This document shows, piece after piece, positions 1 through 64,000 of a stretch of 64,000 nucleotides of DNA. Every line of letters starts with the position of its first letter. Position 1 is the first letter of the stretch. The DNA lies in assembly GCF_012070395.1 (NCBI RefSeq), contig NZ_JAAFYS010000002.1:62001-126000 (forward strand), written 5' to 3'. The translations under genes were made by a program, and so were the position numbers. This DNA comes from Pseudoroseicyclus tamaricis (GTDB lineage: Bacteria > Pseudomonadota > Alphaproteobacteria > Rhodobacterales > Rhodobacteraceae). The notes under the pieces were generated by a model. That model worked only from the letters and a program-made list of their open reading frames with translations, ran no database searches and had not been told where the DNA came from.

Positions 1-106
1 AGGGCAGCGTCATCCGGATGATCCAGGCCACCGTTCCGACGGTGGCCACCCCGACCAGCCAGAGCCCGACGAACCACGCGACCCGCTTCGGCCAGCCACG
101 CTTCAC
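1..106 (-). CDS. DUF2474-type small membrane protein (bd oxidase accessory), partial
   Basis: A short reading frame starts with GTG at 104-106 and runs off the left window edge after about 35 residues. The visible protein has a basic N-terminus (VKRGWPKR) followed by one hydrophobic helix (WFVGLWLVGVATVGTVAW), which is the pattern of the DUF2474 peptides found behind cioAB/cydAB operons. It begins 26 bases after the cydB stop on the same strand, with a G-rich stretch upstream as a possible ribosome site. By position and shape it is inferred to be a CydX-like third subunit of the quinol oxidase in the inner membrane. The C-terminus is not visible, so its length is unknown. Confidence 0.7.
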   Translation of the reverse strand, partial: MKRGWPKRVAWFVGLWLVGVATVGTVAWIIRMTLP

Positions 107-131
107 GGGCGGCCCCCCGGAAGGGCGGGGC

Positions 132-1163
132 TCAATGGTAGCCCGCCTCGGGATCGACCTTGCCGCGGAAGACCCAGTAGGCATAGGCGGTGTAGGCGAG
201 GATGATCGGGATCAGCACCGAGGCGCCGATCAGCATGAAGACCTGGCTGTTGCGCGGCGCCGCCGCCTCCCAGATCGTCACCTCCGTCGGCACGATGTAG
301 GGATACATCGACACGCCCAGCCCCCCGAAGCCGAGGATGAAGAGCCCCAGCGCGAGCAGGAAGGGGATCACGTCGCGCCCTTTTCCGCGGAGGGACGCCC
401 CCAGCGCAGCGCCGAGCGCGAGGACGGCGACAGCCACCGCGACGGCGAGGCCGGTGCCCCAGCCGCCGAACCAGCGCAGGTAGTAGCCCTCCTGCAGGAA
501 CGGCGTCCAGATGCTGACGATGCCGATGAAGATCACCGTGCCGACCATCAGCACCAGCGCCTTGCGGCGCATTCGCGCCTGCAGGTCGCCGGTCGTCTTC
601 GCGACCAGCCAGCAGGCGCCGAGCAGCATGTAGCCGACCATCACCGCCACCCCGACGAGCAGCGAGAAGGGGGTCAGCCAGTCCCACCAGCCGCCGGCAT
701 ATTGGCGGGCGGCCTCGTCGATGTTGATGCCCTGCAGCAGGCCCCCCAGCGTCACGCCCTGCGCCAGCGCGGCGAGGGCGGAGCCGAGGATGAAGGCCCA
801 GTCCCACAGCCAGCGGCGGCGGCCGGAGCGCCAGCGAAACTCGAACGCCACGCCGCGAAAGACGAGCGCCAGCAGCATGGCGATGATCGGTGCATAGAGT
901 GCCGGCAGGATCAGCGCGTAGGCCAGCGGAAAGGCCGCCAGCAGCCCGCCGCCGCCGAGCACGAGCCACGTCTCGTTGCCGTCCCAGATGGGGGCGACGG
1001 AGTTCATCATCACGTCGCGGTCCCGCCGGTTCCGCTCGGTGGCGAAGAGCATGCCGAGGCCGAGGTCGAACCCGTCGAGGATGACGTAGACGAGCACCGC
1101 GAAGGCGATGACGAAGGCCCAGATGATCGTCAGATCGAAGGAGATCCCCTCAACGAGCGGCAT
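132..1163 (-). CDS. cydB: Cytochrome bd-type quinol oxidase subunit II
   Basis: A 343-residue polytopic membrane protein and the second core subunit of the bd quinol oxidase, which pairs with CydA and reduces O2 with electrons from quinol. The N-terminus (MPLVEGISFDL, then an aromatic/aliphatic helix with YVILDGFDLG) and the GNETWLVLGGGGLLAAFP segment are hallmark CydB motifs. The ATG at 1161-1163 was chosen because it gives the family's usual N-terminus; an open frame continues upstream but encodes arginine-rich shadow sequence. It overlaps the end of cydA by 14 bases, implying translational coupling. The paralogue type (CydB or CioB) is best judged from subunit I, which looks CIO-like. Confidence 0.93.
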   Translation of the reverse strand: MPLVEGISFDLTIIWAFVIAFAVLVYVILDGFDLGLGMLFATERNRRDRDVMMNSVAPIWDGNETWLVLGGGGLLAAFPLAYALILPALYAPIIAMLLALVFRGVAFEFRWRSGRRRWLWDWAFILGSALAALAQGVTLGGLLQGINIDEAARQYAGGWWDWLTPFSLLVGVAVMVGYMLLGACWLVAKTTGDLQARMRRKALVLMVGTVIFIGIVSIWTPFLQEGYYLRWFGGWGTGLAVAVAVAVLALGAALGASLRGKGRDVIPFLLALGLFILGFGGLGVSMYPYIVPTEVTIWEAAAPRNSQVFMLIGASVLIPIILAYTAYAYWVFRGKVDPEAGYH

Positions 1164-2601
1164 TGGGTGCCCCTTTCTTGATCCGCTCCGCCTCGCCCGG
1201 CGCGGGCGTGATGCCGGCAGCCCGGTAGGGCCCTTCCACCGCATCCTTGAGGCGGGATTCGCCCAGATCCGGTGTGTGGTGCATGAGGCGGAGGATATAG
1301 ACCGTCCCCGCCCCGAAGACGGCGAAGTAGATCACCACGAAGGCGACGAGGGAGGTGCCGACCGCCGGCGCATCCAGAGGCGCGGCGCTCTCGGCCGTGC
1401 GAAGCATGCCGTAGACGGTGTAGGGCTGGCGCCCGACCTCTGTGGTGATCCACCCCGCGAGCACGGCGATGAGGCCGGAGGGGCCCATCAGCGTCGCCGC
1501 CCGGTGCAGCCAGGGCGAGTCGTAGAGCCGGCCGCGGAAGCGCGCGATCAGCGACCACAGCCCCAACCCCAGCATGGCGAAGCCGATGGCCACCATGATG
1601 CGGAAGGACCAGAAGACGATGCCGACCGGCGGCTGCTCGTCATCGGGCACCGTGTCGAGCCCGTCGAGCGGCGCATCGAGGCTGTGCTTGAGGATCAGCG
1701 AGGAAAGCTTGGGGATGCCGATGGCGTAGTCGAGCGTCTGCGTCTCGTCATTGGGGATGCCGAAGAGGTAGAGCGGCGCGCCGTCGGGGTGGCTCTCGTA
1801 ATGCCCCTCCATCGCCATCACCTTGGCGGGCTGATGCTCCAGCGTGTTCAGCCCGTGCTGGTCGCCGAGGAAGATCTGCACGGGCGCCACGATCGTCGCC
1901 ATCCACATGGCCATGGAGAACATCGTTCGCGTTGCCGCCGTCGCCGGCCGGTTTTTGCGGCGGTGGCCGAGGAGGTGCGCCGCCGCAACGCCGCCGACGA
2001 TGAAGGCGGTGGTCAGGTAGGCGGCGGTGACGGTGTGGGCGAGCCGGTAGGGGAAGGAGGGGTTGAAGATCACCTCCCAGAAGTTGGTCGGCAGGAACTG
2101 CCCCGTCTCCGCGTCGATCTCGAACCCCGCCGGCGTGTGCATCCACGAGTTGACGGAGATGATCCAGAAGGCGCTCATCACCGTGCCCACCGCGACAGCC
2201 AGGCAGGCGGCCATGTGCAGGCCGGGGCCCACCCTGTCACGCCCGAAGAGCATGATGCCGAGGAAGCCGGCCTCGAGGAAGAAGGCGCTGAGCACCTCGT
2301 AGGCCATCGGCGCGCCGATCACCGGGCCGGCCTTGTCGGAGAAGACGGACCAGTTGGTGCCGAACTGATAGGACATCACGATGCCCGAGACGACGCCCAT
2401 GGCGAAGGCCAGCGCGAAGATCTTCACCCAGTAGCGGAAGAGCGCGAGGTACTTTTCTTCCTTCGTCCACAGCCAGAGGCCGTTGAGGACGGCGAGGTAG
2501 CTCGCGAGGCCGATGGTGAAGGCGGGGAAGAGGAAGTGGAAGCTCACCGTGAAGGCGAACTGGATCCGCGCGAGGAGAACAGCGTCGAATGACCCGAGCA
2601 T
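1150..2601 (-). CDS. cydA: Cytochrome bd-type (CIO-like) quinol oxidase subunit I
   Basis: A 483-residue heme-bearing subunit of a terminal quinol:O2 oxidase in the inner membrane. Visible family features are the N-terminal helix with the axial histidine (SFHFLFPAFTIG), the FFLEAGFLGIMLFG segment, the second heme histidine region (YRLAHTVTAAYLTTAF) and the GRQPYTVYGMLRTAES motif. The last motif is typical of the short-Q-loop cyanide-insensitive branch (CioA). The protein is shorter than E. coli CydA (about 520), consistent with a short Q-loop. The ATG at 2599-2601 has GGGAG upstream. It is the first gene of the cydA-cydB-DUF2474 operon. No FNR-type TTGAT-N4-ATCAA site is visible upstream. Confidence 0.93.
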   Translation of the reverse strand: MLGSFDAVLLARIQFAFTVSFHFLFPAFTIGLASYLAVLNGLWLWTKEEKYLALFRYWVKIFALAFAMGVVSGIVMSYQFGTNWSVFSDKAGPVIGAPMAYEVLSAFFLEAGFLGIMLFGRDRVGPGLHMAACLAVAVGTVMSAFWIISVNSWMHTPAGFEIDAETGQFLPTNFWEVIFNPSFPYRLAHTVTAAYLTTAFIVGGVAAAHLLGHRRKNRPATAATRTMFSMAMWMATIVAPVQIFLGDQHGLNTLEHQPAKVMAMEGHYESHPDGAPLYLFGIPNDETQTLDYAIGIPKLSSLILKHSLDAPLDGLDTVPDDEQPPVGIVFWSFRIMVAIGFAMLGLGLWSLIARFRGRLYDSPWLHRAATLMGPSGLIAVLAGWITTEVGRQPYTVYGMLRTAESAAPLDAPAVGTSLVAFVVIYFAVFGAGTVYILRLMHHTPDLGESRLKDAVEGPYRAAGITPAPGEAERIKKGAPNAAR

Positions 2602-2921
2602 TGGTCGCTCCCGGAATTCGCCCGGCCAGCAAGGCCCGCAGGCGTTGTAAAAGTCGCTAGCATGTCCGCCGGGGGAAGAAAACCGCTCCTCCCGCAGCAC
2701 CCGGTCACGCCCGGTCACAGGGGTGCGCACGGGGGGCGCTCACGGGGGCGGGTTCGGCGCGCCCGGCGGGCGCCGCCGCCCGCTTATGCGGCCCGTCGCC
2801 GGGCCGGCCGCGTTAAACCGTCGCGATTGGCTCAAGTGCGCTTGACTTCACCCTGTGCAGGCGCGAGGCCATCCGCGATGGCCGGAGCTCCCGGCCTTTT
2901 CTGATTTTCCGGAGCGCAGTC
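2602..2921. other. Divergent intergenic region between cydA and the DHA2 exporter
   Basis: 320 bases with no convincing gene. They hold the promoters for cydA (-) and the exporter (+). A direct repeat CCCGGTCAC occurs twice, 10 bases apart, near 2699-2719. A TTGACT hexamer at about 2843 could be a -35 element for the exporter. The rest is GC-rich and low in complexity. Confidence 0.5.
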
Positions 2922-4397
2922 ATGACATCCGCAGCTACCAATCCCCCGTCCGCCGCCCCGGTGGAGGACCTGAGCGGCCGCAACCGGTTGGTCATCACCC
3001 TGCTGCTCGTCTCCACCTTCACGGTGATCCTCAACGAGACGATCATGTCCGTGGCGCTGCCGCGAATGATGGACTCGCTCAATGTCACCGCCAGCGCGGC
3101 GCAGTGGCTGACGACGGCGTTCCTGCTGACGATGGCGGTCGTGATCCCGATCACCGGCTTCCTGCTGCAGCGCTTCCACACGCGGCAGGTTTTCCTCTCG
3201 GCGATGAGCTTCTTCAGCCTCGGCACGCTGGTCTGCGCGCTGGCCGGCGGCCTGCCGATGCTGATCGTCGGGCGTGTCGTGCAGGCGGTGGGGACGGCGA
3301 TGATGCTGCCGCTGCTGATGACCACGGTGATGAACCTCGTCCCGCCGGAGAGCCGCGGCAAGACGATGGGCAACATCTCCATCGTCATCTCCGTCGCGCC
3401 GGCCATCGGGCCGACGATTTCCGGCCTCATCCTCAACTACCTGCACTGGCGCTGGATGTTCTGGCTGGTGCTGCCCATTGGCCTCTTCGCGCTGGTGCTG
3501 GGCTACATGCGCCTGCTCAACGTGACGGAGCCGCGCAAGGCGCCGCTCGACATCCTCTCCGTGATCCTCTCCGCCATCGGCTTCGGCGGGCTGGTCTATG
3601 GCCTCTCCACCATCGGGGAGGGCGCCGGCGCCCGCGAGGCGGCGATGCCCGTGTGGCTGCCGCTGGCCGTCGGCGCGGTGGTGCTGGCGGTGTTCATCTG
3701 GCGGCAGCTGACGCTGGGGCCGAAGGGGCGGGCGCTCCTCGACCTGCGCACCTTCAAGGTGCGGGTCTTCACCGTCTCCGTCATCATGATGGCGCTGGCG
3801 ATGATGTCGCTCTTCGGGATGATCATCCTCTTGCCGATCTACATGCAGAACGTCCTCGGCCTCGCGCCGCTGACCTCGGGCCTGCTGCTCCTGCCCGGCG
3901 GCCTGATCATGGGCCTGCTGGCGCCCATCGTCGGGCGGCTCTTCGACCGGATCGGGGCGCGCAAGCTGGTGGTGCCGGGGGCGATCATCGTCTCCTGCGC
4001 GCTGTGGCTCATGTCCACCTTCGGGATCGAGACGCCGATCGCCGTTGTCCTCGGCGGCCACGTCATCCTCTCCGTGGGGCTGGCGCTGCTCTTCACGCCG
4101 CTCTTCACCTCGTCGCTCGGCTCGCTACCGGCGGAGTTCTACTCGCACGGCTCGGCGGTGATCGGCACGGCGCAGCAGGTCTCGGGCGCGGCAGGCATCG
4201 CGCTCTTCGTCTCCGTCATGGCGGTGCGGGCGCAGGGCGAGATGCTGGCGGGGACGGATCAGCTGGCGGCCACGGCGACGGGCCTCTCCGCCGGCTTCAC
4301 CACCGCGGCGCTCATCTCCCTCGGCCTGATCGCGGCGAGCTTCTTCGTGCGCCGCCCGCCGGACATGGGCGGCCCGCCGGCCCACGCGCCCCACTGA
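2922..4397 (+). CDS. DHA2-family (EmrB/QacA-like) MFS multidrug exporter
   Basis: A 491-residue inner-membrane proton-driven drug exporter with about 14 hydrophobic segments, the size and helix count of the DHA2 family. Recognisable motifs are the first helix with FTVILNETIMSVALP, the motif-A region GFLLQRFHTRQVF, and the motif-C-like VISVAPAIGPTISGLIL, which marks antiporters. It has no adjacent membrane-fusion partner, so it probably moves substrates across the inner membrane alone. The ATG at 2922 follows GGAGCGCAGTC. It is monocistronic, being followed by a strong terminator. The substrate cannot be told from sequence. Confidence 0.88.
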   Translation: MTSAATNPPSAAPVEDLSGRNRLVITLLLVSTFTVILNETIMSVALPRMMDSLNVTASAAQWLTTAFLLTMAVVIPITGFLLQRFHTRQVFLSAMSFFSLGTLVCALAGGLPMLIVGRVVQAVGTAMMLPLLMTTVMNLVPPESRGKTMGNISIVISVAPAIGPTISGLILNYLHWRWMFWLVLPIGLFALVLGYMRLLNVTEPRKAPLDILSVILSAIGFGGLVYGLSTIGEGAGAREAAMPVWLPLAVGAVVLAVFIWRQLTLGPKGRALLDLRTFKVRVFTVSVIMMALAMMSLFGMIILLPIYMQNVLGLAPLTSGLLLLPGGLIMGLLAPIVGRLFDRIGARKLVVPGAIIVSCALWLMSTFGIETPIAVVLGGHVILSVGLALLFTPLFTSSLGSLPAEFYSHGSAVIGTAQQVSGAAGIALFVSVMAVRAQGEMLAGTDQLAATATGLSAGFTTAALISLGLIAASFFVRRPPDMGGPPAHAPH

Positions 4398-4421
4398 CGG
4401 TGGCCTGAGGCTGCTGAAAAC

Positions 4422-4454
4422 AACGCCCCCGCAGGGACCTGCGGGGGCGTTTTC
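4422..4454 (+). terminator. Rho-independent terminator after the DHA2 exporter
   Basis: A perfect 13-bp stem (arms 4422-4434 and 4439-4451, AACGCCCCCGCAG and its complement) with a 4-base GGAC loop runs straight into TTTTC. Its inverted form also has a short A/T edge, so it may terminate the convergent tpm transcript as well. Confidence 0.9.
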
Positions 4455-4477
4455 ATGTCTGGCGCATGGGGGAGGCC

Positions 4478-5116
4478 TCAGCGCGGCACGAGGAGCGTTG
4501 CGATCTCCTCGCCGGAGCAGCGCTGCGCCAGCGATCCCTCGATGGCGCGGCGGGAGAGGATCTCCGGGCGGTAGGCCTCGCCATAGAGCCGCTCGACCTC
4601 GCCGGGAGGGACAGCGAAGGGCGGGCCGTCCATCGTCTCCTGGTCATAGTCGAAGGTGATGAGGAGCTGCCTTGCGCGCCCGGTCACCTCGGCGAGATGG
4701 GGCGCATATCGCTGCCGCATCGGAGGGGGGAGGGCGACGAGGGCGGCGCGGTCATAGACGGCGGCCACCGGGCCGAGCATCTCGCGCGTCACCGCGAAGA
4801 CGTCGCCGACGAAGATCGTCAGGCGGTCCGCCGCGTAACGGGTGAGGGGGCCGGCGGCCTCCACCTCGGGCGTCAGGCCGAGCCGGTCGAAGACGGCCCC
4901 CGCGGCGCTCTCGTTCAGCTCGATGCCGGTGACGAGAACGCCGCGGTCGCAGAGCCAGTCCAGATCGACGGCCTTGCCGCAGAGGGGCACGACCACCCGG
5001 TCGCCCGCCGCGAGGCCGAGGCTGCCCACATGCTCCTCGAGCAGCGCGTTCGGCCGCCCCTCGTGAAAGCCGATCTTGTTCTCGCGCCAGCGCGATTGCC
5101 AGAAGTCCTGTTCCAC
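4478..5116 (-). CDS. tpm: Thiopurine S-methyltransferase family protein
   Basis: A 212-residue cytoplasmic SAM-dependent methyltransferase of the TPMT family, which S-methylates thiopurines and, in bacteria, also oxidised selenium or tellurium compounds. The N-terminus (EQDFWQSRWRENKIGFHEG) and the SAM motif VVVPLCGKAVDLDWL match bacterial TPMTs closely, as does YDRAALVALPPPMRQRY. The start is GTG at 5114-5116; no ATG exists nearby that would preserve the EQDFW opening. It is convergent with the DHA2 exporter and downstream of katG on the same strand, with a terminator between. The physiological substrate is unknown. Confidence 0.9.
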   Translation of the reverse strand: MEQDFWQSRWRENKIGFHEGRPNALLEEHVGSLGLAAGDRVVVPLCGKAVDLDWLCDRGVLVTGIELNESAAGAVFDRLGLTPEVEAAGPLTRYAADRLTIFVGDVFAVTREMLGPVAAVYDRAALVALPPPMRQRYAPHLAEVTGRARQLLITFDYDQETMDGPPFAVPPGEVERLYGEAYRPEILSRRAIEGSLAQRCSGEEIATLLVPR

Positions 5117-5203
5117 CCGACCACTCCTTCGCCTGATGCCCCTCAGCCTAGCGGGGAACGGCAGCGACGTCCAAGACAGCCGGCTCGGGCGGGGCAGGGC
5201 GCA

Positions 5204-5238
5204 AAGGAAAGGGCCGCCCCCCGCGAGAGGGACGGCCC
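5204..5238 (-). terminator. Terminator downstream of katG
   Basis: On the minus strand a 10-bp stem (GGGCCGTCCC with GGGGCGGCCC, one G-T wobble; arms 5229-5238 and 5211-5220) and an 8-base loop precede TTTCCTT. It lies 28 bases past the katG stop and separates katG from tpm. Confidence 0.8.
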
Positions 5239-5265
5239 GATCATTGTCGCAACCCGGGAAAGGCC

Positions 5266-7633
<2,368 letters not shown>

Positions 7634-7651
7634 GCCCGCCACCCCTCCCTG

Positions 7652-7698
7652 TCTTTGATCCCAAAAATCCCGGGGGCTCCGGGGGGCTGGCCCCCCGG
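7652..7698 (-). repeat. Dispersed GC-hairpin repeat, copy 1
   Basis: Read on the minus strand this is a GGGGGGCCAGCCCCCC hairpin, then GGAGCCCCCGGGATTTTTGGG and ATCAAAGA. It matches the other dispersed copies here (13051, 13256, 30001, 55398, 61016). It sits 29 bases past the dnaE2 stop in the orientation expected of a terminator (stem followed by ATTTTT). Confidence 0.8.
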
Positions 7699-7726
7699 TC
7701 CCGCACTCTCAACTCGCGCCTCCCCC

Positions 7727-10700
7727 TCAATGAAAGTCCCGGCTCTTGGGAAACATCCGCGCCTCCCGCGGATGCCCCGCCCGCGGTGCATCGAGGCTGG
7801 AGCGGCGTGAGCCCTGCACCGGCTTGGTCACCGCGTCGGCATGGGCCAGCGGCGGGGCGAGGCCTTCGGGCCCGAGGCGCAGGAGGGCGTCCGTCCGGTC
7901 CTCCACCCGCTCCACGACGAGGTGGATGATCTCCACGTCCCGCTGCACCCGGCCATGGACGACCATCAGGCGCGACTGCATCACCTCCTTGCGGTAGGTG
8001 GCGAAGACCTTCTCCCAGATGACAAGGTTCGCCGTGCCGTGCTCGTCCTCCAGCGTCACGAAGCACACGCCCTTCGCCGTCCCCGGCCGTTGCCGCAGCA
8101 GCACCAGCCCCGCCAGCTTCAGCCGCTGGCCGGGGCGGGCGCGGGAGAGATCCTCCGACGACAGGTAGCCCTGGGCGGCGAGGCTCTTGCGCAGGAAGCT
8201 CATCGGGTGGGCCTTCAGGGAGAGGCGCAGCGTCTGGTAATCGGCCACCACCGCCTCGCAGAGCGGCATCTGCGGCAGGGCGACGGGGCGCTCGGGCCCC
8301 TCATCCATCCCCGGCTGGAAGAGGGGGAGGTCGGGCGCCTCCTTGAGGCCTCGTGCCTCCCAGAGCGCCTGCCGCCGGTCGATGAAGAGCGAGCGCATCG
8401 CATCCGCCTCCGCCAGCCGGCGGATCAGGGCCGGCTTGCAGCGCCCGCGCGTCTGCAGTTCGGCCACGCTCTCGAAGGGGCGGTCGCGTCCCTCCAGCAT
8501 GCGAAGCGCCGCCTCGCGGTTCAGCCCGCCGATCTGCCGGAGGCCAAGGCGGACGGCGAAGCCGGTGCCCGCCGGCTCCAGCGTGGTGTCCCATTCGGAG
8601 AAGTTCACATCCGCCGGCCGCACCTCTACCCCGTGGTCGCGCATGTCGCGCACGATCTGCGCGGGGGCGTAGAAGCCCATGGGCTGGGAGTTGAGGAGCG
8701 CCGCGCCGAAGATGCCCGGGTAATGGCATTTCAGCCAGGCGGAGACATAGACGAGCAGCGCGAAGCTCGCCGCGTGGCTCTCCGGGAAGCCGTATTCCCC
8801 GAAGCCCTTGATCTGGTCGAAGCAGCGGCGCGCGAATTCCTCCTCGTAGCCGCGCCTCACCATGCGCGTGACCATCTTGTCCTCCAGCAGGCCGATGGTG
8901 CCGGCGGAGCGGAAGGTGGCCATGGCCTTGCGCAATTCGTTGGCCTCGGCGGGGGAGAATTCCGCCGCCTCGATGGCGATCTTCATCGCCTGCTCCTGGA
9001 AGATCGGCACGCCGAGCGTGCGGGCGAGGATGCTCTTCAGCTCCGCCGGGTCATGCGGGGCGCCGGGGGCGGGATAGATCACCTCCTCCTCGCCGGAGCG
9101 GCGGCGAAGGTAGGGGTGCACCATGTCGCCCTGGATCGGGCCGGGGCGGACGATGGCGACCTCGATGACGAGATCGTAGAAGGTGCGGGGCCTGAGGCGC
9201 GGCAGCATGTTCATCTGGGCCCGGCTCTCCACCTGGAAGACGCCGATGGAATCCCCCTTCGTCAGCATGTTGTAGACGCGCGCATCCTCCTGCGGGACGT
9301 TTGCCAGCGTCCAGTGCTCGCCGTGATGGGCGGCGATCAGGTCGAAGGCCTTGCGGATGCAGGTGAGCATGCCGAGTGCGAGGATATCCACCTTCAGGAT
9401 GCCGAGCGCGTCGATATCGTCCTTGTCCCACTCGATGAAGCTGCGGTCGGCCATGGCGCCGTTGCCGATGGGCACCGTCTCGGTCAGCGCCCGCTCCGTC
9501 AGGATGAAGCCACCCACGTGCTGGGAGAGGTGCCGCGGCATGCCGATGAGCTGCTCGGCGAGGATCAGCGTCTTGCGCAGCAGCGGGTCGGCCACGTCGA
9601 CCCCCGCCTCCTCCGCCTTCGCCTCGCCGACGGAGCGCCCGTAGGAGCCCCAGACGGTCTTGGCGAGCGCGCCGGTGATGTCCTCGGAGAGGCCCATGAC
9701 CTTGCCCACCTCGCGGATGGCGGAGCGGGGGCGGTAATGGATGACGGTCGCGCAGAGCCCGGCCCGCTCGCGCCCGTACTTGGCATAGATGTGCTGGATC
9801 ACCTCCTCCCGGCGCTCATGCTCGAAATCGACGTCGATGTCGGGCGGCTCCTTGCGCTCCTCCGAGATGAAGCGCTCGAAGAGCAGCTGGTGCTGCGCGG
9901 GGTCGACCGAGGTGATGCCGAGCACGTAGCAGACGGCGGAGTTCGCCGCCGAGCCGCGCCCCTGGCAGAGGATCGGCGGCGTCGCCTCATGCCTCGCGAA
10001 GCGGATGATGTCGTGGATGGTCAGGAAATAGCGGGCGATGTCGAGCTTCTCGATCATCGCCAGTTCCTTGGCGAGGGTGGCGCGTGTGCTCTCCGGCACG
10101 CCCTCGGGGTAGCGGGTCGCGGCGCCCTGCCAGGTGAGCTGTTCGAGATACGCCTGCGGCGACATCTCCTGAGGGATCACCTCGCGCGGGTATTCGTAGG
10201 CCAGCTCCTCCAGCGAGAAGGTGATCTGGTCGAGGATATCCCGCGCCGCCCGGATCGCCTCGGGATACTCGCCGAAGAGGCGGATCATCTCCCTGGGGGA
10301 CTTCAGGTGCCGCTCGCCATTGGGCTCGAGGAGGTAGCCGGCGCGGGCGATGGTGGTCTTCTCTCGAATGCAGGTCATCACGTCCTGCAGGGGCCGCCGG
10401 GCGGGCGTGTGGTAGAGCACATCGTTGGTGGCGACGAGGCGCAGGCCGTGCTGCTTTGCCAGCCCGTCCAGCGTGATCAGCCGCGCCCGGTCATCCCCCC
10501 GGTAGCGGCAGGCGGCGGCGACGTGGCTGAGCGCGGTCAGGTGGCGCCTCGCCTCCGCCAGCCGCTCGGCGAAGCGGGCGAGGTCATCGCCCGGCAGCGC
10601 GATGAGAATCAGCCCCTCCTGGTGGCGGGAGAGGTCCTTCAGGGTGATGTCGCACTCGCCCTTCTGCTGCCACTTGCCCTCGACGTCATGCATCTTGCCC

Positions 10701-11047
10701 TTGGAGAGCAGGCGCGACAGGCGGCCATAGGCCTCCCTGTCCCTCGGGTAGGCGAGGAACTCGTCGCCGGAGACGAGCTTCAGCCGGCAGCCGATGACGG
10801 GCCGCAGGCCGGCGGCTTTTGCGGCGCTGTGGATGCGCACGACGCCGGCCAGCGTGTTGAGATCGGCGATGCCGATGGCGTCGTAGCCGAAGGCATGGGC
10901 GGTCGCGACGAGCTCCGTCGCCTCCGACGCGCCGCGCAGGAAGGAGAAGGCGCTCGCCAGCCCCAGCTCGACGAAGGGCGCCGGCGGGTTCGGCGCATAG
11001 CCGGTCGGGTCGAGCCGCTTGGGCGGGATCTTGTCGCTCTCAGGCAT
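7727..11047 (-). CDS. dnaE2: Error-prone DNA polymerase DnaE2
   Basis: A 1,106-residue C-family polymerase that performs SOS-induced translesion synthesis with ImuA and ImuB. It has an N-terminal PHP-like domain (FVELGLASAFSFLRGAS), the polymerase core with acidic motif PPDIDVDFEHERR at about residue 400, the GFGEYGFPESHAASFALLVY segment and a C-terminal OB-fold (LKLAGLVLLRQRPGTAKG). It lacks the extra C-terminal region of replicative DnaE. The ATG at 11045-11047 has AAGGAG six bases upstream; an ATG 18 bases earlier is less well placed. It is the last gene of the imuA-imuB-dnaE2 cassette, but an unusual 342-base spacer separates it from imuB. Confidence 0.96.
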   Translation of the reverse strand: MPESDKIPPKRLDPTGYAPNPPAPFVELGLASAFSFLRGASEATELVATAHAFGYDAIGIADLNTLAGVVRIHSAAKAAGLRPVIGCRLKLVSGDEFLAYPRDREAYGRLSRLLSKGKMHDVEGKWQQKGECDITLKDLSRHQEGLILIALPGDDLARFAERLAEARRHLTALSHVAAACRYRGDDRARLITLDGLAKQHGLRLVATNDVLYHTPARRPLQDVMTCIREKTTIARAGYLLEPNGERHLKSPREMIRLFGEYPEAIRAARDILDQITFSLEELAYEYPREVIPQEMSPQAYLEQLTWQGAATRYPEGVPESTRATLAKELAMIEKLDIARYFLTIHDIIRFARHEATPPILCQGRGSAANSAVCYVLGITSVDPAQHQLLFERFISEERKEPPDIDVDFEHERREEVIQHIYAKYGRERAGLCATVIHYRPRSAIREVGKVMGLSEDITGALAKTVWGSYGRSVGEAKAEEAGVDVADPLLRKTLILAEQLIGMPRHLSQHVGGFILTERALTETVPIGNGAMADRSFIEWDKDDIDALGILKVDILALGMLTCIRKAFDLIAAHHGEHWTLANVPQEDARVYNMLTKGDSIGVFQVESRAQMNMLPRLRPRTFYDLVIEVAIVRPGPIQGDMVHPYLRRRSGEEEVIYPAPGAPHDPAELKSILARTLGVPIFQEQAMKIAIEAAEFSPAEANELRKAMATFRSAGTIGLLEDKMVTRMVRRGYEEEFARRCFDQIKGFGEYGFPESHAASFALLVYVSAWLKCHYPGIFGAALLNSQPMGFYAPAQIVRDMRDHGVEVRPADVNFSEWDTTLEPAGTGFAVRLGLRQIGGLNREAALRMLEGRDRPFESVAELQTRGRCKPALIRRLAEADAMRSLFIDRRQALWEARGLKEAPDLPLFQPGMDEGPERPVALPQMPLCEAVVADYQTLRLSLKAHPMSFLRKSLAAQGYLSSEDLSRARPGQRLKLAGLVLLRQRPGTAKGVCFVTLEDEHGTANLVIWEKVFATYRKEVMQSRLMVVHGRVQRDVEIIHLVVERVEDRTDALLRLGPEGLAPPLAHADAVTKPVQGSRRSSLDAPRAGHPREARMFPKSRDFH

Positions 11048-11389
11048 GGGGGGCTCCTTGAGCACGCTCGCCCGAGTGGGCGGCCTCCTTGCCGCGTCGT
11101 GCCGTCGTGGATGTCCCCGTCAAAGGGCCGCGCCCGACCCGTGGGTGGGCGTGCGGGGCGCTCGTGCCGAGCGGTTTATCCCCGAAGCATCGGACGACGG
11201 GTGTGCTGCGGACGACATCTCCATGCGCCCGCCCGGGGGGCGGGTCGGGCGCGGCCCGCGCCTGGTCGGCGCGCGCCAGCCGGGTGGCAAGGGTCATGCG
11301 CTGGGGCAGGGGGAGCCGCCACTGGCTGCCCCCCGCAGGCCCGGCTTCAGCCCGGCACTCCCTGTATCCCGGGCACCCCCACACCCCCC
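11048..11389. other. Spacer between imuB and dnaE2 with a long perfect inverted repeat
   Basis: 342 bases with no convincing gene. They contain a perfect 16-bp inverted repeat (arms 11125-11140, GGGCCGCGCCCGACCC, and 11242-11257) enclosing about 100 bases, plus a GC-rich CCGGCTTCAGCC segment near 11340. Weak minus-strand frames here have arginine/proline-rich shadow composition. The region could fold as one large structure on the operon mRNA. Confidence 0.6.
11125..11257. repeat. 16-bp perfect inverted repeat in the imuB-dnaE2 spacer
   Basis: Arms GGGCCGCGCCCGACCC (11125-11140) and its exact complement (11242-11257) are separated by 101 bases. The loop itself contains further GC-rich complementary runs (CCCGCCCGGGGGGC). 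It does not match the dispersed hairpin repeats and has no T-tract. Confidence 0.8.
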
Positions 11390-12979
11390 TCATGCGAAGG
11401 CCCCGTGCATGAACCACCGCGGCACGCCGCCGCGGCCATCGCCGTCGAGCCCTTCGCGGTAGAGCCAGAAGCGCCGGCCCTCGTGATCCTCGATCCGCCA
11501 GTAATCGCGCAGGCGCGTGCCGGGGCTGTCCTGCCACCATTCGGGGGCGATCCGCTCGGGCCCTGCGAAGCGGGTGACGCGGTGGGTGACGCGCCGCCAG
11601 ATGAACTGCGCCGGCGGCCCCTCCGGCACGGCGTAGATCACCCGCACCTCCTCCGGCGGCTCGAAGAGGCGGATGGGGCGCGGCGGGGCGCCGGGCGGGC
11701 GGGGGGCGGCGGCCACCTCCGGCCGGCCCGCGAGGGCGGGGGGCGCGTGCTCGGCCCGCTCCGGCAGGTGGCTTTCGGCCGGCACGGGGCGCACGAGGTT
11801 GTGCGCCCCGAAACGGGCGGAGAGGCGGTCGACCAGCGCCGCCAGCTCCTCCCCCTCCGCCCGGCGCGCGTCGAGCCGGCTCTGGCGCTGCCCCAGCGGC
11901 TCGGCACGGGGCGCCGAGAGGGTGACGCAGTCGAAGCCGAAGCCGGGGTCGAGCCGGTCCAGCTTGCCCTCGAAGAGGCGGGCGAAATGGGCGGCGTCGC
12001 GGCTGGCGCGGGCAGTGGTGGCGCTGGCCGAGGCCGTCTCCCCGTCCGTCCGGTAGACGCTCAGCACCAGCCGCCGGGCGCCGTGGCCGGCCCGCGTCAG
12101 CTCCGCCACCAGCGCCTCGGCGAGGGCGGGGATGAGCGGCACCGGGTCGAGCACCGGCTCCGCCAGCCGCTGCCGGGCGAGGAAGCGCGGCGGCTCCTCC
12201 GGTGCATCGAGCGGCTCGTCGCTCTGCCCCGTGGCCTGGTCGAGCCGCAGGAGCGGGTTGCGGGGCAGGGGCTCGCGCGCGAAGCGGCGGGCGAGGGAGA
12301 GGCGGGGCAGGGCGGCGAGATCGCCGATGGTCTTCAGGCCGAGGCGGTTGAGAAGCGTGATCGCCTCCTCCTCCAGCCGCAGCGCGCGGACGGGCAGGGG
12401 GGCCAGCCGCTCCGCCAGCTCCGCCTCCGGGCAGAGGGCGCGGACGGGGCCGAAGCGGGCCAGCGCCCAGGCGGCGCCGTGGCTCGGCGCGATGGCCAGC
12501 CGGGCGGAGAGGCCGAGGCCCGAGAGCTCCGCCTCGATGAGGCGCAGCATCTCGGCCTCGCCGCCGAAGAGATGCGCGCAGCCGGTGACGTCGAGCACCA
12601 GCGCCTCGCTGCCCGCCGGCGCCGTCTCTCCGGCGCTGCCATCCACGGCTGTCCACGGGCTCCACCGCCGCGCCCAGCGCATGAGCCGGGTCAGCGCCGC
12701 CCCGTCGCCGCCGGGATCGGCATAGGCCACGTGCAGCTGGGGCAGCAGCGCCCGCGCGTCGACGACACGCATGCCCACCTGCACGCCCTCCGCCCGCGCG
12801 GTGCGGCTGGCCGCCTGCACGACCGGCCCGTGACGCCCCTCGAGCGTCAGGACCAGCGGCAGTTCCTCCACCACCGCCTCGCCCTGCCGCGCCGCCTCCT
12901 GCAGGTGCCGCTCGATCGCGAAGAGCGGCAGGTCGATGGAGAGGACGCGGCGGGCCGGTTGCCCCGCCGCCCCTGCCAT
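11390..12979 (-). CDS. imuB: ImuB, Y-family polymerase-like mutasome protein
   Basis: A 529-residue catalytically inactive Y-family polymerase homologue that, in characterised relatives, links DnaE2 and ImuA to the beta clamp. The palm opening reads LSIDLPLFAIERH, and the region that carries the catalytic Asp-Glu in active Y-family enzymes reads LVLDVTGCAHLFGGE, consistent with loss of activity. Helix-hairpin-helix-like and little-finger regions follow. The C-terminus (RDYWRIEDHEGRRFWLYREGL) is characteristic of ImuB. The ATG at 12977-12979 has a poor ribosome site and abuts a repeat-laden spacer, which is odd for a gene usually coupled to imuA. Confidence 0.92.
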   Translation of the reverse strand: MAGAAGQPARRVLSIDLPLFAIERHLQEAARQGEAVVEELPLVLTLEGRHGPVVQAASRTARAEGVQVGMRVVDARALLPQLHVAYADPGGDGAALTRLMRWARRWSPWTAVDGSAGETAPAGSEALVLDVTGCAHLFGGEAEMLRLIEAELSGLGLSARLAIAPSHGAAWALARFGPVRALCPEAELAERLAPLPVRALRLEEEAITLLNRLGLKTIGDLAALPRLSLARRFAREPLPRNPLLRLDQATGQSDEPLDAPEEPPRFLARQRLAEPVLDPVPLIPALAEALVAELTRAGHGARRLVLSVYRTDGETASASATTARASRDAAHFARLFEGKLDRLDPGFGFDCVTLSAPRAEPLGQRQSRLDARRAEGEELAALVDRLSARFGAHNLVRPVPAESHLPERAEHAPPALAGRPEVAAAPRPPGAPPRPIRLFEPPEEVRVIYAVPEGPPAQFIWRRVTHRVTRFAGPERIAPEWWQDSPGTRLRDYWRIEDHEGRRFWLYREGLDGDGRGGVPRWFMHGAFA

Positions 12980-13027
12980 CAGAGCGGGCAGGCGCTTGGG
13001 GCGGCCAAAGGACGAGGGGGGAGCGGC

Positions 13028-13107
13028 GCGCGCGTGGAGAGCACAGGACCGGGGGGCTGTCTGCCCCCCGGACCCCCCGAGGATTTTTGGGGACCAAAGT
13101 CAGGGGG
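13028..13107 (+). repeat. Dispersed GC-hairpin repeat, copy 2
   Basis: GGGGGGCTGTCTGCCCCCC from 13051, then GACCCCCCGAGGATTTTTGG and GGACCAAAGT. The leader GCGTGGAGAGCACAGGACC resembles the leaders of copies 1, 4 and 5. It is oriented against the imu transcript and forms the left arm of an inverted pair with copy 3. Confidence 0.85.
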
Positions 13108-13255
13108 ACAGGGGAGGCGGAACGCTTCGTTCCCCACCCTTCCGCCAGGCGGACAGGGCCGCGGCCCCGGGGAGGCGGCCTGTGGCAGATGCTCTGACCG
13201 AAGACGGGGCCCCGTCTGGCAGCTTGCCTCCTCCTGCGGTGAAGCCGCTTGCCCG

Positions 13256-13323
13256 TCTTTGGTCCGGAAAAATCCTCGGGGGGTGAATTGGCCGCAGGCC
13301 AAGAGGGGGGCAGACAGCCCCCC
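13256..13323 (-). repeat. Dispersed GC-hairpin repeat, copy 3
   Basis: Read on the minus strand: the GGGGGGCTGTCTGCCCCCC hairpin, an inner TTGGCC..GGCCAA hairpin, then CCCCCCGAGGATTTTTCCGG and ACCAAAGAC. It lies just past the imuA stop in terminator orientation and forms the right arm of the inverted pair with copy 2. Confidence 0.85.
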
Positions 13324-13357
13324 TTCCCAAGGATCGTGTGCGCCGCAGGCGCGCCGC

Positions 13358-14236
13358 TCAATGGCGGGCGACCGCCAGCTGGACGACGTTGGCGCCGGGC
13401 TCCGGCCGGGCCTCCGGGGGAGAGGCCTCTTTCTCCGGGCCGCGCAGGCCCGGCCAGGCCGCCTCGTTGAAGGGGGCCTCGTGGGTGAAGCGCAGGCCCG
13501 CGTCATGGATGACCACCCAGTCCGCAGGCGGGCGGAAGCGGGCGCGGAAGAGGCCCGTGTGCCAGGTGGGGGCGGTGGGCGCCTGCGCATCCGGAGGGCC
13601 GGTGTAGGAGGGCAGCGAGGCGATCCGCCAGCGGCTGCGCGCCGCCGAGAGATCCGCCCGCGCGGCGCGGCGGATGAGCCAGGCGGGGACCTTCTCCCCC
13701 TCGGCCCGCATCACCAGCCGCTTCGTCGCCGTGAAGGAGAGCGCCGGGCTCTCGCCCCAGATCTCGCCCACCACGGCGGAGAGGGCGGGGCAGGCCAGCC
13801 CCTCCTCCATCGCGCGCAGCACGTCCGCCGGGCGCGAGACCGTCAGCTGGAAGAGCTCCACCCCCGGAGACAGGCCGGAGAGCAGCATCCGACCGCTCTC
13901 GCGCCGGGAGAGCCGGTCCTGCACCCAGAGCACCGGGCCGGGGGAGAGATGTGCCAGCACAAAGCCGGGCGCCGCGGCATCCGCCGGATGCGCCGCGAAG
14001 ACCTCCGCGAGGCTCGGCGGCCGGCCCGCCAGAGGCGAGGGCGAGGCCGCCGCCCGGGGCGGGGAGGCAGGGTCGGCCGGGGCCGCGGTGGAGGGCGAGA
14101 GGGCGGACTCCCCCGGCGACACCGCGGCAGGCGCCGGTGGCGGGGGAGGGGCATCGGCATGTCGCCGCTCTTCGCCCGGGGGGGCGGAGGCGGGGCTCTG
14201 CGATGCATTGGCGATCGTGGCAGCGGGCCAAGGCAA
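13358..14236 (-). CDS. imuA: ImuA, RecA-like SOS mutagenesis protein
   Basis: A 292-residue protein of the ImuA (SulA/RecA-like) family, a partner of ImuB and DnaE2 in damage-induced mutagenesis. After a proline/alanine-rich N-terminal linker (about residues 1-70), the RecA-like fold is recognisable as VLWVQDRLSRRESGRMLLSG and VELFQLTVSRPADVLRAMEEGL, then SRWRIASLPSY. The start is a TTG at 14234-14236 with CGGAGA six bases upstream; no ATG gives the full domain. It is directly downstream of a LexA box, so it is the first gene of the SOS operon. Confidence 0.88.
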   Translation of the reverse strand: MPWPAATIANASQSPASAPPGEERRHADAPPPPPAPAAVSPGESALSPSTAAPADPASPPRAAASPSPLAGRPPSLAEVFAAHPADAAAPGFVLAHLSPGPVLWVQDRLSRRESGRMLLSGLSPGVELFQLTVSRPADVLRAMEEGLACPALSAVVGEIWGESPALSFTATKRLVMRAEGEKVPAWLIRRAARADLSAARSRWRIASLPSYTGPPDAQAPTAPTWHTGLFRARFRPPADWVVIHDAGLRFTHEAPFNEAAWPGLRGPEKEASPPEARPEPGANVVQLAVARH

Positions 14237-14250
14237 GACAGTCTCCGTTT

Positions 14251-14265
14251 GTTCTCTTTTTGTTC
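14251..14265 (-). promoter_or_regulatory. LexA (SOS) box upstream of imuA
   Basis: GTTCTCTTTTTGTTC is an exact match to the alphaproteobacterial LexA consensus GTTC-N7-GTTC (GAAC-N7-GAAC on the coding strand). It sits 15 bases before the imuA TTG start and should place the mutasome under SOS control. Confidence 0.9.
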
Positions 14266-14371
14266 TACACCCCGGCCAGCTGAGTCGTCAAACCCTCCGG
14301 CGCCCCCGCACCCCCTTTTCGCCGCCGCCGCCGCGAGGCATGGTGGCGGGCGTCAGGAGGAGGGGGAGCCC

Positions 14372-15739
14372 ATGCAACGCGTCACCACGGCCGCGGCCCT
14401 TGCCGCGATCGCCTTCGCCGCCGGTCTCGCCTGGGCGGAGAGCGGCCCGGCGGAAAGGCCTGCCCCGCTCACCGATGCCGACTTCCCACCGGTCGATCCC
14501 GCCGAGGCCGCCCTCGGCCAGCTCCTCTTCTACGATCCCGTCCTCTCCGGTGGCCGCGAGGTCGCCTGCGCCACCTGCCACCACCCGGCCTTCGGCACCT
14601 CCGACGGGCTGTCGCTCGGCCTCGGCGACGGGGGGATCGGCCTCGGCCCCGCCCGTCTCGCCGACCCGGACAACCCGCCGGAGGAGCGGGTGCCGCGCAA
14701 CGCCCAGGGGCTCTGGAACGTCTCCGCCCTGCAGTACCGCACCATGTTCATGGACGGGCGGGTGGAGATCGACGAAGGCCACGCCCACGGCATGCGCACG
14801 CCGCTGGAGGACGAGATGCTGGAGGGGCTGACCTCCATGCTCTCCACCCAGGCGATGTTCCCGGTCGTCTCCCCCGACGAGATGGCGGGGCACTACCAGG
14901 AGAGCGAGGTGAGCCAGGCCGTGCGCATGGGCATCCTCACCGGAGAGGGCGGCGCCTGGGACCTGCTCGCCCGACGGGTCGCCGCGATCCCCGCCTACGC
15001 GGAGCGCTTCAGGGAGGTCTACCCGCAGGTGAGTGCGCCGGAGGACATCACCTTTCAGGACATCTCCAACGCCATCGCCGCCTTCATGGCCCTCGAGTTC
15101 CGCTCCGACAGCGCCCCCTTCGACGCCTGGCTGCGCGGCGAGGCGGAGCTGACAGCTGAGGCCGCGGCGGGGGCGGAGATCTTCTACGGGCGCGGCGGCT
15201 GCGGCAGCTGCCATTCCGGCCCCTTCCTGACCGACCACGGCTTCCACGCCATGGGCGAGGTGCAGATCGGCCCCGGCAAGGGCGCCCGCTTCGAGAGCCA
15301 TGACCGCGACGAGGGCCGGGCGGAGGTGACGGGGCGGGTGGAGGATCTCTACGCCTTCCGCACACCCTCGCTGCGCAACGTCGCCCACACCGCGCCCTAC
15401 GGCCATGCCGGGGCGCATGCGACGCTGGAGGGCTTCCTCGCCGCCCATGCCGATCCGGTGTCGGCGCTGGAAAGCTATGACCGCGCCCAGGCGGTCCTGC
15501 CGGAGATGCCGGTGGAGGATTGGGCGATCATGGACAGCGCCGACGAGCGCGCCGCCATCGCCGCCGCGGTCACCGTGCCGCGGGTGGACCTCTCCGGGGA
15601 GGACATCGAGGCGCTCGTCGCCTTCCTCGGCAGCCTGACGGACCCGCTGGCGGAAACCGGGCGCCTCGGCATCCCCGAGGAGGTGCCGAGCGGGCTGCCG
15701 GTGCCCACGCCAGCGGGGCAGGGCGAGCTGCCCGGTTGA
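14372..15739 (+). CDS. Di-heme cytochrome c peroxidase family protein (MauG/CcpA-like)
   Basis: A 455-residue periplasmic protein with a Sec signal peptide (cleavage near residue 22, AWA-ES). Two c-heme motifs are visible, CATCH at residues 66-70 and CGSCH at about 276-280. The LGQLLFYDPVLSG and FRTPSLRNVAHTAPYGHAGAHATL segments are typical of the bacterial di-heme peroxidase superfamily. It is longer than classical CcpA (about 340), so it may belong to a MauG-like branch with an unknown substrate. The ATG at 14372 follows AGGAGG. It is transcribed divergently from imuA and has no partner gene. Confidence 0.88.
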   Translation: MQRVTTAAALAAIAFAAGLAWAESGPAERPAPLTDADFPPVDPAEAALGQLLFYDPVLSGGREVACATCHHPAFGTSDGLSLGLGDGGIGLGPARLADPDNPPEERVPRNAQGLWNVSALQYRTMFMDGRVEIDEGHAHGMRTPLEDEMLEGLTSMLSTQAMFPVVSPDEMAGHYQESEVSQAVRMGILTGEGGAWDLLARRVAAIPAYAERFREVYPQVSAPEDITFQDISNAIAAFMALEFRSDSAPFDAWLRGEAELTAEAAAGAEIFYGRGGCGSCHSGPFLTDHGFHAMGEVQIGPGKGARFESHDRDEGRAEVTGRVEDLYAFRTPSLRNVAHTAPYGHAGAHATLEGFLAAHADPVSALESYDRAQAVLPEMPVEDWAIMDSADERAAIAAAVTVPRVDLSGEDIEALVAFLGSLTDPLAETGRLGIPEEVPSGLPVPTPAGQGELPG

Positions 15740-15790
15740 TGCCCCCCGCGCCGGCAGGATAGAGCGGGGACCTGACCCGAGGGAGGCCCC

Positions 15791-15814
15791 ATGACAGACC
15801 GGTCTGTCCCATGA
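15791..15814 (+). CDS. Seven-codon upstream ORF MTDRSVP overlapping the rsmB-like start
   Basis: ATG at 15791, preceded by GAGGGAGG, encodes MTDRSVP and stops at TGA 15812-15814. The stop overlaps the ATG of the next gene as ATGA. The codons contain the perfect palindrome GACAGACCGGTCTGTC. It is too short to identify by homology, so its translation is inferred from the ribosome site and overlap only. Confidence 0.45.
   Translation: MTDRSVP
15793..15808. promoter_or_regulatory. 16-bp perfect palindrome before the rsmB-like gene
   Basis: GACAGACCGGTCTGTC is fully self-complementary and ends two bases before the downstream ATG. Palindromes of this shape are common TetR-family operators, but it could equally be an mRNA hairpin controlling initiation. 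No tetR gene is nearby. Confidence 0.55.
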
Positions 15815-16965
15815 CCCCCGGCGCCCGCATCGCCGCCGCCATCGACATCCTGGATGCCATCCTCGCCGGCGCTCCCGCGGAGCGTGAGCTGACGCGCTGG
15901 GCGCGCGGCGCCCGCTATGCCGGCTCGGGAGACCGCGCCGCCGTGCGCGACCACGTCTACGACGCGCTCCGCTGCCGCCGCTCCGCCGCCCATCTGGGCG
16001 GGGCGGAGACCGGGCGCGGGCTGATGCTGGGCGTGCTGCGGCTCGCAGGGACGGATCCCGCCGGCCTCTTCACGGGCGAGGGCCATGCCCCCGCGCCGCC
16101 GGATGCCGAAGAGAGCGGGTCCCCGCTCGATGAGGCGCCGCCCGACCTGCGCGCCGACTGCCCCGCATGGCTCTGGCCCCGCCTCGGCCCTCAGGCGGAG
16201 GCGATCATGGCAGCCCAGCGCAGCCGCGCCCCCGTCTTCCTGCGCGTCAATAGCGCCAGGACCACCCGGGCCGCGGCAGTCGCCGCGCTGGCGGAGGCCG
16301 GCGTCACCGCCGAGCCCCTGGAAGAGGTGGAGACGGCCCTGCGCGTGACCCACGGAGAGCGGCGCATCGCCGCCTCCGCGCCTTATCAGGGCGGGCTGGT
16401 GGACCTGCAGGACGCCGCCTCCCAGGCCGCCGTCCTCCGCCTGCCGCTGGCGGAGGGGATGCGGGTGCTCGACTACTGCGCCGGCGGCGGCGGCAAGGCG
16501 CTGGCCATGGGCGCCTGCGCCCGGCTGGAGCTGACGGCCCATGACGCCGACCCGGCCCGCATGGCCGACCTTTCCCCCCGCGCCGCGCGCGCCGGCCTCA
16601 CCGTCCGTACCCTGCCGACGGAGGCGCTGGCCGCCGCCGCGCCCTTCGACCTCGTCCTCGTCGATGCCCCCTGTTCCGGCTCCGGCACCTGGCGGCGGAC
16701 GCCGGAGGCGAAGTGGCGGCTGACGGAGGCGCGGCTGGCGGAGCTGACGGCGCTGCAGACGGAGATCCTCGGCGAGGCATCCCGGCTCGTCGCGCCTGGC
16801 GGCACGCTCGCCTACGCCACCTGCTCGGTGCTGGAGGTGGAGAACGACGCGCAGATCGCAAGCTTCCTCTCCACCGCGCCCGGCTGGAGCGCCGCGCCCC
16901 CATGGCACCACCTGCCGGGCGAGAACGGTGACGGCTTCTTCCTCGCCTGCCTCACCGCGCCCTGA
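15811..16965 (+). CDS. RsmB/NOP-type class I rRNA (cytosine-5) methyltransferase
   Basis: A 384-residue SAM-dependent RNA m5C methyltransferase. It shows an N-terminal NusB-like RNA-binding region, the SAM motif VLDYCAGGGGKALAMG (about residues 218-233), the first catalytic-loop motif LVDAPCSGSGTWRRTPEAKW (PCSG) and the second cysteine in YATCSVLEVEN. These are the hallmark two cysteines of the RsmB/RsmF/NOP2 family. The exact 16S target is inferred only at family level. The ATG at 15811 overlaps the stop of a seven-codon upstream ORF. Confidence 0.9.
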   Translation: MTPGARIAAAIDILDAILAGAPAERELTRWARGARYAGSGDRAAVRDHVYDALRCRRSAAHLGGAETGRGLMLGVLRLAGTDPAGLFTGEGHAPAPPDAEESGSPLDEAPPDLRADCPAWLWPRLGPQAEAIMAAQRSRAPVFLRVNSARTTRAAAVAALAEAGVTAEPLEEVETALRVTHGERRIAASAPYQGGLVDLQDAASQAAVLRLPLAEGMRVLDYCAGGGGKALAMGACARLELTAHDADPARMADLSPRAARAGLTVRTLPTEALAAAAPFDLVLVDAPCSGSGTWRRTPEAKWRLTEARLAELTALQTEILGEASRLVAPGGTLAYATCSVLEVENDAQIASFLSTAPGWSAAPPWHHLPGENGDGFFLACLTAP

Positions 16966-17038
16966 CCGGCACTCGGGGCCGCTCCGGACCCGCAAGAGCG
17001 GCGCAATGACGCCACAACCGGGCCATCTTGGCTATATG

Positions 17039-17057
17039 TAAAGACGCCATTAACCAT
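17039..17057 (+). promoter_or_regulatory. Candidate CtrA-binding site upstream of cckA
   Basis: TAAA-N7-TTAACCAT at 17039-17057 contains the exact half-site TTAACCAT and a near match to the full TTAA-N7-TTAA CtrA consensus (one mismatch). It lies 44 bases before the chosen cckA start. Feedback from CtrA onto cckA would be logical but is inferred. Confidence 0.5.
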
Positions 17058-17100
17058 TTTGCTGTGGGTATGGACGGCAAGACGAGTGAAGGACAGGTTC

Positions 17101-19428
17101 GTGCGGCTGGCTGACGACAAGGCAGAGGCCCGCGCCGGGGCGCGGGCGAAGGCTCCCTCGGGCAGGGGGCGAGAGACATACGGGCTCCTTCTGCTGATTC
17201 TCGCCGCAGCTGCCCTCGCGGCGGCCTGGGCGCTGTTGCCCCAGCCGATGGCCACATGGGCAACCTTCGGCGCCGGCGCGCTCTTCGCCGCGGCGCTCCT
17301 CATCTCCATCGACGCGCTCGTCCGCCTCCGGGCGGAGGGGCGGATGGTCGAGGTGCTGGGCGAGGCCTTCGAGGGTGACGACAGCGCCATGCTCGTCGCC
17401 GACGCCTCGGGCCGCATCCTCTCCGCCAACCTGCGTGCCCGCGCCCGCCACCGCGGCAGCGAGGGCTTCGTGGCTCTGGGCGAGCTCTTCGACGAGCTCC
17501 TCGCCTCCTCCACCGAGCTCCTCGCGCAGATGCAGGAGCGGGCGGAGGCGCTGGGCGGCGCCCGGGAGGAGATCGTCACCCGCCGCGATCACCTCAAGGT
17601 CACCGTCAGCCGGCTCGGCGGTAACGTCTTCCTCTGGCGGCTGGAGGATGTCTCCGCCGCCAGCACCCGTGCGCCCGAGGCGGTGAGCCTGCCGATGGTC
17701 ACCGCCACCGCCACCGGCACGATCCTCTTCATGAACGAGCCGGCCCGCAAGCTGGCCGGCGGACGCCTGCGTAACCTCGAGCGCCTGTTCGAGGATCTGC
17801 CCCTGCGCCCCGGCCGCCCCAACGTGGTGCGCGGCGCCGCCGGCCCCGTCTCCTGCCTCGTGGCGGAGGTGCCGGGCGCCGCCGGCCGGCGAGAGATCTA
17901 TCTCCTCCCCGCCACCACGGAGGAGCCGCGCCCCCGCGGCGTCGACTGGGAGGCGGTCGAGGATCTGCCCGTGCCGCTCCTCAAGGTCTCCAGCGAGGGC
18001 CTCGTGCTCGCCTCCACCCGCGAGGCGCGCGAGCTTCTGCCCACGTCCATCGGCGCGCAGACGCGCCTGAGCGAGCTGGTCGAGGGGCTCGGCCGACCGG
18101 TGATCGACTGGGTGGGCGAGGTCTTCGACGGGCGGGGCCCGCAGGGCCCGCAATTCCTAAAGAGCGTCGGCGGCGGGGGGGAGACCTTCCTGCAGGTCTC
18201 TCTCAACCTCTCCGGCGACGACGGGGAACCCTACATCGTCGCCGTCCTCAGCGACGTGACGGAGCTGGAAACGCTCAAGGGCCAGTTCAACCAGAGCCAG
18301 AAAATGCATGCCGTCGGCCAGCTTGCGGGGGGCGTGGCGCATGATTTCAACAACCTGCTCACCGCCATCTCCGGCCATTGCGACCTGCTGCTGCTCAAGC
18401 ATGACCAGGGCGATGCGGACTACGCCGATCTCATCCAGATCCACCAGAACGCCAATCGCGCCGCGGCGCTGGTCAGCCAGCTCCTCGCCTTCAGCCGCAA
18501 GCAGAACCTGCAGCCCGAGGTCATCGACCTGCGCGACACGCTGTCCGACCTCGCGCACCTCCTCGGCCGTCTGGTCGGCGAGAAGGTGACGCTCAGCCTG
18601 AATCACGAGGCCAAGCTCGATGCCGTCCGCGCCGACAAGCGGCAGCTCGAGCAGGTCATCATGAACCTCGTCGTCAACGCGCGTGACGCCATGCCCGATG
18701 GCGGCGAGATCGTGGTGGAGACGCAGAACCGTCACCTCGACACTCCGCTGGAGCGGGACCGCGCCACGGTGACGCGCGGCGACTGGGTGGTGATCCGCGT
18801 CAGCGACGAGGGCGAGGGGATCGCGCCCGACAAGCGCACCAAGATCTTCGAGCCGTTCTTCACCACCAAACGCCCCGGCGAGGGCACGGGCCTCGGCCTC
18901 TCCACCGCCTACGGCATCGTCAAGCAGACCGGCGGCTTCATCTTCGTCGATTCGGCGCCGGGGGAGGGGACGACCTTCACCATCTGGCTGCCGGCCCATC
19001 GCAGCCCCGCCCGCCCCGCCGATGCCCGCCCGCCCCGGCCGCAGGACATGCCGGAGCAGCGGGGCAGCGGCGTCGTGCTGCTGGTGGAGGACGAGGCCCC
19101 CGTGCGCGCTTTCGCGGGCCGCGCGCTGCGCATGCGCGGCTACACGGTGCTGGAGGCGGACAGCGCCGAGGCGGCGCTACAGCTGCTGGACGATCCCGAC
19201 CTCGCCGTCGACATCTTCGTCAGCGACGTGATCATGCCCGGCAAGGACGGCCCGACCTGGGTGCGCGAGGCGCTGAAGGACCGCCCCGAGACCCGCGTCG
19301 TCTTCGTCTCCGGCTATGCGGAGGACAGCTTCGCCGAGCACAAGGCGCTGATCCCCGGCTCCGTCTTCCTGCCCAAGCCCTTCTCCCTGGCCGACCTCAC
19401 CAACAAGGTGCAGCAGCAGCTCCAGTGA
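17101..19428 (+). CDS. cckA: CckA hybrid sensor histidine kinase
   Basis: A 775-residue inner-membrane hybrid kinase/phosphatase that feeds phosphate through ChpT to CtrA, controlling motility, gene-transfer-agent and cell-cycle genes in alphaproteobacteria. Two N-terminal helices lead into PAS-like regions, then the H-box [14 protein letters not shown] (His at about 414), N-box [15 protein letters not shown]-boxes GEGIAPD and [18 protein letters not shown], and a receiver with [11 protein letters not shown] and the phosphoacceptor Asp in [12 protein letters not shown] (about 710). The GTG at 17101 has AAGGACAG upstream; earlier GTG and TTG starts at 17086 and 17059 remain possible. Confidence 0.95.
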
Positions 19429-19456
19429 GGGGACCGAGTCCAGTGAGGGGCCCGAG
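19421..19456 (+). repeat. 18-bp tandem duplication across the cckA stop
   Basis: TCCAGTGAGGGGACCGAG (19421-19438) is followed immediately by TCCAGTGAGGGGCCCGAG (19439-19456), with one mismatch. The first copy contains the cckA TGA; the duplication therefore adds no residues. Confidence 0.9.
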
Positions 19457-19474
19457 CCGGCCCGACAGGGCCGG
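19457..19474. terminator. Hairpin between convergent cckA and glk
   Basis: CCGGCCC-GACA-GGGCCGG (7-bp stem) between two convergent genes. There is no T-tract, so it may act as a weak bidirectional or Rho-assisted terminator. Confidence 0.45.
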
Positions 19475-19482
19475 AGAGGCGG

Positions 19483-20460
19483 TCACTGCTCGCTCAGGTG
19501 CACCAGGTGCGCGGCGCAGCCGGTGAGGGCAGCGTAATCGTCCTCCACCACGGCGACGCCGAAATTGCTCATGAAGCCGGCGAAGCGCCCCTTGTCGCGG
19601 AAGGCTTCGCCGAAGTCGAAGCGGGCAAGGTGGGGGGCCACGGCCCGCGCCATGCCGCCGACGAAGTAGACGCCCCCGAAGGGCAGCTGTGTCAGCGCCA
19701 GGTTGCCGGCGACGATACCCATCATCCGCACGAAGACGGCCGTCGCCTCGGCGGCGCGCTCGTCCGTGCCGGCCTCCAGCGCCTCGATGATCTGCCGGCC
19801 GCGCCATTCGCGGGGATCGCCCGCCTCCTCGCCGAGCCAGGCATACACCCGCTCGATGCCGCGGCCCGAGAGCACATCCTCCACCGCCGGGAAGCCGTGC
19901 GCCGTGCCGACGTAGCGGGCGAGGGCCATGTCGGCCTCCGTCTGCACCGGCAGGTTGACGTGCCCGCTCTCCGAGGGCGGCACCACGCGGCCGCGCGCCG
20001 TCTCCAGCACCAGCGCGGCGTTGAAGCCGGTGCCGACGCCGATGACCAGCTTGGCGGCCAGCGGGCTCGCCTCGGGGAAGGGGAGGATCTGGCGCAGGTT
20101 CTCCTGCGGGACATGGCCGATCGCGTGGCCCTGCGCCTGCAGGTCGTTGAGGATCGCCGTCACCTCGGCGCGCGTCGCCCGCGCCAGCACCTGCTTGTCG
20201 ATCGACCAGTCGAGGTTGGTCATCGTCGCCCGCCCGTCACGGACGGGGCCGGCGACGGCGACGCAGGCCGCGCGGGTATCTACCCCGCCCTCATCCTCGA
20301 TGTACTGGCTCAGCACGCTCTCCAGCCCCGGAAAGCGGGTGTTGTCGTAGCGGCGCACCGTGTCGTCCAGCACCCGGCGCCCGTCGGCCAGCGCGACGCG
20401 CGTGTTGGTGCCGCCAATATCGGCGACGAGGGAATATCGGTTGGGGGGATGCTTGGGCAT
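19483..20460 (-). CDS. glk: Glucokinase
   Basis: A 325-residue cytoplasmic ATP-dependent glucokinase of the bacterial Glk family. The phosphate-1 motif LVADIGGTNTRVALADG opens the protein, the LVIGVGTGFNAALV adenosine-site segment follows in mid-protein, and GGVYFVGGMARAVAPHL is the C-terminal ATP motif. The ATG at 20458-20460 follows AAGGAAG. It is last in aglR-bglA-glk, 9 bases after bglA, and would phosphorylate glucose released by the alpha- and beta-glucosidases encoded here. Confidence 0.95.
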   Translation of the reverse strand: MPKHPPNRYSLVADIGGTNTRVALADGRRVLDDTVRRYDNTRFPGLESVLSQYIEDEGGVDTRAACVAVAGPVRDGRATMTNLDWSIDKQVLARATRAEVTAILNDLQAQGHAIGHVPQENLRQILPFPEASPLAAKLVIGVGTGFNAALVLETARGRVVPPSESGHVNLPVQTEADMALARYVGTAHGFPAVEDVLSGRGIERVYAWLGEEAGDPREWRGRQIIEALEAGTDERAAEATAVFVRMMGIVAGNLALTQLPFGGVYFVGGMARAVAPHLARFDFGEAFRDKGRFAGFMSNFGVAVVEDDYAALTGCAAHLVHLSEQ

Positions 20461-20469
20461 GCTCTTCCT

Positions 20470-21801
20470 TCAGCGGGCCATCGCGGCCTTGAGGGCGTGA
20501 TAACTTGCTTTCGGCGTGCGGACCATGCTGTCGAAATCGACATGCACCATGCCGAAGCGCTTCTCGTAGCCGAAGGCCCACTCGTAATTGTCGAGGAGCG
20601 ACCAGTAGAAGAACCCCTTCACGTTGGCCCCCGCCTTGATCGCGCGCAGCGCCGCCTGGTAGTGCCCGTCGATGAAGCCGATGCGCTCGGGGTCGAAGAC
20701 GGTGCCGTTCTCCACCCGGTCATCCCAGGCCATGCCGTTCTCGGTGACGTAGAGCGGCGTGTCGCCGACCTGCTCGTCCTTCAGCCAGGTGAGGAAGTAC
20801 TCCAGCCCCTCGGGATAGATCTCCCAGCCCATCTGCGTCGTCGGCAGCTCGGCGTCGAGGTTGATGGGGCTCATGGGATCGTCCGCGTTCGCCTTGACGA
20901 CGTGGCGCGTGTAGTAATTCACCCCAAGCCAGTCGAGCGGCTTGTTGATCGTCGCCATGTCCGCCTCCCACCCGGCCGGCATGTGCGGGCCGAGGAAGGC
21001 GAGGGCCTCCTCGGGGTAGGCGCCCTTGGTGATCGCCTCGATGAACCAGCGGTTGAAGACGGCATCCTGCGTCGCCGTCGCCGCCCGATCCTCGGCACTG
21101 CCCGAGGCGGGGATGGCGCGGTCGAAGTTGAGGACGATGCCGAGGTTCTCGTGGCCGAGCCCGCGCATCCGCTCCGTCGCCAGCCCGTGGGCAAGCATGA
21201 CGTGGTGCATGGCGCGCGCGGTGGCGCGGATGTCGCGCAGACCCGGCGCGTGATGGCCGAGGAAGTGCGAGAGGAAGGCGACGCACCAGGGTTCGTTCAG
21301 CGTCGCCGTCGCCGACACGCGGTCGCCGATGCGGCCCATGACCAGCTCGGAGAAATCGGCGAAGCGCTCCGGGATCTCCCGGTTCGCCCAGCCGCCGATA
21401 TCGGCGAGCGCCGAGGGCAGCTCCCAGTGATAGAGGGTCAGGAACGGCTTGAGGTCGCGGGCGAGCATCGCGTCCACCAGCCGGTCGTAGAAGTCGAGCC
21501 CCTCGGGGTTCGCCGGGCCCTTGCCCTCCGGCTGCACCCGCGCCCAGGAGGTGGAGAAGCGGTAGGCGTCGAAGCCGCCGGCCTTGAGGATGTCGAAATC
21601 CTCCTCGTAGCGGTGGTAATGGTCGCAGGCCTGCGCGCCATCCTCCCGCCGGATGACATTGCCCGGCGTGGCGGCGAAGGTGTCCCAGTGGCTGTGCCCG
21701 GCGCCGCCGTATTGCGCGCCCTCGATCTGGTAGGCCGCGGTGGCCGCCCCGAAGAGGAAACCCTCGGGGAAGTCGCTGCGGGAAAAGCTCAGGTCTTTCA
21801 T
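20470..21801 (-). CDS. bglA: Beta-glucosidase, glycoside hydrolase family 1
   Basis: A 443-residue cytoplasmic GH1 enzyme that hydrolyses beta-linked glucosides. The N-terminal signature FPEGFLFGAATAAYQIEGA, the acid/base glutamate in TLNEPW (about residue 169) and the nucleophile in VTENG (about 354) are intact. YWSLLDNYEWAFGYEKRFG near the C-terminus is also typical. It has no signal peptide. Its ATG overlaps the aglR stop by four bases (ATGA), giving translational coupling. A beta-glucosidase inside an alpha-glucoside regulon is a known arrangement in rhizobia and roseobacters. Confidence 0.95.
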   Translation of the reverse strand: MKDLSFSRSDFPEGFLFGAATAAYQIEGAQYGGAGHSHWDTFAATPGNVIRREDGAQACDHYHRYEEDFDILKAGGFDAYRFSTSWARVQPEGKGPANPEGLDFYDRLVDAMLARDLKPFLTLYHWELPSALADIGGWANREIPERFADFSELVMGRIGDRVSATATLNEPWCVAFLSHFLGHHAPGLRDIRATARAMHHVMLAHGLATERMRGLGHENLGIVLNFDRAIPASGSAEDRAATATQDAVFNRWFIEAITKGAYPEEALAFLGPHMPAGWEADMATINKPLDWLGVNYYTRHVVKANADDPMSPINLDAELPTTQMGWEIYPEGLEYFLTWLKDEQVGDTPLYVTENGMAWDDRVENGTVFDPERIGFIDGHYQAALRAIKAGANVKGFFYWSLLDNYEWAFGYEKRFGMVHVDFDSMVRTPKASYHALKAAMAR

Positions 21802-22865
21802 GTTCGCCCTCCATGCGGTGCCGGCCCGGTCGAGCCGCCCACCATCAATTCCGAATCCAGCAGGACCTGCCGTGGCGCGGTCCGGGGATGTTCTATGTGC
21901 TCCAGCAGCAGCTCCGACAGCCGGCGCCCGGCCTGGCGGACGGAGGAGCGGGTGGCCGTGAAGATCGGCCGCCCCCGCCCGCCGCGGCTGCCGTTCGGCA
22001 GGTAGGAGAGGGCGTCGTCATGCGTGATGACGGAGACGTCCCGCCCCATCTTGAGCCCCGCGTCCTCGATCGCCCGGCGCACGCCGAGCGCGCAGATGAT
22101 GGAGGAGACGAGGAAGGCCGTCGGCGGCTCCGCCAGCTCCATCATGTCGCTGGCGGCATCGTAGCCGAAATCCTCGGTCATCTCGTCGGAGCGCATGAGC
22201 CGCGTGTCGAAGGGCACGCCGCGCGCGCGGAGCGCCTCCTCGAAGCCGGCGCGGCGGCGGAGGGCGAAATCCATGAATTCCAACCCGTTGATCAGCGCGA
22301 TGCGGCGGTGGCCGAGATCGAGCAGGAAGTCGGTGGCGCGGCGGAAAGCCGTCTCGTTGTCGATGTCCAGCCAGCAATAGGGGCGCTCGTAGCTCGTCGA
22401 GCGGCCGTGGACGGCATAGACGAGGCCGATCTCGTCGAGGAGGGCGAGGCGCGGGTCGTTGGCGCGCGGCCCATGGAGGACGACGCCGTCGACGGTGCCG
22501 CGGGACTTCAGCGAGCGGTAGATGCGCGCCTCGTCGCCATCCTCGACCACCGAGAGGATCATGTCGTAGCCGGCGCGCGCATAGGTCTCCCCCGCGCCGG
22601 CGATGAAATCGGCGAAGACGGGGTTCACCATCTCATGCTTGGTGGAGAGGGGAATGACGTGGCCGATGGCCATGGAGCGACCCGTGGCCAGCCCCTTGGC
22701 ACGGGTGTTGGGCCGGTAGTTATGCTGCCGTGCAGCATCGACCACCCGCCGGCGCGTCGTCTCCGACACTTCGGGGTAGCCGTTCAGCGCCCGACTCACG
22801 GTCGTCTGCGACAGGCCGAGATTCTGTGCCAGTTCCTTCAGATTCACGGGTCGCGGGCTTTCCAA
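21798..22865 (-). CDS. aglR: LacI-family transcriptional regulator of the alpha-glucoside regulon
   Basis: A repressor of about 350 residues. The N-terminal helix-turn-helix NLKELAQNLGLSQTTVSRALNGYPEV is classic LacI family and is followed by a hinge and a sugar-binding core (GHVIPLSTKHEMVNPVFADF). The longest start is TTG at 22863-22865, which overlaps an operator half; GTG at 22845-22847 has GGAAAG upstream and is equally likely, six residues shorter. It is divergent from aglE and probably represses both directions through the two CAAAGCGCTT sites, released by an imported glucoside or glucose. Confidence 0.88.
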   Translation of the reverse strand: MESPRPVNLKELAQNLGLSQTTVSRALNGYPEVSETTRRRVVDAARQHNYRPNTRAKGLATGRSMAIGHVIPLSTKHEMVNPVFADFIAGAGETYARAGYDMILSVVEDGDEARIYRSLKSRGTVDGVVLHGPRANDPRLALLDEIGLVYAVHGRSTSYERPYCWLDIDNETAFRRATDFLLDLGHRRIALINGLEFMDFALRRRAGFEEALRARGVPFDTRLMRSDEMTEDFGYDAASDMMELAEPPTAFLVSSIICALGVRRAIEDAGLKMGRDVSVITHDDALSYLPNGSRGGRGRPIFTATRSSVRQAGRRLSELLLEHIEHPRTAPRQVLLDSELMVGGSTGPAPHGGRT

Positions 22866-22874
22866 AGCGCTTGC
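22863..22874. promoter_or_regulatory. AglR operator 1, at the aglR start
   Basis: CAAAGCGCTTGC matches operator 2 at 10 of 12 positions around the central AAAGCGCTT. It overlaps the upstream aglR start codon, fitting autoregulation. The regulator assignment is inferred from position and the LacI-type palindrome. Confidence 0.65.
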
Positions 22875-22999
22875 AGGAGCGCGCAGACCCTAGCCGGCGG
22901 ATTGCGGGCCGTCAAAGCCGTTGGCTGCGATCCGCCGTAGGCCGGAAAATTCTGCAATTGCAAAGAGTCGACGCGGCTCTTCGCCAGGCGCAAGCTTGA

Positions 23000-23028
23000 T
23001 TGACAGCGTGGCAGAATCTCGGCAGGGT
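23000..23028 (+). promoter_or_regulatory. Candidate aglE promoter
   Basis: A perfect -35 hexamer TTGACA at 23000-23005 is followed after 17 bases by a weak -10 (CAGGGT). The AglR operator begins about 10 bases past the -10, where binding would block initiation. Confidence 0.55.
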
Positions 23029-23037
23029 TGCGCCGTC

Positions 23038-23049
23038 CAAAGCGCTTTG
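23038..23049. promoter_or_regulatory. AglR operator 2, upstream of aglE
   Basis: CAAAGCGCTTTG is a perfect 12-bp palindrome with the central CG typical of LacI-family operators. It lies between the candidate aglE promoter and the gene, 164 bases from operator 1, so looping between the two is possible. Confidence 0.75.
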
Positions 23050-23124
23050 ACGTAAGCGGAGTGCTTTTTCGACGTCAACCAAATGCGCAAGGGGACCAAT
23101 CCCCGGCGCGATGGGAGGTTTATC

Positions 23125-24474
23125 ATGAACAAGATGCTGTGCGCCTCTGTGGCGACACTGGCGCTGACGGCTGGCGCCGTCTCCGCGCAGGACCTGATGT
23201 TCGAGCCCGGCTCGGGCGAGTTCAACTGGGACTCCTACGACGAGTTCGCCGCGAATTACGATTTCGAGGGTGAGCAGGTCACCATTTTCGGCCCCTGGCT
23301 GGCCGGTGAGCAGCAGGCCTTCGAGGGCCTGGTCGCCTACTTCAACGAAGCAACGGGCGCCAACGCGACCTATGTCGGCTCCGACTCGCTGGAGCAGCAG
23401 ATCGTCATCGACGCCGAGGCGGGCTCGCCGCCGAACATCACCTTCTTCCCGCAGCCGGGTCTCGCCTCCAACATGGCCGAGCGCGGCTTCCTGACGCCGC
23501 TGCCCGACGGCACGGCCGAATGGGTGACCGAGAACTACGCTGCCGGCCAGTCCTGGGTCGACCTCGGCACCTACGCCGGCCCCGACGGCGAAGAGGACCT
23601 CTACACGTTCTTCTTCAACGTCAACGTGAAGTCGCTCGTCTGGTACGTCCCCGAGAACTTCGAGGATCTCGGCTATGAGGTTCCCGAGACGATGGAGGAC
23701 CTCAAGGCCCTCACCCAGCAGATGGTCGAGGACGGCGTGACGCCGTGGTGCATCGGCCTCGGCTCAGGCTCCGCCACCGGTTGGCCGGCGACCGACTGGG
23801 TGGAAGACCTGATGCTGCGCACGCAGACCCCCGAGGTCTACGACCAGTGGGTCACCAACGAGATCCCGTTCGACGACGAGCGCGTCGTGGGTGCCATCGA
23901 GGAGTTCGGCTGGTTCCTGCAGGATGACTACGTCGCCGGCGGCTCCGGTGCCGTGGCCGCGACCGACTTCCGCGACAGCCCGGCCGGCCTGTTCGACGCG
24001 CCGCCGCAGTGCATGATGCACCGTCAGGCGAGCTTCATCCCCTCCTACTTCCCCGAAGGGACGGAGCTGGGCGTCGATGCCGACTTCTTCTACTTCCCGG
24101 CCTATGCCGAGAAGGATCTGGGCGCGCCCGTGCTCGGCGCCGGCACGCTCGCCGGCATCACCGAGGACAGCGAGGCCGCGCAGGGCTTCATCGAGTTCCT
24201 GAAAACGCCGCTCGCCCACGAGGTGATGATGGCGCAGCCGGGCTTCCTGACGCCGCTGACCTCGGCCAACCCCGAGACCTACATCGACGACACGCAGCGG
24301 GCGCTCGGTGAGATCCTCACCAACGCGACGACCTTCCGCTTCGACGGGTCCGACCTGATGCCGGGCGCCATCGGCGCCGGTGCCTTCTGGACGGCGATGG
24401 TCGACTACGCGGGCGGCGCCGATGCGCAGTCCGTGGCGGAAGACGTCCAGTCCGCCTGGGACTCGCTCAACTAA
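23125..24474 (+). CDS. aglE: Alpha-glucoside ABC transporter, substrate-binding protein
   Basis: A 449-residue periplasmic solute-binding protein with a Sec signal (MNKMLCASVATLALTAGAVSAQ). The mature protein begins DLMFEPGSGEFNW and contains EQVTIFGPWLAGEQQAF and WCIGLGSGSATGWPATDWVEDLMLR, sequences close to rhizobial AglE. It captures maltose, sucrose or trehalose-type sugars for AglFGK. The ATG at 23125 has GGGAGG upstream. It is the first gene of aglEFGAK, followed by a strong hairpin that probably keeps its transcript level above that of the permeases. Confidence 0.95.
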   Translation: MNKMLCASVATLALTAGAVSAQDLMFEPGSGEFNWDSYDEFAANYDFEGEQVTIFGPWLAGEQQAFEGLVAYFNEATGANATYVGSDSLEQQIVIDAEAGSPPNITFFPQPGLASNMAERGFLTPLPDGTAEWVTENYAAGQSWVDLGTYAGPDGEEDLYTFFFNVNVKSLVWYVPENFEDLGYEVPETMEDLKALTQQMVEDGVTPWCIGLGSGSATGWPATDWVEDLMLRTQTPEVYDQWVTNEIPFDDERVVGAIEEFGWFLQDDYVAGGSGAVAATDFRDSPAGLFDAPPQCMMHRQASFIPSYFPEGTELGVDADFFYFPAYAEKDLGAPVLGAGTLAGITEDSEAAQGFIEFLKTPLAHEVMMAQPGFLTPLTSANPETYIDDTQRALGEILTNATTFRFDGSDLMPGAIGAGAFWTAMVDYAGGADAQSVAEDVQSAWDSLN

Positions 24475-24489
24475 GAGCGTGAGCTACAA

Positions 24490-24514
24490 GGGGCGGCCCA
24501 TCCCGGGCCGCCCC
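24490..24514 (+). promoter_or_regulatory. Intercistronic hairpin between aglE and aglF
   Basis: GGGGCGGCCC-ATCCC-GGGCCGCCCC forms a perfect 10-bp stem with a 5-base loop and no T-tract. Hairpins in this position in sugar ABC operons (as in malE-malF) protect the upstream binding-protein mRNA. That function is inferred here. Confidence 0.75.
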
Positions 24515-24537
24515 ACCCAGCAAGCGGGAGGGGACCC

Positions 24538-25782
24538 ATGAATCCGGCCTTTCAGGGCCTTCTGACCATCCTCATCGGGGTCGGTGGCTGTCTGGGATAC
24601 TTCTACTTCTCCAACCTTCTGCTGGACCGGGTCATCTTTCCCGGACGCGGCGCGAACGCCGGGCGGAACATCAACCGCGCGAACATGGTCCGGCCGTGGC
24701 TGTTCCTTTTCCCCGCGATCTTCGCCCTCGGCCTCTACCTTGCCTATCCCGTCCTCGAGACGCTGCGCCTGTCGCTGACGGAGCGCATCCCGGGGGGCGG
24801 CCTGCGCTGGGTGGGTTTCGACAATTACATACAGATGGCCTCGGAATCGAAATTCTGGGAGGCCATGCGCAACAACATGATGTGGCTGGTCGTCGTGCCC
24901 GCTGCTTCCACGGCCTTCGGCCTTCTCGCCGCGCAGCTGACCGACAGGATCAGCTGGGGCAGCGTCGCCAAGAGCCTCGTCTTCATGCCGATGGCGATCT
25001 CCTTCGTCGGCGCCTCCGTCATCTTCAAGCTGGTCTACGACACCCGCCCCGCGGGGCAGGAGCAGATCGGTGTGCTCAACGCGCTCTGGCTGCAGTTCGA
25101 CGGCGGCCTCGGCTCCATCCTGCTGCTCAAGATCGTCCCGGCGCTGCTCGTCCTCGCCTTCGCCGCCGCCACGCTGCTGGTCGGCTGGCGCCTGCTGGAG
25201 CCGATGATCCGCAGCCAGCCCGGGCGCAAGCTGACCGCGGGGCCCGTGGTGCTGCGCATCCTTGGCCTGCTGGTCGCGGCCTTCCTGCTCTGGCACTGCG
25301 TGACCGGGCTGATCGCGCTGGCCACCTACCGCTACAATTACGGCGCCCCGCAGACCTGGCTGACCATTCCCTTCTGGAACAACTTCTTCCTGATGATCGT
25401 GCTCGTCTGGATCCAGACCGGCTTCGCCATGGTCATCCTCTCCGCCGCCCTGCGCGGCATCCCGGAGGAGACGGTGGAGGCGGCGATCGTCGACGGCGCC
25501 AACCCGTTCCAGATCTTCTTCTCGATCAAGGTGCCGCAGATCATGGGCACCATCGTGGTGGTCTGGACGACGATCACCCTCGTCGTCCTCAAGGTCTTCG
25601 ACATCGTCTTCGCGATGACCAACGGCCAGTGGGAGACGCAGGTGCTGGCCAACTACATGTACGACAAGCTGTTCCGCTCCAACGACTGGGGCGTCGGCTC
25701 GGCCTCGGCGATGGTCATCATGCTTCTGGTGACGCCGATCCTTGTCTGGAACGTCTATAACGCGCGCAAAGAAATGCGCTGA
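24538..25782 (+). CDS. aglF: Alpha-glucoside ABC transporter permease, with an extra helix pair
   Basis: A 414-residue inner-membrane permease of the AglF/MalF type. Family segments include RPWLFLFPAIFALGLYLAYP, the KSLVFMPMAISFVGASVIFK region and the EAA loop (ETVEAAIVDGANPFQIFFSIKVPQI) that contacts the ATPase. From memory of rhizobial AglF (about 335 residues), this protein is roughly 70-80 longer. The excess lies at about residues 186-268, a hydrophobic helix pair (LLLKIVPALLVLAFAAATLL and VVLRILGLLVAAFLLWHC) joined by a basic loop. The ATG at 24538 has GGAGGGG upstream. It pairs with AglG, which has a similar insertion. Confidence 0.93.
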   Translation: MNPAFQGLLTILIGVGGCLGYFYFSNLLLDRVIFPGRGANAGRNINRANMVRPWLFLFPAIFALGLYLAYPVLETLRLSLTERIPGGGLRWVGFDNYIQMASESKFWEAMRNNMMWLVVVPAASTAFGLLAAQLTDRISWGSVAKSLVFMPMAISFVGASVIFKLVYDTRPAGQEQIGVLNALWLQFDGGLGSILLLKIVPALLVLAFAAATLLVGWRLLEPMIRSQPGRKLTAGPVVLRILGLLVAAFLLWHCVTGLIALATYRYNYGAPQTWLTIPFWNNFFLMIVLVWIQTGFAMVILSAALRGIPEETVEAAIVDGANPFQIFFSIKVPQIMGTIVVVWTTITLVVLKVFDIVFAMTNGQWETQVLANYMYDKLFRSNDWGVGSASAMVIMLLVTPILVWNVYNARKEMR

Positions 25783-25795
25783 GGGAGGGCGAGAC

Positions 25796-27205
25796 ATGGC
25801 AACGGAAACACTGGACCCGACAGCCGACCCGGCCGCCGAGGATGTGCTCAAGCCCAAGGCTGTCAGCAATGACGACGGCATGGCCGGCGAGAAGGCCGGG
25901 CTGACATGGGCGGTTCACCTCTCGGTGCTGCTCCTCGTGCTGCTGTGGATCTTCCCCACAGTCGGGCTGCTCATTTCCTCCTTCCGCACGGCGGACCAGA
26001 TCGCCACCACCGGCTGGTGGAAGGCGCTCTTCCCCTCTGAGCAGAGCCTCGTCATCCGCACCGACGACCCCGACGATGTGCGCATCGATCAGGGCAATGG
26101 CGTCTACACCGTGGAGGGCAACGTCTTCGCCGCCGGCTCCGAGAGCACGATCAGGGCCTGGGGCGTCTCCACCCTCGATGTCTCCGCCTACGAACTGGGT
26201 GAGACGGCGGACCTCGGCGACGGCGAGACGCTGACGCTCGTCGAGGGCGGCGATTACGTCTGGCAGGGCAATGACGAGCAGATCTCCGGCAATGGCCAGC
26301 GCATCTTCGTCACCGCGACAGTGCCGCCCGAATTCACCTTGCGAAACTACGACACGGTGCTGGGGCGGAACGTCCTGCTCAACCTGATCATCTACGCGGC
26401 CGGCGGCGCGGCGGTGGGCTTCGCGGCCTTCTACGGCGCCCGCTCGGTCATGCCGGGGCGGGAGAAGCTGGCGGGCTGGGGGCTCGGCCTCGTCGTCTTC
26501 TTCGGCTGCGTCTGGATCTTCGGCCTCTCCTCGGGGACGGTCGCCGGCGCGCAGACCACCGACTCGATGGCCGGGGCCTTCTTCAACACCATGACGGTGA
26601 CGATCCCAGCCACGGTCATCCCCATCGTCATCGCCGCCTTCGCCGCCTATGCACTGGCGTGGATGGACTTTCCGGGCCGGGCGCTGCTGATCGCCTTCAT
26701 CGTCGGCCTGCTCGTCGTGCCGCTGCAACTGGCGCTGATTCCGCTGCTGCGCCTTCACCTCGAGATCGGCATCGGCAAGGGCTACCTCGGCGTCTGGCTG
26801 GCCCACACGGGCTTCGGTTTGCCGCTCGCCGTGTATCTCCTGCGCAACTACATGGTCGGCCTGCCGCGCGACATCATCGAGAATGCTAAGGTCGATGGCG
26901 CGACGGACTTCCAGATTTTCGTGCGGATCATCCTTCCGCTCTCCTTCCCGGCGCTGGCCTCCTTCGCGATCTTCCAGTTCCTGTGGACATGGAACGACCT
27001 GCTGGTGGCGAAGGTCTTCCTGATCGACGCGACGGGCTCGACGACGGTGATGACCAACCAGATCGTGGAGCTGCTCGGCACGCGGGGCGGCAACTGGGAA
27101 ATCCTTGCAACTGCGGCATTTGTTTCAATCGCCGTGCCGCTCGTTGTGTTCTTCGCCATGCAGAAATATCTCGTCCGCGGGCTGCTTGCCGGCTCTGTGA
27201 AGTAA
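25796..27205 (+). CDS. aglG: Alpha-glucoside ABC transporter permease, with an extra helix pair
   Basis: A 469-residue permease, partner of AglF. After the first helix comes the periplasmic domain expected in AglG (about residues 65-180, ending FVTATVPPEFTLRNY). The core has FFNTMTVTIPATVIPIVIAA, the EAA loop (ENAKVDGATDFQIFVRIILPL) and the C-terminus QKYLVRGLLAGSVK, all closely AglG-like. Residues about 191-258 are an insertion relative to the roughly 380-residue rhizobial protein as I recall it: two hydrophobic helices around YGARSVMPGREK. The ATG at 25796 follows GGGAGGG; the gene begins 13 bases after aglF. Confidence 0.93.
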   Translation: MATETLDPTADPAAEDVLKPKAVSNDDGMAGEKAGLTWAVHLSVLLLVLLWIFPTVGLLISSFRTADQIATTGWWKALFPSEQSLVIRTDDPDDVRIDQGNGVYTVEGNVFAAGSESTIRAWGVSTLDVSAYELGETADLGDGETLTLVEGGDYVWQGNDEQISGNGQRIFVTATVPPEFTLRNYDTVLGRNVLLNLIIYAAGGAAVGFAAFYGARSVMPGREKLAGWGLGLVVFFGCVWIFGLSSGTVAGAQTTDSMAGAFFNTMTVTIPATVIPIVIAAFAAYALAWMDFPGRALLIAFIVGLLVVPLQLALIPLLRLHLEIGIGKGYLGVWLAHTGFGLPLAVYLLRNYMVGLPRDIIENAKVDGATDFQIFVRIILPLSFPALASFAIFQFLWTWNDLLVAKVFLIDATGSTTVMTNQIVELLGTRGGNWEILATAAFVSIAVPLVVFFAMQKYLVRGLLAGSVK

Positions 27206-27226
27206 ACGGACGGACGAGGTCGGGAT

Positions 27227-28831
27227 TTGGACACGGATTGGTGGCGTGGTGCGGTGATCTATCAGATCTACCCGCGGTCCTATCAGGACGACAACGGCGA
27301 CGGGGTCGGGGACCTGCGCGGTATCGCGCGGCGCATCCCCTACATCGCCTCGCTGGGGGTGGATGCCATATGGATCTCGCCGTTCTTCACCTCGCCGATG
27401 AAGGATTTCGGCTATGACGTCTCCGATTACTGCGGCGTCGACCCGATGTTCGGCACCATCGAGGATTTCGATCTCGTCGTCGCCACGGCCCACCACCACG
27501 GGCTGAAGGTGATGATCGATCTCGTGCTCTCCCACACCTCGGACCAGCACCCCTGGTTCAAGGAGAGCAAGCGGGACAAGACTAACGACAAGGCCGACTG
27601 GTATGTCTGGGCCGATGCCAAGCCGGACGGGACACCGCCGAACAACTGGCTCTCCATCTTCGGGGGATCGGCGTGGGAATGGCACGGCGGGCGGATGCAG
27701 TACTTCCTGCACAACTTCCTGACGAGCCAGCCAGACCTCAACCTGCACAACCCCAAGGTGCAGGAGGCGCTTCTGGACGTGGAGCGGTTCTGGCTGCGCC
27801 GGGGTGTCAACGGCTTCCGCCTCGACACGATCAACTTCTACTTCGCCGACAAGCTGCTGCGCGACAACCCGCCCCTGCCGCCGCACGAACGCAACGATTC
27901 CATCGCGCCGGGAGTGAACCCCTACAACTGGCAGCGGCACATCCATTCGAAGAACCAGCCGGAGAACCTCGACTTCCTCAGGAAGTTCCGCCGCGAGATG
28001 GAGCCTTACGGCGCCGCCGCCGTGGGCGAGGTGGGCGATGCCCAGCGCGGGCTGGAGATCATGGCCGAGTATACGGCTGGCGGCGACAAGGTGCAGATGT
28101 GCTACCCGTTCGAGCTGCTCCAGCCGCAGCGGCTGACGGCGCACGGGGCGGAGGAGATCTTCGCCCGGCTCTATGCGGCCGCGCCCGACGCCTGGCCCTG
28201 CTGGGCCTATTCCAACCACGACGTGGTGCGCTGGAAGACCCGCTGGAACCTCACCGACGAGGCGATGCGCGCCTATGTCGTGCTGCTGATGTGCCTGCGC
28301 GGCTCCGTCTGCCTCTACCAGGGCGAAGAGCTGGGGCTGGCCGAGGCGAACCTCGATTACAATGACCTCCGCGACCCCTACGGCATCCAGTTCTGGCCCG
28401 AGTTCAAGGGCCGCGACGGCTGCCGCACGCCGATGGTCTGGGACAGCCACGGCCATGCCGGCGGCTTCAGCCACGGCCGGCCCTGGCTGCCCGTCAGCCC
28501 GGCGCATCTGGTCCGGGCGGTGGACGTGCAGGAGGAGGCGTCGGACTCGGTGCTGCATCACTACCGCCGCGCGGTGGAGCTGCGCCGCGCCAGCGCGGCG
28601 CTGCAGAAGGGCACGATGACGCTTCCCAAGGCGATGGGCAACGTGCTCACCTTCGAACGGCACGTCGGCGAGGAACGACTGTTCTGCGCCTTCAATCTTG
28701 GCGGCGGTGCCTCGGCATTGCAGATGCCGTCCGGGCACTGGGAGAACGCCGCCAGATCGCTCGGCGGTATCGACCCCGATGAGGTGGCGACCCTCGGGGG
28801 GTGGGGCCTGTGCGTGGCACGGGCCGTCTAA
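27227..28831 (+). CDS. aglA: Alpha-glucosidase, glycoside hydrolase family 13
   Basis: A 534-residue cytoplasmic GH13 enzyme cleaving imported alpha-glucosides to glucose. The opening DWWRGAVIYQIYPRSYQDDNG and all catalytic motifs are intact: nucleophile Asp in GFRLDTINF (about 200), acid/base Glu in AVGEVGD (about 267) and the third acidic residue in YSNHDVVR (about 332). The start is TTG at 27227 with GAGG upstream; the next ATG lies well inside the catalytic barrel. It sits between aglG and aglK as in rhizobial operons. Confidence 0.95.
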   Translation: MDTDWWRGAVIYQIYPRSYQDDNGDGVGDLRGIARRIPYIASLGVDAIWISPFFTSPMKDFGYDVSDYCGVDPMFGTIEDFDLVVATAHHHGLKVMIDLVLSHTSDQHPWFKESKRDKTNDKADWYVWADAKPDGTPPNNWLSIFGGSAWEWHGGRMQYFLHNFLTSQPDLNLHNPKVQEALLDVERFWLRRGVNGFRLDTINFYFADKLLRDNPPLPPHERNDSIAPGVNPYNWQRHIHSKNQPENLDFLRKFRREMEPYGAAAVGEVGDAQRGLEIMAEYTAGGDKVQMCYPFELLQPQRLTAHGAEEIFARLYAAAPDAWPCWAYSNHDVVRWKTRWNLTDEAMRAYVVLLMCLRGSVCLYQGEELGLAEANLDYNDLRDPYGIQFWPEFKGRDGCRTPMVWDSHGHAGGFSHGRPWLPVSPAHLVRAVDVQEEASDSVLHHYRRAVELRRASAALQKGTMTLPKAMGNVLTFERHVGEERLFCAFNLGGGASALQMPSGHWENAARSLGGIDPDEVATLGGWGLCVARAV

Positions 28832-28845
28832 CAGGGAGGGAATCA

Positions 28846-29937
28846 ATGGCCGATCTTAAACTGACCGATGTGGCGAAGACCTACGGCGGGGCCATCGAGG
28901 TCCTCAAGAACATCAACCTCGATATCGAGACGGGCGAGCTGATCGTCTTCGTCGGGCCTTCCGGCTGCGGCAAGTCGACCCTGCTGCGCATGATCGCGGG
29001 GCTGGAGAAGATTTCCGACGGCACGCTGGAGATCGACGGCACGGTCGTCAACGACGTGCCCCCGGCGCAGCGCGGCATCGCCATGGTCTTCCAGAGCTAC
29101 GCGCTCTATCCGCACATGACCGTGCGCGACAACATGAGCTTCGCGCTGAAGCTGGCGAAGAAGAGCCCCGACGAGATCGAGGCGGCGGTCAGCAAGGCCG
29201 CGAAGATCCTGCAGCTGGAGCCCTATCTCGACCGGCTGCCCAAGGCACTCTCGGGCGGGCAGCGCCAGCGCGTCGCCATCGGGCGGAGCATTGTGCGCGA
29301 CCCGAAGGTCTACCTCTTCGACGAGCCGCTCTCGAACCTCGACGCGGCGCTGCGCGTCGCAACCCGGATCGAGATCGCGCAGCTCAAGGAGAGCATGCCC
29401 GACAGCACGATGATCTACGTCACCCACGACCAGGTGGAGGCGATGACGCTGGCCACCCGCATCGTGGTGCTGGCGAACAAGGGCATCGCGCAGGTCGGCA
29501 CGCCGCTGGAGCTCTACGAGCGGCCGGAGAACGAGTTCGTCGCCCAGTTCATCGGCTCGCCGGCCATGAACCTGCTGCGCGGCGAGGTCGTGGAGACGGG
29601 CGCGCAGACGGTGGTCAAGCTGGCCAGCGGCGGTACCGCCATCTCCGCCGTGCCGACGCAGGCCGCCGACAAGGGGCTGAAGGTGAATGTGGGCGTGCGT
29701 CCCGAAGACCTCGTCGCCGCCGAGGGCGAGCCGCTCTACGCGGGCCGCGTCAACATCACCGAGGCGCTGGGCGAGGTGACAATCCTCTACTTCGAGGAGC
29801 AGCCGGGGGCGGAAGAAGCGGTGATCGCCAAGCTGCCGGGCATCCACAAGGGGCTGCGCGGCACCGAGGTGCAGCTGACGGCGCCGCCGGAGAAGGTGCA
29901 GATCTTCGCGAACGGGCAGTCGCTCTATTATCGGTGA
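28846..29937 (+). CDS. aglK: Alpha-glucoside ABC transporter ATPase
   Basis: A 363-residue MalK/UgpC-type ATPase that drives AglFG. Walker A (GPSGCGKST, about residues 37-45), Q-loop (FQSYALYPHMTV), signature LSGGQRQR (about 135) and Walker B (VYLFDEPLSNLDA) are intact, with a C-terminal regulatory TOBE region. The ATG at 28846 follows AGGGAGGG and gives the standard MADLKLTDV opening. It is the last gene of the operon, followed by a hairpin and dispersed repeat copy 4 in terminator orientation. Confidence 0.95.
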   Translation: MADLKLTDVAKTYGGAIEVLKNINLDIETGELIVFVGPSGCGKSTLLRMIAGLEKISDGTLEIDGTVVNDVPPAQRGIAMVFQSYALYPHMTVRDNMSFALKLAKKSPDEIEAAVSKAAKILQLEPYLDRLPKALSGGQRQRVAIGRSIVRDPKVYLFDEPLSNLDAALRVATRIEIAQLKESMPDSTMIYVTHDQVEAMTLATRIVVLANKGIAQVGTPLELYERPENEFVAQFIGSPAMNLLRGEVVETGAQTVVKLASGGTAISAVPTQAADKGLKVNVGVRPEDLVAAEGEPLYAGRVNITEALGEVTILYFEEQPGAEEAVIAKLPGIHKGLRGTEVQLTAPPEKVQIFANGQSLYYR

Positions 29938-29944
29938 GGCTCGT

Positions 29945-29962
29945 CCGGCCCTTGCAGGCCGG
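29945..29962 (+). terminator. Hairpin after aglK
   Basis: CCGGCC-CTTGCA-GGCCGG, a 6-bp stem just past the aglK stop without a T-tract. It may act together with the repeat 40 bases downstream. Confidence 0.45.
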
Positions 29963-30000
29963 CCTCGCTGGGCGGGCGGCCCGACAGGCGTGAGGGTTGA

Positions 30001-30076
30001 GAGCGGGGAGGGGGGCTGTCTGCCCCCCGCCGGCTACGCCGGCCCCCCGAGGATTTTTGGGACCAAAGACAGGGGG
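30001..30076 (+). repeat. Dispersed GC-hairpin repeat, copy 4
   Basis: Leader GAGCGGGGA, hairpin GGGGGGCTGTCTGCCCCCC, inner hairpin GCCGGCTACGCCGGC, then CCCCCGAGGATTTTTGGGAC and CAAAGACAGGGGG. It lies between convergent aglK and the NTF2-like gene, in terminator orientation for the agl operon. Confidence 0.88.
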
Positions 30077-30096
30077 CGGTGGGCCGGGGTGGGCGC

Positions 30097-30531
30097 CTAG
30101 CTGCCCGGGCCGGTGAAGTCGGCCTTGTGGTCGGCGAAGTCGACCGGGGCGGAGCCGTGTTCGTGGGTGATTGTCCAGCCGGAGGGGCCCTGGCGGAGGG
30201 ACCAGGTGAGACGGGAGGTTATGCTGCGCAGCTCGCGGTCGTCCGGCGAAATGGCGGTGAAGGTGAGCGCGCCTGCGAGCAGGGCCATGTCGCCGGAGAT
30301 GTCGATGCGCTCGGGCACGATCACGGCGCGCACCCGTTCCTTCTGCAGCGAGCCGAACCACTCACTGGCCATGTCGCCCCAGCGGCGGCGGCCCTCGATC
30401 GACCACGAATCCCAGGTGTCATAGGCGAGCAGCTTGTCGTCGTATATGGACAGGAAGAGCTCCTGGTCCTTCTCCCAGACGGCACGCGCATAGGTTTCGG
30501 CCAGCGCCAGGATGGCGGAGGGATCGGTCAT
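30097..30531 (-). CDS. NTF2-like (SnoaL/DUF4440-type) small protein
   Basis: A 144-residue cytoplasmic protein with the shape of an NTF2-fold cone: an N-terminal helix (AILALAETYARAVWEKDQELFLSIYDDKLLAYDTW) and a C-terminal sheet ending WTITHEHGSAP. These folds serve as ligand-binding or enzyme scaffolds, and no catalytic role can be assigned. The ATG at 30529-30531 follows AAGGA. It is 21 bases downstream of the ppx/gppA gene on the same strand, so probably co-transcribed. Confidence 0.7.
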   Translation of the reverse strand: MTDPSAILALAETYARAVWEKDQELFLSIYDDKLLAYDTWDSWSIEGRRRWGDMASEWFGSLQKERVRAVIVPERIDISGDMALLAGALTFTAISPDDRELRSITSRLTWSLRQGPSGWTITHEHGSAPVDFADHKADFTGPGS

Positions 30532-30552
30532 GTCAGGTCCTTCGGGAGGGGA

Positions 30553-31665
30553 TCAGTAGGGGGCGTCCTCGAGCACGCCGTCGGCGCTCATCTGGGCATA
30601 GAGCAGGCCCTCGCGCAGGCCCCGGTCGGCCACCGAGAGGCGGTCGGTCGGCCAGAGGCGCATGAGCGCCTGCAGGATCGCCGAGCCGGACATGATGAGC
30701 GCCTGCCGGTCGCGGCCGATGCGCGGGTCCTTCCGCCGGCCCTCGGGTCCGAGGGAGAGGTAGTCGCGGATCACGGCGTCGATCTGGTCGGAGGTCATGC
30801 GCAGGCCGTCGACCTTGGTGCGGTCGTAACGGCGGAGGCCGAGGTGGCTGGCGGCGACGGTGGTGACGGTGCCGGAGGTGCCGACGATCTGGAAGCCCTC
30901 GCGCGCCTGCTCCTCCGCCGAGGGGGCGAAGCCGGCGAGGTTCTCCTCGAAGAACCACGACATCAGGGCGAAGCGGGCAGCGTCGTCATCGACATCGCGG
31001 AACTGGTCGCGGAGGGTGGCGACGCCGAGGGGAACGGAGATCCAGTCGACAACCTTGGCGACGGGGAAGGGAGAGGGCGCCTGCCGGAAGCCGGCATGGA
31101 GGCGCATGATGGCCCGCGGGCGCTCGCGTCCCGGCACGTTGGAGAGGTCGATCCACACCAGCTCCGTCGAGCCGCCGCCGATGTCGACGACGAGCAGCTG
31201 CTCGGTGCGGGTGGAGACGAGCGGCGCGCAGGAGATGACGGCGAGGCGCGCCTCCTCCTCCGGCTCGATGATCTCGAGATTCAGGCCGGTCTCGCGGCGG
31301 ACCTGCTTGAGGAAGGCGCGGCCGTTCTTGGCGCGGCGGCAGGCCTCCGTCGCGACGAGGCGCATGTGGGAGACCTTGTGGCGCTGCAGCTTCTGCCGGC
31401 ACACCTTCAGCGCCGCGATGGTGCGGGCCATGGACGAGCGGGACAGACGGCCGGTATTCTCCAGCCCGTGGCCGAGCTGGACCGTCTTCGAGAAGCTGTC
31501 CACCACATGAAACTGGCTGCCCTTCGGCTGGGCAATCAGCATGCGGCATGAATTCGTGCCGAGGTCCAGCGCCGCGTAGAGCGACGCCGGATCCGGTGGT
31601 GCTGGCGCGGGGCTCTCGACCGCCTGCGGGAAAACACGCGCGCCATCTGGGCGCTTGGGCGCCAT
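30553..31665 (-). CDS. Exopolyphosphatase / pppGpp phosphatase family protein
   Basis: A 370-residue Ppx/GppA-family protein of the actin-like ATPase fold, hydrolysing polyphosphate and/or pppGpp. Phosphate-binding loops are visible in ALDLGTNSCRMLIA, VVDIGGGSTELVWI and GTSGTVTTVAA. The GLREGLLYAQM C-terminal motif is also conserved. It is the short (one- to two-domain) alphaproteobacterial form, compared with about 500 in E. coli. The ATG at 31663-31665 has GGAGGG upstream; upstream in-frame sequence is arginine-rich shadow. It is divergent from the folate gene set. Confidence 0.92.
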   Translation of the reverse strand: MAPKRPDGARVFPQAVESPAPAPPDPASLYAALDLGTNSCRMLIAQPKGSQFHVVDSFSKTVQLGHGLENTGRLSRSSMARTIAALKVCRQKLQRHKVSHMRLVATEACRRAKNGRAFLKQVRRETGLNLEIIEPEEEARLAVISCAPLVSTRTEQLLVVDIGGGSTELVWIDLSNVPGRERPRAIMRLHAGFRQAPSPFPVAKVVDWISVPLGVATLRDQFRDVDDDAARFALMSWFFEENLAGFAPSAEEQAREGFQIVGTSGTVTTVAASHLGLRRYDRTKVDGLRMTSDQIDAVIRDYLSLGPEGRRKDPRIGRDRQALIMSGSAILQALMRLWPTDRLSVADRGLREGLLYAQMSADGVLEDAPY

Positions 31666-31904
31666 GGGAACGCCCTCCGATGTTAAGTTGCCTTTGACTC
31701 TAAGGTGCCGGACGCTTCGGAGCAAGGGCGGTGCCGCCCGTCGCCACGTTCTTCTCCGTGGATACCTTCTCCGCGCGAAGGATCGGCGCGGAAAGCGGCT
31801 GCGGCCATGGACTGTCGCGTCGCTCTGTTCGATAGTCGGAAACAAGCAGGGCCGGCCCGAATGGCCCGGTTAGATGCGCCAGAAGCGGACAGGGGAGGCA
31901 GGAT

Positions 31905-32201
31905 ATGCCGGACATCACCATCATCTACTGGCGGGACATCCCAGCGCAGGTGATCGTGGGCTCCGGTCGCCGCGCCTCGAAGGTGGCGCTGCCCGAGCGC
32001 TTCGAGCAGGCCATCGACCGAGCCGCCATGCGCACCGGCGCCGCGGGGAGCGACGCCTACCTCGCCGATTTCCACAAGGTGCCCTCGGGCAGCGAGGAGG
32101 GGGAGGCGCCCGACGTCGCCGCCGCCGCCGCCGCCCGGATCGACACGGAATATGACCAAGCGCGCCTGAAGGCGCTGATCGACAATGACGGACGCGCCTG
32201 A
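31905..32201 (+). CDS. Virulence-factor-domain small protein of the C1 cluster
   Basis: A 98-residue protein opening ITIIYWRDIPAQVIVGSGRRASKVALPERFEQAIDRAAMR, which I recognise as the short so-called virulence-factor domain protein found beside MTHFR-like and corrinoid methyltransferase genes in Rhodobacteraceae. No enzyme motif or signal peptide is visible, and its function is unknown despite the name. The ATG at 31905 follows GGGGAGGC. It leads a tight four-gene operon. Confidence 0.85.
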   Translation: MPDITIIYWRDIPAQVIVGSGRRASKVALPERFEQAIDRAAMRTGAAGSDAYLADFHKVPSGSEEGEAPDVAAAAAARIDTEYDQARLKALIDNDGRA

Positions 32202-32235
32202 TCGCCGGCGCCGGCCCAGCCTCAAGGAGAAGCTC

Positions 32236-33186
32236 ATGTCCCTTCTGCCCTTCCGCCGCCGCGCCGAGAGCCGGGCCGCCGAGGCCGACACCGAGGCCGG
32301 GAATGCCGCGATGGAGGCCCTGCTGGAGGGCTTCTCCGTCGAGGTGATGCCGCGCACCGCCGAGAAGGTGGACGATTTCCGCGCCCTGCTGCCGCAGCAC
32401 ACCCGCGTCTACATCGCCCATATCGAGGGCACGCCGATCGAGGACATGGTGGCGACGGCCAAGCGCCTCGCCAGCGAGGGCTTCGCGGTGATGCCGCACT
32501 TCCCGGCGCGCATCATCAAGGACCGGGCCACCCTGCAGGACTGGATTGCCCGCTATCAGGGCGAGGCGGGCGTCGAGCAGGCGCTGCTGCTCGCCGGCGG
32601 CGTCGCCGAGCCGCACGGCGAGTTCGAGCACTCGATGCAGCTGCTGGAGACCGGCCTCTTCGACGAGCATGGCTTCAAGCGCCTGCATGTCGCCGGCCAC
32701 CCCGAGGGCAACAAGGACATCGACCCCGACGGGAGCGATGCCAACGTCTCCGACGCGCTGCGCTGGAAGCAGGCCTTCTCCGAGCGCACCGATGCCGAGA
32801 TGGCGATCGCCACGCAGTTCTGCTTCGAGGCCAAACCCGTCATCCGCTGGGCCGACCGGCTGCGTGAGGAGGGGATCACGCTGCCGATCCATATCGGCGT
32901 CGCCGGCCCCGCCAAACTGCAGACGATGATCAAGTTCGCGCTCGCCTGCGGCGTCGGCCCCAGCCTGCAGGTGCTGCAGAAGCGCGCCAAGGACGTCACC
33001 AAACTGGTGATGCCCTTCGAGCCCGATGACTTCCTGCAGGAGCTGGCCGACCACAAGGCGGCGCATCCGGAGTTCAACATCGAGCGGGTGCACTTCTTCC
33101 CGCTCGGCGGCATCAAGACCTGTGCGACCTGGGCGCGCGATCACGGCGGTGCCTCCGCAGTGCCCGCCGTCCCGGTCGAGGCATAA
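32236..33186 (+). CDS. Methylenetetrahydrofolate reductase-like protein
   Basis: A 316-residue TIM-barrel protein of the MetF-like family, interconverting methylene- and methyl-THF. Segments such as HTRVYIAHIEGTPIEDMVATA, FPARIIKDRATLQDW, LLLAGGVAEPHGEFEHS and QFCFEAKPVIRWADRLR are recognisable. The ATG at 32236 is chosen for the AAGGAG six bases upstream; an earlier ATG at 32185 would add 17 residues and overlap the preceding gene but has no ribosome site. It is probably the partner that supplies or uses methyl-THF for the corrinoid methyltransferase two genes on. Confidence 0.85.
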   Translation: MSLLPFRRRAESRAAEADTEAGNAAMEALLEGFSVEVMPRTAEKVDDFRALLPQHTRVYIAHIEGTPIEDMVATAKRLASEGFAVMPHFPARIIKDRATLQDWIARYQGEAGVEQALLLAGGVAEPHGEFEHSMQLLETGLFDEHGFKRLHVAGHPEGNKDIDPDGSDANVSDALRWKQAFSERTDAEMAIATQFCFEAKPVIRWADRLREEGITLPIHIGVAGPAKLQTMIKFALACGVGPSLQVLQKRAKDVTKLVMPFEPDDFLQELADHKAAHPEFNIERVHFFPLGGIKTCATWARDHGGASAVPAVPVEA

Positions 33187-33195
33187 GGCGCGACC

Positions 33196-33861
33196 ATGCC
33201 TGTCAAAGCGCTGCTCTTCGATCTGGACGGGACGATGCTGAACACCGACCCGATCCACCAGAAGGTCTTTGCCGACGTGCTGGCCCCCCACGGGATCGAC
33301 GCCGACGAGGACTTCTACACCAGCAATATCCACGGCCGGCTCAATGCCGACATCTTCGCCGAGTTCCTGCCCGACCACCCGGATCACTTCTCCCTCTCCG
33401 AGCTGAAGGAGGCGGAGTTCCGCCGCCGCCTGCCGCGCCCCTACCCGGAGACGCCGGGCCTCTCGGCGCTGATCAACCGTGCGGAGGTGGCCGGCTGGGC
33501 CATCGGTGTCGTCACCAACGCGCCGCGGCTCAACGCCGAGGCGATGCTGGAGGCTATCGAGAAGGAGGGTCGCCCCGGCGCCATCATCATCGGCGAGGAA
33601 TGCGAGCGCGGCAAACCGCACCCGGAGCCTTACCTCGCCGCGATGGAGGCGCTCGGCGCCACACCGCAGACCTCGCTCGTCTTCGAGGACAGCCCCTCGG
33701 GCGTGCGCGCCGCCAAGGCCGCCGGCGCCCGCTGCATCGGCATCCGCTCGACCCTGGATGACGCCGCCCTGCGCGCCGCCGGGGCGGACCTGACCATCGA
33801 CACGTTCAACGACCCCGCGCTCGAGCCGATTCTCGACGCATTCCAAGGAGAGACCGCATGA
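33196..33861 (+). CDS. HAD-family phosphatase (beta-phosphoglucomutase-like)
   Basis: A 221-residue HAD hydrolase with motif I LLFDLDGTMLNTDP (nucleophile Asp and acid/base Asp), a helical cap, motif II VVTNAP, motif III K in RGKPHPEPYLAAM, and motif IV VFEDSPSGVRAAKAAG. The second motif-I Asp and the cap type place it in the phosphatase/phosphomutase subgroup. The substrate is unknown. It sits between MTHFR-like and corrinoid methyltransferase genes, overlapping the latter by four bases, so metabolite repair in C1 metabolism is a reasonable but unproven role. Confidence 0.88.
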   Translation: MPVKALLFDLDGTMLNTDPIHQKVFADVLAPHGIDADEDFYTSNIHGRLNADIFAEFLPDHPDHFSLSELKEAEFRRRLPRPYPETPGLSALINRAEVAGWAIGVVTNAPRLNAEAMLEAIEKEGRPGAIIIGEECERGKPHPEPYLAAMEALGATPQTSLVFEDSPSGVRAAKAAGARCIGIRSTLDDAALRAAGADLTIDTFNDPALEPILDAFQGETA

Positions 33862-34916
33862 CCCGCACCATCGTCGAAAGCGCCAGCAAGACGGCGATCA
33901 TCGGGTTCGACCAGCCCTTCTGCGTGATCGGCGAGCGCATCAACCCGACCGGCCGCAAGAAGCTGGCGGCCGAGCTGGAGGCGGGGGATTTCTCCACCGT
34001 GGAATCCGACGCGGTGGCGCAGGTCGCCTGCGGGGCGACGGTGCTCGATGTGAATGCCGGGGTCGTCTACAACTCCAACCCCAACCCCAATGAGACCGAG
34101 CCGCCGCTCATGACGAAGATGATCGAGCTGGTGCAGGGGCTCGTCGACGTGCCGCTGTGCATCGACAGTTCCGTCCCCGCGGCGCTGGAGGCGGGGCTGA
34201 ACGCCGCCCACGGCCGCCCGCTCGTCAACTCCGTGACGGGGGAGGAGGAGCGGCTGGAATTCGTGCTGCCGCTGATCAAGAAGTTCAACGTGCCGGTCGT
34301 GGCGATCTCCAACGACGACACCGGCATCTCCGAGGACCCGGACGTGCGCTTCGCCGTGGCGAAGAAGATCGTCGAGCGGGCTGCCGATTTCGGCATCCCG
34401 GCGCATGACATCGTGGTGGACCCGCTCGTCATGCCCATCGGCGCCATGGCGACGGCGGGCCAGCAGGTCTTCACGCTGGTGCGGCGCCTGCGCGACGAGC
34501 TGGGGGTGAACACCACCTGCGGCGCTTCCAACATCTCCTTCGGCCTGCCCAACCGGCACGGCATCAACAACGCCTTCCTGCCGATGGCGGCCTCTGCGGG
34601 CATGACCTCCGCCATCATGAACCCCTGCGCGCTGCCCGTCGGCCCCAAGGCCATCGCCGAGAAGCGCGCCGCGGTCGAGGCGGCGGGGATCACGCTGCCC
34701 GAGGGCCTCGATGACGAGACGTTCCTGACGCTCTTCAACCTCGGCTCCACCCAGGCGCGCCCGGGCAAGGAGATGGAGGCGATCCGCGCCGCCAACTTCC
34801 TCCTGAACAACGATCCCTCGGGCGCCGACTGGATCCGCTTCAACCGCCCCGTCGGCGCCGCAGGCGCCGATGCGCCGGCCCGCCGCTCGTCCGGCGGCCG
34901 CCGCCGCCGCGCCTGA
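33858..34916 (+). CDS. Methyltetrahydrofolate:corrinoid methyltransferase
   Basis: A 352-residue pterin-binding TIM-barrel enzyme that moves methyl groups between methyl-THF and a corrinoid protein, as in MtvA/AcsE/MetH domains. CVIGERINPTGRKKLAAEL, the pterin motif DVNAGVV, PLCIDSSVPAALEAGL and TTCGASNISFGLPNRHGINNAFLPMA are diagnostic. An arginine/serine-rich tail (RRSSGGRRRRA) is unusual. It starts inside the HAD stop (ATGA). No corrinoid-binding or substrate-specific methyltransferase is encoded nearby; those partners must be elsewhere. Confidence 0.93.
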   Translation: MTRTIVESASKTAIIGFDQPFCVIGERINPTGRKKLAAELEAGDFSTVESDAVAQVACGATVLDVNAGVVYNSNPNPNETEPPLMTKMIELVQGLVDVPLCIDSSVPAALEAGLNAAHGRPLVNSVTGEEERLEFVLPLIKKFNVPVVAISNDDTGISEDPDVRFAVAKKIVERAADFGIPAHDIVVDPLVMPIGAMATAGQQVFTLVRRLRDELGVNTTCGASNISFGLPNRHGINNAFLPMAASAGMTSAIMNPCALPVGPKAIAEKRAAVEAAGITLPEGLDDETFLTLFNLGSTQARPGKEMEAIRAANFLLNNDPSGADWIRFNRPVGAAGADAPARRSSGGRRRRA

Positions 34917-34924
34917 CCGGGGCA

Positions 34925-34946
34925 GGGGGCCGGGACACCGGCCCCC
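34925..34946 (+). terminator. Hairpin after the corrinoid methyltransferase
   Basis: GGGGGCCGG-GACA-CCGGCCCCC, a perfect 9-bp stem nine bases past the stop. It lacks a T-tract, so termination would need help. Confidence 0.55.
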
Positions 34947-34958
34947 GCAGAGCGCCAG

Positions 34959-35438
34959 GTGGCCGGCCCCTACAGCTTCCGCCGGGTGAGGGAGGAGGAC
35001 CGCGCCTTGCTCCGCCGCTGGCTGGCGGAGCCGCATGTGCGGAAGTGGTGGGGCAGCGACGAGCCGGCGGAGAGGCTCGAGCTGGAGGGCCACGTCGCCC
35101 GCTGGATCGTCTGGCTGGAGGGGACGCCCTTCGCCTACATGCAGGATTACTCGGTGCACGGCGAGGAGGGCCATCACTTCGCCGGCCTCCCCGCCGGGTC
35201 TCGCGGTATCGACCAGTACATCGGCGTGCCCGGCCTGATCGGGCAGGGCCACGGGACCGGCTTCATCGGGGCTCGGATGCAGGCGCTCTACGACGAGGGC
35301 GCGCCGGCGATTGCCGTCGACCCTGACCCGACCAACGCCCGGGCCATCGCCGTCTATCGCAAGCTCGGGTTCGAGGTCTCCGGCCCCGCGCATGACAGCC
35401 GCTGGGGCCGGGTCCTGCCGATGGTCGCGTGGCGCTAG
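34959..35438 (+). CDS. GNAT acetyltransferase (AAC(6')-like)
   Basis: A 159-residue GNAT-fold protein. FRRVREEDRALLRRWLAEPHVRKWWG and the coenzyme-A loop GIDQYIGVPGLIGQGHGTGFI, then DPDPTNARAIAVYRKLGFE, resemble the aminoglycoside 6'-N-acetyltransferase/acetyltransf_8 branch. Chromosomal members often act on other amines, so resistance should not be assumed. The start is GTG at 34959 with a weak ribosome site. It converges on the MFS gene, with both stop codons sharing the bases CTAG at 35435-35438. Confidence 0.85.
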   Translation: MAGPYSFRRVREEDRALLRRWLAEPHVRKWWGSDEPAERLELEGHVARWIVWLEGTPFAYMQDYSVHGEEGHHFAGLPAGSRGIDQYIGVPGLIGQGHGTGFIGARMQALYDEGAPAIAVDPDPTNARAIAVYRKLGFEVSGPAHDSRWGRVLPMVAWR

Positions 35439-36664
35439 GCGGCCTCCGGCGCCCGCACCGGCTCAACCCGGTCCATTTGCCGGAAACTGGGCACGAGGAG
35501 CGGTGCCATGGTGGCGACGAAATAGGCGGAGCCGAGAGCGATGAAGGCGATGGTCAGGCTCCAGCCCTCCACCAGCGCCCCGGCGATCAACCCGCCGAAG
35601 GGCATTCCCGCCCAGGCGATGGCGGTGAAGAGCGAGGTGACGCGCCCCGTCAGCGCCTTCGGCACCCTCTCGAAGATCAGCGCGCCGATGATCGGGTTGA
35701 GAAAGCCCGCCATGAAGCCGCCGAAGGCGACGCCGGCGAGCAGCGCCCAGAAGGGCAGCGGCAGCACGAAGAGCGCGTAGCGCGGCAGGCCGACGATGAT
35801 GTAGGCGATGGCGTAGGTCGGCAGGCGCGGCAGCTTCTCCGCCCAGGCCGAGGCGACGAGCGAGCCGGTGACGGCGCCCGCCCCAAGTGCCATCTGCACG
35901 GCGCCCAGATGGGCGACGCTGCCCGTCTGTTCCGCCCAGACGGGCAGGAGGAGGGCACCCATCCCCTGATCGAGCAGGTTCGTCGCGGCCACCATCAGCG
36001 TGATGGCCAGAAGCGTGCCGTCCTGCCGCAGGTAGCGCCAGCCGGCGGCGAGGCGGGTGAGATAGGGCTCGCCCTCGCCCTCCGCCTCCGGTGGCGCGAC
36101 GCCGCGGAGGCCAAAGAGCACCGTCAGCGCCGCGAGGCCGACGAGCCCCGCATTCACCAGCAGCGCATTGGCCGGCCCGACGACGGCCACCAGCCCGGCG
36201 GCGAGGCCGGCGCCGAGGAGGCCCGCCAGCCGCTCGACGCTGGAGAGCAGCCCCGTCACCCGCGTCATCGGCAGGCCAGAGGTTTCGGCCACCGCCGGGA
36301 TCATCGCATACTTCGCCGCGTCCGCCGGGCCGCGGAGGAGGCCGATGACGGCCATCAGCGGCACCAGAGTCGCCGGCACCAGCAGGCCGGCGGCGAAGAG
36401 CAGGGGTAGGGCGGCCAGTGCGGCGACCGAAAACGCATCGGTCACGATGGAGACGCGCCGCGCCCCCAGCCGGTCGATGAGCGGGCCGCCGGCGGCCTTG
36501 GCGAGCACGTAGGGCGCCATCTCGGCGAAGGCGACGATGCCGGCGAGCAGCGGATCTCCCAGCTCCGTCAGCACCAGCCACGGCACGGCGATCATGGAGA
36601 GGCGCGTGCCGAGAAGCGCGAAGCCCTCGGCGAAGAGGAGGGTCAGGAAGGGGCGGGAGGTCAT
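35435..36664 (-). CDS. MFS transporter, ArsR-linked
   Basis: A 409-residue major facilitator with about 12 hydrophobic helices. It opens RPFLTLLFAEGFALLGTRLSMIAVPWLVL and has the motif-A-like loop GGPLIDRLGARRVSI between the second and third helices, as in MFS_3/enterobactin-exporter-type drug or siderophore exporters. The ATG at 36662-36664 overlaps the end of the ArsR-like regulator by four bases, so regulator and transporter are co-expressed. The substrate is not predictable. Confidence 0.88.
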   Translation of the reverse strand: MTSRPFLTLLFAEGFALLGTRLSMIAVPWLVLTELGDPLLAGIVAFAEMAPYVLAKAAGGPLIDRLGARRVSIVTDAFSVAALAALPLLFAAGLLVPATLVPLMAVIGLLRGPADAAKYAMIPAVAETSGLPMTRVTGLLSSVERLAGLLGAGLAAGLVAVVGPANALLVNAGLVGLAALTVLFGLRGVAPPEAEGEGEPYLTRLAAGWRYLRQDGTLLAITLMVAATNLLDQGMGALLLPVWAEQTGSVAHLGAVQMALGAGAVTGSLVASAWAEKLPRLPTYAIAYIIVGLPRYALFVLPLPFWALLAGVAFGGFMAGFLNPIIGALIFERVPKALTGRVTSLFTAIAWAGMPFGGLIAGALVEGWSLTIAFIALGSAYFVATMAPLLVPSFRQMDRVEPVRAPEAA

Positions 36665-37263
36665 GGCGTCTCCTTGGCGCCGGGCAGGCCGGGATGCGGA
36701 AAGGCGTGGATTTGCACGGTGAAGCGGCGCGTTCCCTCCGGGCCCGGCTCTGTCACCGGCGGCGTCTCGGCCTGCATGCGCACGAGCTCGGCCGTGAGGC
36801 GCTCGCTCAGCTCGTAGGCCTGCTCCGCCGTCAGCCAGAAGGTGCCGTCGCTGGCGTTGGAGGCGCGGCGCCACTCCGCCGGAAGGCCGGCATGGGCGGG
36901 CAGGCTGGCGAAGAGCATTTCCACCTGCCGCTCGATCACGGTGGCGAGATAGCCGCCCATCGACTCGGCCTCCGGCGTGCCGGGGGCGGCGGTGTCCTCC
37001 GTCCATGTCGTCTCGTGGGCCGAGCGCCACCAGCGCTCCCGCGCGTTGCCGAGCTCCGGCGCCTCCTCGATGAAGCCGTGCTTCGCCAGCTGGCGCAGGT
37101 GATAGGACGCGGCCCCGGAGTTGAGGCCGAGCTGCTCGGCAAGGCCGGTGGCCGTCTGCGGCCCATGCAGGCGCAGGATGCCCAGCATCTTCAGCCTGTC
37201 GCCATGGGACAGGGCTTTCAGCGCCTCGGGGCCGGGGGAATAGCGGCGAACGTCTCTGGTCAT
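36661..37263 (-). CDS. ArsR-like winged-helix regulator
   Basis: About 200 residues: an N-terminal winged helix (EALKALSHGDRLKMLGILRLHGPQTATGLAEQLGLNSGAASYHLRQLAKHGFIEEA) of the ArsR/HTH_20 type, then a longer C-terminal ligand or dimerisation region without an evident metal-binding cysteine pair. The ATG at 37261-37263 is used; an ATG 15 bases upstream is also possible and neither has a good ribosome site, so leaderless translation is possible. A perfect TTGCAAAG inverted repeat at the start probably gives autoregulation. It is co-transcribed with the MFS exporter. Confidence 0.85.
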   Translation of the reverse strand: MTRDVRRYSPGPEALKALSHGDRLKMLGILRLHGPQTATGLAEQLGLNSGAASYHLRQLAKHGFIEEAPELGNARERWWRSAHETTWTEDTAAPGTPEAESMGGYLATVIERQVEMLFASLPAHAGLPAEWRRASNASDGTFWLTAEQAYELSERLTAELVRMQAETPPVTEPGPEGTRRFTVQIHAFPHPGLPGAKETP

Positions 37264-37277
37264 GCCGGAGAGATACA

Positions 37278-37297
37278 TTGCAAAGAAAGCTTTGCAA
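37278..37297. promoter_or_regulatory. Inverted-repeat operator of the ArsR-like regulator
   Basis: TTGCAAAG-AAAG-CTTTGCAA, a perfect 8-bp dyad with a 4-base spacer, overlaps the upstream possible start codon of the regulator. A second, weaker TTGCAAAtgattCTTTGCG dyad follows at 37292-37310. Dyads of this size are usual ArsR-family sites. Confidence 0.7.
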
Positions 37298-37358
37298 ATG
37301 ATTCTTTGCGATCTGACGGCGCTTGCATCGGGCCCCGGGCTCGCCTAGCTCGGATGGC

Positions 37359-38075
37359 ATGGCAAAGAAGGCGAATTCCGGCAGGGGGCAGCGCGATCTC
37401 ACCGTGAAGGTGAAGACCGCGCGCGGGCGCAAGCTGTCGTCCAAGCTGTGGCTGGAGCGGCAGCTGAACGATCCCTACGTGAGCCGCGCGCGGGCGGAGG
37501 GGTTCCGCGGCCGCGCCGCCTTCAAGATCATGGAGCTGGACGACAAGTACCGCTTCCTCGTCCCCGGCGCCCGCGTCGTCGATCTCGGCTGTGCCCCCGG
37601 CGGCTGGCTGCAGGTCGCCGTGCCGCGCATCAATGCGCTGGGGGAGAAGGCGGGCAAGCCGCAGGGCCGCATCATCGGGGTGGACCTGCAGGAGGTCGAG
37701 GCTGTCGCGGGGGCGGAGATCCACCAGCTCGATTTCATGGAGGACGGCGCGGACGACAAGGTGAAGGACTGGCTCGGCGGGCGCGCCGATGTGGTCATGT
37801 CCGACATGGCCGCAAGCGCCTCCGGCCACAAGCAGACCGACCACAACCGCATCATCGCCCTCTGCGAAGCGGCGGCGGAGCTGGCCTTCGACGTGCTGGA
37901 GGAGGGCGGCACCTTTGTCGCCAAGGTCCTCGCCGGCGGGGCCGAGGGCGGGCTGCAGGTGCTCCTCAAGCAGCGCTTCGACAAGGTGGTGAACGTCAAG
38001 CCGCCGGCCTCGCGCTCCGACTCCTCCGAGAAGTTCGTCGTGGCGACGGGCTTCCGCGGGGTGGAGGAGAGGTGA
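37359..38075 (+). CDS. rlmE: 23S rRNA 2'-O-ribose methyltransferase RlmE (FtsJ)
   Basis: A 238-residue RrmJ-fold enzyme that 2'-O-methylates U2552 (E. coli numbering) of 23S rRNA. The K-D-K-E catalytic tetrad is visible in [34 protein letters not shown] and [11 protein letters not shown]; the SAM motif is [16 protein letters not shown] basic N-terminal tail ([23 protein letters not shown]) should bind rRNA. The ATG at 37359 was chosen; upstream sequence is the divergent ArsR promoter. Its stop overlaps the glpD GTG start. Confidence 0.94.
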
Positions 38076-39580
38076 GCCGGCCCTTCGATCTCTTCGTGAT
38101 CGGCGGCGGCGTCAACGGCACCGGCATCGCCCGCGATGCCGCCGGGCGCGGCCTCAAGGTGGGGCTGGCAGAAAAGGGGGATATCGCCTCCGGCACCTCC
38201 TCGGCGTCCACGAAGCTCTTCCACGGCGGGCTGCGCTACCTCGAATACGGAGAGATCGCGCTCGTCCGCCACGCGCTGGAGGAGCGGGAGCGGCTCTGGG
38301 CGCTGATGCCGCATATCGCCCGGCCGATGCGCTTCATCCTGCCGCTCGACGCCTCGATGCGGTTCGACACGGCGACGCCCATCTCCCGCCTCATGCCCTG
38401 GCTGCGCGGCAAGCGCCCGGCCTGGATGATCCGGGCGGGGCTCTTCATGTACGACCATCTCGGCGGGCGGGAGCGCCTGCCGGCGACGCAGCGGCTGGAC
38501 TTGAGGAGTGGTCCGGAAGGCGCTGTTCTGAAAGACACTTACCGAACCGCCTTCGAGTATTCCGACGTCTGGGTCGATGACGCCCGCCTCGTAGTCCTCA
38601 ACGCCCGCGACGCCGCCCACCGCGGCGCGGAGATCATGCCCCGCACCGCCGTCACCGGCGCGCGGCAGTCGGACGGGCTGTGGCATATCACCCTTGAGGG
38701 CGGCCGGGAGGTCACGGCGCGGGCGCTCGTCAATGCCGGCGGGCCCTTCGTGACGGAGCTGCTGCGGGGGCCGATCGGCAAGAACGCCGCGCCCGCCATC
38801 CGGCTCGTGAGGGGCAGCCACATCGTGGTGCCGAAGCTCTTCACCCACGACAAGAGCTACTTCTTCCAAGGCCCTGACGGACGGATCATTTTTGCCATTC
38901 CCTACGAAGGCGACTTCACCCTCCTCGGCACCACCGAGGCGGAGCATCCCTCGCCCGACGTGCGCCCCGAGGCGGACGCGGAGGAGATCGCCTATCTCTG
39001 CCGCTTCGCCTCCCGCTATTTCCGCGAGCCGGTGACACCCGACGAGGTGGTGTGGACCTATTCTGGCGTCCGCCCCCTGCAGGACGACGGGCAGGAGGCC
39101 AGCGCCGCCACGCGCGACTACCGGCTGGAGCGGGAGGGGACGCTGCTCTCCGTCTATGGCGGCAAGATCACCACCTACCGCCGTCTGGCGGAGGACGCGA
39201 TGGCTCAGCTCACGCCGCTCATCGGTGGCACCGGCCCGTGGACGGGAAGCGCGCCGTTGCCCGGCGGTGATTTCCCCGTCGATGGCGGGCCGGAGCTGGC
39301 CGGAGAGCTGCGAGCAGAATATCCCTTCCTGACAGAGGCTTGGGCGGCGCGGCTCATCCGCAGCTACGGCACCGATGCGCGGAGCCTGCTCGGCGGCGCC
39401 ACCACCGAGGCCGACCTCGGCCGCCCGTTCGGCGCGACGCTGACGGAGCGGGAGGTGGACTACCTGCGCAACCGCGAATGGGCGGCGACGGCGGAGGATG
39501 TGCTCTGGCGCCGCTCCAAGCTCGGGCTACACATGTCCGTGGAGGAGCGGGCCGCGCTGGCCGACCACATGGGAGGATGA
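38072..39580 (+). CDS. glpD: Aerobic glycerol-3-phosphate dehydrogenase
   Basis: A 502-residue FAD-dependent, membrane-associated dehydrogenase that oxidises glycerol-3-phosphate to DHAP and feeds quinone. The FAD motif [22 protein letters not shown] opens the protein; [39 protein letters not shown] and the C-terminal [14 protein letters not shown] are diagnostic. The GTG start at 38072 overlaps the rlmE TGA (GTGA) and has GGAGGAGAG just upstream. It couples directly to glpK two bases downstream. No glpR or glpF is adjacent. Confidence 0.95.
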
Positions 39581-39581
39581 C

Positions 39582-41039
<1,458 letters not shown>

Positions 41040-41121
41040 GTCGCTGCCCGCCTCTCGCGGGGGGCATCTGGCCCGCCGCGCTGCGGCAGCGTAAGATCAG
41101 GCAAGCCATTCGAGGTGCCCC

Positions 41122-42048
41122 ATGCAGATGCCCGCCCTTAACGAGACCTCCGTCATCGGCCCCGTGCTGGCGCTGCTGCGGGCCGACAGCCCCGGCACGC
41201 TGGCGCTGATCACCGGCACGGAAGGCCCGTCCTACCGGCCCGTCGGCGCCATGATGGCGGTGCTGGAGGGGCGGCAGCGCGCCGGCTCCCTCTCCTCGGG
41301 CTGTGTCGAGGCCGATATCGCCCTTCATGCCGAGGCGGCGCTGGCGGAGGGGACGCCCGCCCATGTCCGCTATGGGCGCGGCTCGAAGTTCAAGGACATC
41401 CAGCTGCCCTGCGGCGGCGGGCTCGACGTGCTGATGGTGCCGGCGCCGGACCGCGACGTGCTTGGCGCGCTGGCGGAGGCCTACGAGGCCCGGCGGCCGG
41501 TGACCTTGTGCATCGACACGGCAGGCGGCGGGCTCTCCCTCTCCGAGGACGGGCAGACGGGCTGGCAGGGCGAGACCTTCTGCATCCGCATCGAGCCGGA
41601 GATCTTCTTCTACGTCTTCGGCAAGGGGCCGGAGACCTCCACCTTCGCGGCACTCGTGCAATCCGCAGGCTACCCCAACCTTATCCTCTCCTCCGACGAC
41701 GAGACCCTGGCGGCCGCCGAGGCGGCGGGCTGCCCGACGCGCCATCTCACCGGCGCCAGCGTGCCGGAGGACGTGGCGCCCGACGACCGCTCCGCCATCG
41801 TGCTGTTCTTCCACGATCACGACTGGGAGCCGCCGATCCTCAAGGCGGCGCTGAATACGCCGGCCTTCTACATCGGCGCGCAGGGCAGCCAGCGGGCGCG
41901 GCACCTGCGCGATTACGACCTGCAGGCGCTCGGCGTGGGGGAGGATGCGCTGGCCCGCCTCAAGGGACCCATCGGGCTCGTCCGCTCCGCCCGCGACGCG
42001 CGCACGCTCGCCGTCTCCGTCCTCGCCGAGGTTCTCGCCGAGGCATGA
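41122..42048 (+). CDS. XdhC-family molybdenum hydroxylase maturation protein
   Basis: A 308-residue XdhC/CoxI-family protein that binds and sulfurates molybdenum cofactor for insertion into xanthine-dehydrogenase-type enzymes. SGTLALITGTEGPSYRPVGAMM, SLSSGCVEADIALHAE and IQLPCGGGLDVLMVP in the N-terminal XdhC region and the Rossmann-like C-terminal half (FYIGAQGSQRARHLRDYDLQALGV) are characteristic. GAGG lies upstream of the ATG at 41122; an ATG two codons later is an alternative. It immediately precedes the two-subunit Mo hydroxylase, its likely client. Confidence 0.92.
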   Translation: MQMPALNETSVIGPVLALLRADSPGTLALITGTEGPSYRPVGAMMAVLEGRQRAGSLSSGCVEADIALHAEAALAEGTPAHVRYGRGSKFKDIQLPCGGGLDVLMVPAPDRDVLGALAEAYEARRPVTLCIDTAGGGLSLSEDGQTGWQGETFCIRIEPEIFFYVFGKGPETSTFAALVQSAGYPNLILSSDDETLAAAEAAGCPTRHLTGASVPEDVAPDDRSAIVLFFHDHDWEPPILKAALNTPAFYIGAQGSQRARHLRDYDLQALGVGEDALARLKGPIGLVRSARDARTLAVSVLAEVLAEA

Positions 42049-42097
42049 CGCTGGGGGAGGCTGGGCGGCTCCTCTCGAATGGCCCTTATGGCTCTGC

Positions 42098-42126
42098 CTA
42101 TCTCTTCGATAGCCAAAACCAATATC
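42098..42126. promoter_or_regulatory. AT-rich dyad cluster upstream of the Mo hydroxylase
   Basis: CTATC-tcttc-GATAG (42098-42112) overlaps GATA-N11-TATC (42108-42126), the T-N11-A geometry of LysR-type regulator sites, within the most AT-rich stretch (about 42100-42150) of this region. It probably marks the promoter of the Mo hydroxylase operon. The regulator is not encoded alongside. Confidence 0.5.
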
Positions 42127-42259
42127 TAATGTTATCAATAGTTTGGGCCCACTCACGCCGCAATCGTGATCGGCGGACGCTGTTGTGGCTGGCCGCGCAG
42201 GCCTAGGCTCAACCGCAAAGGGCGAACGCCCGCCCGTTCCAGCAGGAGGAGGAACCCCC

Positions 42260-42712
42260 ATGGTTCAGCTCACCGTCAATGGCCAAACCCACGATGTGGA
42301 TGTCGAGGCCGACACGCCACTTCTGTGGGTCATCCGAGAACAGCTCGGTCTCACCGGCACCAAGTATGGCTGCGGCGTCGGCGCCTGCGGCGCCTGCACG
42401 GTGAACATCGACGGGTTCCCGACCCGCTCCTGCACGCTCGCCGTGGGCGACCTGCGCGAGGGCGAGGAGATCACCACCATCGAGGGCCTGTCCGAGGATC
42501 TCACCCACCCGGTGCAGATCGCCTGGGCCGAGCTGGACGTGCCGCAATGCGGCTACTGCCAGTCGGGCCAGATCATGGCGGCTGCGGCGCTCCTCAAGGA
42601 TTACCCGAACCCGACCGACGACGACATCGACGCGTTGATGATGAACATCTGCCGCTGCGGGACCTACAACCGCATTCGCGCAGGCATCAAGCGCGCCTCG
42701 GAACTTCTGTAA
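42260..42712 (+). CDS. Molybdenum hydroxylase 2Fe-2S subunit (IorA-like)
   Basis: A 150-residue iron-sulfur subunit of the xanthine oxidase family, carrying electrons from the Mo site. The plant-type 2Fe-2S cluster ligands are Cys38, 43, 46 and 58, and the second cluster's are Cys97, 100, 131 and 133 (QCGYC and NICRCGTY). It has no signal peptide and must be exported by riding on the Tat-exported large subunit. The ATG at 42260 follows AGGAGGAGGA. It begins 12 bases before the large subunit; there is no separate FAD subunit, as in isoquinoline 1-oxidoreductase. Confidence 0.93.
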
Positions 42713-42724
42713 GGGGCTGACGCG

Positions 42725-44908
42725 ATGACTGAACATTTCAAACTCTCCCGCCGCAGCTTCCTGGCCAGCTCCGCTGCCACCGGCAGCGGCTTCGCCCTCG
42801 GCTTCGGCCTGTCTCCCGCCGCTGCGCAGGATCTCTCCAGCGACCTCAGCACGCCGGAGATCAACGCCTGGGTCGTGATCAACCCCGATGACACGGTGAT
42901 CGTCCGCGTCGCCAAGCAGGAGATGGGGCAGGGCACGCTGACCGGCCTCACCCAGCTCGTCGCCGAGGAACTCGACGCCAACTGGGACAACGTGACCTAC
43001 GAGCTCGTCTCCGCCTCCGACAATGTGGTGCGCGAGCGCGTGTGGGGTGCCATGGGCACCTTCGGCTCCAACGGCATCCGCTCCAGCCAGGAGATGGTGC
43101 GCACCGGCGGCGCCGCCGCCCGCGCCATGCTGGTGCAGGCCGCGGCCAACCGCTGGGGCCTCGATGTCGGTGAGCTGACTGTCGAGAAGGGCGTCATCAC
43201 GGCCCCCTCCGGCGAGACGCTCACCTACGGCGCCGTCGCAGAAGAGGCCGCCGGCCTCGAGGTGCCGACGGACGTGACGCTGAAGGACCCGTCGGAGTGG
43301 ACGATCGCCGGCCAGCCGCTGCAGCGTCTCGACACGCTCGGCAAGCTCGACGGCAGCCGCATCTACGCCATCGACTACACGATGGAGGGCATGCTCAACG
43401 CCGCCGTCATCATGACGCCGGTTCTCGGCGGCACCGTCACCAGCTTCGACCAGTCGGCGGTGATGGACATGCCGGGCGTCCAGCAGGTCATCCAGCTCGA
43501 CGACAGCACCGTCGCCGTGGTGGCCGACACCTGGTGGCGCGCCAAGTCGGCGGCCGATGCGCTGCCGATCGAGTGGGATCTCGGCGAGAACGCCTCCTTC
43601 GGGATGGAGCAGCTCGACGCGATGCTCAACGAGGGGCTGGAGGCGGAGGAAGCCTTCGTCGGCAACGAGAACGGCGATATCGATGCTGCTCTCGGCGAGG
43701 CGGCGCAGGTCGTCAGCGCCGATTACCACTTCCCCTGGCAGCACCACGCCACGATGGAGCCGATGAACGCCACCGCGCTGGTGACGGACGAGGGCTGCGA
43801 GGTCTGGACCGCGACGCAGGATGCCGAAAGCGCCCTCGCCGCCGCCTCCAACGCCTCGGGCTTCGACATCGCCCAGTGCCGTGTCCACCGGTTGAACCCG
43901 GGCGGCGGTTTCGGCCGGCGCGCCTCCAGCCAGGATTACGTGACCCAGGCGGTGCAGATCGCCCAGGCCATGCCCGGCACGCCGGTCAAGCTGATCTGGT
44001 CGCGCGAGCAGGACATGATGCACGGCACCTACCACCCGACCACGAAGGCGCGCTTCCGTGCCGGGCTGGACGAGGAGGGGAACCTGACGGGCATGCACAT
44101 GCGCATCTCCGGCCAGTCCATCCTTGCCGGGCTGATGCCCTTCGCGCTGCAGGACGGCATGGACCAGACGATGTTCCAGGGCCTGAACGCGGAGAGCGAG
44201 GAGGGTGAGTTCGGCTATACCGTGCCGAACCTCAAGATCGACCACGCCATGCGCAACCCGCCGCTCCGGCCGGGCTTCTGGCGCGGGGTGTGCAACAACC
44301 AGAACGCCTTCTACCTCGAGAGCTTCATGGACGAGCTGGCCGAAGCGGCCGGCAAGGACCCGCTGGAGTTCCGCCGCGGCCTCATGCAGGACCATCCGCG
44401 CCACCTCGCCGTGCTCGACAAGGTGGCCGAGGGGATCGGCTGGGATACCGAGCCGGCCGAAGGTGTCTACCGCGGCATCGCCCAGCACATGGGCTATGGC
44501 TCCTACGTGGCGGCGGCGGCGGAAGTCTCCGTCGACGAGCGCGGAAACCTGACGATCCACCGGATCGTCGCGGCGACCGACCCGGGCCACGTCGCCAACC
44601 CGCAGCAGATCGAGGCGCAGATCGACGGGTCTTTCGCCATGGGCCTCTCCGCCGGGCTGATCAGCCAGATCACGATGGAAGAGGGCCGGGTGCAGGAGCA
44701 GAACTACGACACCTACCCGGTGGTCATGATGGCGGACATGCCGGCGGTGGAATCGCACCTGATCCCCTCCGGCGGGTTCTGGGGCGGCGTCGGCGAGCCG
44801 ACGATCTTCGTCGCCACCCCGGCGGTGCTCAACGCCGTCTACCAGGCGACCGGCCAGCGCATCCGCGAGCTGCCGCTCTGGAAGCACGACCTGACGCCGA
44901 AGGAGTAA
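42725..44908 (+). CDS. Tat-exported molybdopterin-binding hydroxylase subunit (IorB-like)
   Basis: A 727-residue catalytic subunit of the xanthine oxidase family. A Tat signal (LSRRSFLASSAATGSGFALGF, cleavage after AAA-Q near 35) sends it to the periplasm. The molybdenum-site features VAKQEMGQGTLTGL, the LNPGGGFGRRASSQDY loop, FWRGVCNNQNAFYLESFMDE and the catalytic Glu in GGVGEP (about residue 691) are visible. The family (IorB/periplasmic aldehyde or N-heterocycle oxidoreductases) donates electrons to c-type cytochromes. The substrate is unknown; the adjacent sulfur-oxidation genes make a sulfur-containing substrate worth testing. Confidence 0.92.
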   Translation: MTEHFKLSRRSFLASSAATGSGFALGFGLSPAAAQDLSSDLSTPEINAWVVINPDDTVIVRVAKQEMGQGTLTGLTQLVAEELDANWDNVTYELVSASDNVVRERVWGAMGTFGSNGIRSSQEMVRTGGAAARAMLVQAAANRWGLDVGELTVEKGVITAPSGETLTYGAVAEEAAGLEVPTDVTLKDPSEWTIAGQPLQRLDTLGKLDGSRIYAIDYTMEGMLNAAVIMTPVLGGTVTSFDQSAVMDMPGVQQVIQLDDSTVAVVADTWWRAKSAADALPIEWDLGENASFGMEQLDAMLNEGLEAEEAFVGNENGDIDAALGEAAQVVSADYHFPWQHHATMEPMNATALVTDEGCEVWTATQDAESALAAASNASGFDIAQCRVHRLNPGGGFGRRASSQDYVTQAVQIAQAMPGTPVKLIWSREQDMMHGTYHPTTKARFRAGLDEEGNLTGMHMRISGQSILAGLMPFALQDGMDQTMFQGLNAESEEGEFGYTVPNLKIDHAMRNPPLRPGFWRGVCNNQNAFYLESFMDELAEAAGKDPLEFRRGLMQDHPRHLAVLDKVAEGIGWDTEPAEGVYRGIAQHMGYGSYVAAAAEVSVDERGNLTIHRIVAATDPGHVANPQQIEAQIDGSFAMGLSAGLISQITMEEGRVQEQNYDTYPVVMMADMPAVESHLIPSGGFWGGVGEPTIFVATPAVLNAVYQATGQRIRELPLWKHDLTPKE

Positions 44909-44956
44909 GGGCGCCGGGGGCCTGAAGCCCCCCGCCCGATCCTTCCGAGAGCTTCT

Positions 44957-44982
44957 GACGGGCAGCCCCAGCGCTGCCCGTC
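44957..44982 (+). terminator. Hairpin between the Mo hydroxylase and the cytochrome/sox genes
   Basis: GACGGGCAGC-CCCAGC-GCTGCCCGTC, a perfect 10-bp stem with a 6-base loop, followed by TTCCCC. The T-run is short, so it may attenuate rather than stop transcription into the downstream genes. Confidence 0.6.
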
Positions 44983-45010
44983 TTCCCCATCCCTCACGAG
45001 GAGGCGCCGA

Positions 45011-45310
45011 ATGCGGACCCTGCTCACCTGTCTTGCCCTCGCGGGCCTTCCGGCCGCGGCCGGGGCGGACACCCTATCCGACATGATGCCAAGCGCCCCG
45101 CCCGGCGCGCTCTCCTGCACCGGCTGTCACGGCGTGGGCGAGGCGGCGCCGCTGCCTCTCGGCCAGTTTACGGCGGAGGAGATCGAGGCCGCCATGGCCG
45201 CCTTCGCCTCCGGCGAGCGGGAGGGCACCATCATGCCCCGCATCGCCCCCGGCTTCACGCCCGAAGAGGTGGCTGCCATCGCCGCCTGGATCACGGGAGA
45301 CACCCAATGA
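45011..45310 (+). CDS. Small mono-heme cytochrome c (sulfide dehydrogenase cytochrome-like)
   Basis: A 99-residue periplasmic cytochrome c with a Sec signal (cleavage near AGA-DT, residue 19-20), heme motif CTGCH at residues 36-40 and a probable axial Met75 in GTIMPRIAPGFTPEEVAAIAAWI. It resembles the mono-heme flavocytochrome c cytochrome subunit (FccA-like) rather than diheme SoxE. The ATG at 45011 follows GAGGAGGCG. Its stop overlaps the flavoprotein start (ATGA), arguing that the two form a complex. It could also accept electrons from the upstream Mo hydroxylase. Confidence 0.88.
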   Translation: MRTLLTCLALAGLPAAAGADTLSDMMPSAPPGALSCTGCHGVGEAAPLPLGQFTAEEIEAAMAAFASGEREGTIMPRIAPGFTPEEVAAIAAWITGDTQ

Positions 45311-46566
45311 GCTTCACAAGGCGCCACATGCTCGCCGCCACCGGCATGGCCGTGGCCACCGCGCCCTTCGCGCTCCGCCCCGTGGCGGCGCAGGAGGCGG
45401 GGCGCATCGTCGTCGTCGGCGGCGGCTTCGGCGGCGGCACCGTCGCCCGGCTCCTCGCCGGCGCCGGCCATGACGTGACGCTGGTGGAGAAGAATGCGCG
45501 CTTCTCGACCTGCCCCTTCTCCAACACCGTCCTCGGCGGCCTCAACCCGATGGAGGCGATCACCTTCTCGCTGGACGGCATCGCCGCCACCGGCGCCCGC
45601 ATCGTGCAGGGCGAGGCGGTAGGGGTGGACGGGCAATCGCTCATGCTCGCATCCGGAGAGGCCTTGCCCTTCGACCGGCTGGTGCTGTCGCCCGGCATCG
45701 ATCTGCGCTTCGACGCCATCTCCGGCTACGACGAGGCAGCGGCGGAGATCATGCCCCACGCCTGGAAGGCAGGCCCGCAGACGGAACTGCTGCGCAGCCA
45801 GCTGGAGGCGATGCCCGACGGCGGCACCGTCGCCATCTGCCCGCCGGCCAACCCCTTCCGCTGCCCGCCGGGCCCCTACGAGCGGGCCAGCCTGATCGCG
45901 CATTACCTCAAGGCCGAGAAGCCGAACTCGAAGATCCTCATCCTCGACGCCAAGGACGGCTTCTCGAAGCGCGACCTCTTCGAGGAGGCCTGGGCGACGC
46001 TCTATCCCGGCATGATCGAGTGGGTGCCATTCTCGCTCGGCGGAAACGTCACCTCCGTCGATCCGGCGGCGATGACGATCACCACCGATTTCGACAGCTA
46101 CGAGGTCGACGTCGCCAACATCATCCCGCCGCAGCGCGCGGCGGCCATCGCGCAGGCGGTGGGCGTGGCTGACGAGACGGGCTGGTGCCCGGTGGACGGG
46201 GTGACCTTCGAATCGACGCTGATGCCCGGCATCCACGTCCTCGGCGACGCCTCGCTGGCCGGCGCCATGCCGAAGAGCGGCTTCTCAGCCAACGCGCAGG
46301 GCAAGGTCGTGGCCGCGGCCATCGACGCGATGCTGCGGGGGGAGGATCCGCAGAGCCCGAAGTACATCAACACCTGCTACTCGCTCGCCGGGCCGGATTA
46401 CGGCTTCACCGTCGCCGGCACCTACGAGGTGACCGGGGGCGAGATCGTCTCCATCGACGGCACCGGGGGCACCAGCCCGCTGGGCGCGGGGGAGGATGTC
46501 CATGCCGCCGAGGCGGATTACGCACGCGCCTGGTATGAGACGGTCACGCGCCAGATCTGGGGCTAG
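45307..46566 (+). CDS. Flavocytochrome c sulfide dehydrogenase flavoprotein (FccB/SoxF-like)
   Basis: A 419-residue periplasmic FAD protein that oxidises sulfide to sulfane sulfur and passes electrons to its cytochrome partner. A twin-arginine-type signal (TRRHMLAATGMAVATAPFAL) precedes the FAD motif GRIVVVGGGFGGGTVARLL. The two redox cysteines expected of FCSD lie in PFRCPPGPYERASLIAHYLK and in NTCYSLAGPDYGFTVAGTY. It is coupled to the preceding cytochrome by ATGA and overlaps the start of soxX, so the flavocytochrome and Sox genes are one unit. Confidence 0.92.
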   Translation: MSFTRRHMLAATGMAVATAPFALRPVAAQEAGRIVVVGGGFGGGTVARLLAGAGHDVTLVEKNARFSTCPFSNTVLGGLNPMEAITFSLDGIAATGARIVQGEAVGVDGQSLMLASGEALPFDRLVLSPGIDLRFDAISGYDEAAAEIMPHAWKAGPQTELLRSQLEAMPDGGTVAICPPANPFRCPPGPYERASLIAHYLKAEKPNSKILILDAKDGFSKRDLFEEAWATLYPGMIEWVPFSLGGNVTSVDPAAMTITTDFDSYEVDVANIIPPQRAAAIAQAVGVADETGWCPVDGVTFESTLMPGIHVLGDASLAGAMPKSGFSANAQGKVVAAAIDAMLRGEDPQSPKYINTCYSLAGPDYGFTVAGTYEVTGGEIVSIDGTGGTSPLGAGEDVHAAEADYARAWYETVTRQIWG

Positions 46567-46999
46567 CGCCTTGCCCGGCGCCATGCTGGCCGCCGCCCTC
46601 GCGGCGGCCCCGGCGCTCGGGCAGGGGCTGGAGGAGCCGCTGACGGCTGTCCCCGGTGACCCGGTGGCGGGCGCGGCCATCGTCGGAGAGCCGACGCGGG
46701 GGCTATGCCTCCTCTGCCACGCCGGCCCCTTCCCGGACGTGCCCTTCCAGGGCACGCTGGCGCCGCCGCTGGACGGCGTCGGGGCGCGGCTCTCCGTGCC
46801 CGAGCTGCGGCTGCGCATCGTCGACAGCCGGCAGGTGAACTCGGCCTCGATCATGCCGCCCTATCACAGCCTTGTGGGGCTGACGCGGGTTGGCGAACGC
46901 TGGCAGGGAGATACCATTCTGAGTGCACAGGAGGTCGAGGACGTCGTCGCCTTCCTCGCCACCCTCACCGATCCGCCAATCCCGGAGGAGACCGAATGA
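46535..46999 (+). CDS. soxX: Sulfur oxidation c-type cytochrome SoxX
   Basis: A 154-residue periplasmic cytochrome that pairs with SoxA in the SoxAX thiol-sulfur transferase. Signal peptide to about residue 30 (AAALAAAPALGQG), heme motif CLLCH at residues 58-62, DGVGARLSVPELRLRIVDSRQ and the axial Met107 in NSASIMPPYH are characteristic. The ATG at 46535 lies inside the flavoprotein gene and has no good ribosome site; TTG 46571 and ATG 46583 are alternatives that would shorten the basic signal region. The stop overlaps the soxY start (ATGA). Confidence 0.9.
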   Translation: MRRSRARSGASALPGAMLAAALAAAPALGQGLEEPLTAVPGDPVAGAAIVGEPTRGLCLLCHAGPFPDVPFQGTLAPPLDGVGARLSVPELRLRIVDSRQVNSASIMPPYHSLVGLTRVGERWQGDTILSAQEVEDVVAFLATLTDPPIPEETE

Positions 47000-47439
47000 C
47001 CACCCGCCGCGCCTTTCTCGCCGGCTCGCTCGCCACCCCGCTGATCCTGCGGATGGAGCCTGCCTTCGCCACGCCGGAGGAGATGCAGAACGCCATCGAC
47101 GCCTTCACCGGCGGCGCCGAGGTGACGGAGGGGCGCGTCGAGCTCGACATCCCGATGCTGGTGGAGAACGGCAACACCGTGCCGCTGCGCGTCGCCGTGG
47201 ACAGCCCCATGACGGATGACGATTACGTCGAGGCGGTGGCGATCTTCAACGAGATCAACCCCTTGCCCGATACTGTCCGCTTCTTCTTCACGCCGCTGTC
47301 GGGCCGGGCGGAGGCGCAGACGCGCATCCGCCTCAACGGCACGCAGCATGTCCACGCCGTGGCGCGGCTATCCGACGGCTCGTTCTGGTCCGCCCAGACG
47401 AATGTCGTCGTCACCGCGCCCGCCTGCCGGGAGGTTTGA
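46996..47439 (+). CDS. soxY: Sulfur carrier SoxY with a non-canonical C-terminus
   Basis: A 147-residue periplasmic carrier whose C-terminal cysteine normally bears the sulfur substrate through the Sox cycle. A Tat-type signal (TTRRAFLAGSLATPLIL) precedes a typical SoxY core (FTGGAEVTEGRVELDIPMLVENGNTVPL, SPMTDDDYV, RIRLNGTQHVHAVARLSDGSFW). Canonical SoxY ends GGCGG; this one ends TAPACREV, with Cys144 four from the end and no glycines. The codons for the final residues also form the soxZ ribosome site (GGGAGG), and neither alternative frame restores GGCGG. Chemistry at the arm could therefore differ. Confidence 0.88.
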   Translation: MTTRRAFLAGSLATPLILRMEPAFATPEEMQNAIDAFTGGAEVTEGRVELDIPMLVENGNTVPLRVAVDSPMTDDDYVEAVAIFNEINPLPDTVRFFFTPLSGRAEAQTRIRLNGTQHVHAVARLSDGSFWSAQTNVVVTAPACREV

Positions 47440-47442
47440 GCC

Positions 47443-47760
47443 ATGGCTGTCATGATCAACGTGCCCGAGACGGCGGCGCCCGGAGAGGTCGTGGAGGTGA
47501 AGATCATCATCTCCCACCCGATGGAGACGGGCTTCCGCACCGGCAGCGACGGCAAGCTGGTGCCGCGCAACATCATCCACGAGCTGACCTGCCGCTATAT
47601 GGGGCAGGAGGTGTTCCGCGCCGAGCTGCACCCGGCGGTGGCGGCCAACCCGTTCTTCTCCTTCTTCGTGACGGCGCAGGAGAGCGGCGAGGTGGAGCTG
47701 AGCTGGGTCGACGAGGCGGGCGAGACGGTCACGGAGACGCGGCCCATCGAGGTGGGCTGA
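47443..47760 (+). CDS. soxZ: Sulfur carrier complex subunit SoxZ
   Basis: A 105-residue immunoglobulin-fold partner of SoxY. INVPETAAPGEVVEVKIIISHPMETGFRTG is the classic SoxZ opening, followed by PRNIIHELTCRYMGQEVFRAELHPAVAANPFFSFFV. It has no signal peptide and is exported together with SoxY. The ATG at 47443 follows GGGAGG encoded in the soxY tail. The stop TGA shares its last base with the long soxA ATG. Confidence 0.93.
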   Translation: MAVMINVPETAAPGEVVEVKIIISHPMETGFRTGSDGKLVPRNIIHELTCRYMGQEVFRAELHPAVAANPFFSFFVTAQESGEVELSWVDEAGETVTETRPIEVG

Positions 47761-48590
47761 TGGCGGGCCAGGTGGAGAGGGCGGAGGGGGGCGCTGCCCC
47801 CCGCCTTCGGCCCCCCCGGGATATTTGTAGAAAAGCGAGATGGAGCGGGGCGGTTGTGGCTGCCGTGCTCGCCGGGGCGGCGGGGGCGCAGGACGGGCGT
47901 GTGTCGACCTATGAGCAGATGGCGCCGGAGCTGCGGGCAATGCAGGACGACGACTTCTCCAATCCCGGCCTCCTCTGGGCGCAGACGGGAGAGGAGCTCT
48001 GGGCCGAGCCGTCGGGGGCGGATGAGGTGGCGTGCGCCGAGTGCCACGGCGCCGCCGAGGAGATGGCGGGCGTCGCGGCGCATTACCCCGACTGGGACGA
48101 GGAGAGCGGGCAGGCGGTGGATCTCGCCGCGCGCATCAACCTCTGCCGGCAGCGCCACCAGGGTGCCGAGCCGCTCGAGCGGGGCAGCGAGGCGCTGCTG
48201 GCACTGACGACGCTGGTGGCGCTGCAGTCCCGCGGCCAGCCCATCGCGCCGTCAGAGGCGCCGCAGATGGAGGCGGTGCGCGGGCAGGGTGAGGCGCTCT
48301 ACTCCACGCGCATGGGGCAGCTGAACCTCGCCTGCGCCACCTGCCATGACGATCTCGCCGGCGGGCGCCTGCTGGCGGCCGAGATCCCGCAGGCCCATCC
48401 GACGGGCTACCCGCAGTACCGGCTGGAATGGCAGGAGATGGGGGATCTGGACCGGCGGCTGCGAAACTGCATGGTCGGCGTCCGGGCGGAGCCCTTCGCG
48501 GCGGGCTCGCAAGAGTTCGTGGCGCTGGAGGCCTACCTGAAGGCCCGCGCCGTGGGGATGGAGATGGAGGCGCCGGCCATCCGCCCCTGA
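47760..48590 (+). CDS. soxA: Sulfur oxidation c-type cytochrome SoxA, repeat-derived N-terminus
   Basis: A 276-residue protein by the longest start. It is the diheme SoxA that joins the sulfur substrate to SoxY. Heme motifs are CAECH (92-96) and CATCH (192-196), with an extra cysteine at 129, the position used as a heme ligand or disulfide in relatives, and the catalytic Cys237 in RNCMVGVRAEPF. The signal core is WSGAVVAAVLAGAAGA. The only usable upstream start is ATG 47760; residues about 8-28, including the basic RKAR before the signal core, are encoded by a dispersed intergenic repeat. GTG codons at about 47854 would leave too short a signal. Confidence 0.88.
   Translation: MAGQVERAEGGAAPRLRPPRDICRKARWSGAVVAAVLAGAAGAQDGRVSTYEQMAPELRAMQDDDFSNPGLLWAQTGEELWAEPSGADEVACAECHGAAEEMAGVAAHYPDWDEESGQAVDLAARINLCRQRHQGAEPLERGSEALLALTTLVALQSRGQPIAPSEAPQMEAVRGQGEALYSTRMGQLNLACATCHDDLAGGRLLAAEIPQAHPTGYPQYRLEWQEMGDLDRRLRNCMVGVRAEPFAAGSQEFVALEAYLKARAVGMEMEAPAIRP
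47781..47842 (+). repeat. Variant dispersed GC-hairpin repeat inside the soxA 5' coding region
   Basis: GGAGGGGGGCGCTGCCCCCC, then CCTTCGG, CCCCCCCGGGATATTTGTAG and AAAAGCGAGATGG. It has the same hairpin plan as the other copies, but the tail is of the ATATTTGTAGAAAAG type instead of GGATTTTTGGGACCAAAGA. It reads as SoxA residues about 8-28 in the only open frame. Confidence 0.75.
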
Positions 48591-48599
48591 GGAAAAGGA

Positions 48600-48629
48600 C
48601 CGGCCGGCGCGAGGAGGCACGCCGGCCGG
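48600..48629. terminator. Hairpin between soxA and the truncated TRAP gene
   Basis: CCGGCCGGCG and its exact complement CGCCGGCCGG (10-bp stem, 10-base loop) lie between convergent genes. No T-tract is present on either strand. Confidence 0.5.
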
Positions 48630-48643
48630 CAGCGTCCCGGGTG

Positions 48644-49267
48644 TCAGCCGAACATCCAGTTGGGAAGGAACAGGACGAGCCCCGGGAAAAACAGCAGCAC
48701 CGCGACCACCGCGAAGATCGCCAGGAAGAATGGCAGCGATTCCCGCATGTACTCCTCCACCCGCACGTTGAGGATGGAGCAGACGGTGTACATCGCCACG
48801 CCCTCCGGCGGCGTCATCGAGCCGAGGGTGACGATAGTCATCATCAGGATGCCGAAGTGCACCGGGTCCACCCCCGCCGCCTTCACCACGGGGACGAGGA
48901 TGGGCGTGAGGAGCAGCACGAGGATGGTGCTCTCGATGAAGTGGCCCGCGACGAAGAGCGCGGCCAGCACCACGGCAACGATGACGCTGGGGTCGTGCAG
49001 GCCCGAGAGCAGCACGTCGGCCACCTCCTGCGGGACGCGCAGGAAGATTATGGCGAAGCCCAGCATGCCGGACATCAGGAAGATCAGCATGACCGTGCCG
49101 GTGTTGGAGAGCGCGTCGCCGAGCGCCGCCCGGAAGCGCTCCCGCGTCATCAGCCGTTGCGCCAGCGCGCCGACGAGGATGGCGTAGACGACCGCGAAGG
49201 CGCCGACCTCGGAGGGGGTGAAGATGCCGCCGCTGATGGAGACGATGAGCAGCACCGGGACGAGGCG
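48644..49267 (-). pseudogene. TRAP transporter large permease (DctM-like), 5'-truncated remnant
   Basis: About 200 residues match only the C-terminal half of a DctM-type TRAP permease (full length about 430): VPVLLIVSISGGIFTPSEVGAFAVVYAILV, GHFIESTILVLLLTPILVPVVKAAGVDPVHFGILM and TLGSMTPPEGVAMYTVCSI. Upstream of the RLVPVLL segment the frame loses similarity and meets a TAG at 49313-49315. The N-terminal half and the DctP/DctQ partners are absent. The next gene, uxuA, is a usual neighbour of uronate TRAP systems, so a deletion between them probably removed the rest. Confidence 0.8.
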
Positions 49268-49390
49268 GCTGCAGGATAGCTGCGACTCTGCCGCGAAGCG
49301 ACTTGCGCCATTCTACCATACTAGTCAACAATGCGCTGGACACTGACATCCCGGCCCGGCAAGAGGGGCCGCCGACGACGGGGAGAGACG

Positions 49391-50563
49391 ATGCGCGAGA
49401 GCTGGCGGTGGTTTGGGCCGAATGACGCGATCACCATAGAGGATGTGCGCCAGACCGGCGTGCCTGCCATCGTCTCGGCGATGCACCATCTGCGCCCCGG
49501 AGAGCTGTGGACGCCGGAGGAGATCGCCCGCCGTCAGGCGGAGATCCGCGCCGCCGGGATGGAGTGGGAGGTGGTCGAGTCGCTGCCCGTCTCGGAAGCC
49601 ATCAAGCGGCAGACGGGCCCGTGGCGCGAGCACATCGCGACCTATTGCGAGAGCCTGCACAACCTCGCCGCCGCCGGCATCGAGGTGATCTGCTACAACT
49701 TCATGCCCGTGCTCGACTGGACGCGCACGGATCTGGCCTGGCCGCTGCCGAGCGGCGCCACCTGCATGCGCTTCGATCATCTCGATTTTGCCGCCTTCGA
49801 CCTGCACATCCTCGCTCGCCCGGGCGCGCACTACCCCGATGACATCGCCGCCGCCGCCCGCGAGCGCGCGGAGGAGCTGGGGGAGGAGGGGCAGGCCCGC
49901 CTGACCCGCGCCATCCTCTTCGGCCTGCCGGGGGAGCCGGAGGGCCTGTCACTGGAGAAGCTGCAGACCGAGCTCGATGCCTATGCCGATCTCGGCGCCG
50001 AGGGCCTGCGCGCCCATCTCATCGCCTTCCTCGAGGAGGTGGTGCCGGTAGCCGAGCGCCTCGGCTTGCGGATGTGCTGCCACCCCGACGATCCGCCCTT
50101 CGGGCTCCTCGGCCTGCCGCGCGTCATGTCGACGGAGGCCGATTACACCGCCGTGCTCGAGGCGGTCGATAGCCCGGCCAGCGGCATGACCCTCTGCTCC
50201 GGCTCGCTCGGCGCGCGGGGGGACAATGACCTGCCCGCGATCATGCGCCGCTGGGGCCATCGCGTGCCCTTCATCCACCTGCGCAACGTGGCGCGGGACG
50301 GCACGGAGCTGCCCGGCTCCTTCCACGAGTCGGGGCACCTGACGGGCGATGTCGACATGCTGGCCCTCATCGAGGCCATACTCGCCGAGGAGGCCCGCCG
50401 CCACGAGGCCGGCCGGACAGACTGGAACATTCCCTTCCGCCCCGACCACGGGCTCGACATGTCCGACGACGCCCGACGCCGCGCCCAGCCCGGCTACCCG
50501 CTCGTCGGTCGCCATGTCGGCCTCGCCGAGCTTCGGGGCGCCATCGCGGCAATGTCTCGGTAA
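49391..50563 (+). CDS. uxuA: Mannonate dehydratase
   Basis: A 390-residue TIM-barrel metalloenzyme converting D-mannonate to 2-keto-3-deoxygluconate in glucuronate catabolism. ESWRWFGPNDAITIEDVRQTGVPAIVSAMHHLRPGELW is the standard UxuA opening. Metal-ligand regions CCHPDDPPFGLLGLPRVMST, LCSGSLGARGDNDL and FIHLRNVARDG and the C-terminal PFRPDHGLDM are intact. The ATG at 49391 follows GGGGAGAG. No uxuB, kdgK or GntR regulator is adjacent; the truncated TRAP gene on its left suggests the rest of a uronate locus was lost. Confidence 0.95.
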   Translation: MRESWRWFGPNDAITIEDVRQTGVPAIVSAMHHLRPGELWTPEEIARRQAEIRAAGMEWEVVESLPVSEAIKRQTGPWREHIATYCESLHNLAAAGIEVICYNFMPVLDWTRTDLAWPLPSGATCMRFDHLDFAAFDLHILARPGAHYPDDIAAAARERAEELGEEGQARLTRAILFGLPGEPEGLSLEKLQTELDAYADLGAEGLRAHLIAFLEEVVPVAERLGLRMCCHPDDPPFGLLGLPRVMSTEADYTAVLEAVDSPASGMTLCSGSLGARGDNDLPAIMRRWGHRVPFIHLRNVARDGTELPGSFHESGHLTGDVDMLALIEAILAEEARRHEAGRTDWNIPFRPDHGLDMSDDARRRAQPGYPLVGRHVGLAELRGAIAAMSR

Positions 50564-50572
50564 AGCGGGGAG

Positions 50573-50592
50573 GGGGCGCGAGGCGCCCCTTT
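50573..50592 (+). terminator. Terminator after uxuA
   Basis: GGGGCGC-GAG-GCGCCCC (7-bp stem, 3-base loop) followed by TTTA, ten bases past the uxuA stop. It lies between convergent genes. Confidence 0.75.
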
Positions 50593-50645
50593 AGAAGCAT
50601 CAGCCAGTGGGGGCTTGGGCGCCCGCCCGCAACGAGCAGGCGCGC

Positions 50646-51665
50646 CTACCAGTAGGCGGCGCAGTACATGTGCTCGCGCGCCAGCCCTAGCTCCTGCCGG
50701 TAGTGGCGACGCATGGCGCGGGCCTCGGCCTGGCTGGCGGCGAACCAGTGGTGCGTCTCGCCCTCCGGTCCTCGCAGGCGCATGGCGGCCTCGACCAGCC
50801 CCTCGTCCCGCCCCCGGATCAGCCAGCGCGCTTCGATGGCAGACGCGGTCCGCACCTCCTGCACCGCCCGCCCGTCCGGCGCGACGAGGAGGGCGGTGCC
50901 TCGCTGGTCGGGGCGAGCCATCTCCAGCATCCGCAGGATCGCCGGCACCGCCGTCTCGTCGCCGGCCAGCAGCAGTGTCTGCTCCTGCGGCAGCCAGCCG
51001 GATCCGGGGCCGGCGAGGCCGACACGCTCGCCGACGGGGCGGGAGAGGCACCAGTCGCAGGTCGGGCTGCCCTCGTGGCGGTAGATGTCCACGAACATGA
51101 CGCCGGCCTCGGCATCGACATGGCGGGCCGTGTAGGCGGGGTTGAAGGGCGCATCGGGGCCCGAGGGCCAGTCCACCGTGCCGCGGCCCGACATGCGCGG
51201 CCAGCGCGGCTCCGTCACGCCGGGGCGCTGGCGATACATGCGGAAATGCATCCCGTCCTTCGTGAAGGGCGTCATGTCGCCGGTCAGCACCATGCGGTGA
51301 TAGAACGGGTTCAGCGCCCGCATCTCCGCGACCTCGGCGAAGTGGAAGTTGGGCGGCATCTCGCCCGCCAGCGTCTCGCCCGACCAGTCCGGCTCCGCCA
51401 GCACCAGATCGAAGCGGCCAAGGTACCAGGCAACGAGGCCACGCATCGTCACAAGGCCGCCGATGTCGCCGCTCTCCACCGCGATGCGCGCCGCCGGACC
51501 CTCCAGCTCGATTCTGGCGCGGCCGAGGGACCATGCGGCCTCCAGCCGGCCCGGCGCGGGGCGGGTGAGGCCGAAATCGTCCTCGTCCGCCCGCTCCGCC
51601 CAGTAGGCCACGAAGGCCGCAGGATCGCCGATTGTGACGGAGGTGACGCTTTGCAGAACGGTCAT
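50646..51665 (-). CDS. Siderophore-interacting protein (ferric-chelate reductase family)
   Basis: A 339-residue FAD-binding SIP-family reductase (ViuB/YqjH-like) that releases iron from imported ferric siderophores. An N-terminal domain of about 90 residues resembles the DUF2218 domain often fused to or beside SIP. The FAD region HFRMYRQRP and FVDIYRHEGSPTCDWCLSRPVGERVGLAGPGSG follows, then LLLAGDETAVPAILRMLE and HHWFAASQAEARAMRRHYRQELGL. The ATG at 51663-51665 is used. An imperfect palindrome 40 bases upstream may be its operator. No siderophore uptake genes are visible here. Confidence 0.9.
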   Translation of the reverse strand: MTVLQSVTSVTIGDPAAFVAYWAERADEDDFGLTRPAPGRLEAAWSLGRARIELEGPAARIAVESGDIGGLVTMRGLVAWYLGRFDLVLAEPDWSGETLAGEMPPNFHFAEVAEMRALNPFYHRMVLTGDMTPFTKDGMHFRMYRQRPGVTEPRWPRMSGRGTVDWPSGPDAPFNPAYTARHVDAEAGVMFVDIYRHEGSPTCDWCLSRPVGERVGLAGPGSGWLPQEQTLLLAGDETAVPAILRMLEMARPDQRGTALLVAPDGRAVQEVRTASAIEARWLIRGRDEGLVEAAMRLRGPEGETHHWFAASQAEARAMRRHYRQELGLAREHMYCAAYW

Positions 51666-51704
51666 GGTGTGCCGACTCCCGAGGGCTCTGTCGCGCTCGG
51701 GTTA

Positions 51705-51723
51705 CCCGATCAATTTGGTCGGG
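51705..51723. promoter_or_regulatory. Imperfect palindrome upstream of the SIP gene
   Basis: CCCGATCAA-T-TTGGTCGGG (one mismatch) in a short AT-richer stretch 40 bases before the start codon. It is a plausible operator for an iron-responsive or other repressor; it is not a recognisable Fur box. Confidence 0.4.
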
Positions 51724-51911
51724 AAAAGAGAGCAAACACGACCCGCTTGCAGAGCTGTGGGATTTCGCCACCGCCTCCTGCCAGACGGGCCGCATCCTCG
51801 CCCAATGGGTAAGCAGCACCGCTGCGATGAGCGCCGCGGGAGGCGGCTATTCCGGAGAGCTGGCGGCAGACCCCTTACCCCCGACCACGAGAGGGTGCAG
51901 CCTCCGTCCCC

Positions 51912-53213
51912 TCAGCCCTTCACCTTCTGCCCGGCGACATAGGTGGCGCTGACGGCGCGATCGTCGCCCATCATGATTGTGGGAAACACTGCCTCCCAGA
52001 TATCCTCCGCCCGGCGGGCGCGCTGGGAGATGGCGGGGGTGGAGGCGAGGTCGAGCACGACGAGATCGGCCTCCGCCCCCTCGACCAGCCGGCCGATGCC
52101 CGGCTGGTGGAGGAGCCGCGCCGAGCCCTCCGTCGCCAGCCAGAGGAGCTGCGCGGGGTGGAGCGCCGTGCCGCGCAGCTGCGCGATCTCGTAGGCCGCC
52201 GCCATCGTGCGCAGCATCGAGAAGCTGGAGCCGCCGCCGGTATCCGTCGCCAGCCCGATCCGCGCGCCCGCCGCCCGCAGGCCCGGCAGGTCGAAGAGGC
52301 CGGAGCCGATGAAGGTGTTCGACGTCGGGCAATGGGCGATGCCGGCGCCCGTCTCCACCAGCCGCGCGGTCTCCCGCTCCGTCAGGTGGATGGCGTGGCC
52401 GAAGATGGCGCGCTCGCCGATGAGGCCGTGCGCCTCGTAGGTGGCAAGGTAATCCTCGGCGCCGGGGTACATGCCCATGACCCACTCGATCTCGTCGGTC
52501 TGCTCGGCGAGGTGGGTCTGCATGAGGCAGTCCGGGTGCTCCGCCCAGAGGGCGCCCAGCGCCTCCAGTTGCGCCTCGGTCGAGGTGGGGGAGAAGCGCG
52601 GCGTGATGGCATAGGTGGCGCGGCCCCGCCCGTGCCAGCGGGCGATGAGGGCCTTGGACTCGTCGTAGGCCGACTGCGCCGTGTCGCGCAGCCCGTCCGG
52701 CGCCGTCTCCCTGTCCATGCAGGTGCGCCCGCCGGCGACGCGCATGCCGCGCGCGGCGGCGGCGGCGAAGAAGGCATCCACCGAGGCGGGGTGGATGGTG
52801 CAGTAGGAGGTGAGCGTCGTCGTGCCGTTGGCGAGGGCGAGATCCAGCGTCGTCGCCGCCACGTCGGAGGCGTAGGCGGGATTGTCGAAGCGCATCTCCT
52901 CGGGGAAGGTGTAGCCGTTCAGCCAGTCGATCAGCCGCTTGCCCCATGAGGCGACGATGCCTGTCTGCGGGTAGTGCATGTGCGCATCGACGAAGCCGGG
53001 CAGGATCAGCCCCTGCCCGTGATCGGCGATCTGTGCGTCCGGATGCTCGGCCCTGAGCGCCTCCGCCCCGGCGACCGCGATGATGCGCCCGCCCTCGACG
53101 AGCACGCCGCCGCGGCTGTCATAGCGGGCCGCCTCCGGCGCGGCGTCGGGGCCGTTCGCGAAGGGGTCGGCGGTGAAGGCGAGGGTCTGACCCAGCAGCA
53201 GCAACTTTTCCAT
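51912..53213 (-). CDS. guaD: Guanine deaminase
   Basis: A 433-residue amidohydrolase converting guanine to xanthine and ammonia. The metal-binding motif PGFVDAHMHYPQTG, the guanine deaminase signature SWGKRLIDWLNGYTFPEE, TPRFSPT, QTHLAEQTDEIEWV, FGHAIHL and LATDTGGGSSFSML are all intact. The ATG at 53211-53213 gives the usual MEKLLLLGQTL opening, though its ribosome site is weak. It stands alone here; xanthine-handling genes are not adjacent, although an XdhC-type maturation protein is encoded 11 kb away. Confidence 0.95.
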   Translation of the reverse strand: MEKLLLLGQTLAFTADPFANGPDAAPEAARYDSRGGVLVEGGRIIAVAGAEALRAEHPDAQIADHGQGLILPGFVDAHMHYPQTGIVASWGKRLIDWLNGYTFPEEMRFDNPAYASDVAATTLDLALANGTTTLTSYCTIHPASVDAFFAAAAARGMRVAGGRTCMDRETAPDGLRDTAQSAYDESKALIARWHGRGRATYAITPRFSPTSTEAQLEALGALWAEHPDCLMQTHLAEQTDEIEWVMGMYPGAEDYLATYEAHGLIGERAIFGHAIHLTERETARLVETGAGIAHCPTSNTFIGSGLFDLPGLRAAGARIGLATDTGGGSSFSMLRTMAAAYEIAQLRGTALHPAQLLWLATEGSARLLHQPGIGRLVEGAEADLVVLDLASTPAISQRARRAEDIWEAVFPTIMMGDDRAVSATYVAGQKVKG

Positions 53214-53329
53214 GCTGCACTTGTTAGGCTCCCGCGGGGCCGGCGTAAATCTCCGGCGTCCGGGGGCGCGCCATTGCTGCGCCGGGTGCAATCACTATGG
53301 TCCGCTGCGACCCAGCCGGAGGGACGAAC

Positions 53330-54718
53330 ATGAGCGAGCTGCAGGACCATCCCGTGCCCGACGGCGAGGAGGGCGACGAGTTCGCCCTGCCGCAGAAACT
53401 CTTCGACGAGATCCTCGATGCCATCGAGACGGCGGACGCGCCGCGGATCGACGCGATCCTCGAGCCGCTCCATGCGGCCGACATCGCCGACCTCCTGGAA
53501 CAGCTCGATTTCCGCGACCGCCGCTCGCTCCTCGGCCTCTGGACGGGGATGGACGGCGAGGTGCTCTCCGAGCTCGACGACAACCTGCGCGAGGAGGTCA
53601 TCAACGAGCTGCCGGCCGACCAGCTGGCCGAGGCGGTGCGCGAGCTGGAATCGGACGACGTGGTCGATCTCGTGGAGGATCTGGAGAGCGCACAGCAGGA
53701 TGCCGTGCTGCGCGCGCTCGACGCGCCGGGCCGCATCGCGGTGGAGAAGGCGCTCGCCTACCCCGAATATTCCGCCGGCCGCCTCATGCAGGTGGAGATC
53801 GTGCGGATGCCGGAGGACTGGAATGTCGGCCAGGCCATCGACTTCATGCGCGGGGAGGAGAACCTGCCCGACCAGTTCTACCACGTGGTGCTGGTCGATG
53901 TGCGGCTGAAGCCGAGGGGCTACGTGACGCTCGGCCGCGTCCTCTCCCACCCGCGCGAGATGCCGCTGAAGGACCTCGCGGAGGAGAGCTTCCGCACCTT
54001 CCACGTGGAGGACAAGCAGGGCGACGTCGCCTATGCCTTCAACCAGTATCACCTCATCTCCGCCCCCGTGGTGGATGACGAGGAGCGACTGGTCGGCGTG
54101 ATTACCATCGACGACGCCATGGAGGTGCTCGACGAGGAGGCCGAGGAGGACATCCTGCGCCTCGCCGGGGTGGGCATCGAATCGGAGATCTCCGACTCCA
54201 CCTGGGGCACGGTGAAGCAGCGCCTGCCGTGGCTGGCGGTGAACCTGCTGACCGCCATCATCGCCTCCGTCGTCATCTCGCTCTTCGACGAGACAATCGC
54301 GGCCGTGGTGGCGCTGGCGATCCTCATGCCCATCGTCGCCTCGATGGGCGGCAATGCCGGGACGCAGAGCCTGACGGTGGCGGTGCGGGCCATCGCGACG
54401 CGCGACCTCACCGGATCGAACGTCTGGCGGGTGCTCAGGCGCGAGATGATCGTGGGGCTTTTCAACGGGGTGGTCTTCGCGGCGGTGATGGCCGCGGTCG
54501 GCATCGTCTGGTTCGGCTCGCCGGCGCTGGGCGGGGTGATCGCGGCGGCCATGGTGATCAACCTCGTGGTGGCGGGGCTGGCGGGGATGGGGATCCCCGT
54601 GCTGCTCGACAAGCTGGGCGTCGACCCGGCGCTCGCCTCTGGCACTTTCGTGACGACGGTGACGGACGTAGTGGGCTTCTTCGCCTTCCTAGGGCTGGCG
54701 GCCATGGTGCTTCTGTGA
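53330..54718 (+). CDS. mgtE: Magnesium transporter MgtE
   Basis: A 462-residue Mg2+ channel. An acidic N-terminal superhelical domain (about residues 25-135, HAADIADLLEQLDFRDR), paired CBS domains (about 140-260, YVTLGRVLSHPREMPLKDL and VVDDEERLVGVITIDDAMEVLDEEAEEDIL) and five C-terminal helices are present. The pore motif MPIVASMGGNAGTQSLTVAVRAIA is intact. Mg2+ sensing by the CBS and N domains closes the pore in the family. The ATG at 53330 has CCGGAGGGA upstream. Its stop overlaps the next gene's GTG (GTGA). Confidence 0.95.
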   Translation: MSELQDHPVPDGEEGDEFALPQKLFDEILDAIETADAPRIDAILEPLHAADIADLLEQLDFRDRRSLLGLWTGMDGEVLSELDDNLREEVINELPADQLAEAVRELESDDVVDLVEDLESAQQDAVLRALDAPGRIAVEKALAYPEYSAGRLMQVEIVRMPEDWNVGQAIDFMRGEENLPDQFYHVVLVDVRLKPRGYVTLGRVLSHPREMPLKDLAEESFRTFHVEDKQGDVAYAFNQYHLISAPVVDDEERLVGVITIDDAMEVLDEEAEEDILRLAGVGIESEISDSTWGTVKQRLPWLAVNLLTAIIASVVISLFDETIAAVVALAILMPIVASMGGNAGTQSLTVAVRAIATRDLTGSNVWRVLRREMIVGLFNGVVFAAVMAAVGIVWFGSPALGGVIAAAMVINLVVAGLAGMGIPVLLDKLGVDPALASGTFVTTVTDVVGFFAFLGLAAMVLL

Positions 54719-55308
54719 CCATCGCCGCCGACAAGGACGCCGCCCGCGTTGCCGCCTATGACCGCCGGGCGGAGGCTCAGGCGGCGGCTGGGCCGGGGCA
54801 GGGGGCTCGGCTGGCGGAGCTCCTCGCGCGGCACCGGGGCGTGCCGCTGGCCGGCTACCTGCCGATCCGCACGGAGATCGACCCGCTGCCGGCGATGGCG
54901 GAGGCCGCCGCCCACGGCCCCGTCGCGGTGCCGATCATCGAGGCGCCGGCGACGCCGCTGCGCTTCGCGCGCTGGGAGCCGGGCATGGCGCTGGTGGAGG
55001 GACCCTTCCGCACCCGCCGCCCCGAGGTGATGGACTGGGTTGTGCCCCGGATCCTGATCGTGCCGCTCCTTGCCTTCACCCGCGACGGCTTCCGCCTCGG
55101 CTACGGCGGCGGCTTCTACGACCGGACGCTGGCGGCGCTGCGCGCCGAGGCGCCGGTGCTGGCCATCGGCTTCGCCTTCGCCGGTCAGGAGGTGGCGGAG
55201 GTGCCGCTGGAGGAGACGGACGAGCCCCTGGACCTGATCGTCACCGAGCGGGAGGTGATCGATACAGCTCCGGGCGGTTATTCAGCGGAGCGCCTGCGGC
55301 GCACATGA
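54715..55308 (+). CDS. 5-formyltetrahydrofolate cyclo-ligase
   Basis: A 197-residue ATP-dependent enzyme converting 5-formyl-THF to 5,10-methenyl-THF. VPLAGYLPIRTEIDPLPAM, the folate region RTRRPEVMDWVVPRILIVPLLAFTRDGFRLGYGGGFYDRTL and FAFAGQEVAEVPLEETDEPLDLIVTE are typical. It starts with GTG at 54715, overlapping the mgtE TGA. It is followed by dispersed repeat copy 5 in terminator orientation. Confidence 0.93.
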   Translation: MTIAADKDAARVAAYDRRAEAQAAAGPGQGARLAELLARHRGVPLAGYLPIRTEIDPLPAMAEAAAHGPVAVPIIEAPATPLRFARWEPGMALVEGPFRTRRPEVMDWVVPRILIVPLLAFTRDGFRLGYGGGFYDRTLAALRAEAPVLAIGFAFAGQEVAEVPLEETDEPLDLIVTEREVIDTAPGGYSAERLRRT

Positions 55309-55397
55309 TGCCGGGTAGGGGGGCGACCCCCTCTGCCTTCGGCATTCACCCCCGGTGGCGACGGGTTGCCTCGGCCCCGGGCGCGGGAGGGTGAAAA

Positions 55398-55471
55398 GCG
55401 GGGAGGGGGCTGTCTGCCCCCCGCTGCCGGTGGCAGCCCCCCCGAGGATTTTCGGGACCAAAGACAGGGGG
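55398..55471 (+). repeat. Dispersed GC-hairpin repeat, copy 5
   Basis: GCGGGGAGGGGGCTGTCTGC and CCCCCGCTGCCGGTGGCAGC, then CCCCCCGAGGATTTTCGGGA and CCAAAGACAGGGGG, including an inner GCTGCC-ggt-GGCAGC hairpin. It lies between the convergent cyclo-ligase and ABC permease genes, in terminator orientation for the former. Confidence 0.88.
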
Positions 55472-55492
55472 CCCGGGGGCGGGAGGCAGGGC

Positions 55493-56260
55493 TCAGGTTT
55501 CCGCGCGTTCGGCCCAGCCGGCGAAGATGCGCTCCATAGCGACGACGGCGTAATAGAGGACGATGCCGAGGACGGCGAGAGCGATGAGGACGGCGAACAT
55601 CAAGGGGTAGTTGGAGTTCGTCTGGCCGGAGAGGAACAGGGCGCCGAGGCCGCGGCCATGGGGGGAGACGATCTCCACCAGGTTGGTGCCGATGAAGGCC
55701 AGCGTCACGGCGACCTTCAGGGCGCCGAAGAACTCCGGCAGCGTCTTCGGCAGGGCGATCTTCCAGAAGATAGTCATGCGGCTGGCGCCGAGGGCACGCA
55801 GGATGTCGCGGTATTCCGGCTCCAGCGTCGACAGGCCAATGGCGACCGAGACGGCGATGGGGAAGAAGGAGATGAGGAAGGCCATCATCACCGTGTTGAA
55901 GTTGTGCTGGCCGATGAAAAGGAGCGCCAGCACTGGCACCAGCGTCGCCTTCGGGATGGCGTTGAAGCCGACGAGCAGCGGGTAGAGCCCGTCGCGCACG
56001 ATGCGGCTGAAGCCCATGACCATGCCGAGGGCGAGGCCGAAGATCACCGCCAGCAAGAGGCCCGCGACCGTGCGCCAGAGCGTCTGCCAGGAGCCGAGGA
56101 GGAACAGCTCCCAGAAGCGGGCATAGGCCTCGGGTAGGTCGGAGGGCGAGGCCATGACGTAGTTCGGCCAGCCATTGGCCCAGACCAGCAGCTCCCAGAG
56201 CACAAGGAAGATCAGGATGGAGAGGACGGGTACGCCGACCTTGCGCAGGGCGGTGTTCAT
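55493..56260 (-). CDS. ABC transporter permease (SsuC/ThiX-like)
   Basis: A 255-residue inner-membrane permease with six predicted helices. The EAA-type loop (YRDILRALGASRMTIFWKIALPKTLPEFFGALK) and SLTFIGTNLVEIV-like segment belong to the nitrate/sulfonate/thiamine-precursor importer group. The ATG overlaps the ATPase stop by four bases, so it is third in the order SBP-ATPase-permease. The substrate is set by the binding protein. Confidence 0.9.
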   Translation of the reverse strand: MNTALRKVGVPVLSILIFLVLWELLVWANGWPNYVMASPSDLPEAYARFWELFLLGSWQTLWRTVAGLLLAVIFGLALGMVMGFSRIVRDGLYPLLVGFNAIPKATLVPVLALLFIGQHNFNTVMMAFLISFFPIAVSVAIGLSTLEPEYRDILRALGASRMTIFWKIALPKTLPEFFGALKVAVTLAFIGTNLVEIVSPHGRGLGALFLSGQTNSNYPLMFAVLIALAVLGIVLYYAVVAMERIFAGWAERAET

Positions 56261-57060
56261 GCGGCGGCTCCTTCGCCGGGCCCTTCACCCCTCCCCTGGG
56301 CGATCTTGATCTGGTCACGCAGGACATGGAGCATCTCGCCCACCTTCGGCGTGTAGAGGATGTCGAGCGGGCGCTCGTCCGGCAGGTCGACGTTCATGAC
56401 GTATTGCGTCCGCGCCGGGCGGCCGGAGAGGACGACGACCTGGTCGCCGAGATAGACGCTCTCGCGCAGGTCATGGGTGATGAGCACTGCCGTGAAGGGC
56501 TCCGCCGCGCGCAGCTGGCGCATCGTCTGCCAGAGATCCTCGCGGGTGAAGTTGTCGAGCGCGCCGAAGGGCTCGTCCATGATCAGCACGTCGGGCTTGT
56601 GAACGATGGCGCGGCAGAGCGAGGCGCGCTGGCGCATGCCGCCCGAGAGCTCGGACGGGCGCTTGGCCTCGAAGCCCTCGAGGCCGACCATTGCCAGCAG
56701 CTCTTCGGCCCGCGCCACGCGCTCCTTGCGGGGCATGGAGGGGGCGACGATCTCCAAGGGCAGGATGACGTTGTCGAGGATCGAGCGCCATTCCAGCAGC
56801 ACCGGGTTCTGGAAGGCCATGCCGACGTTCTTGCGGGGGCCGCGGATGGGCGCGCCGTCGAGGCGGACTTCGCCCTTGTCGGGCTTCATCAGGCCCGCCA
56901 CCAGCCGCGTCAGCGTGGACTTGCCGCAGCCCGAGGGGCCGACGACCGCGCAGAACTCGCCGCGCGGGATGGCGATGTCGAGCCCGTCCAGCACCGGCAG
57001 CGGGCCGGAGGGGGTGCGATAGGCGTGGGCAACGCCGCGGATGTCGATGAGATCGCTCAT
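56257..57060 (-). CDS. ABC transporter ATPase (NrtD/SsuB/ThiZ-like)
   Basis: A 267-residue ATPase. Walker A GPSGCGKST, Q-loop MAFQNPVLLEWRSILDNVILPLEI, signature LSGGMRQR, Walker B VLIMDEPFGALD and the His-loop LITHDLRESVYLGDQVVVLSGRPAR are intact and typical of the taurine/nitrate/thiamine-precursor group. It lies 42 bases downstream of the binding-protein gene and overlaps the permease start. Confidence 0.93.
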   Translation of the reverse strand: MSDLIDIRGVAHAYRTPSGPLPVLDGLDIAIPRGEFCAVVGPSGCGKSTLTRLVAGLMKPDKGEVRLDGAPIRGPRKNVGMAFQNPVLLEWRSILDNVILPLEIVAPSMPRKERVARAEELLAMVGLEGFEAKRPSELSGGMRQRASLCRAIVHKPDVLIMDEPFGALDNFTREDLWQTMRQLRAAEPFTAVLITHDLRESVYLGDQVVVLSGRPARTQYVMNVDLPDERPLDILYTPKVGEMLHVLRDQIKIAQGRGEGPGEGAAA

Positions 57061-57102
57061 TGGGGGTGGCGCGGGCGAAAGGGCCGCCCGCGCGCCGATC
57101 GC

Positions 57103-58107
57103 TTACTGCAGCATCCGGGCGTCGGCCGCCGGCAGGTAGCTGTCGTCGAAGATCACCGAGGCATCGGGCTCGGACTGGAACTCGTAGACGGATTTCGTCT
57201 GCTCGAGCGCGCTGGCGAAGCGCTCGTCATCGACGTCTCCGAAGCCGTTCTCGGTGACCCAGTCGGTCAGCACGTTGTCCTCGACGGAGAGGCCGAGGCG
57301 GCGTGTCTCCAGCTCCGCATCCGCGGCCGGGTTGCGCTCCAGCAGCGAGGAGATGGCGGCGTCGGGGTCGTCGATGGCGGCCTGCCAGCCCTGCGCGACG
57401 GCGGTGAGGAAGCCGGTGACGGCCTCGGGGTTGGCCTCGGCGAAGTCGGTGTTGACGATGATGGCGTTGCCGTAAAGGTCCACCCCGTAGTCGGCCATGA
57501 GCAGCACGACGATATCCTCGGCGTCCACGCCCAGCCGCTCGGTGTTGAGCGTCGAGGTGAAGGAGAAGCCGGTGACCGCGGCGACCTGACCCTCGGCCAG
57601 CATCGGCTCACGGGTGGGGAAGCCGACGGGCTCGATGGTGATGGCGTCCATGTCGAGGCCGTTCTCGGCGGCGAAGATCGGGAACTGCGCCCAGGCGCCG
57701 TCCGGCGGCGGCGCACCGAGCACCTTGCCTTCGAGGTCCGCCGGCTCGGCGATGCCGAGCGAGGAGCGGCCGACGACGGCGAAGGGGGGCTTGTCGTAGA
57801 TCATCATGACGGCGGTGACCGGGGCGCCGGGGTTCTGGTCGAGGAAGCGGATGACGGAGTTGATGTCGGCGAAGCCCACCGGGTAGGCGCCGGTGGCGAC
57901 CTTCGGGATGGCGTCGAGCGAGCCATTGCCCTCGGAGATCGTCACGTCCAGCCCCTGGTCGGCGAAGAAGCCCTCGTCGATGGCGAGCGTGTAGGGCGCG
58001 GCCGGGCCCTCGAACTTCCAGTCGAGCGCGAAGGGCATCTCCGTCTGGGCGGAGGCGGCGGAGCCGGCGGCGACGAGCGTGGCGGCGGCGAAGAGGGAGC
58101 GGAACAT
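57103..58107 (-). CDS. NMT1/THI5-type ABC substrate-binding protein
   Basis: A 334-residue periplasmic binding protein with a Sec signal (MFRSLFAAATLVAAGSAASAQ). FALDWKFEGPAAPYTLAIDEGFFADQGLDVTISEGNGSLDAIPKVATGAYPVGFADINSVIRF is the NMT1-like fold that binds pyrimidine, sulfonate, nitrate or similar ligands. The ATG at 58105-58107 is chosen because GAGAAG is correctly spaced from it; an ATG six bases earlier abuts that site. No TPP riboswitch is visible upstream, so a thiamine-precursor role is not supported by regulation. Confidence 0.88.
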   Translation of the reverse strand: MFRSLFAAATLVAAGSAASAQTEMPFALDWKFEGPAAPYTLAIDEGFFADQGLDVTISEGNGSLDAIPKVATGAYPVGFADINSVIRFLDQNPGAPVTAVMMIYDKPPFAVVGRSSLGIAEPADLEGKVLGAPPPDGAWAQFPIFAAENGLDMDAITIEPVGFPTREPMLAEGQVAAVTGFSFTSTLNTERLGVDAEDIVVLLMADYGVDLYGNAIIVNTDFAEANPEAVTGFLTAVAQGWQAAIDDPDAAISSLLERNPAADAELETRRLGLSVEDNVLTDWVTENGFGDVDDERFASALEQTKSVYEFQSEPDASVIFDDSYLPAADARMLQ

Positions 58108-58256
58108 GGGCATCTTCTCGCTGTTACAAATTCCAAGGCAGCCTGCTTGGGCCGCCGCCCGCCATCAACGGCGGGGGCAGGGTGGCCCATTCGCTCGAAT
58201 TGCTCATATGCGGCGCCGCCCGCATTTTGGGCGCATCGCCTGAACTTTGGGCGTCT

Positions 58257-60032
58257 TTAGAAGTAAAGCGCGGCGATCACCAGCGAGGCGACGGCGCCCA
58301 TCAGCACGTTGAGCGGCAGGCCGATGCGCACGAAATCGGAGAACTTGTAGCCGCCGGGGCCGTAGACCAGCATGTTGCACTGGTAGCCGATGGGGGTGGC
58401 AAAGCCGAAACTGGCGCCCATCATCACGATGATCATCACCGGCTTGGCGTCGAAGCCCAGCGTCTGCGCGAGGCCGATGGCAACCGGCGTCACCACCACC
58501 GCGACGGCGTTGTTGGAGAGCAGCTCCGTGAGGAGGGAGGTGATGGCGAAGATGGCGAAGAGCGTCACTACGGCGGGCAGCCCATCGAGCAGCGGCGCGG
58601 CGGCGGTGACGATCAGCTCGACGGCGCCCGAGGCTTCCAGCCCCGCGCCGACGGCGAGCATCCCGAAGAGCATCGCGAGGAGACGGCCGTCGACGTAGGA
58701 GAAGGCCTCGTCGGCATCGATGCAGCGGGTCAGCAGCACCACCGCGACGCCGATGAAGGCGAGGATCTCGATCCGCCCCACGCCGATGGCCGAGAAGCCG
58801 ACGATGGAGGCGAGGACGGCGATGACGATCCACGCGCGGTTGCGGCGAAAGGCCTTCTGCGTCGGGTGGGCGACGTCGACGAGGTTCATCTCCCCCGCGA
58901 GGCGCTGAATATCCGCCGGTGCGCCTTCGAGCAGCAGCGTGTCGCCGACCTGCACGACGGTGTCCTCCATCTGCCGGCCGACGTTGCGGTCACGCCGGTG
59001 GACGGCGAGGGGGTAGACGCCGAAGCGCCGGCGCAGGCGCAGATCGCCGAGGCGCCGGCCGACCATCTTGCAGTCGGGCGTGATCAGCACCTCCACCGTC
59101 GTCGTCTCGACGGCGGAGACCTGGTCGACGCGGCGCAGGTCCTTGTTGCGCTGAAGGGACAGAAGCTCCGTCATCTGCGTGCGCAGCACCACGCGGTCGC
59201 CCACCTCCAGCGTCACGCCAGCGAGGTTGCGGCGCAGGGATTCGTCGCCGCGGATCACGTCGATCAGCCGCACGCCCTCGCGCTTGAAGAGCTGCACGCC
59301 GAGGACCTCGCGGCCGATGAGGTTCGAGCCCGGCGGGATCACCGCCTCGGTGAAGAAGCGCATGCGGCTGCGGTCTGAGACCATGAGCGCCATGGAATCG
59401 CGGGCCGGCAGCAGCGCGTTGCCGAAGAGGCCGAGGTAGAGCAGTCCGGTGATCGCCAGCGGCAGGCCGACGGGCGCCAGCTCGAAGATGTGGAAGGGCT
59501 CGACGCCGGAGGCGCGGCCGACGCCGTCTACCACGAGGTTGGTCGAGGTGCCGATGAGTGTGAGCGTTCCGCCCATGATAGACATGTAGGAGAGCGGGAT
59601 CAGCAGCTTCGACGGCGCGATGTCCAGCTGCTTGGCGAGCTGGATGAAGACGGGCAGCATCACCACCACGATGGGCGTGTTGTTGACGAAGGCCGACAGC
59701 GTGACGACGGAGACGGCGATGGCGGCGATGGTCGTCCGCGGCCGGGTCGTCACGCCCCGCGTGGCCAGCTGGGAGAACCAGTCGAGCGCCCCTGTGCGCA
59801 CCAGCCCGCCGACGATCATGAACATCGCGGCGATGGTCCACGGGGCGGGGTTGGCGAAGACGTCGAAAGCCTGCACCGGGTCGAGGATGCCGAGCACGAT
59901 CAGCGCCATGGCGCCGGTCAGCGCGACCACCTCGATCGGATATTTCTCGGAGACGAAGGCGACGAACATCGCCAGCATGATGGCGATGGCCAGCACGGCC
60001 TCTTCCATCGGCCCGAACTCTACCCCGATCAT
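58257..60032 (-). CDS. SLC13/ArsB-superfamily permease with RCK_C (TrkA-C) domains
   Basis: A 591-residue Na+/anion symporter-type permease. Two hydrophobic halves (LSAFVNNTPIVVVMLPVFIQLAKQLDIAPSKLLIPLSYMSIMGG and LTELLSNNAVAVVVTPVAIGLAQTLGF, with GFATPIGYQCNMLVYGPGGY) flank two cytosolic RCK_C regions (VIPPGSNLIGREVLGVQLFKREGVRLIDVIRG and DCKMVGRRLGDLRLRRRFGVYPLAVHR). The family moves sulfate, dicarboxylates or other anions, and the RCK domains suggest ligand gating. The ATG at 60030-60032 has AGGGG upstream; a start eight codons later is possible. It is probably independent of the ABC genes. Confidence 0.9.
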   Translation of the reverse strand: MIGVEFGPMEEAVLAIAIMLAMFVAFVSEKYPIEVVALTGAMALIVLGILDPVQAFDVFANPAPWTIAAMFMIVGGLVRTGALDWFSQLATRGVTTRPRTTIAAIAVSVVTLSAFVNNTPIVVVMLPVFIQLAKQLDIAPSKLLIPLSYMSIMGGTLTLIGTSTNLVVDGVGRASGVEPFHIFELAPVGLPLAITGLLYLGLFGNALLPARDSMALMVSDRSRMRFFTEAVIPPGSNLIGREVLGVQLFKREGVRLIDVIRGDESLRRNLAGVTLEVGDRVVLRTQMTELLSLQRNKDLRRVDQVSAVETTTVEVLITPDCKMVGRRLGDLRLRRRFGVYPLAVHRRDRNVGRQMEDTVVQVGDTLLLEGAPADIQRLAGEMNLVDVAHPTQKAFRRNRAWIVIAVLASIVGFSAIGVGRIEILAFIGVAVVLLTRCIDADEAFSYVDGRLLAMLFGMLAVGAGLEASGAVELIVTAAAPLLDGLPAVVTLFAIFAITSLLTELLSNNAVAVVVTPVAIGLAQTLGFDAKPVMIIVMMGASFGFATPIGYQCNMLVYGPGGYKFSDFVRIGLPLNVLMGAVASLVIAALYF

Positions 60033-60120
60033 GGTGCCCCTGCGTTCCCCTCGGCGCCGGAGCATTGCCCGATACCCCCCCGCCGCACAAGTCCGGCGGC
60101 GCGGGGCTGTGGCCGGCGGG

Positions 60121-60936
60121 TCACGCCGGGCCTGTCGCCTCCAGCCGGCCGCCCTGCCGGACGGGGACCGCACGCGTGGCCTTCCCGCTGCGGTCGTCCG
60201 TCTCCACGTAGAGGCCGCAGATGGTCGCCTCGCCGAGGGCGGGGGAGAAGCGCTCCTTCGCCATGCCGGTTATGAAGCGGCGCAGCGGCTCGGCCTTCTC
60301 CATCCCGATGACGGAGTTGTAGTCGCCGCACATGCCGGCATCGCTGAGATAGGCGGTGCCGCTGGGCAGGATCATCGCGTCGGCCGTCGGCACATGCGTA
60401 TGCGTGCCAACGACGATGGAGGCGCGGCCATCGCAGAAGTGGCCCATCGCCATCTTCTCGCTCGTCGCCTCGCAATGCATGTCGACGAGGCTCGCCTGCA
60501 CCAGCCCGCCCATCGGGTGGGCCTTCAGCACCGGCTCGATGGCCGAGAAGGGATCGTCATAGGTGCGCGACATGAAGACCTGCCCCAGCACCTGCGCCAC
60601 CAGCACCTTCTGCCCGCCGCGCGCGGAGAAGACCTTCGCCCCGCGCCCCGGCGCGCCCTTGGCGAAGTTGATCGGCCGCAGGATGCGCCCGTCCTGCTCG
60701 CAGACCTGCAGCATGTCCTTCTGGTCGAAGGCGTGATCCCCGAGGGTGACGACATCCGCCCCCGCCTCGAAGAGCCCCTTGGCATGGGCGCCGTTGAGCC
60801 CATGCCCGGAGGAGGCATTCTCGCCGTTGACGACGACGAAATCGAGCCGCCAGTCGTCCCGCAGCTTCGGCAGCCGCTCCGCCACGGCGGCGCGCCCCGC
60901 CCGCCCCATGACATCGCCAAGAAAGAGAATGCGCAT
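60121..60936 (-). CDS. YmdB-family metallophosphoesterase
   Basis: A 271-residue calcineurin-like phosphoesterase of the TIGR00282/YmdB family, shown in Bacillus to hydrolyse 2',3'-cyclic nucleotides. Metal-ligand motifs are [77 protein letters not shown]. The ATG at 60934-60936 gives the canonical opening. In many alphaproteobacteria this gene lies near 5-formyl-THF cyclo-ligase and yebC; here the ABC and SLC13 genes separate it from the former. Confidence 0.92.
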
Positions 60937-61015
60937 GGCCCTCTCCTAGGCGGCTCGGCGCGCGGGTGCAATCGGCTCCACCTCGCCCTCCGCGTGCCGA
61001 CGCTCCCCGGCGCAC

Positions 61016-61080
61016 CTGTCTTTGGTCCCGAAAATCCTCGGGGGGGAGGGGCGGCAAGCGCGGGGGGCAGACAGCCCCCC
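61016..61080 (-). repeat. Dispersed GC-hairpin repeat, copy 6
   Basis: On the minus strand: GGGGGGCTGTCTGCCCCCC, GCGCTTGCCGCCCC, then CCCCCCGAGGATTTTCGGGA and CCAAAGACAG. Unlike most copies it sits between divergent genes (ymdB-like and yebC), so it cannot end either of their transcripts. Confidence 0.88.
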
Positions 61081-61166
61081 TCGACACCGGCGACCCCGCT
61101 CCCCTTGCCCCCATGCCAGCCGGCGAATATAGAGCCGATCGATCCGCGAAGAAGAGGGCAAGACCC

Positions 61167-61919
61167 ATGGCCGGCCATTCCAAATGGGCGAACATCCAGC
61201 ATCGCAAGGGGCGGCAGGATGCGGCCCGCTCCAAGCTGTTCTCCAAGTTTTCGAAGGAGATCACCGTCGCCGCCAAGATGGGCGACCCCGATCCCGACAA
61301 GAACCCCCGCCTGCGCCTCGCCGTGAAGGAGGCCAAGAGCCAGTCGATGCCGAAGGACGTCATCGACCGCGCCATCAAGAAGGCCATCGGCGGCGATGCC
61401 GAGAATTACGAGAGCATCCGCTACGAGGGCTACGGGCCCAACGGCGTGGCGGTCATCGTCGAGGCGCTGACCGACAACCGCAACCGCACCGCCTCCTCCG
61501 TGCGCTCCACCTTCGGCAAGAGCGGCGGCAACCTCGGCGAGACGGGCTCCGTCGCCTTCATGTTCGACCGCAAGGGCGAGATCTTCTACAAGCCCGAGGC
61601 CGGTGACGCCGACACGATGATGCTGGCCGCCATCGAGGCCGGCGCCGAGGATGTCGAATCTGGCGAGGACGGGCACTACATCTACTGCGCCGATACCGAC
61701 CTCAACGAGGTCTCGAACGCGCTCGAGGCCGAGCTAGGCGAGAGCGAGACGGCCAAACTCGTCTGGCGGCCGACGACCACCGCGCCGGTGGATCTCGAAG
61801 GGCTGCAGAAGCTGATGAAGCTGGTCGAGACGCTCGAAGACGATGACGACGTGCAGAACGTCACCACCAATTTCGAAGCGCCCGACGAGGTGATGGAAGC
61901 CTACGAGGCGGCGGAGTAA
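61167..61919 (+). CDS. yebC: YebC/PmpR-family regulatory or translation factor
   Basis: A 250-residue protein opening [20 protein letters not shown], the invariant YebC signature. The three-domain acidic remainder ([74 protein letters not shown]) is full length. Members act as DNA-binding regulators and, in recent work, as ribosome-associated factors relieving stalls at proline-rich sequences. The ATG is at 61167. The DMT exporter start codon follows the stop directly. Confidence 0.96.
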
Positions 61920-62855
61920 TTGCCTGCGGCCGCCCCTGTCCCGACGGGGGCGTTCATTCCGCCTGAGGCACGGCCGCTGCGCGGCGTTCTCTTCATGGTG
62001 CTCTCGGGGCTGAGCTTCGTCTGCATGACCGCCATCGTGAAGACGGTGGGCACCGAGGTGCCCGCCGCCGAGGCGAGCTTCCTGCGCTACATCATGGGCG
62101 TGCCGCTGCTTCTGCCGATGCTCGGCGCCGTCCGCCGGGCGAAGCTGACGCCGCGGCTCTGGGCGCTGTTCTCGGCGCGGGCGCTCGTCCATTCCGGCGC
62201 CGTGATCCTGTGGTTCTTCGCCATCGCCCGCATCCCGCTCGCCGAGGTGACGGCGATGAATTACCTCAACCCGATCTACGTCACCCTCGGCGCGGCGCTG
62301 ATCTTCGGCGAACGATTGGCGCTCCGGCGCATCCTCGCGATCGGGGTGGCGCTCATCGGCGTGGTCATCATGCTGCGCCCCGGCTTCCGCGAGCTTGACC
62401 CGGGCCATTTCGCGATGCTCGCCGTCTCCGTCTGCTTCGCGGGCAGCTACCTCTTCACCAAGCAGCTGGCGGGGGAGGTGAGCCCGACGGTGATCGTCAC
62501 CATGCTGTCGCTGCTGGTGCCCATCTGCCTCTTCCCCTTCGCGCTGGTCGACTGGCAGACACCGAGCCTGACGGAACTGGCCTGGTTCGCCGGCACCGCG
62601 GTCTTCGCCACGCTTGGCCACTACTTCATGACGGTCGCCTTCGCGGCAGCGCCGATGACCGTCACCCAGCCCGTCACCTTCCTGCAGCTGGTCTGGGCGA
62701 CAACGCTCGGCTGGCTCGCCTTTGGGGAGAGTATCGACAGCTGGGTCGTCATCGGCGCGCTGCTCATCATGGGTGCCATCGGCTATATGACCTTCCGCGA
62801 GGCGCAGCTCAAACGCGCCGCCCGCACCCCGCCGCCCGCGGCGACGCGGCGGTGA
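61920..62855 (+). CDS. EamA/DMT-family transporter
   Basis: A 311-residue inner-membrane protein with ten helices and two EamA repeats. LRGVLFMVLSGLSFVCMTAIVKTVG, EASFLRYIMGVPLLLPML and LAEVTAMNYLNPIYVTLGAALIFGERL are typical of drug/metabolite exporters. The start is a TTG at 61920, immediately after the yebC TAA with no gap; the next Met would remove the first helix. GGCGGAG in the end of yebC can serve as the ribosome site, giving coupled translation. Confidence 0.88.
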   Translation: MPAAAPVPTGAFIPPEARPLRGVLFMVLSGLSFVCMTAIVKTVGTEVPAAEASFLRYIMGVPLLLPMLGAVRRAKLTPRLWALFSARALVHSGAVILWFFAIARIPLAEVTAMNYLNPIYVTLGAALIFGERLALRRILAIGVALIGVVIMLRPGFRELDPGHFAMLAVSVCFAGSYLFTKQLAGEVSPTVIVTMLSLLVPICLFPFALVDWQTPSLTELAWFAGTAVFATLGHYFMTVAFAAAPMTVTQPVTFLQLVWATTLGWLAFGESIDSWVVIGALLIMGAIGYMTFREAQLKRAARTPPPAATRR

Positions 62856-62877
62856 CCTGCGGCGGGCTCCGGCCTGC

Positions 62878-62893
62878 TTGACGTTGACGTCAT
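62878..62893. promoter_or_regulatory. MerR-type palindrome upstream of the small ABM-like gene
   Basis: TTGACGT-TG-ACGTCAT is a 16-base palindrome with a single terminal mismatch. It has the TTGACGT-N2-ACGTCAA form I associate with MerR-family (LiuR-like) operators. It begins with a -35-like TTGACG and lies 49 bases before the start codon. No merR gene is in the window. Confidence 0.55.
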
Positions 62894-62941
62894 ACTCCCT
62901 ACCAGCAAGAGTGCAGAGCGGAATGAGCAGTGGGAGGTGCC

Positions 62942-63253
62942 ATGGCGCGCATGACCCGGGTGAACCGGTTCACGGTTCCGATCGAGACACGCGAGCGCTT
63001 CGTGGAGCATCTTAGGACTATCCGTGACACGCTGCATGAGTGCCCGGCAGCATACAACGTGAGGTTGATGGAGGCCGCCGATGGTGAGCTGGCGCTGATC
63101 TACGAGCATGTCGGCCCCGACGGCGCCGCGGAATGCGCCCGCTTCCTCGACAGCCGCCACGTGCCGGAGGAGCGGCACGCCGTGATGCTGACGATGAAGG
63201 TCCACATGCAGGTGCGCAGCTATCGCCACATCGGCGGGAGCTCTCCGGGTTAG
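62942..63253 (+). CDS. Small protein with possible dimeric alpha/beta-barrel (ABM-like) fold
   Basis: 103 residues: MTRVNRFTVPIETRERFVEHLRTIRDTLHECPAAYNVRLMEAADGELALIYEHVGPDGAAECARFLDSRHVPEERHAV and onward. An opening strand, a helix, a central LALIYEHV strand and a C-terminal strand fit the antibiotic-biosynthesis-monooxygenase-like ferredoxin fold, but no conserved active-site residue is recognisable. The ATG at 62942 has GGGAGG five bases upstream. It is monocistronic under a palindromic promoter element. Function unknown. Confidence 0.75.
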   Translation: MARMTRVNRFTVPIETRERFVEHLRTIRDTLHECPAAYNVRLMEAADGELALIYEHVGPDGAAECARFLDSRHVPEERHAVMLTMKVHMQVRSYRHIGGSSPG

Positions 63254-63284
63254 ACCCGGCTGGCCGGGCCCCTTCGCCGGCCGC

Positions 63285-64000
63285 CTATTCCACCGGGATC
63301 ACGTCCACCGCCTGGCTGGAGCCATGCGCGCCGGAGAGGCGGATGGCGCCGCGCACGGGGGCGACGTCGGAGTAGTCGCGCCCGATGGCGACCGTCAGAT
63401 GGTCCCCCCCGACGGCCATGTCGTTGGTCGGGTCGATCTCCACCCAGCCCGTCGCCGCGCCGCACCAGGCGCGCACCCAGGCATGCATGGCATCCGCCCC
63501 CTCAAGTCGCGGCTGTCCCTCTGGCGGCTCGGTGCGCAGGAAGCCCGAGACGTAGCCGGCGGGGATGCCGAGCGAGCGGAGCATGGCGATCATGATATGC
63601 GTGTAGTCCTGGCAGACGCCGCGGCGGCCCTCGAAAGCCTCCTCGAAGGTGGTGCCGACATGCGTCGCCCCCGCCTCGAACGTCATGTGCCCGTGCAGGG
63701 CGCGGCTGACGGCGGCGACGGCTTCCCCCGCGCTGGCGGCATCCGCCGCCGCCTCCGCCGCGAAGGCGGCGATGGCCTTGGGCGCGGCGCCGAGGCGCGG
63801 GGAGGGCGGCAGGAAGTGATGGGGCGAGGCGGCGGTGAGCTGCGGCTGGGCGGCGAGCTCGGCGGCCAGACGGGGCAGGGAGGGCGAGGCATCCAGCCGC
63901 GCCGCCTGCGCCTGCCGCTCGATCCGGGCGCGCAGGGTGAAGGCCACCTTCGCCAGCGGCGCATCGAAGGCCAGCTCCGTCACCCGGTTGTTGAAGAAGT
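63285..64000 (-). CDS. Transglutaminase-like cysteine protease family protein, partial
   Basis: The gene enters from the right edge; the frame is open to 64000 and the visible upstream residues (FFNNRVTELAFDAPLAKVAF) match the N-terminal domain of bacterial transglutaminase-like proteins, so the real start lies outside. The catalytic Cys-His-Asp triad is intact in RRGVCQDYTHIMIAML, ADAMHAWVRAWC and WVEIDPTNDMAVGGDH. Family members are often encoded with alpha-E and circularly permuted ATP-grasp proteins in peptide-tagging-like clusters, which could be checked just beyond the window. About 237 residues are visible. Confidence 0.9.
   Translation of the reverse strand, partial: FFNNRVTELAFDAPLAKVAFTLRARIERQAQAARLDASPSLPRLAAELAAQPQLTAASPHHFLPPSPRLGAAPKAIAAFAAEAAADAASAGEAVAAVSRALHGHMTFEAGATHVGTTFEEAFEGRRGVCQDYTHIMIAMLRSLGIPAGYVSGFLRTEPPEGQPRLEGADAMHAWVRAWCGAATGWVEIDPTNDMAVGGDHLTVAIGRDYSDVAPVRGAIRLSGAHGSSQAVDVIPVE

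Follow-up and report, generated by a model that had tools for sequence, protein, structure and literature searches.

An AACIE-arm-type SoxY from Pseudoroseicyclus tamaricis and the association of its arm with a molybdenum hydroxylase

Why does a SoxY protein end without the GGCGG arm of true SoxY, and what does the altered arm serve? The question is raised by a 64,000-nucleotide stretch of Pseudoroseicyclus tamaricis DNA (“the window”), in which a SoxY of 147 amino acids is encoded at 46996-47439 on the forward strand. Translation confirms the TAPACREV end described in an earlier, sequence-only reading of the locus: the protein finishes in VVVTAPACREV, and direct reading of the arm codons (47422..47436, forward strand) gives Ala-Cys-Arg-Glu-Val in place of Gly-Cys-Gly-Gly. 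The arm cysteine, Cys144, is the fourth residue from the C-terminus, as that reading had it, rather than the third as in GGCGG. The core is normal, again as described. The Pfam SoxY match scores 104.9 bits and its domain ends at the arm cysteine, and in alignment Cys144 matches the carrier cysteine of the solved Paracoccus SoxY (2ox5/2oxg). The protein shares the fold, the Tat signal, the arm cysteine and the soxX, soxZ and soxA neighbors of the canonical SoxY of the soxXYZABCD pathway, but lacks GGCGG, and its genome lacks SoxB and SoxC.

The sequence-only reading had treated GGCGG as invariant, which holds only for true SoxY, and had overlooked an existing NCBIfam name for this arm type. The window SoxY scores 172.5 bits against TIGR04487 (SoxY_para_1, “SoxY-related AACIE arm protein”; cut-off 172), with values of 171.8 bits, or 172.1 with its neighbors, in a separate scan. 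Against TIGR04488, the profile of true GGCGG SoxY, it scores only 100.5 bits (cut-off 125). By these profile scores it is a divergent member of TIGR04487, barely above the cut-off. Its PACREV arm has the Ala-Cys-x-acid form of that family and shares the xACx[ED] pattern, with Arg at Cys+1 as its own variation. This type of arm is thus neither an error nor unique but defines a catalogued SoxY subfamily, and the window SoxY ends in an Ala-Cys-x-Glu arm because the protein belongs to that subfamily. GenBank uses the TIGR04487 name for homologs from the same operon in Neorhizobium galegae and on Methylobacterium plasmids.

The three closest homologs (68-71% identity), from Palleronia, Alexandriicola and Loktanella, end in PACRES, PACREA and PACREV, respectively, and their codon differences in the tail are synonymous. 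PACRE[VSA] has been kept in these homologs while their codons changed synonymously; judged from this comparison, the tail is maintained by selection. A frameshift or sequencing error was considered as the source of the tail and rejected on the same grounds. The other two frames over the tail read DECRRHRARLPGGL and RRMSSSPRPPAGRF, and neither restores GGCGG, so the earlier view that a frameshift was unlikely holds. A search for viral relatives found none.

TIGR04557, a quinoprotein-dehydrogenase-associated carrier, is also SoxYZ-like and paired with an oxidoreductase of organic compounds, but it is a fused SoxYZ protein encoded beside a PQQ enzyme. It matches both SoxY and SoxZ of the window weakly (64.5 bits against a cut-off of 140). 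In symbiotic sulfur oxidizers, the residues of the SoxY swinging arm vary and are thought to set the substrate range (PMC11237559). The SoxY phylogeny in the same study (mSystems 2024) removed sequences without “GGC,” and for this reason the Ala-Cys group was left out of that survey.

The window SoxY lies in an operon with the order iorA-iorB-cytc-fccB-soxX-soxY-soxZ-soxA, all on the forward strand, in which the genes from the cytochrome to soxA overlap or are closely spaced. Upstream of iorA is an xdhC-like gene for a molybdenum cofactor maturation factor (41122..42048, forward strand; NF045664, 75.9 bits, below the cut-off), which probably serves IorAB; xdhC also adjoins three of the surveyed loci (L089, L161 and L252). 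The iorA-like gene (42257..42712) encodes a [2Fe-2S] subunit matched by NF041020 and other profiles below their cut-offs. The iorB-like gene (42725..44908; PF02738, PF20256) encodes a large subunit with the Tat signal SRRSFL, MoCoBD domains and the catalytic Glu (GVGEP) of xanthine-oxidase-family molybdenum hydroxylases. Its nearest solved chain is 8gy3, an aldehyde dehydrogenase large subunit, and, in the comparison with known substrate classes (isoquinoline, aldehyde), all NCBIfam equivalogs score IorAB far below their cut-offs. A small monoheme cytochrome c gene (45011..45310; PF13442) occupies a conserved FccA/SoxE-like position and is followed by a gene for an FccB/SoxJ/SoxF-like flavocytochrome c sulfide dehydrogenase flavoprotein (45307..46566; PF21706, PF09242), which matches the structures 5n1t (6e-142) and 1fcd (1.6e-119).

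The remaining genes encode the Sox proteins. The monoheme cytochrome gene soxX (46574..46999; TIGR04485, 75.3 bits, cut-off 61) has an uncertain exact start, and its stop codon is overlapped by the ATG of soxY (46996..47439). It is followed by soxZ (47443..47760; TIGR04490, 94.8 bits, cut-off 76), whose stop overlaps the start of soxA (47760..48590; TIGR04484, 215.7 bits; PDB 1h31/2c1d). SoxA is a diheme protein (CAECH, CATCH) with the catalytic ligand Cys237, and the window thus has a SoxXA with the catalytic heme-ligand cysteine of canonical Sox.

Directly past soxA, at 48644-49280 on the reverse strand, is the C-terminal half only (profile positions 222-413) of a DctM TRAP permease. It stops abruptly near 49280, leaving a remnant of the gene or a scar of recombination next to the operon, and adjoins a complete UxuA mannonate dehydratase (49391-50563, forward strand); the two were probably once a TRAP-uxuA sugar-acid cluster. 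An ABC permease (BPD_transp_1, reading as the NitT/TauT type) at 55493-56260 on the reverse strand is a possible uptake link to the substrate of the pathway.

The standard model gives each enzyme its own step: SoxXA loads thiosulfate onto the arm, SoxB releases the sulfate, and the sulfane sulfur is oxidized by SoxCD (PMC5336275). Of these enzymes, SoxXA alone remains in the window. Neither soxC nor soxD is in the operon, and the genome, 99.8% complete, encodes neither SoxB nor SoxC, the best matches being 152 bits (cut-off 550) and 25 bits (cut-off 420), respectively. The possibility of a SoxB hidden elsewhere in the genome was rejected, as the best match (L001) is 5′-nucleotidase-like and far below the cut-off. 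The earlier description of a cluster without soxB and soxCD was thus borne out for the operon, and SoxB and SoxC are missing genome-wide.

We compared the best 80 SoxY relatives from 84,980 genomes. All 80 have xACx[ED] arms, with AA or PA before the cysteine and an acidic residue at Cys+2, and none has soxB within 10 kb. Among the 71 whose upstream sequence is long enough, 70 have the Tat-type molybdenum hydroxylase genes iorAB (70/80 overall), and 9 of the 10 relatives without iorB reach the contig end within 3.2 kb upstream. Their usual gene order is that of the window. About nine operons that keep iorAB are missing fccAB, so FccAB is not essential to the core of the operon. Operons of this type that lack both cytochrome c and fccB were observed at L104, L118, L133, L140, L154 and L246-L248, and their occurrence defines the core as iorAB-soxXYZA.

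An independent survey covered 385 alphaproteobacterial genomes, of which 86 had a SoxY-like match and 21 had one above the TIGR04487 cut-off. Loci were compared for 76 cases, comprising 75 from this survey and the window. Loci with Ala before the arm cysteine have iorB as a neighbor in 30 of 35 cases, compared with 1 of 41 Gly loci (p 7e-15), and soxB is a neighbor of 0/35 and 27/41, respectively. With one locus per genus, the values are 23/26 (Ala) and 1/33 (Gly) for iorB, and 0/26 and 23/33 for soxB. All 27 soxB loci in the survey have GGCGG. SoxB occurs in only two of the 21 genomes above the TIGR04487 cut-off (G122 and G361), in each beside a separate GGCGG SoxY.

The sequence-only reading proposed that such tails track the absence of soxB, and this holds in one direction only. 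Ala-Cys tails never occur with soxB, and soxB operons with ACREV-type SoxY, whose frequent occurrence would have spoken against the proposal, were looked for and found in neither set (0/80 and 0/35). However, of 13 GGC loci that have no soxB neighbor (the SGC locus L207 left out), 12 are in genomes that lack SoxB altogether. As these twelve SoxB-less genomes keep GGC, SoxB loss alone does not give the Ala-Cys arm. The arm follows the presence of IorAB, not merely the loss of SoxB, and IorAB is the better predictor. The arm thus tracks a different partner, an IorAB-type molybdenum hydroxylase, and not the “fewer partners” proposed earlier. There are exceptions: Ala-Cys arms without adjoining iorAB, despite sufficient flanking sequence, at L127, L203, L211 and L219, and iorAB with an SGC arm at L207.

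Other SoxYZ arrangements were also observed. In a set of divergent SoxYZ clusters (L206-L209, L201 and L192), iorAB is placed downstream or in divergent orientation, and the arms are GACS, SGCI, GACGG, GACEGLG and GACIELGE; these arrangements fall outside TIGR04487. SoxYZ pairs that lack soxB, and in most cases soxXA as well (L170, L172, L177, L180-L182, L197, L202 and L210) end in GGCGAG, GGCST, GGCAS, GGCIT, GGCA or GGCGT and are further carriers that keep GGC. We looked for a conserved extra neighbor gene that could name the substrate at 66 thinned iorB loci and found scattered neighbors only, from which no substrate was deduced. NitT/TauT-like ABC ATPases are near 15 of these loci and TTT binding proteins near 8, in variable places.

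A tree built without the arm columns, in which the window SoxY is represented by its closest relatives (L065-L067), groups most Ala-Cys SoxY proteins into a single clade of 41 rows (SH-aLRT 95), alongside smaller groups. Internal branches have modest support, and several rows are long. The tree contains at least three supported arm changes, and every Ala-Cys group has iorAB-linked members; an independent-pairs test of arm against iorAB has no power with only three to four arm changes. Most Sox-linked IorB proteins are separated with strong support from the IorB paralogs of the same genomes. Identity to the window IorB is about 54-73% for those in the main Sox-linked clade, 29-46% for divergent Sox-linked ones and 28-39% for other paralogs. 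Two divergent Sox-linked sets (L206/L207; L208) lie outside the main Sox-linked clade.

The operon type is spread across the Alphaproteobacteria, with many examples in Bradyrhizobium, Microvirga and Methylobacterium. The whole operon is also plasmid-borne, with one plasmid predicted to be conjugative, and a version without fccB and with SAC arms occurs in three genomes of ∼2 Mb from another class of the phylum. Sox genes of a Polynucleobacter genome were previously compared with those of B. japonicum, and sulfur oxidation was not confirmed (PMC3308952).

The partner proteins were examined for changes that accompany the arm. In SoxA at Ala-arm loci, the active cysteine is kept in 109/109, the Arg four residues earlier in 107/109 and heme 1 in 110/110; SoxA has lost heme 1 at some Gly-arm loci. 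Relative to the others, SoxZ of Ala-arm loci has Arg to Leu at position 4, Lys/Arg to Asn at position 6 and Lys to Asp at position 43 (Met, Asn and Asn, respectively, in the window). This lack of basic residues may be compatible with another partner or with a substrate of less negative charge.

The operon type is the non-canonical sox cluster of the surveyed Bradyrhizobium loci, which share the iorA-iorB-cytc-fccB-soxXYZA order and have AACTEE arms. As the surveyed Bradyrhizobium carry it in this role, soxY2 of B. diazoefficiens sox locus II is most likely of the Ala-Cys type. The original study of the Bradyrhizobium sox loci reportedly noted a resemblance of locus II to green sulfur bacteria; an FccB-like gene ahead of soxX would be consistent with that. 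B. diazoefficiens has two soxY genes, of which only soxY1, from the complete locus, is required for thiosulfate oxidation (PMC5748708). Given that SoxXA alone remains in the window and that soxY2 is not needed for thiosulfate, we conclude that this is a dedicated pathway for a different substrate. In the open-access literature, outside which most subscription papers lie, we found nothing on point for the pairing of IorAB with Sox, the AACIE arm or a soxB-less SoxXYZA.

We consider it rather probable that the window SoxY is the sulfur carrier of a periplasmic pathway that is independent of SoxB and SoxCD and uses SoxXA, FccAB and IorAB. SoxXA would oxidatively join a thiol substrate to Cys144. 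Since a carbon-hydroxylating enzyme is encoded in the operon instead of SoxB, the group attached in this way probably contains carbon, as in an organic thiol, thiohemiacetal or similar compound. IorAB would hydroxylate this carbon part while it is carried on the arm, and the sulfane sulfur remaining on the carrier would pass to FccAB. The Ala-Cys-x-acid arm may fit IorAB and, where a cell also has canonical Sox, keep the carrier from entering the SoxB channel. The reaction known from xanthine-oxidase-family molybdenum enzymes is hydroxylation of carbon rather than oxidation of sulfur, which makes an organic thiol or similar compound the leading guess. The protein is thus most likely a dedicated carrier for a thiol or organosulfur substrate, with the chemistry and substrate deduced from gene content. 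In favor of the pathway are the better fit to TIGR04487 than to TIGR04488, the conserved operon, the exclusion of soxB, the retained catalytic residues of SoxA and the molybdenum hydroxylase, the separate clades of SoxY and IorB, and the occurrence on plasmids and in another class. Against it are the four Ala-Cys loci without iorAB and the SGC arm beside iorAB at L207.

Other explanations account for part of these observations. The substrate could still be sulfide, thiosulfate or sulfite, with IorAB and FccAB replacing SoxB and SoxCD for partial oxidation to polysulfide or sulfur, or with IorAB oxidizing the SoxY-bound sulfur itself. The full sulfide dehydrogenase flavoprotein and the intact SoxXA active site are in keeping with this, as are the SoxF/SoxJ-like flavoproteins that also accompany canonical Sox. 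We nevertheless think it unlikely, given the carbon chemistry of the hydroxylase family, the operons with iorAB but no fccB, and the dispensability of Bradyrhizobium soxY2 for thiosulfate oxidation. A reading along the lines of the earlier suggestion, in which an ordinary Sox carrier, serving SoxXA only, lost its glycines through relaxed constraint after the loss of SoxB and SoxCD, agrees with the absence of SoxB and SoxC. It appears improbable in light of an arm that is conserved rather than decayed and that follows iorAB, while SoxB-less genomes keep GGC. Alternatively, the chemistry could be that of canonical Sox acting on another sulfur anion, and the arm changed solely against cross-talk with SoxB where both systems coexist. 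They do coexist in G361, G122, G087 and G197, where the soxB locus has GGCGG and the iorAB locus xAC, but most genomes with the Ala-Cys arm, that of the window among them, have no SoxB (19 of the 21 above the TIGR04487 cut-off), and we regard this explanation as highly improbable.

The arm family itself was known; what appears to be new, judged from the open-access literature, is its operon-level rule, namely that the Ala-Cys arm occurs with IorAB and never with SoxB. A second kind of SoxYZ-based metabolism is suggested by the strict link to a molybdenum hydroxylase and the strict exclusion of soxB. More tentatively, periplasmic organosulfur oxidation of this kind may be widespread, with a molybdenum hydroxylase acting on a substrate held covalently on the SoxYZ arm, without SoxB or SoxCD. 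Because annotation labels these clusters “thiosulfate oxidation” genes, surveys that count soxXYZA in genomes and metagenomes probably over-call thiosulfate metabolism. The pairing of SoxYZ with IorAB provides a concrete lead on the substrate.
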